Origin: Candidatus Atribacteria bacterium
GTDB taxonomy: Bacteria > Atribacterota > JALVIU01
Length of the DNA: 14,995 nucleotides
Assembly: GCA_027028665.1 (NCBI GenBank)
Contig: JALVIU010000110.1
Location: forward strand, 1-14,995
Direction: 5' to 3'
The notes under the pieces were generated by a model that ran no database searches, was not told the origin of the DNA, and saw nothing but the letters and a program-made list of their open reading frames with translations. The translations under genes were made by a program, and so were the position numbers. This document shows, piece by piece, positions 1 through 14,995 of the stretch; the stretch's first letter is position 1, and each line of letters opens with the position of its first letter.

Positions 1-1
1 A

Positions 2-850
2 TATGATGCATATGAATTGGTTTCAAAACTCAAAAAGACCGTTAGTGTGCCTATTCAGATGCATTCACACTTTACAAGCGGAATGGCAGATATGATGTAT
101 CTTAAGGCCATTGAGGCAGGAGTAGATATCATAGATACAGCTATTTCTTCATTGGCACTTTCTACTTCTCAACCTGCCATAGAGCCTTTTGTGGTAGTAT
201 TAAAGGATACTGAGTGGGACCTTGGATTTGATTTAGAGGTACTTTCAGAACTTGCAAAATACTTTGCAAAAGTAAAGGAGAAGAGATCCCCTGTAAAGAA
301 AGAGGTAAAGATAGATACAAATGTCCTTATATATCAGATCCCTGGCGGCATGATGTCCAATCTTATTTCCCAGCTTCAGGAGCAAAATGCATTAGATAGA
401 TATGAAGAGGTACTTAAAGAGATCCCAAGGGTAAGAGAAGATCTTGGGTATCCTCCATTAGTTACGCCTACAAGCCAGATAGTAGGTATTCAGGCAGTTA
501 TGAATGTCTTATTTGGAGAAAGGTATAAGGTTGTCTCTAAAGAGGTAAAGAATTATGTAAAGGGTTATTATGGTAGGCCACCTGCCCCAATAAAGGAGGA
601 GATAAAGAAGAAGATAATAGGAGATGAAGAGCCGATTAGTGTGCGGCCTGCTGATCTTTTACCACCAGAGCTTGAGAAGGCAAGAAAGGAACTAAATGGA
701 TATATGGAAAAAGAGGAAGATGTATTGACTTATGCCCTCTTCCCCCAAGTAGCAATTAAATTTTTTAGAGATAGAGAGGCAAAAAAATATAAAATAGATC
801 TGGATTACTGGGATTCCTTGCCAGATAAGGAATTCGTATATCCTGCTTAA
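2..850 (+). CDS. Carboxyltransferase (transcarboxylase 5S / OadA / PycB type), C-terminal part, 5' end outside window
   Basis: The frame is open from the first complete codon (reading YDAYELVSKLKK), so the gene begins before the window; the TTG at 17 is an internal Leu codon. The product matches the biotin-dependent carboxyltransferase family that moves CO2 between carboxybiotin and pyruvate/oxaloacetate. Visible signs are the HSH metal-binding pair (His codons at 62 and 68), DTAISSLALS, IPGGMMSNL (visible residues 113-121), TPTSQIVG and the C-terminal DVLTYALFPQVA. These resemble the Propionibacterium transcarboxylase 5S subunit more than a fused pyruvate carboxylase. The protein ends at VYPA with no biotinyl (AMKM) domain, so a separate biotin carrier must serve it. 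It lies 12 bp before an aspartate aminotransferase. The family is certain; whether it works as oxaloacetate decarboxylase, pyruvate carboxylase or transcarboxylase is open. Confidence 0.9.
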   Translation, partial: YDAYELVSKLKKTVSVPIQMHSHFTSGMADMMYLKAIEAGVDIIDTAISSLALSTSQPAIEPFVVVLKDTEWDLGFDLEVLSELAKYFAKVKEKRSPVKKEVKIDTNVLIYQIPGGMMSNLISQLQEQNALDRYEEVLKEIPRVREDLGYPPLVTPTSQIVGIQAVMNVLFGERYKVVSKEVKNYVKGYYGRPPAPIKEEIKKKIIGDEEPISVRPADLLPPELEKARKELNGYMEKEEDVLTYALFPQVAIKFFRDREAKKYKIDLDYWDSLPDKEFVYPA

Positions 851-862
851 AAGGAGGTATTT

Positions 863-2056
863 ATGGGTTTAGCTCTTAGAATGTCAAAAATACAGGAATC
901 TATGACCCTTGCCCTTTCTGCAAAAGCAAAGAAGATGAGGAGAGAGGGCATAGATGTGATTAGTCTTTCTGCAGGAGAACCGGATTTTTCTACACCAGAT
1001 AATATAAAAAACAAGGCAATTGAAGCCCTTTCAAGGGGTTTTACTCACTATACTACTGTAAGTGGTATACCAGAACTAAAGGATGCTATTATTCAAAAGT
1101 ACAAAAGGGAAAGTAATGTAGACTATAGCCCAAATCAAGTAATAGTATCTACAGGTGCGAAACAGGCACTTTACAATGCTATATTTGCACTTATAGGTCC
1201 AGGTGATGAGGTATTAATACCGATTCCTTATTGGGTAAGCTATAGGGATCAGGTAATAATGGCAGAAGGTATACCTGTGTTCATAGACACAGATGAGAAA
1301 AGCGGATTTCAATTTAGTATAGATGATGTAAAAAAAAGTTTGACATCTAAGACAAAACTAATTCTTCTAAATACCCCTAATAATCCTACAGGTGTAATAT
1401 ATAATGAAGATGTATTGAAAGAGATTGCCGATTTGGCAATTGAAAGAGATCTTTATATAATAAGTGATGAAATATATGAAAAGATTTCATATGGAGAGAT
1501 CAGGGTAAGAAGTATAGTAGCCATAGAACCTAAAGTAAAGGAAAGAGCTATCATTATAAATGGTTTTTCCAAGGCATATGCCATGACAGGATGGAGATTA
1601 GGTTATGCAGTGGGTCCAGAGGAGGTAATAAAGGCCATGAACAAGATCCAGGGTCAAGTAACCTCATGTCCCAATTCTATTGCACAGTGGGCAGGGGTAG
1701 AGGCCCTTACCGGACCCCAGGATGAAGTAGCTCGTATGAGGGATGAATTTAAAAAGAGAAGAGATTTTGTTATGGAGAAATTAGCCGGTATCCCTCATGT
1801 GAGCTATGTAAGACCTCAGGGTGCATTTTATATATTTGTAAATATCTCTTATTATTTTAACAAAGTGTACAAAAATTACAAAGTAGCCGATTCTCTTAGT
1901 ATGAGCGAATATCTTTTAAATGAAGAGAAAATAGCCCTTGTGCCAGGTTCTGCATTTGGAAAAGAAGGATACTTAAGGCTTTCTTATGCAACAAGTAAAG
2001 AGAATCTTGAAAAGGCATTGGATAGGCTAAAGAGTGGGCTTTTGAAGTTGACATAG
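863..2056 (+). CDS. aspC: Aspartate aminotransferase (class I PLP enzyme, subgroup Ib type)
   Basis: A 397-residue fold-type I aminotransferase, normal length, probably interconverting aspartate + 2-oxoglutarate with oxaloacetate + glutamate in the cytoplasm. Visible residues: SAGEPDFSTP (36-45) near the N-terminus; NNPTG (173-177) with the substrate-contacting Asn174; SDEIY with Asp202 for the pyridine nitrogen; NGFSKAYAMTGWRLGY with Schiff-base Lys237 and phosphate-binding Arg245; GYLRLSYA with Arg372 for the alpha-carboxylate. TGAKQALYN with Lys100 resembles Thermus-type Ib enzymes, where this Lys reads the distal carboxylate; some Ib members also use prephenate. AAAGGAGG lies 8 bp before the ATG. 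The upstream gene makes or uses oxaloacetate, which fits. The symbol follows function; aspB naming is equally usual. Confidence 0.9.
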   Translation: MGLALRMSKIQESMTLALSAKAKKMRREGIDVISLSAGEPDFSTPDNIKNKAIEALSRGFTHYTTVSGIPELKDAIIQKYKRESNVDYSPNQVIVSTGAKQALYNAIFALIGPGDEVLIPIPYWVSYRDQVIMAEGIPVFIDTDEKSGFQFSIDDVKKSLTSKTKLILLNTPNNPTGVIYNEDVLKEIADLAIERDLYIISDEIYEKISYGEIRVRSIVAIEPKVKERAIIINGFSKAYAMTGWRLGYAVGPEEVIKAMNKIQGQVTSCPNSIAQWAGVEALTGPQDEVARMRDEFKKRRDFVMEKLAGIPHVSYVRPQGAFYIFVNISYYFNKVYKNYKVADSLSMSEYLLNEEKIALVPGSAFGKEGYLRLSYATSKENLEKALDRLKSGLLKLT

Positions 2057-2065
2057 GAGATAGAG

Positions 2066-2485
2066 ATGAAGTCATATAGAAAAGAATTGTGGTTTAATAC
2101 CCCAGAAAGGGTTGCTTTTATAAACATCACTCCTGAGGTGGAGAAGGCAGTTAAAGAAAGCGGGATAAGAGAAGGACTCTGTCTTGTAAATGCAATGCAT
2201 ATTACTGCATCTGTATTTATAAATGATGATGAGCCAGGATTGCATGAAGATTATAAAAGATGGTTGGAATCCCTTGCACCTCATGCCCCTATCTCTCAGT
2301 ATCTTCATAATAGAACAGGAGAAGATAATGGTGATGCTCATCTAAAAAGACAGGTAATGGGAAGAGAGGTAGTAGTAGCAATAACAGATGGAAGACTAGA
2401 TTTTGGTCCTTGGGAACAGATCTTTTATGGAGAGTTTGATGGACGAAGAAGAAAAAGGGTTCTTATAAAAATAATAGGAGAATAG
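2066..2485 (+). CDS. yjbQ: YjbQ/UPF0047 family protein (secondary thiamine-phosphate synthase-like)
   Basis: A 139-residue protein, full length for the UPF0047/YjbQ family. Recognisable blocks are [20 protein letters not shown] (residues 37-56), then [19 protein letters not shown] (81-99) with the conserved His, Asn and Asp cluster, and [19 protein letters not shown] (108-126). E. coli YjbQ has weak thiamine-phosphate synthase activity in vivo, but the true role of the family is unsettled, so the reaction here is only a family-level suggestion. AGGAG lies just before the ATG and the gene follows the aminotransferase by 9 bp, suggesting one transcript. No thiamine gene is nearby. Confidence 0.88.
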
Positions 2486-2494
2486 ATACAGTTT

Positions 2495-3637
2495 ATGAGG
2501 CTTGTAGGAATAAAATACTTATATGGTAGAAATTTCAAACTGGGAATAAATCTTTATGGCGTAGATGGAAAGCTGCTTTTAGCACGAGGTGCTACTCTTA
2601 CACCTCGTGCTATTGATCATCTAAAGAAGATCGGGATATGGGAGGTCTATATAGAAGATCCCGATACTACTGATATAGCAGTGGAAGGGGTTTTGGATGA
2701 ACTTACGAGAAGAAAGATCTTAATGGCAATTAATAAAGAATTTTCAAAGACCAGAATTGTTGAGGATAGGAAGTTTTTAGATATAGATCTTGAGGTATTT
2801 CGGGGTATTGTAAAAATAATATTAAAACATATATTTTTAAATAAACAAAAGCTTATAAATCTTTTAAATCTTAAAACTTTTGATGACTATATATATGTCC
2901 ACTCTCTTGATGTAACAATTTATTCTCTTATATTGGGGGTAGAGCTTGCCATACATGATGATAAGTTGGAACTTTTGGGTTTAGGGGCTATATTGCATGA
3001 TGTAGGTAAGCTTTTTTTGCCCTCACATATAATAAATAAAGAAGAAAAACTCACAGAAGAAGAGTACAATATTTTAAAATCTCATGTATTAATAGGATAT
3101 GATATTCTGGGTAAAATAATAGGAATGCCGACACTTTCTAAGACTATTACCCTTTTTCATCATGAGAGATATGATGGAACTGGATACCCAAGGGGACTTA
3201 AAAATGGAGAAATTCCTCTTTTTCCTCGTATAGTAGCTATTGCAGATGTATATGATGCATTAACTTCAGATAGACCCTGGAGAGAGGCATTTCTTCCTCA
3301 TATGGCCCTGGAATATCTATTAAGTGGTGGAGATACACTTTTTGAAAAGAGACTTGTAAGAACTTTTATGGAAAAAATAGCTGTATATCCACTTGCTACT
3401 ACAGTAAAACTGACAACAGGGGAGATTGGTGTAGTTAGAGATGTTAAGCCTGGTTTTTCCTCAAGGCCTACAGTAAGAATACTATATGACTCCTCAGGTA
3501 GAAGACTTAAAAGTGATGAGATATATGAGATAAATCTATTAGAAAAACCTTCTATTTTAATAGAAAAGGTTGTAAAAGCTGTAGACCCAAAAGACGAGAA
3601 AGGAGAAAATGAAAATATTAATAAAGTGGCAAGTTAA
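2495..3637 (+). CDS. HD-GYP domain protein (probable cyclic-di-GMP phosphodiesterase)
   Basis: A 380-residue soluble protein. Residues 1-60 form a small N-terminal region ending in LLARGATLTPRAIDHLKKIGIWEVYI, a segment often seen before HD-GYP domains. The catalytic domain spans about 125-300 and keeps the full signature: His136, LHDVGK with His168-Asp169, His197, HHERYDGTGYP with His222-His223, and IADVYDALTSDRPW with Asp251. Residues 300-350 look like a small beta domain. Such proteins hydrolyse cyclic di-GMP; intact metal ligands suggest activity. No transmembrane helix, receiver or GGDEF domain is present, so the input signal is unknown. The last 29 bases overlap the next gene, whose ribosome site lies in this gene's tail. 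A 12-bp inverted repeat lies in the coding sequence at 2580-2612. Confidence 0.9.
   Translation: MRLVGIKYLYGRNFKLGINLYGVDGKLLLARGATLTPRAIDHLKKIGIWEVYIEDPDTTDIAVEGVLDELTRRKILMAINKEFSKTRIVEDRKFLDIDLEVFRGIVKIILKHIFLNKQKLINLLNLKTFDDYIYVHSLDVTIYSLILGVELAIHDDKLELLGLGAILHDVGKLFLPSHIINKEEKLTEEEYNILKSHVLIGYDILGKIIGMPTLSKTITLFHHERYDGTGYPRGLKNGEIPLFPRIVAIADVYDALTSDRPWREAFLPHMALEYLLSGGDTLFEKRLVRTFMEKIAVYPLATTVKLTTGEIGVVRDVKPGFSSRPTVRILYDSSGRRLKSDEIYEINLLEKPSILIEKVVKAVDPKDEKGENENINKVAS
2580..2612 (+). repeat. 12-bp perfect inverted repeat inside the HD-GYP gene
   Basis: TAGCACGAGGTG at 2580-2591 and its exact reverse complement at 2601-2612 flank a 9-base spacer. In mRNA this makes a 12-bp, GC-rich stem early in the coding region (codons 29-40). 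No U tract follows, so it is not a classic terminator. The arms contain CGA and CGT Arg codons, uncommon in this AGA-rich sequence. Confidence 0.75.
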
Positions 3638-4418
3638 AATCTTTTTTATAAGTTTAATATTTTTTTTATTCCCAATCTCTTATGGTATGGCATCTTTTTA
3701 TAACAAAGGGGAAGTAGCTATAGGATATGGTTATAGTATAGGAGAGGGATTGGAGATAAAAGATAGAATAGAGGTAGGATTTGGAATAGGTCATAAACTT
3801 TCACTTAATTTTAATAAATCTGGTGCTGATTTTGATTTTGGTGTACTTTATAATTTAGGTTTTCCTTTTAAGCAAAAAGGTATTGCCTCTTGGTATGGTA
3901 AAGAAGACCACGGAGACCTTACCGCAAGTGGTGAACCCTATAATATGTATGCTTATACAGCAGCTCATAAGACTTTACCTTTTGGCACATTAGTCAAGGT
4001 TATAAACTTAAAAAATGGAAAAAGCGTTGTAGTAAGAATAAATGATAGAGGTCCTTTTGTAAAAAACCGTATAATAGATCTCTCATATGCAAGTGCAAAA
4101 AAAATTGGCTTAATAAAAGATGGAACTGCTCCTGTAATTATTCAGGCACTTGATGTCTCTGGCCTTTCCTTAAGTATGGGCTATCATATAGGTCCTTATA
4201 AAGATATCTTTCATATTGGTGGAGTATTAGAATTTCCTATAATAAAGGATATATCAGGTATATTTGAACTTAAATTCTCTCCAGAAGATGAGGAATTTCT
4301 ATATGGGGGAGGGGTACTTATAAATATTTCCTATCCCTTCAAGGTAAAGATTGGTATAGATAAATCATCTCTTTTTCACTCTCCGAATATTTTTCTTGAA
4401 ATGATGCTAAAGTTTTAA
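3609..4418 (+). CDS. Exported RlpA-like double-psi beta-barrel protein with beta-barrel-like flanks
   Basis: A 269-residue protein. Residues 1-28 are a signal peptide (Lys-rich start, IFFISLIFFLF core, likely cleavage after GMA) without a lipobox Cys, unlike lipoprotein RlpA. Residues 89-182 are an RlpA double-psi beta-barrel domain: GIASWYG (91-97), TASGEPYN with Glu109, His120 in AHKTLPFGT, and NDRGPF with Asp146. The Glu-His-Asp spacing of 11 and 26 residues equals that of the Pseudomonas RlpA catalytic residues as I recall them, so peptidoglycan cleavage of denuded glycan is plausible. Residues 34-88 and 186-269 alternate polar and hydrophobic residues, contain Gly/aromatic-rich strands and end in Phe, as outer-membrane barrel proteins do. 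No SPOR domain is present. AAAGGAG within the HD-GYP gene serves this ATG. The domain call is firm; the barrel idea is inference. Confidence 0.85.
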   Translation: MKILIKWQVKIFFISLIFFLFPISYGMASFYNKGEVAIGYGYSIGEGLEIKDRIEVGFGIGHKLSLNFNKSGADFDFGVLYNLGFPFKQKGIASWYGKEDHGDLTASGEPYNMYAYTAAHKTLPFGTLVKVINLKNGKSVVVRINDRGPFVKNRIIDLSYASAKKIGLIKDGTAPVIIQALDVSGLSLSMGYHIGPYKDIFHIGGVLEFPIIKDISGIFELKFSPEDEEFLYGGGVLINISYPFKVKIGIDKSSLFHSPNIFLEMMLKF

Positions 4419-4425
4419 ACTCCTC

Positions 4426-4454
4426 TTGTCAAAACTGCATATTGATGATATAAT
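4426..4454 (+). promoter_or_regulatory. Sigma-70-type promoter of the rpsF cluster
   Basis: TTGTCA at 4426-4431 and TATAAT at 4449-4454 are separated by exactly 17 bp, one mismatch from the bacterial housekeeping consensus. The predicted start is near 4461, giving a leader of about 60 bases before rpsF. It lies in one of the longest gaps between genes in the window (101 bp), directly after the RlpA-like gene. Confidence 0.8.
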
Positions 4455-4460
4455 TTGTAA

Positions 4461-4513
4461 GTCTGCCATCCTTGTCCTTAATAGTTAGGGACCGATAAAG
4501 ACCATAAGGAGGT
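4461..4513 (+). promoter_or_regulatory. Structured rpsF leader, candidate S6:S18-binding autoregulatory RNA
   Basis: The leader can form an 8-pair hairpin: 4474-4481 (GTCCTTAA) with 4485-4492 (TTAGGGAC), one G-U pair and a 3-base loop. CCGA follows directly at 4492-4495. A short outer helix GTCT (4461-4464) with AGAC (4499-4502) can enclose it. The known S6:S18 leader motif upstream of rpsF in many bacteria has an apical hairpin beside an unpaired CCG(A), mimicking the 16S rRNA site. An alternative pairing of TCCTTA (4475-4480) with TAAGGA (4505-4510) would mask the AAGGAGGT ribosome site at 4506-4513. This suggests a switch in which S6:S18 binding represses translation. Both S6 and S18 are encoded in this operon. 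Pairings were found by eye. Confidence 0.5.
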
Positions 4514-4519
4514 GAAAAG

Positions 4520-4807
4520 GTGAAAAGAAAATATGAGTTGATGGCAATTTTTGTACCAGAATTGGATGAAGAGGCTGTGAAATCTGAGATAGAAAAAATC
4601 AAAGATATTATAGCTTCTAAAGATGGGGAAGTAGAAAAGGTAGATAATTGGGGTAAAAGGACCCTTGCATATGAAATTAAAAAAAGAAAAGAAGGCACAT
4701 ATGTAATTTTTAATTTTGTTCTTCCTTCATCTGAAGTTCTAAGCTTTAAAAATATCCTAAAGCTCAATGAAAATATATTGAGATTTATGATTATAAGAGA
4801 AGAATAA
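4520..4807 (+). CDS. rpsF: 30S ribosomal protein S6
   Basis: A 95-residue S6, typical size, starting MKRKYELMAIFVPELDEEAVKSE and containing VEKVDNWGKRTLAYEIKKRKEGTY in the expected place. S6 pairs with S18 on the platform of the small subunit. The start is GTG at 4520, with AAGGAGGT ending 6 bases upstream; the GTG at 4512 is followed in frame by TGA two codons on, so it cannot serve. First gene of the rpsF-ssb-rpsR cluster, read from the promoter at 4426-4454 and probably under the leader described separately. Confidence 0.96.
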   Translation: MKRKYELMAIFVPELDEEAVKSEIEKIKDIIASKDGEVEKVDNWGKRTLAYEIKKRKEGTYVIFNFVLPSSEVLSFKNILKLNENILRFMIIREE

Positions 4808-4820
4808 AGGAAGTGAGGAT

Positions 4821-5189
4821 TTGAAAGGACCTTTTCTTAATAAGGTTTTATTTGTAGGTATAGTTGCTTTTCCCCCTGAGTTAAAATATACATTAAGTGG
4901 GGTTCCAGTACTTACATTTCAACTAAAGGTAGGTAGAAATGTTTCTGCTAATCAAAAGAAAGAAGAAGTTTATGATTATTTTACTATAATAGCATGGAAA
5001 AGTTTAGCAGAGGATGTAAGTAGAGTATTAAAAAAAGGAGATATAGTATATATTGAAGGAAGAATAAGAATACGTACCTATGAGAAGAGAACAGGTGAAA
5101 GGAAAAGCATACTCGAGATAATAGCTAATGAGATACATATTCTAAATTCTGCGAATCCAGAAAAGGAGGATACAAATGGCGGCAACTAA
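4821..5189 (+). CDS. ssb: Single-stranded DNA-binding protein, without the usual acidic tip
   Basis: A 122-residue OB-fold [24 protein letters not shown] near the start, [43 protein letters not shown] and a final strand [12 protein letters not shown]. The start is TTG at 4821 with AAGGAAGTGAGG in front; no better ATG lies nearby. The family normally binds single-stranded DNA as a tetramer and recruits partners through a disordered tail ending DDxPF. Here only about 14 residues follow the OB fold, ending [10 protein letters not shown], with no such tip. The last 14 bases overlap rpsR, and the rpsR ribosome site is within this gene, so the short tail may reflect that overlap. Placed between S6 and S18 as in many bacteria. 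Confidence 0.93.
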
Positions 5190-5418
5190 AAAGAGAGATT
5201 TTAGATTTAGGAGGCCAAGAAAGAAAGTCTGTACATTTTGTGCGGATAAAGTGAAAATTGATTATAAAGACGTAAGTAGATTAAAAAGATTTATAAGTGA
5301 AAGAGGCAAAATATTACCTAGAAGAACAACGGGTACATGTGCTAAGCATCAAAGAGAACTTACTATAGCAATAAAAAGAGCAAGGGAGATGGCACTTCTT
5401 CCTTTCGTGGTAGAATAA
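5176..5418 (+). CDS. rpsR: 30S ribosomal protein S18, zinc-binding (C+) form
   Basis: An 80-residue S18 with the basic N-terminus and core [23 protein letters not shown] plus the ending [21 protein letters not shown]. It keeps CTFC (residues 19-22) and TCAKH (Cys54, His57), so all four ligands of the zinc-binding C+ version are present. AAAAGGAGG lies 6 bases before the ATG and inside the end of ssb, with a 14-base overlap. Binds S6 on the small-subunit platform; the S6:S18 pair is the probable repressor of this operon. Confidence 0.96.
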
Positions 5419-5423
5419 ATATA

Positions 5424-5460
5424 CTATTATGATACCCTGCATATGCAGGGTATCATATAG
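5424..5460. repeat. Perfect 30-bp palindrome between rpsR and yybS
   Basis: Positions 5428-5457 are exactly self-complementary around CATATG; each half reads TATGATACCCTGCAT or its complement. With a one-base bulge, CTAT (5424-5427) also pairs with ATAG (5457-5460). As RNA it forms a stem of 13 or more pairs with an ATAT loop, 5 bases after the rpsR stop and about 10 bases before the likely yybS start. No run of T follows on either strand, so it is not a textbook terminator. It could be an mRNA stability or processing element, a block to yybS translation, or a binding site for a dimeric protein. Confidence 0.85.
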
Positions 5461-5467
5461 AACAATT

Positions 5468-6433
5468 ATGCAAAAATTTTCTACGCAAAAAATAACCGAA
5501 GGGGCAATATTGGCTGCCCTATTTTTTATTTTATCTCTTTCGAGTATATATTTGCCCTTAGTGGGAGTATTTTTATCCTTTTTATCTCCTCTTCCCATTC
5601 TTATTTTAACTATACGGCAGGGGCTTAAGATATCGATATCATCTGCTATAATAGGCGCAGTACTTGTAAGTATTTTTTCTACTTTTTTTCAAGGAATATT
5701 TGTATTATTTCAGTATGGGATTTTAGGAATTATATTAGGATATACTATAGCAAAAGGATATGATATTTATCGTATCTTTTTAATAGGGGTAGGGACATCT
5801 CTCCTTGCAAAAGCTATAATAATCATCCTTAGTATGTGGATTACAGATGTGAACCCATTAGCTTTGAATATCTCCTATATGGAAAAGAGCCTTGAAAGTA
5901 GTTTTAGGATGTATTCTAAACTGGGAATCCCTGAAGAGAATATTGAAAATATACAAAAATCCTTTAAAGATGCACTAAAATTTATAAAAATTGCCCTTCC
6001 ATCTATATTTATACTTGCATCAATATTCGATGTGTTTTTAAATTATAGCATAGCTTATGTGGTATTAAAGAGATTAAGATATGATATTCCAAAACTTCCA
6101 AAATTCAGAGAATTAAGAGGAAATTTAAGCTTTGTAATAGGATTTTTATCTGGATTAATTCTTTCTGTATCTTTTGGACATGTTCCAGTCTTATTTAGAA
6201 TAGGCGCAAATTTACAGCTATTTTTTACCATTGTATTTTTTATTCTGGGCCTATCCCTTGTATCCTATATCCTACATAAAATAAAGGTTCCTGGATATGG
6301 AAGGATTTTAATATATATACTTCTTATCTTTCAACCAATCTTTTCTCAATTTATTTTGTGGATTGGCCTTTTAGATGTTTTTTTTGATTTTAGGACAATG
6401 ATAGAAAATAAATTTAATAGTAAAAGGAGGTAA
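5468..6433 (+). CDS. yybS: DUF2232 (YybS family) integral membrane protein
   Basis: A protein of about 321 residues, almost entirely membrane helices (seven or eight by eye), starting MQKFSTQKITEGAILAALFFIL; the TEGA-LAA start is typical of YybS/DUF2232. A soluble loop of about 50 residues (MEKSLESSFRMYSKLGIPEENIENIQKS and onward is split around its middle by helix-forming residues) separates two membrane blocks. I chose ATG 5468: the in-frame ATG at 5429 lies inside the palindrome and would add 13 unlike residues. Neither start has a Shine-Dalgarno sequence, so low or coupled translation is likely. The gene sits between rpsR and rplI; Bacillus also has yybS near rplI. The biochemical function of the family is not established. 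Confidence 0.85.
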   Translation: MQKFSTQKITEGAILAALFFILSLSSIYLPLVGVFLSFLSPLPILILTIRQGLKISISSAIIGAVLVSIFSTFFQGIFVLFQYGILGIILGYTIAKGYDIYRIFLIGVGTSLLAKAIIIILSMWITDVNPLALNISYMEKSLESSFRMYSKLGIPEENIENIQKSFKDALKFIKIALPSIFILASIFDVFLNYSIAYVVLKRLRYDIPKLPKFRELRGNLSFVIGFLSGLILSVSFGHVPVLFRIGANLQLFFTIVFFILGLSLVSYILHKIKVPGYGRILIYILLIFQPIFSQFILWIGLLDVFFDFRTMIENKFNSKRR

Positions 6434-6438
6434 TATAT

Positions 6439-6909
6439 ATGAAGTTAGTACTTATGAAAGATGTAGAAAAATTAGGCAGAGAAGGGGATGTAGTTGAGGT
6501 AAAGCCCGGCTATGCCAGAAACTACTTATTGCCTAAAAAACTTGCGGTAGAGGCAACCCCTGCCAATCTAAAGCTTGCAGAAAAAAAGAGGGAGCAAAGG
6601 CTTAAGAAAGAACAAGAGAAGATAGAGAAGATGAAGAATCTTGCAGAAAAGTTGAGTGGTGCAAAGATTGTATTCTACAAAAAGGCGGGCGAAAAGGATA
6701 GACTTTTTGGTTCAGTTACCTCTAAAGAGATCGCAGAGAAAATAAAAGAGGTATATGATGTAGATATTGATAAAAAGAATATTTATCTTGAACATCCTTT
6801 GAAGGAGATAGGAAATTTTGAGGTAGAAGTCCATCTCTATGAAGATATAAATACAAAAATTGAAGTAATTATAAAACCTCTTGAAGAAAAGGAGGAAGAA
6901 AAAGAATAG
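6439..6909 (+). CDS. rplI: 50S ribosomal protein L9
   Basis: A 156-residue L9: N-terminal rRNA-binding domain MKLVLMKDVEKLGREGDVVE with KPGYARNYLLPKKLAVEAT, a long Lys/Glu-rich connecting helix (about 42-75), and a C-terminal domain with DRLFGSVTSKEIAEKI. The C-terminal tail is very Glu-rich. AAAGGAGG precedes the ATG by 8 bases. It follows yybS by 5 bp and leads into dnaB, the usual order. Confidence 0.97.
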   Translation: MKLVLMKDVEKLGREGDVVEVKPGYARNYLLPKKLAVEATPANLKLAEKKREQRLKKEQEKIEKMKNLAEKLSGAKIVFYKKAGEKDRLFGSVTSKEIAEKIKEVYDVDIDKKNIYLEHPLKEIGNFEVEVHLYEDINTKIEVIIKPLEEKEEEKE

Positions 6910-6911
6910 GT

Positions 6912-8270
6912 ATGCTACTTGAGAGAGTCCCCCCTCAAAATATTGAAGCAGAACAGGCCACCCTTGGTTCTATGCTTATAAGCAAAGAGGCGGTTTATGA
7001 AGTGGTAGACATATTATATCCAGAGGATTTTTACAGAGAATCCCATAAGAAGATTTACAGTGCAATACTTGACCTCTTTCGAGAGGATAAGGCAATAGAT
7101 ATTATAACTGTTTCAGAAAAATTAAAAGAATATAAAATTTTAGATGAGGTAGGGGGGATTCCTTATCTTGCAGAACTTGTAGACAGTGTTCCAAGTGCAA
7201 GTAATGTAATATACTATGCAAAAGTAGTAGAAAAAAAGGCTATATTGAGGAGTCTTATAAAAGCAGCTACTGATATAATAACCATTTCTTATGATGAGAC
7301 AGAAGATGTAATGGATATACTTGATAAAGCGGAAAGATCTATATTTGAGGTATCTGAAAAGAGAAGTAGAGGATATATATTAAGCCTAAAAGAACTTGTT
7401 TCAAAAACGGTTGGAGAGCTTGAAGTCCAATATAATACTGGAGAAATTGTAACCGGTCTCCCCACGGGCTTTAATCGTTTTGATGAGATGACTACAGGTT
7501 TTCATCCATCAGACCTCATAATAATTGCAGGGAGGCCAGGTATAGGAAAAACTGCATTTACCTTAAATATTGCCCAATACTTAGGAGTAGTGAAAAAAAA
7601 GCCTGTACTTTTCTTTAGTCTTGAGATGTCAAAGGAACAGATTGTGGAGAGGATGCTGTGTTCAGAAGCAAGGGTAAATGCTCAGAGGCTTCGCCAAAGA
7701 CATCTTATAGAGTCTGATTGGCCAAAACTTACCATGGCTGCAGGAAGGCTCGCAGATGCGCCTATATATATTGATGATACTCCAGGACTCTCAGTATTAG
7801 AGGTAAAGGTAAAATCCAGAAGGGCAAAGATGAGATATAATATAGAGGCAGTTTTTATCGATTACTTACAGCTCATGAGTTCTGGCAATAAAAGAAAGGA
7901 AAATAGGCAGCAAGAGATATCTGAAATATCAAGATCTCTTAAATCTCTTGCAAGAGAATTAGGTGTTCCGGTGATTGCGGCTTCTCAGTTAAGTAGAGCA
8001 GTAGAGTCAAGGGAAAACAAGAGACCTCAACTTTCAGACCTTCGTGAAAGTGGTGCAATTGAACAAGATGCAGACCTTGTGGTATTTATATTTAGGCAGG
8101 CCTATTATGATAAAATTAAAGGAAAAAAGAGAGAAGATACTCAGGAGGCAAATATTGCAGAAATCATCATTGGAAAGCAGAGGAATGGGCCGATTGGCAC
8201 AGTAAAACTTACTTTTAGAGAGGAGTATGGAAGATTTGAGAATCTTACAACTATTGTACCAGATGAATAA
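6912..8270 (+). CDS. dnaB: Replicative DNA helicase DnaB
   Basis: A 452-residue hexameric helicase that unwinds DNA 5' to 3' at the fork. It has the N-terminal domain (VPPQNIEAEQATLGSMLI, 7-23) and linker, then a RecA-like motor: Walker A GRPGIGKTA (207-215, Lys213), SLEMS with catalytic Glu238, Walker B VFIDYLQL (314-321), DLRESGAIEQDAD (376-388) and the arginine-finger region GKQRNGP (421-427). All motifs are whole and there is no intein. The ATG is 2 bases after the rplI stop; GGAGG lies 16 bases upstream in the rplI tail, a long spacing that suggests translational coupling. The stop codon touches the next start. Confidence 0.97.
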   Translation: MLLERVPPQNIEAEQATLGSMLISKEAVYEVVDILYPEDFYRESHKKIYSAILDLFREDKAIDIITVSEKLKEYKILDEVGGIPYLAELVDSVPSASNVIYYAKVVEKKAILRSLIKAATDIITISYDETEDVMDILDKAERSIFEVSEKRSRGYILSLKELVSKTVGELEVQYNTGEIVTGLPTGFNRFDEMTTGFHPSDLIIIAGRPGIGKTAFTLNIAQYLGVVKKKPVLFFSLEMSKEQIVERMLCSEARVNAQRLRQRHLIESDWPKLTMAAGRLADAPIYIDDTPGLSVLEVKVKSRRAKMRYNIEAVFIDYLQLMSSGNKRKENRQQEISEISRSLKSLARELGVPVIAASQLSRAVESRENKRPQLSDLRESGAIEQDADLVVFIFRQAYYDKIKGKKREDTQEANIAEIIIGKQRNGPIGTVKLTFREEYGRFENLTTIVPDE

Positions 8271-9269
8271 ATGATACCCTTTCTTGCTTTTATTGTTTCT
8301 TTCTTTATATCTTATTTCCTTATACCTTACATAAAGAAGTTCGGCATAAGGACTAATATACTTGCATACCCAAATGAGAGAAGTGTGCATGAGGTACCTA
8401 TTCCTACCATGGGGGGTCTCTCTTTCTTTATAAGCTTCTTGTTTTCATTTCTACTTTTTGGGACTAGTTCTTCGCAAAAACCATTTCTTTTAGGTGCAAT
8501 TATTATTTTTATTGTAGGGTTAATAGATGATAGTACAGATCTAAAGCCTATGATAAAACTTTTAGGGCAAATAATTGGAGTAGGTGTATTTCTTCTTTTT
8601 TATATAATTATCTTTCCACATTCTATATTGAAAAATCCTTATATACTTTTTCTGGGATACATTTTTGTTTTGGTTGCTATAAATGCTATAAATCTTACAG
8701 ATGGATTAGATGGCCTTGCAGGAGGAATTTTTGTAATATCTTCTCTTATATTTCTATATATACTTGTGTCAGAGAAAGAGATCGTTTTACTTATATTCTC
8801 TCTTATCGGAGGGGTAATAGGATTTTTGTTTTTTAATTTTTATCCTGCATTTATATTTATGGGAGACACAGGGAGTAACTTTTTAGGATTTTCCTTAGGG
8901 GTGCTTTCTTTATATACTATAGAAGTATATAATATATTTCCAGGTATACTTTATGTTTTTCTTATTCTCTCTGTTCCCATACTTGATACAGTCTTTGCCA
9001 TTATAAGACGCTTTATTAGGAAACAGCCCATATTTAAAGCAGATAAGGGTCATATACACCACATACTCATTAGTTTAGGAGTTTCTCATCCAATGGCTGT
9101 AATTATTATATGGATTTTAGTGGCTTTATCCTTTATCCCTGTCTTTTTAGTTAATTTTGTAAAAGCAAGATTAATTCCGTCTCTTTTTATTGTATTTTTT
9201 TACTATTTTGTATTAATTTGCGGTATAATATATATAAATAGACTAAAAAAGAGGGGGCGAAAAGATTGA
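8271..9269 (+). CDS. Polyprenyl-phosphate sugar-1-phosphate transferase (WecA/TagO, MraY superfamily)
   Basis: A 332-residue protein with about ten membrane helices. It transfers a sugar-1-phosphate (in the family usually GlcNAc-1-P) from a UDP sugar to undecaprenyl phosphate at the inner face of the membrane, starting a glycan on its lipid carrier. Motifs: PIPTMGGL (43-50), GLIDDSTDLKP with Asp86/Asp87 (83-93), NAINLTDGLDGLAGG (138-152), FMGDTGSNFLG with Asp199 (196-206) and the HIHH loop (261-264) that marks WecA/TagO rather than MraY. The ATG follows the dnaB TAA with no gap, and the final TGA overlaps the next TTG start. The glycan it starts, and the sugar, cannot be read from the window. 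Confidence 0.92.
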   Translation: MIPFLAFIVSFFISYFLIPYIKKFGIRTNILAYPNERSVHEVPIPTMGGLSFFISFLFSFLLFGTSSSQKPFLLGAIIIFIVGLIDDSTDLKPMIKLLGQIIGVGVFLLFYIIIFPHSILKNPYILFLGYIFVLVAINAINLTDGLDGLAGGIFVISSLIFLYILVSEKEIVLLIFSLIGGVIGFLFFNFYPAFIFMGDTGSNFLGFSLGVLSLYTIEVYNIFPGILYVFLILSVPILDTVFAIIRRFIRKQPIFKADKGHIHHILISLGVSHPMAVIIIWILVALSFIPVFLVNFVKARLIPSLFIVFFYYFVLICGIIYINRLKKRGRKD

Positions 9270-10402
9270 AGAGATTCTATATATTTTTTCTTTTTATATT
9301 AGGGATTTTTGCACTTTTAAGTATTGCATACGCGGATACTTTTATAATTGCACCAGATGGATCATTGGCTGATTGGAAAGGGATAAAACCTTTTACCCTT
9401 TCTGATCCAAAATATATTGTATATAATAGGGCTTTATGGCATGGGAAAAACGATCTAAGTGCAAAACTTTATATTACCTCATCTAAAAAATATTTATATA
9501 TAGGTATCAAGGTAAGGGATGATTCCATTGTAGAGGCTCATAAGGATGATATAGGAGAAATATTAAGAAGTGACCATATAGAGGTGTGGGTAGATACCAA
9601 TCCAGAGAGAAAAAATAGAGATAAAATGGATAAATATGTGCATCAATTTATTTTTAAACTTACATCTGGAAATGGCAATTGTATAGAGTTATATCCAGAT
9701 AATGTAGAGCATATTAATACTATAGAGTATGCATATAGAAGAATAAAAGATGGGTATGTATTTGAGGCAAAGATTCCAGGCTTTTTATTAAATGCTCCAG
9801 AGGTGAGATTGTCCTCTTTAGGTATATTAGTAGATGTGGTGGACATAGATAAGGATGAGAGGGCAAGACAGGGTGTATTTTTATCTTTATCCCCAGGTAG
9901 AAAATGGGGAAAACCCAATACCTTTTATAAGTTAAATCTTTCTCCTCCCCTATATACTTTTGAAATATATAATGTAGCTTCTTATAGAGCCCTTTTCTAC
10001 TCAGATGTAAAATTTTTAGATAGAAATTTAGTATTTTATGCTAATTATTCAGATCATTCCTGGGTAGAATGCATCCACATTCTATCCTCTTTGAAAGGGA
10101 AAAAGTTGTTTTCAAAAAAATTTCCTATGGTAAATATCTATCCAGAAATAGTACACTATAATAAAAATACGACATTTATTACAATAAGAGGAGAGACTCT
10201 ACTGGGATACCCTGTATTGGAAGTATTTTTGATTTCAAAAGAGAGCTGTCAAAATATTGGTTTAGTAGTGTCAAAAGGATTAAGTGTATATCCTACCTTT
10301 GAAGATGTAGATGGTGATGGAAAACCTGAGATAGTATTGAATTATAGAGATGGTATACGCAAATATAAATATCTAAATGGGAGGTATAGACTTACAAATT
10401 GA
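9266..10402 (+). CDS. Secreted protein with CBM9-like domain
   Basis: A 378-residue exported protein. Signal peptide residues 1-23 (MKRFYIFF..., cleavage after AYA, no lipobox). Residues about 25-225 resemble the family 9 carbohydrate-binding fold: DGSLADWKGI, KLYITSSKKYLYIGIKVRDD, RSDHIEVWVDTNPE, HQFIF, YVFEAKIPGFLL and LGILVDVVDID. The C-terminal part has beta-rich stretches and DVDGDGKPEIVLNY (347-360), a calcium-binding-like loop of the FG-GAP/VCBS type. It probably binds a glycan outside the cytoplasmic membrane; no catalytic domain is seen. The start is TTG overlapping the TGA of the transferase gene by 4 bases, with GAGGGGG 9 bases before. This tight coupling suggests a link with the glycan started by that transferase, which is inference. 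Confidence 0.75.
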   Translation: MKRFYIFFLFILGIFALLSIAYADTFIIAPDGSLADWKGIKPFTLSDPKYIVYNRALWHGKNDLSAKLYITSSKKYLYIGIKVRDDSIVEAHKDDIGEILRSDHIEVWVDTNPERKNRDKMDKYVHQFIFKLTSGNGNCIELYPDNVEHINTIEYAYRRIKDGYVFEAKIPGFLLNAPEVRLSSLGILVDVVDIDKDERARQGVFLSLSPGRKWGKPNTFYKLNLSPPLYTFEIYNVASYRALFYSDVKFLDRNLVFYANYSDHSWVECIHILSSLKGKKLFSKKFPMVNIYPEIVHYNKNTTFITIRGETLLGYPVLEVFLISKESCQNIGLVVSKGLSVYPTFEDVDGDGKPEIVLNYRDGIRKYKYLNGRYRLTN

Positions 10403-11007
10403 AACCAATAGTACTTAAAGTGCCAGTTGAACCAAATCCAGTAGAGATAAAGAAATATCTTGGAGAGAAAAAGGGTGTAACCCAGATTGGCCCCAATATA
10501 GAAGAGATCATAGAGAGAATGATAAAAATAGGGAAAGACCTTACTTCTCCTATGGGTGCATATAGTGTTATGAAGATATTAGAAAGGTATGAAGATATGA
10601 TAAGACTTGAAAAATTTGTACTCCCGGGAAAACGGATATCCCATGTGTTAAAAAACAGTTTATATGTAGTCTTACTTGCAACAACCATTGGAAATAAATT
10701 GGAGAAAAAGGTAGAGGACCTGGAAAAGGAGAAGAGATTTACAGAGGCACTTATATTGGATGCAGTGGGTTCAACTACATCTGATCAGGCTATGGATTTT
10801 CTGCATGCCAATATAAGAGGAGAATTTCAACGCAAAGGCTTTTCCCTTACAATGAGATTTAGCCCCGGTTATGGAGACCTCCCCTTAAATATTCAGCCTG
10901 ACCTTATTCACTTTTCTGGAGGAGAACAGATAGGGATAGAGGTTACCTCATCCTATATGATGATTCCCAGAAAGTCTGTAAGTGCTATTATAGGACTTGA
11001 TAAATAG
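10399..11007 (+). CDS. Stand-alone methionine synthase reactivation (AdoMet-binding) domain
   Basis: A 202-residue protein corresponding to the activation domain at the C-terminus of long MetH. Key blocks: LEKFVLPGKRISHVL, DAVGSTTSDQAMDF (121-134), RFSPGYGD (153-160), which matches the AdoMet-binding RxxxGYG motif, and MIPRKSVSAIIGL (188-200). It should bind S-adenosylmethionine and allow reductive remethylation of oxidised cob(II)alamin in the next gene's product, which lacks this domain. Such splitting is known in Thermotoga. The start is TTG at 10399, overlapping the preceding TGA by 4 bases, with GGGAGG about 13 bases before. The electron donor is not encoded here. Confidence 0.9.
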   Translation: MKPIVLKVPVEPNPVEIKKYLGEKKGVTQIGPNIEEIIERMIKIGKDLTSPMGAYSVMKILERYEDMIRLEKFVLPGKRISHVLKNSLYVVLLATTIGNKLEKKVEDLEKEKRFTEALILDAVGSTTSDQAMDFLHANIRGEFQRKGFSLTMRFSPGYGDLPLNIQPDLIHFSGGEQIGIEVTSSYMMIPRKSVSAIIGLDK

Positions 11008-11022
11008 AAAGGAGTTACACAG

Positions 11023-13368
11023 ATGGAAGATATCCTTAAGCGATTAGAAAAGGGTGTGCTTATATTGGATGGTGCTATGGGTACAGAGCTTTATAAAAGA
11101 GGACTTGACCCGTTTGCCATCCCTGAAGAGCTAAATCTTACCAATCCAGAAATGATTATATCTGTTCATAGAGATTATCTGGATGCAGGGGCAGATATTC
11201 TTACTACCAATAGCTTTGGTGGAAATAGATATAAACTCACACTAAAAGGACTTGGGGATAAGGTATATAATATAAACAGACGGGCTGCCGAGATTGCAAG
11301 AGGTGTTGCAAAAGATAAGGCGTATGTAGCAGGCTCTATGGGGCCTATAGGAAAAATGATTGCACCCCTTGGCGATATTTCCTTCGAAGAGGCAGTCTCG
11401 TATTATAAAGAACAAGGTAAGGCGCTGGCAGATGGAGGAGTAGACTTTTTTCTGGTTGAAACACAGATAGATATACAAGAGGTAAAGGCTGCTATTTTAG
11501 GACTTAGGGATGCTGCAAATCTTCCTATTGCAGTATCTATTACGTATACAGAAGGAACCCTTACAGTTACAGGGACATCACCAGATATTGCAGGTGTAAA
11601 TGTGGAGGCATTTGGCGCAGATATTGTAGGTACCAATTGTGGTGCTGACCCCTTTATTTTTCCGGAACTTATAGATCTTCTAAGGCCTAACACAAGCCTT
11701 CCCATTATTACATATCCCAATGCAGGCCCCCCTGATAGATGGGATGAGGTATCCCCTGAGGTATTCTATTCTCTCATTGAGTCATTATATAAGAAAGGTG
11801 CTAATATAGTTGGGGGGTGTTGTGGTACTACCCCATATCATATAAAGCTATTGGCAAGTAGACTAAAAGGTAGAGAACACGCCGTAAATTACCATTCGAT
11901 AAAGCCGAAGTTTGCCTTAACAGGAAGAAACAAGAAGGTTATACCGGGAGAGAAGACTATTGTTATAGGTGAACGTATAAACCCTTCACGGAAAAAAGAT
12001 TTCCTGGAAGAACTTAGAAACGGAAATCTTGAAACCCTAAAGAGGGAAGCTATAGATCAAGAAACAAATGGGGCAGATATGTTAGATCTTAATGTAGGGG
12101 TACCCCAGGCAGATAGAAAAAAGATAATGAGAATGGCAACAGAAGAGCTTATAAAGCTTTCAAAACTTCCTTTAGTATTTGATAGTGATGAGGTGGATGT
12201 ATTAGAAGAAGGACTAAGAATCTATCCGGGCAAGCCCCTTATAAATTCTACTACATCTAAAAAAGAAGACCTTATGCAAAAACTTCCTATTGCAAAAAAG
12301 TATGGTGGAGGGATAGTAGTTTTACCTATTACAGAAGATGGTATTCCAGAAACTGCAAAAGAGAGAGTAAAGGCCCTTGAAATTGTTTTTAAATTGGCAG
12401 AGGAGTTTGGCATTCCATTTTCTCATCTGATAGTAGATCCCCTTGTACTACCCCTTGGGGCAAAGGATGTTCGAGTAACCTTGGATACTCTAAAGATGAT
12501 AAAAGAGAGTTTTGGAGTTTATACTATTATGGGGGTCTCCAATGTATCCCATGGACTACCCTTTAGGGCGAAGATAAACAACACATTTTTATCTATGGCT
12601 ATTCAGAATGGATTAGATATGGTAATAATGGATCCCCTTCAAGAAGGAATGAAGGAGACTGTATTAATATCTGATTTTATATTAAGAAAAGATGAAAAAG
12701 GTACACGATTTATAGGTTTTGCCCAAAATCAGACAGCTACATTCCAGATAAATGATCTTAGGGATATGATTATATATGGAGAAAAAGAAAAGGCCCAGAA
12801 GGAGGCAAAAAGGCTCATACAAGAAGGAAGGGAACCTTTCTCATTGATAGAGGACTTTATTATGCCTGCCCTTCAAGTAGTAGGGGAAAAATACGATAAA
12901 AAGATTTTCTTTCTTCCACAGCTTATATCTTCTGCAGAAGTAGCACAGGCTATATTTGAAATAGTAAAGTCTCATATGAAGAAGATGGATACAAGGAAAA
13001 AGGCAACCATACTTATGGCTACAGTAGAGGGAGATTTACACGACTTGGGGAAGAGAATCGTTGGCCTTGTGTGTGATAGTTTTGGGTATAAAACTATAGA
13101 TTTAGGAAAGGATGTACCGGTAAAAGATATAATCTCTGCTATTGAAAAATATAAACCAGATGCAGTAGGGCTAAGTGCGCTTATGACTACTACATTAAAG
13201 AGTATGGAAAAAGGCGTAAAAAAGATAAAAGAAAAATTCCCACATATCTTTGTAATGGTTGGAGGGGCAATGGTAACAAAGAGTTTTGCAGAAAGTATCG
13301 GAGCAGATGGGTATGGGAGAGATGCCTTTGGGGCAGTAAAGTTATTGGAAGAAAAGTTTGCAAAATAG
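11023..13368 (+). CDS. metH: Cobalamin-dependent methionine synthase, lacking the activation domain
   Basis: A 781-residue enzyme moving a methyl group from methyltetrahydrofolate to homocysteine through B12. Domains: homocysteine-binding barrel (about 1-295) with DGAMGT (16-21) and zinc ligands Cys206 and Cys266-Cys267 (GTNCG, GGCCGTT); pterin-binding barrel (about 310-575) with GERINPSRK, DMLDLNVGVP and IMGVSNVSHGLP; B12 cap domain (about 580-655) with LPQLISSAEVAQAIF; and B12-binding Rossmann domain (about 658-781) with EGDLHDLGKR, His673 being the lower cobalt ligand, then GLSALMTTT and VGGAMV. About 1,220 residues is usual for E. coli MetH; the missing C-terminal part is the separate gene upstream. 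AAAGGAG lies 9 bases before the ATG. All catalytic residues look whole. Confidence 0.95.
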   Translation: MEDILKRLEKGVLILDGAMGTELYKRGLDPFAIPEELNLTNPEMIISVHRDYLDAGADILTTNSFGGNRYKLTLKGLGDKVYNINRRAAEIARGVAKDKAYVAGSMGPIGKMIAPLGDISFEEAVSYYKEQGKALADGGVDFFLVETQIDIQEVKAAILGLRDAANLPIAVSITYTEGTLTVTGTSPDIAGVNVEAFGADIVGTNCGADPFIFPELIDLLRPNTSLPIITYPNAGPPDRWDEVSPEVFYSLIESLYKKGANIVGGCCGTTPYHIKLLASRLKGREHAVNYHSIKPKFALTGRNKKVIPGEKTIVIGERINPSRKKDFLEELRNGNLETLKREAIDQETNGADMLDLNVGVPQADRKKIMRMATEELIKLSKLPLVFDSDEVDVLEEGLRIYPGKPLINSTTSKKEDLMQKLPIAKKYGGGIVVLPITEDGIPETAKERVKALEIVFKLAEEFGIPFSHLIVDPLVLPLGAKDVRVTLDTLKMIKESFGVYTIMGVSNVSHGLPFRAKINNTFLSMAIQNGLDMVIMDPLQEGMKETVLISDFILRKDEKGTRFIGFAQNQTATFQINDLRDMIIYGEKEKAQKEAKRLIQEGREPFSLIEDFIMPALQVVGEKYDKKIFFLPQLISSAEVAQAIFEIVKSHMKKMDTRKKATILMATVEGDLHDLGKRIVGLVCDSFGYKTIDLGKDVPVKDIISAIEKYKPDAVGLSALMTTTLKSMEKGVKKIKEKFPHIFVMVGGAMVTKSFAESIGADGYGRDAFGAVKLLEEKFAK

Positions 13369-13386
13369 ATAAATGGAGGAAACCTT

Positions 13387-13728
13387 ATGGAGAGAGAAGA
13401 GAGACCTTGGGGAAGATATGAGGTACTTGAAGAAGGAGATACATACAAGGTAAAGAGGATAGAAGTAGATCCAGGAAAGAGATTAAGTCTTCAATCCCAT
13501 AAAAAGAGGAATGAATATTGGGTCGTAGTAAAAGGACCTGCAGGTATAGTACTTGATAATGAGGAATTTCTCTTAGAAGAGGGGAAGATGGTTTATATTC
13601 CTATAGGTGCAAAACATAGGCTTTTTAATACAAATGATTATACTATAAAGGTAATAGAGATACAGTATGGCACATACTTTGGAGAAGATGATATAATAAG
13701 ATATGAAGATGATTATAAAAGAGCGTGA
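13387..13728 (+). CDS. Free-standing cupin like the phosphomannose isomerase (type II) domain of ManC
   Basis: A 113-residue single-domain cupin. RPWGRYEVLEEGDTYKVKRI, then the first cupin motif PGKRLSLQSHKKRNEYWVVVKG split as PGKRLSLQSH (metal-binding His) and RNEYWVVVKG, then IPIGAKHRLFN and the ending YGTYFGEDDIIRYEDDY. This matches the C-terminal domain of bifunctional mannose-1-phosphate guanylyltransferase/mannose-6-phosphate isomerase. Here the nucleotidyltransferase part is absent and the protein starts properly, with GGAGG before the ATG, so it is a whole small gene rather than a fragment. It may be a mannose-6-phosphate isomerase or another sugar-phosphate cupin; the substrate is not shown. 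It follows metH by 18 bp. Confidence 0.82.
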   Translation: MEREERPWGRYEVLEEGDTYKVKRIEVDPGKRLSLQSHKKRNEYWVVVKGPAGIVLDNEEFLLEEGKMVYIPIGAKHRLFNTNDYTIKVIEIQYGTYFGEDDIIRYEDDYKRA

Positions 13729-13742
13729 GGGGAGGGCTATGT

Positions 13743-14846
13743 ATGGATGATTTTGAGAATAAGGATACAATCAATAATCCAAGAGAATCAGAAGGATTAA
13801 GTGAAGATGTAAATAAAGAAATAGTAAAAGATAAAATTAATGCGGAGAAAGAAATCCAAGATAATACCTATGAAGAAGGGGTAAATGCTGAAGAGAAAAA
13901 AGAGATAGAGAAGGAAGGGGAAGAAACTAAAACCTTACCTAAGCTTGAGAAGCTTGAAGAGTGGAAATATGCCTTCTTGAGGGTTCATTATAGATTTATT
14001 CCATTTTTTCATAAGGACTATATTAAGAGTAGAAGATGGTTTGGGTTTTTAGGACCTTTTCATCCCTATGGGATACTTAATAATGTCTATAGATTTCTTG
14101 CAGATGTATTTGAATATAAAAACAAAAAAAGAAAGTATATAGGAACTATTACAGAGCCAGGAATAAAAGAGAAAAAGTATCGTACCATCTATTACCGTGC
14201 TATGTTTATTTATACACCTTCTGGTGAATTAGATCCTACAAATGAAATATGTGAAGATACTCCTCAGGAACACAGAATAAACATTGATCCTGAAAAGCCA
14301 CCAAAGCTCTGTTTTTATGCCAATCTTCAAAGTATAACTCCCCCTGATTATTTTAAAGATCATCAAGTGCAACAAAGAGAAAAAGAGTTTCACGAAACCA
14401 TCTGGGCAGTTCCTATAAATGCATTAAAATATATACCTGTACTTATCTTTTCCAAGAAGAAGACAAAGATTATGGAATTAGGAGAACTATATGATATAAA
14501 TAATGAGTTTGTAAAAGGTGATGGAGATCTTACACTGAATGAAAATGTGATAAAGAAAATACTTACATTGGGAGCAGTAGCTTTTGATCTTGAGTACACA
14601 AAAGAGGGGACCTCTTTTAGAGTAGCATCTATCCATAGAGCTCCATGGAAGAGATTACTTACCTTTGGTATATGGAAAGATTACTATATAAAGATTTATG
14701 ATGAAAGGTATAATAGACTAGATTTTAAAGTCTTTCTTTCCCTTATTACTGATATGATTAATAATAGAGGAAGAATTAGAAAGCATGTGAGAGGAAATAT
14801 GGAATTAAAAGTTCCTGTAAGGAATATTATGCGTTATTCTACCTAA
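13743..14846 (+). CDS. Uncharacterised 367-residue protein with charged disordered N-terminal tail
   Basis: I do not recognise this family. ATG 13743 is preferred over the GTG at 13725 because GAGGGGAGGG lies 6 to 15 bases before it and the GTG overlaps the cupin stop. Residues 1-70 are almost all charged or polar (Glu, Lys, Asp, Asn), likely disordered. Residues 72-360 look folded and aromatic-rich: EEWKYAFLRVHYRFIPFFHKDY, RRWFGFLGPFHPYGILNNVYRF, YRTIYYRAMFIY, GAVAFDLEYTKEGTSFRVASIHRAPW and a basic C-terminus NNRGRIRKHVRG. There are only two Cys (170, 190). There is no signal peptide, clear transmembrane helix or nucleotide-binding motif, so it is probably cytoplasmic or membrane-associated. 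Codon use matches its neighbours, so no sign of recent transfer. Confidence 0.85.
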   Translation: MDDFENKDTINNPRESEGLSEDVNKEIVKDKINAEKEIQDNTYEEGVNAEEKKEIEKEGEETKTLPKLEKLEEWKYAFLRVHYRFIPFFHKDYIKSRRWFGFLGPFHPYGILNNVYRFLADVFEYKNKKRKYIGTITEPGIKEKKYRTIYYRAMFIYTPSGELDPTNEICEDTPQEHRINIDPEKPPKLCFYANLQSITPPDYFKDHQVQQREKEFHETIWAVPINALKYIPVLIFSKKKTKIMELGELYDINNEFVKGDGDLTLNENVIKKILTLGAVAFDLEYTKEGTSFRVASIHRAPWKRLLTFGIWKDYYIKIYDERYNRLDFKVFLSLITDMINNRGRIRKHVRGNMELKVPVRNIMRYST

Positions 14847-14850
14847 TCTT

Positions 14851-14995
14851 TTATTTTATCTTATCAAGTACTCCTTCATCAAGCGCCCTTTCTACCTTGG
14901 AGAGGGCGTCTTTTAGATCATCTAATAATTCCAGTGAGATCATAAGACCCTTTTTAGATGGTTTATATTCATCATCATTTCCCTTAAAATAAACT
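14851..14995 (-). CDS. C-terminal end of a PC4-like (transcriptional coactivator p15/YdbC type) protein, partial
   Basis: On the - strand the frame is open from the right edge to a TAA at 14853-14851, giving 47 residues: VYFKGNDDEYKPSKKGLMIS, then LELLDDLKDALSKVERAL and DEGVLDKIK. The pattern of a beta strand, KPSKKGL and a following helix is that of the PC4 single-stranded nucleic acid-binding fold, where PTKKGI-type sequence precedes the C-terminal helix. Bacterial members such as YdbC bind single-stranded DNA. The 5' part is outside the window. It faces the preceding gene with only 4 bp between stops. Codon use agrees with real coding, but only this short piece can be judged. Confidence 0.6.
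   Translation of the reverse strand, partial: VYFKGNDDEYKPSKKGLMISLELLDDLKDALSKVERALDEGVLDKIK
14884..14914 (+). terminator. Terminator-like hairpin for + strand transcription inside the convergent gene
   Basis: CGCCCTTTCT at 14884-14893 pairs with GGAGAGGGCG at 14899-14908 (10 pairs, two of them G-U, 5-base loop ACCTT), followed by TCTTTT at 14909-14914. A GC-rich stem plus a T-rich tract fits a factor-independent terminator about 40 bases after the last + strand stop. No T tract follows on the - strand, so it works in one direction only. It lies within the PC4-like coding sequence, which may instead explain the bases. Confidence 0.45.

Follow-up and report, generated by a model that had tools for sequence, protein, structure and literature searches.

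A candidate outer-membrane-anchored RlpA with its double-psi beta-barrel domain set between two strand-rich flanks

Outer-membrane enzymes that act on the cell wall, RlpA among them, are known in lipid-anchored form. RlpA itself, a septal ring lytic transglycosylase (for example, in Pseudomonas aeruginosa), is a lipoprotein, and the layout that we found among RlpA proteins elsewhere is mostly a lipobox, a double-psi beta-barrel (DPBB) and a SPOR domain: the lipobox is present in most of the proteins compared and SPOR is carried by 55 of 68. In the case of the RlpA-like DPBB of PA4485 (PDB 4avr), the solved chain consists of the domain alone (94 residues). Proteins that combine an outer-membrane barrel with a wall-binding part carry the latter at one end of the chain, C-terminally in OmpA and as an N-terminal SLH domain in OmpM; in the ushers PapC and FimD, a folded domain is inserted between the strands of the outer-membrane barrel. 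The plug domain of the chaperone-usher pilus ushers has been described (PMC4356140).

Here we analyze an rlpA-like gene in a 14,995-nucleotide stretch of DNA (hereafter, the window) from a Candidatus Atribacteria bacterium, the product of which is most likely an outer-membrane-anchored RlpA (Table 1). The protein shares with the RlpA lipoprotein the DPBB and the conserved Glu, His and Asp residues, and with PA4485 the predicted fold. Unlike the former, it has neither a lipobox nor a SPOR domain, and unlike either, its DPBB is embedded between two strand-rich flanks. If these flanks indeed form a barrel, the protein would resemble OmpA and OmpM in joining a barrel in the membrane to a wall-interacting part in the periplasm, with the difference that this part interrupts the sequence of the barrel and is a member of an enzyme family. 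It would likewise resemble PapC and FimD in holding a folded domain between barrel strands; the ushers, however, are large translocation pores with a gating plug and no enzyme domain, and we found no sequence relation to them. A search of titles and abstracts for RlpA together with beta-barrel terms retrieved no barrel-embedded RlpA, and no literature on RlpA in Dictyoglomus was found.

Table 1. Coordinates of the rlpA-like gene, its parts and its upstream neighbor in the window
Feature	Position	Strand	Details
HD-GYP-type phosphodiesterase gene, upstream	2495..3637	+	Pfam HD_5, E 2e-27
Shine-Dalgarno-like AAAGGAG	3599..3605	+	Lies in the upstream HD-GYP gene, at its 3′ end; read from sequence
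rlpA-like ORF	3609-4418	+	ATG start, 269 aa
Signal peptide-like N-terminus, residues 1-28	3609..3692	+	Lys-rich start, FFISLIFFLF core
N-terminal flank, residues 29-88	3693..3872	+	Alternation p 0.011; AlphaFold2 strands at low pLDDT
Turn motif F85-P86-F87, directly before the DPBB	3861..3869	+	[FY]-P-[FI] motif
RlpA DPBB, residues 89-182	3873..4154	+	Pfam, TIGR00413, 4avr alignment, AlphaFold2
C-terminal flank, residues 183-269	4155..4415	+	Alternation p 0.006; AlphaFold2 strands at low pLDDT

A strong ribosome-binding site precedes the start codon of the rlpA-like ORF; the joined string AAAGGAGAAAATG is found at a single place in the window, where 0.01 occurrences would be expected. The ORF shares its first 29 bases (3609-3637) with the upstream gene for an HD-GYP-type phosphodiesterase. 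The two genes are probably co-transcribed and, since the ribosome-binding site lies within the end of the HD-GYP gene, probably also translated as a pair. The overlap hints at a possible tie between wall remodelling and cyclic-di-nucleotide signalling. A sequencing or assembly chimera is an unlikely source of the composite protein, because two exact in-frame joins would be needed: the reading frame is single and unbroken, and barrel-like sequence flanks a complete domain on either side.

At the domain level, membership in the RlpA family is clear. The protein exceeds the curated cut-offs of both Pfam PF03330 (DPBB_1; residues 89-176, 101.6 bits against a cut-off of 28.8, E 2.8e-29) and TIGR00413 (rlpA; 158.4 bits against 82.15). 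Residues 90-182 align with PDB 4avr, and the DPBB, predicted by AlphaFold2 with homologue rows at pLDDT 95-98, superimposes on this structure with a Z of 21.6 and an rmsd of 0.5 over 94 residues. In the alignment of 68 proteins, Asp146 and Asp157 are invariant (68/68), whereas Glu109 and His120 are conserved in at least 90%; all four are kept here. The catalytic Asp has been assigned to Asp168 in P. aeruginosa RlpA, and its replacement by Ser leaves the E. coli protein inactive (PMC9712689); whichever of the two conserved Asp residues corresponds to Asp168, both are intact. Most likely, the domain acts on glycan strands in the manner of an RlpA-type lytic transglycosylase, or at a minimum binds them, and we infer catalysis and a role in cell-wall remodelling or separation.

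In an unrooted tree built on a sample chosen by similarity, the RlpA domain groups with a set from Campylobacterota, Thermodesulfobacteriota and Pseudomonadota, apart from the seven same-phylum sequences (support 100/97), and it may plausibly have been acquired from bacteria of the former type. The same-phylum RlpA proteins, considered as candidates for the same architecture, were set aside: they have an unrelated N-terminal region and a C-terminal DPBB. The architecture did not recur among the RlpA proteins compared or among the genomes of the phylum covered, of which that of the host is the sole one of its class.

The N-terminus looks like an ordinary signal peptide, probably cleaved after GMA, through which the protein would be exported. 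None of its 269 residues is a Cys, so that no lipobox is possible and the protein cannot be a lipoprotein. The Pfam scan yielded DPBB_1 only, with neither a SPOR domain, C-terminal or otherwise, nor an OmpA-like peptidoglycan-binding domain in the protein. Thus, the first-pass annotation, which had assigned residues 89-182 to an RlpA domain with Glu109, His120 and Asp146 and had noted that the lipobox and SPOR are missing, is borne out by the domain models and the 68-protein alignment on the first point and by the Cys count and the Pfam scan on the second.

Both flanks display a two-residue alternation of aromatic or aliphatic residues with small ones (p values in Table 1). The same test gave p 0.93 for the DPBB, p 0.023 for the BamA barrel of the host genome, used as a positive control, and p 0.83 for the POTRA part of the same protein. 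For the two flanks combined, the alternation z is 3.7, and none of 890 background segments of 147 aa, drawn from neighboring ORFs and ORFs of relatives, scores as high; this result is stable across two further hydrophobicity scales and three window lengths. The flanks of relatives (117 segments) reach at most 1.2. It should be noted that the alternation does not separate membrane from soluble barrels: YceI, a lipocalin-like soluble protein, scores comparably to the flanks (z 3.26), whereas the true membrane barrels OmpX, OmpW and PagP score just 0.3-1.4. Aromatic residues make up a fraction of 0.32 of the hydrophobic face of the flanks, and Gly, Ala, Ser and Asn make up 0.40 of the opposite face; the corresponding ranges are 0.29-0.46 and 0.32-0.51 in E. 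coli OmpX, OmpA, OmpW, NanC and PagP, whereas the small-residue fraction in soluble controls is lower than in the flanks (0.16-0.31). The chain ends with NIFLEMMLKF, its final residue being the aromatic Phe269, although the Gly of the usual beta-signal is missing from the last residues.

AlphaFold2 draws four strands before the DPBB (about residues 37-41, 52-58, 62-68 and 75-81), the last of which runs on to residue 87 as the alternating FDFGVLYNLGFPF, and five after it (about 188-194, 202-208, 216-222, 240-250 and 261-266); with a further alternating stretch at 229-238, the C-terminal flank would hold about six (model residue numbers plus 28 give the protein numbering). This run used homologue rows for the DPBB only, which fixed the DPBB and not the flanks; pLDDT in the flanks spans about 30-64 and stays under 50 for the majority of residues, and a run on the single full-length sequence gave a pLDDT of 35. 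Because of these values, the modelled strands are taken only as agreeing with the alternation, and the closed membrane barrel is one that we infer. Foldseek and VIA-align returned significant matches to DPBB folds only, in a search that in effect covered the DPBB alone.

The motif [FY]-P-[FI] occurs three times in the flanks (FPF at 85-87, FPI at 209-211 and YPF at 242-244; P 0.003 in shuffled flanks). Similar xP[LI] hairpin turns are found in the BamA of the host and in a 409-aa barrel-like protein of the same genome: IGTPLSEDMKLYL, YRIPLSSNFQGVLF and LKQPIKDTDLTPIY. The strand-ending turns are IGTPLSED, YRIPLSSN and VDTPLGPI in BamA and LKQPIKDT in the 409-aa protein. In BamA-type barrels such hairpins sit on the periplasmic side, and the [FY]-P-[FI] motifs are likely periplasmic turns. 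Because the DPBB follows directly on the FPF motif and on an even number of strands (four), the periplasmic side is the best reading of its location. The 409-aa protein itself (L108, contig C137) ends in Trp-Ser-Phe and has a sub-threshold match to OMP_b-brl.

Accounts of the flanks given in the first-pass annotation fared unevenly. The Gly/aromatic alternating strands on both sides of the domain and the Phe at the chain end were recovered, and a periplasmic location of the domain is favored by the even strand number before the insert. Of its proposal that RlpA is inserted in an outer-membrane barrel-like protein, the amphipathic strand flanks and the lack of a lipid anchor stand; as to the closed barrel, structure prediction drew strands at the low confidence given above and neither refuted nor confidently confirmed it.

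Homologues of the flanks (residues 29-88 and 183-269) were found neither in Pfam nor in PDB, nor in viral contigs, and the C-terminal flank has no match in PHROGs. The best match to the C-terminal flank in other genomes of the phylum (E 0.005) was unconvincing, as it falls in a stretch with stops, and a match to the C-terminal flank on contig C139 of the host genome (E 0.2) was rejected since it overlies ordinary genes.

The host is a heat-loving diderm, with an outer membrane and a BamA (Omp85; E 1.2e-52) encoded in its genome (G+C 34.6%). A TamB-like C-terminus lies just upstream of this BamA, an arrangement described for D. turgidum (PMC5167688). Taken with the G+C value and the gene content, this arrangement suggests a bacterium akin to Dictyoglomus. 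As regards the link between outer membrane and wall in the host lineage, no LolA, SPOR domain or SLH/OmpM was detected in the host genome, a draft about 90% complete in which absences are provisional, and the sole OmpA-like domain found in it is in MotB, adjoining MotA. Pal and Lol are confined to Gracilicutes, and most diderm Terrabacteria use OmpM instead (PMC10628300). The host may therefore lack a path by which lipoproteins reach its outer membrane, which would provide a rationale for a barrel-embedded RlpA.

The explanation that we favor, and consider fairly probable, is an outer-membrane barrel carrying the RlpA DPBB in a periplasmic turn, where it would act on peptidoglycan in place of a lipid anchor and SPOR. 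After export and removal of the signal peptide, the protein would be taken up by BamA and placed in the outer membrane, forming a small barrel with about 8-10 beta-strands. The periplasmic turn that follows strand four would contain the DPBB, which, held at both ends at the inner side of this membrane, would reach the peptidoglycan, the barrel standing in for the lipid anchor as well as for the SPOR targeting domain. A broader scenario, to which we give slightly less than an even chance, is that in a diderm lineage devoid of detectable lipoprotein sorting, OmpA/Pal-type domain, OmpM and SPOR, an acquired RlpA was spliced into a periplasmic turn of a small barrel, and a single protein ties the outer membrane to the wall and also cuts the latter.

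The comparable alternation of YceI would also suit a free periplasmic enzyme whose flanks fold as an extra soluble domain, either a beta-sandwich or lipocalin-like, that is split by RlpA and binds glycan. The pairing of a DPBB with a beta-sandwich is known in expansins, which are present among the DPBB fold matches; in expansins, however, the second domain comes after the DPBB rather than on both sides of it. Given also that the aromatic and Gly/Ala/Ser/Asn faces of the flanks are nearer to membrane barrels than to soluble controls, that the turn motifs are like those of the host BamA and that the chain ends in Phe, we deem the soluble domain unlikely.

Two further alternatives keep the barrel and change what the DPBB does or where it is. 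In one, the RlpA domain is mainly a peptidoglycan tether, with little or no cutting, in place of Pal, OmpA or OmpM. E. coli RlpA has been reported as structural and non-catalytic (PMC9712689), the OmpA-like and SLH/OmpM findings in the draft host genome are in line with such a need, and the separate SLT-domain lytic transglycosylase encoded by the host makes a tethering role possible; nevertheless, the acidic and His residues conserved in the family remain in place, and a mere tether seems improbable to us. In the other, an odd strand count would place the DPBB on the cell surface, acting on the walls of other cells or on polysaccharide. Strand counts do depend on the low-confidence flanks, but AlphaFold2 gives an even number ahead of the insert, and the insert comes directly after the turn motif resembling those of the host BamA, which leaves the surface location very improbable.

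If the favored reading, a barrel with the RlpA domain in a periplasmic turn, is true, it would represent a barrel-embedded peptidoglycan enzyme and a new way of holding RlpA at the outer membrane. We know of no obvious way in which diderms without Lol sorting place such enzymes there, and a barrel with an enzyme loop would solve this in one chain. Dictyoglomus-like cells are reported to form rotund bodies, cell aggregates within one shared outer membrane (PMC10665443), and a barrel-embedded RlpA would bear on the linkage of outer membrane and wall in these cells.

Several other genes of the window deserve mention. Cobalamin-dependent methionine synthase is split across two genes, a separately encoded activation domain (10399-11007; PF02965, E 3.8e-07) lying ahead of the gene for the main chain (11023-13368), which has the homocysteine, pterin and B12 domains. 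In a 373-aa ORF at 13725-14846, for which Pfam gave no match, the N-terminal region is highly charged. Finally, the gene at 9266-10402 follows a dnaB-like gene and a gene for a glycosyltransferase-like membrane protein, in a series of genes that otherwise have housekeeping functions; its product looks exported, carries a CBM9-like domain (E 4.6e-13) and has a weak C-terminal FG-GAP-like repeat.
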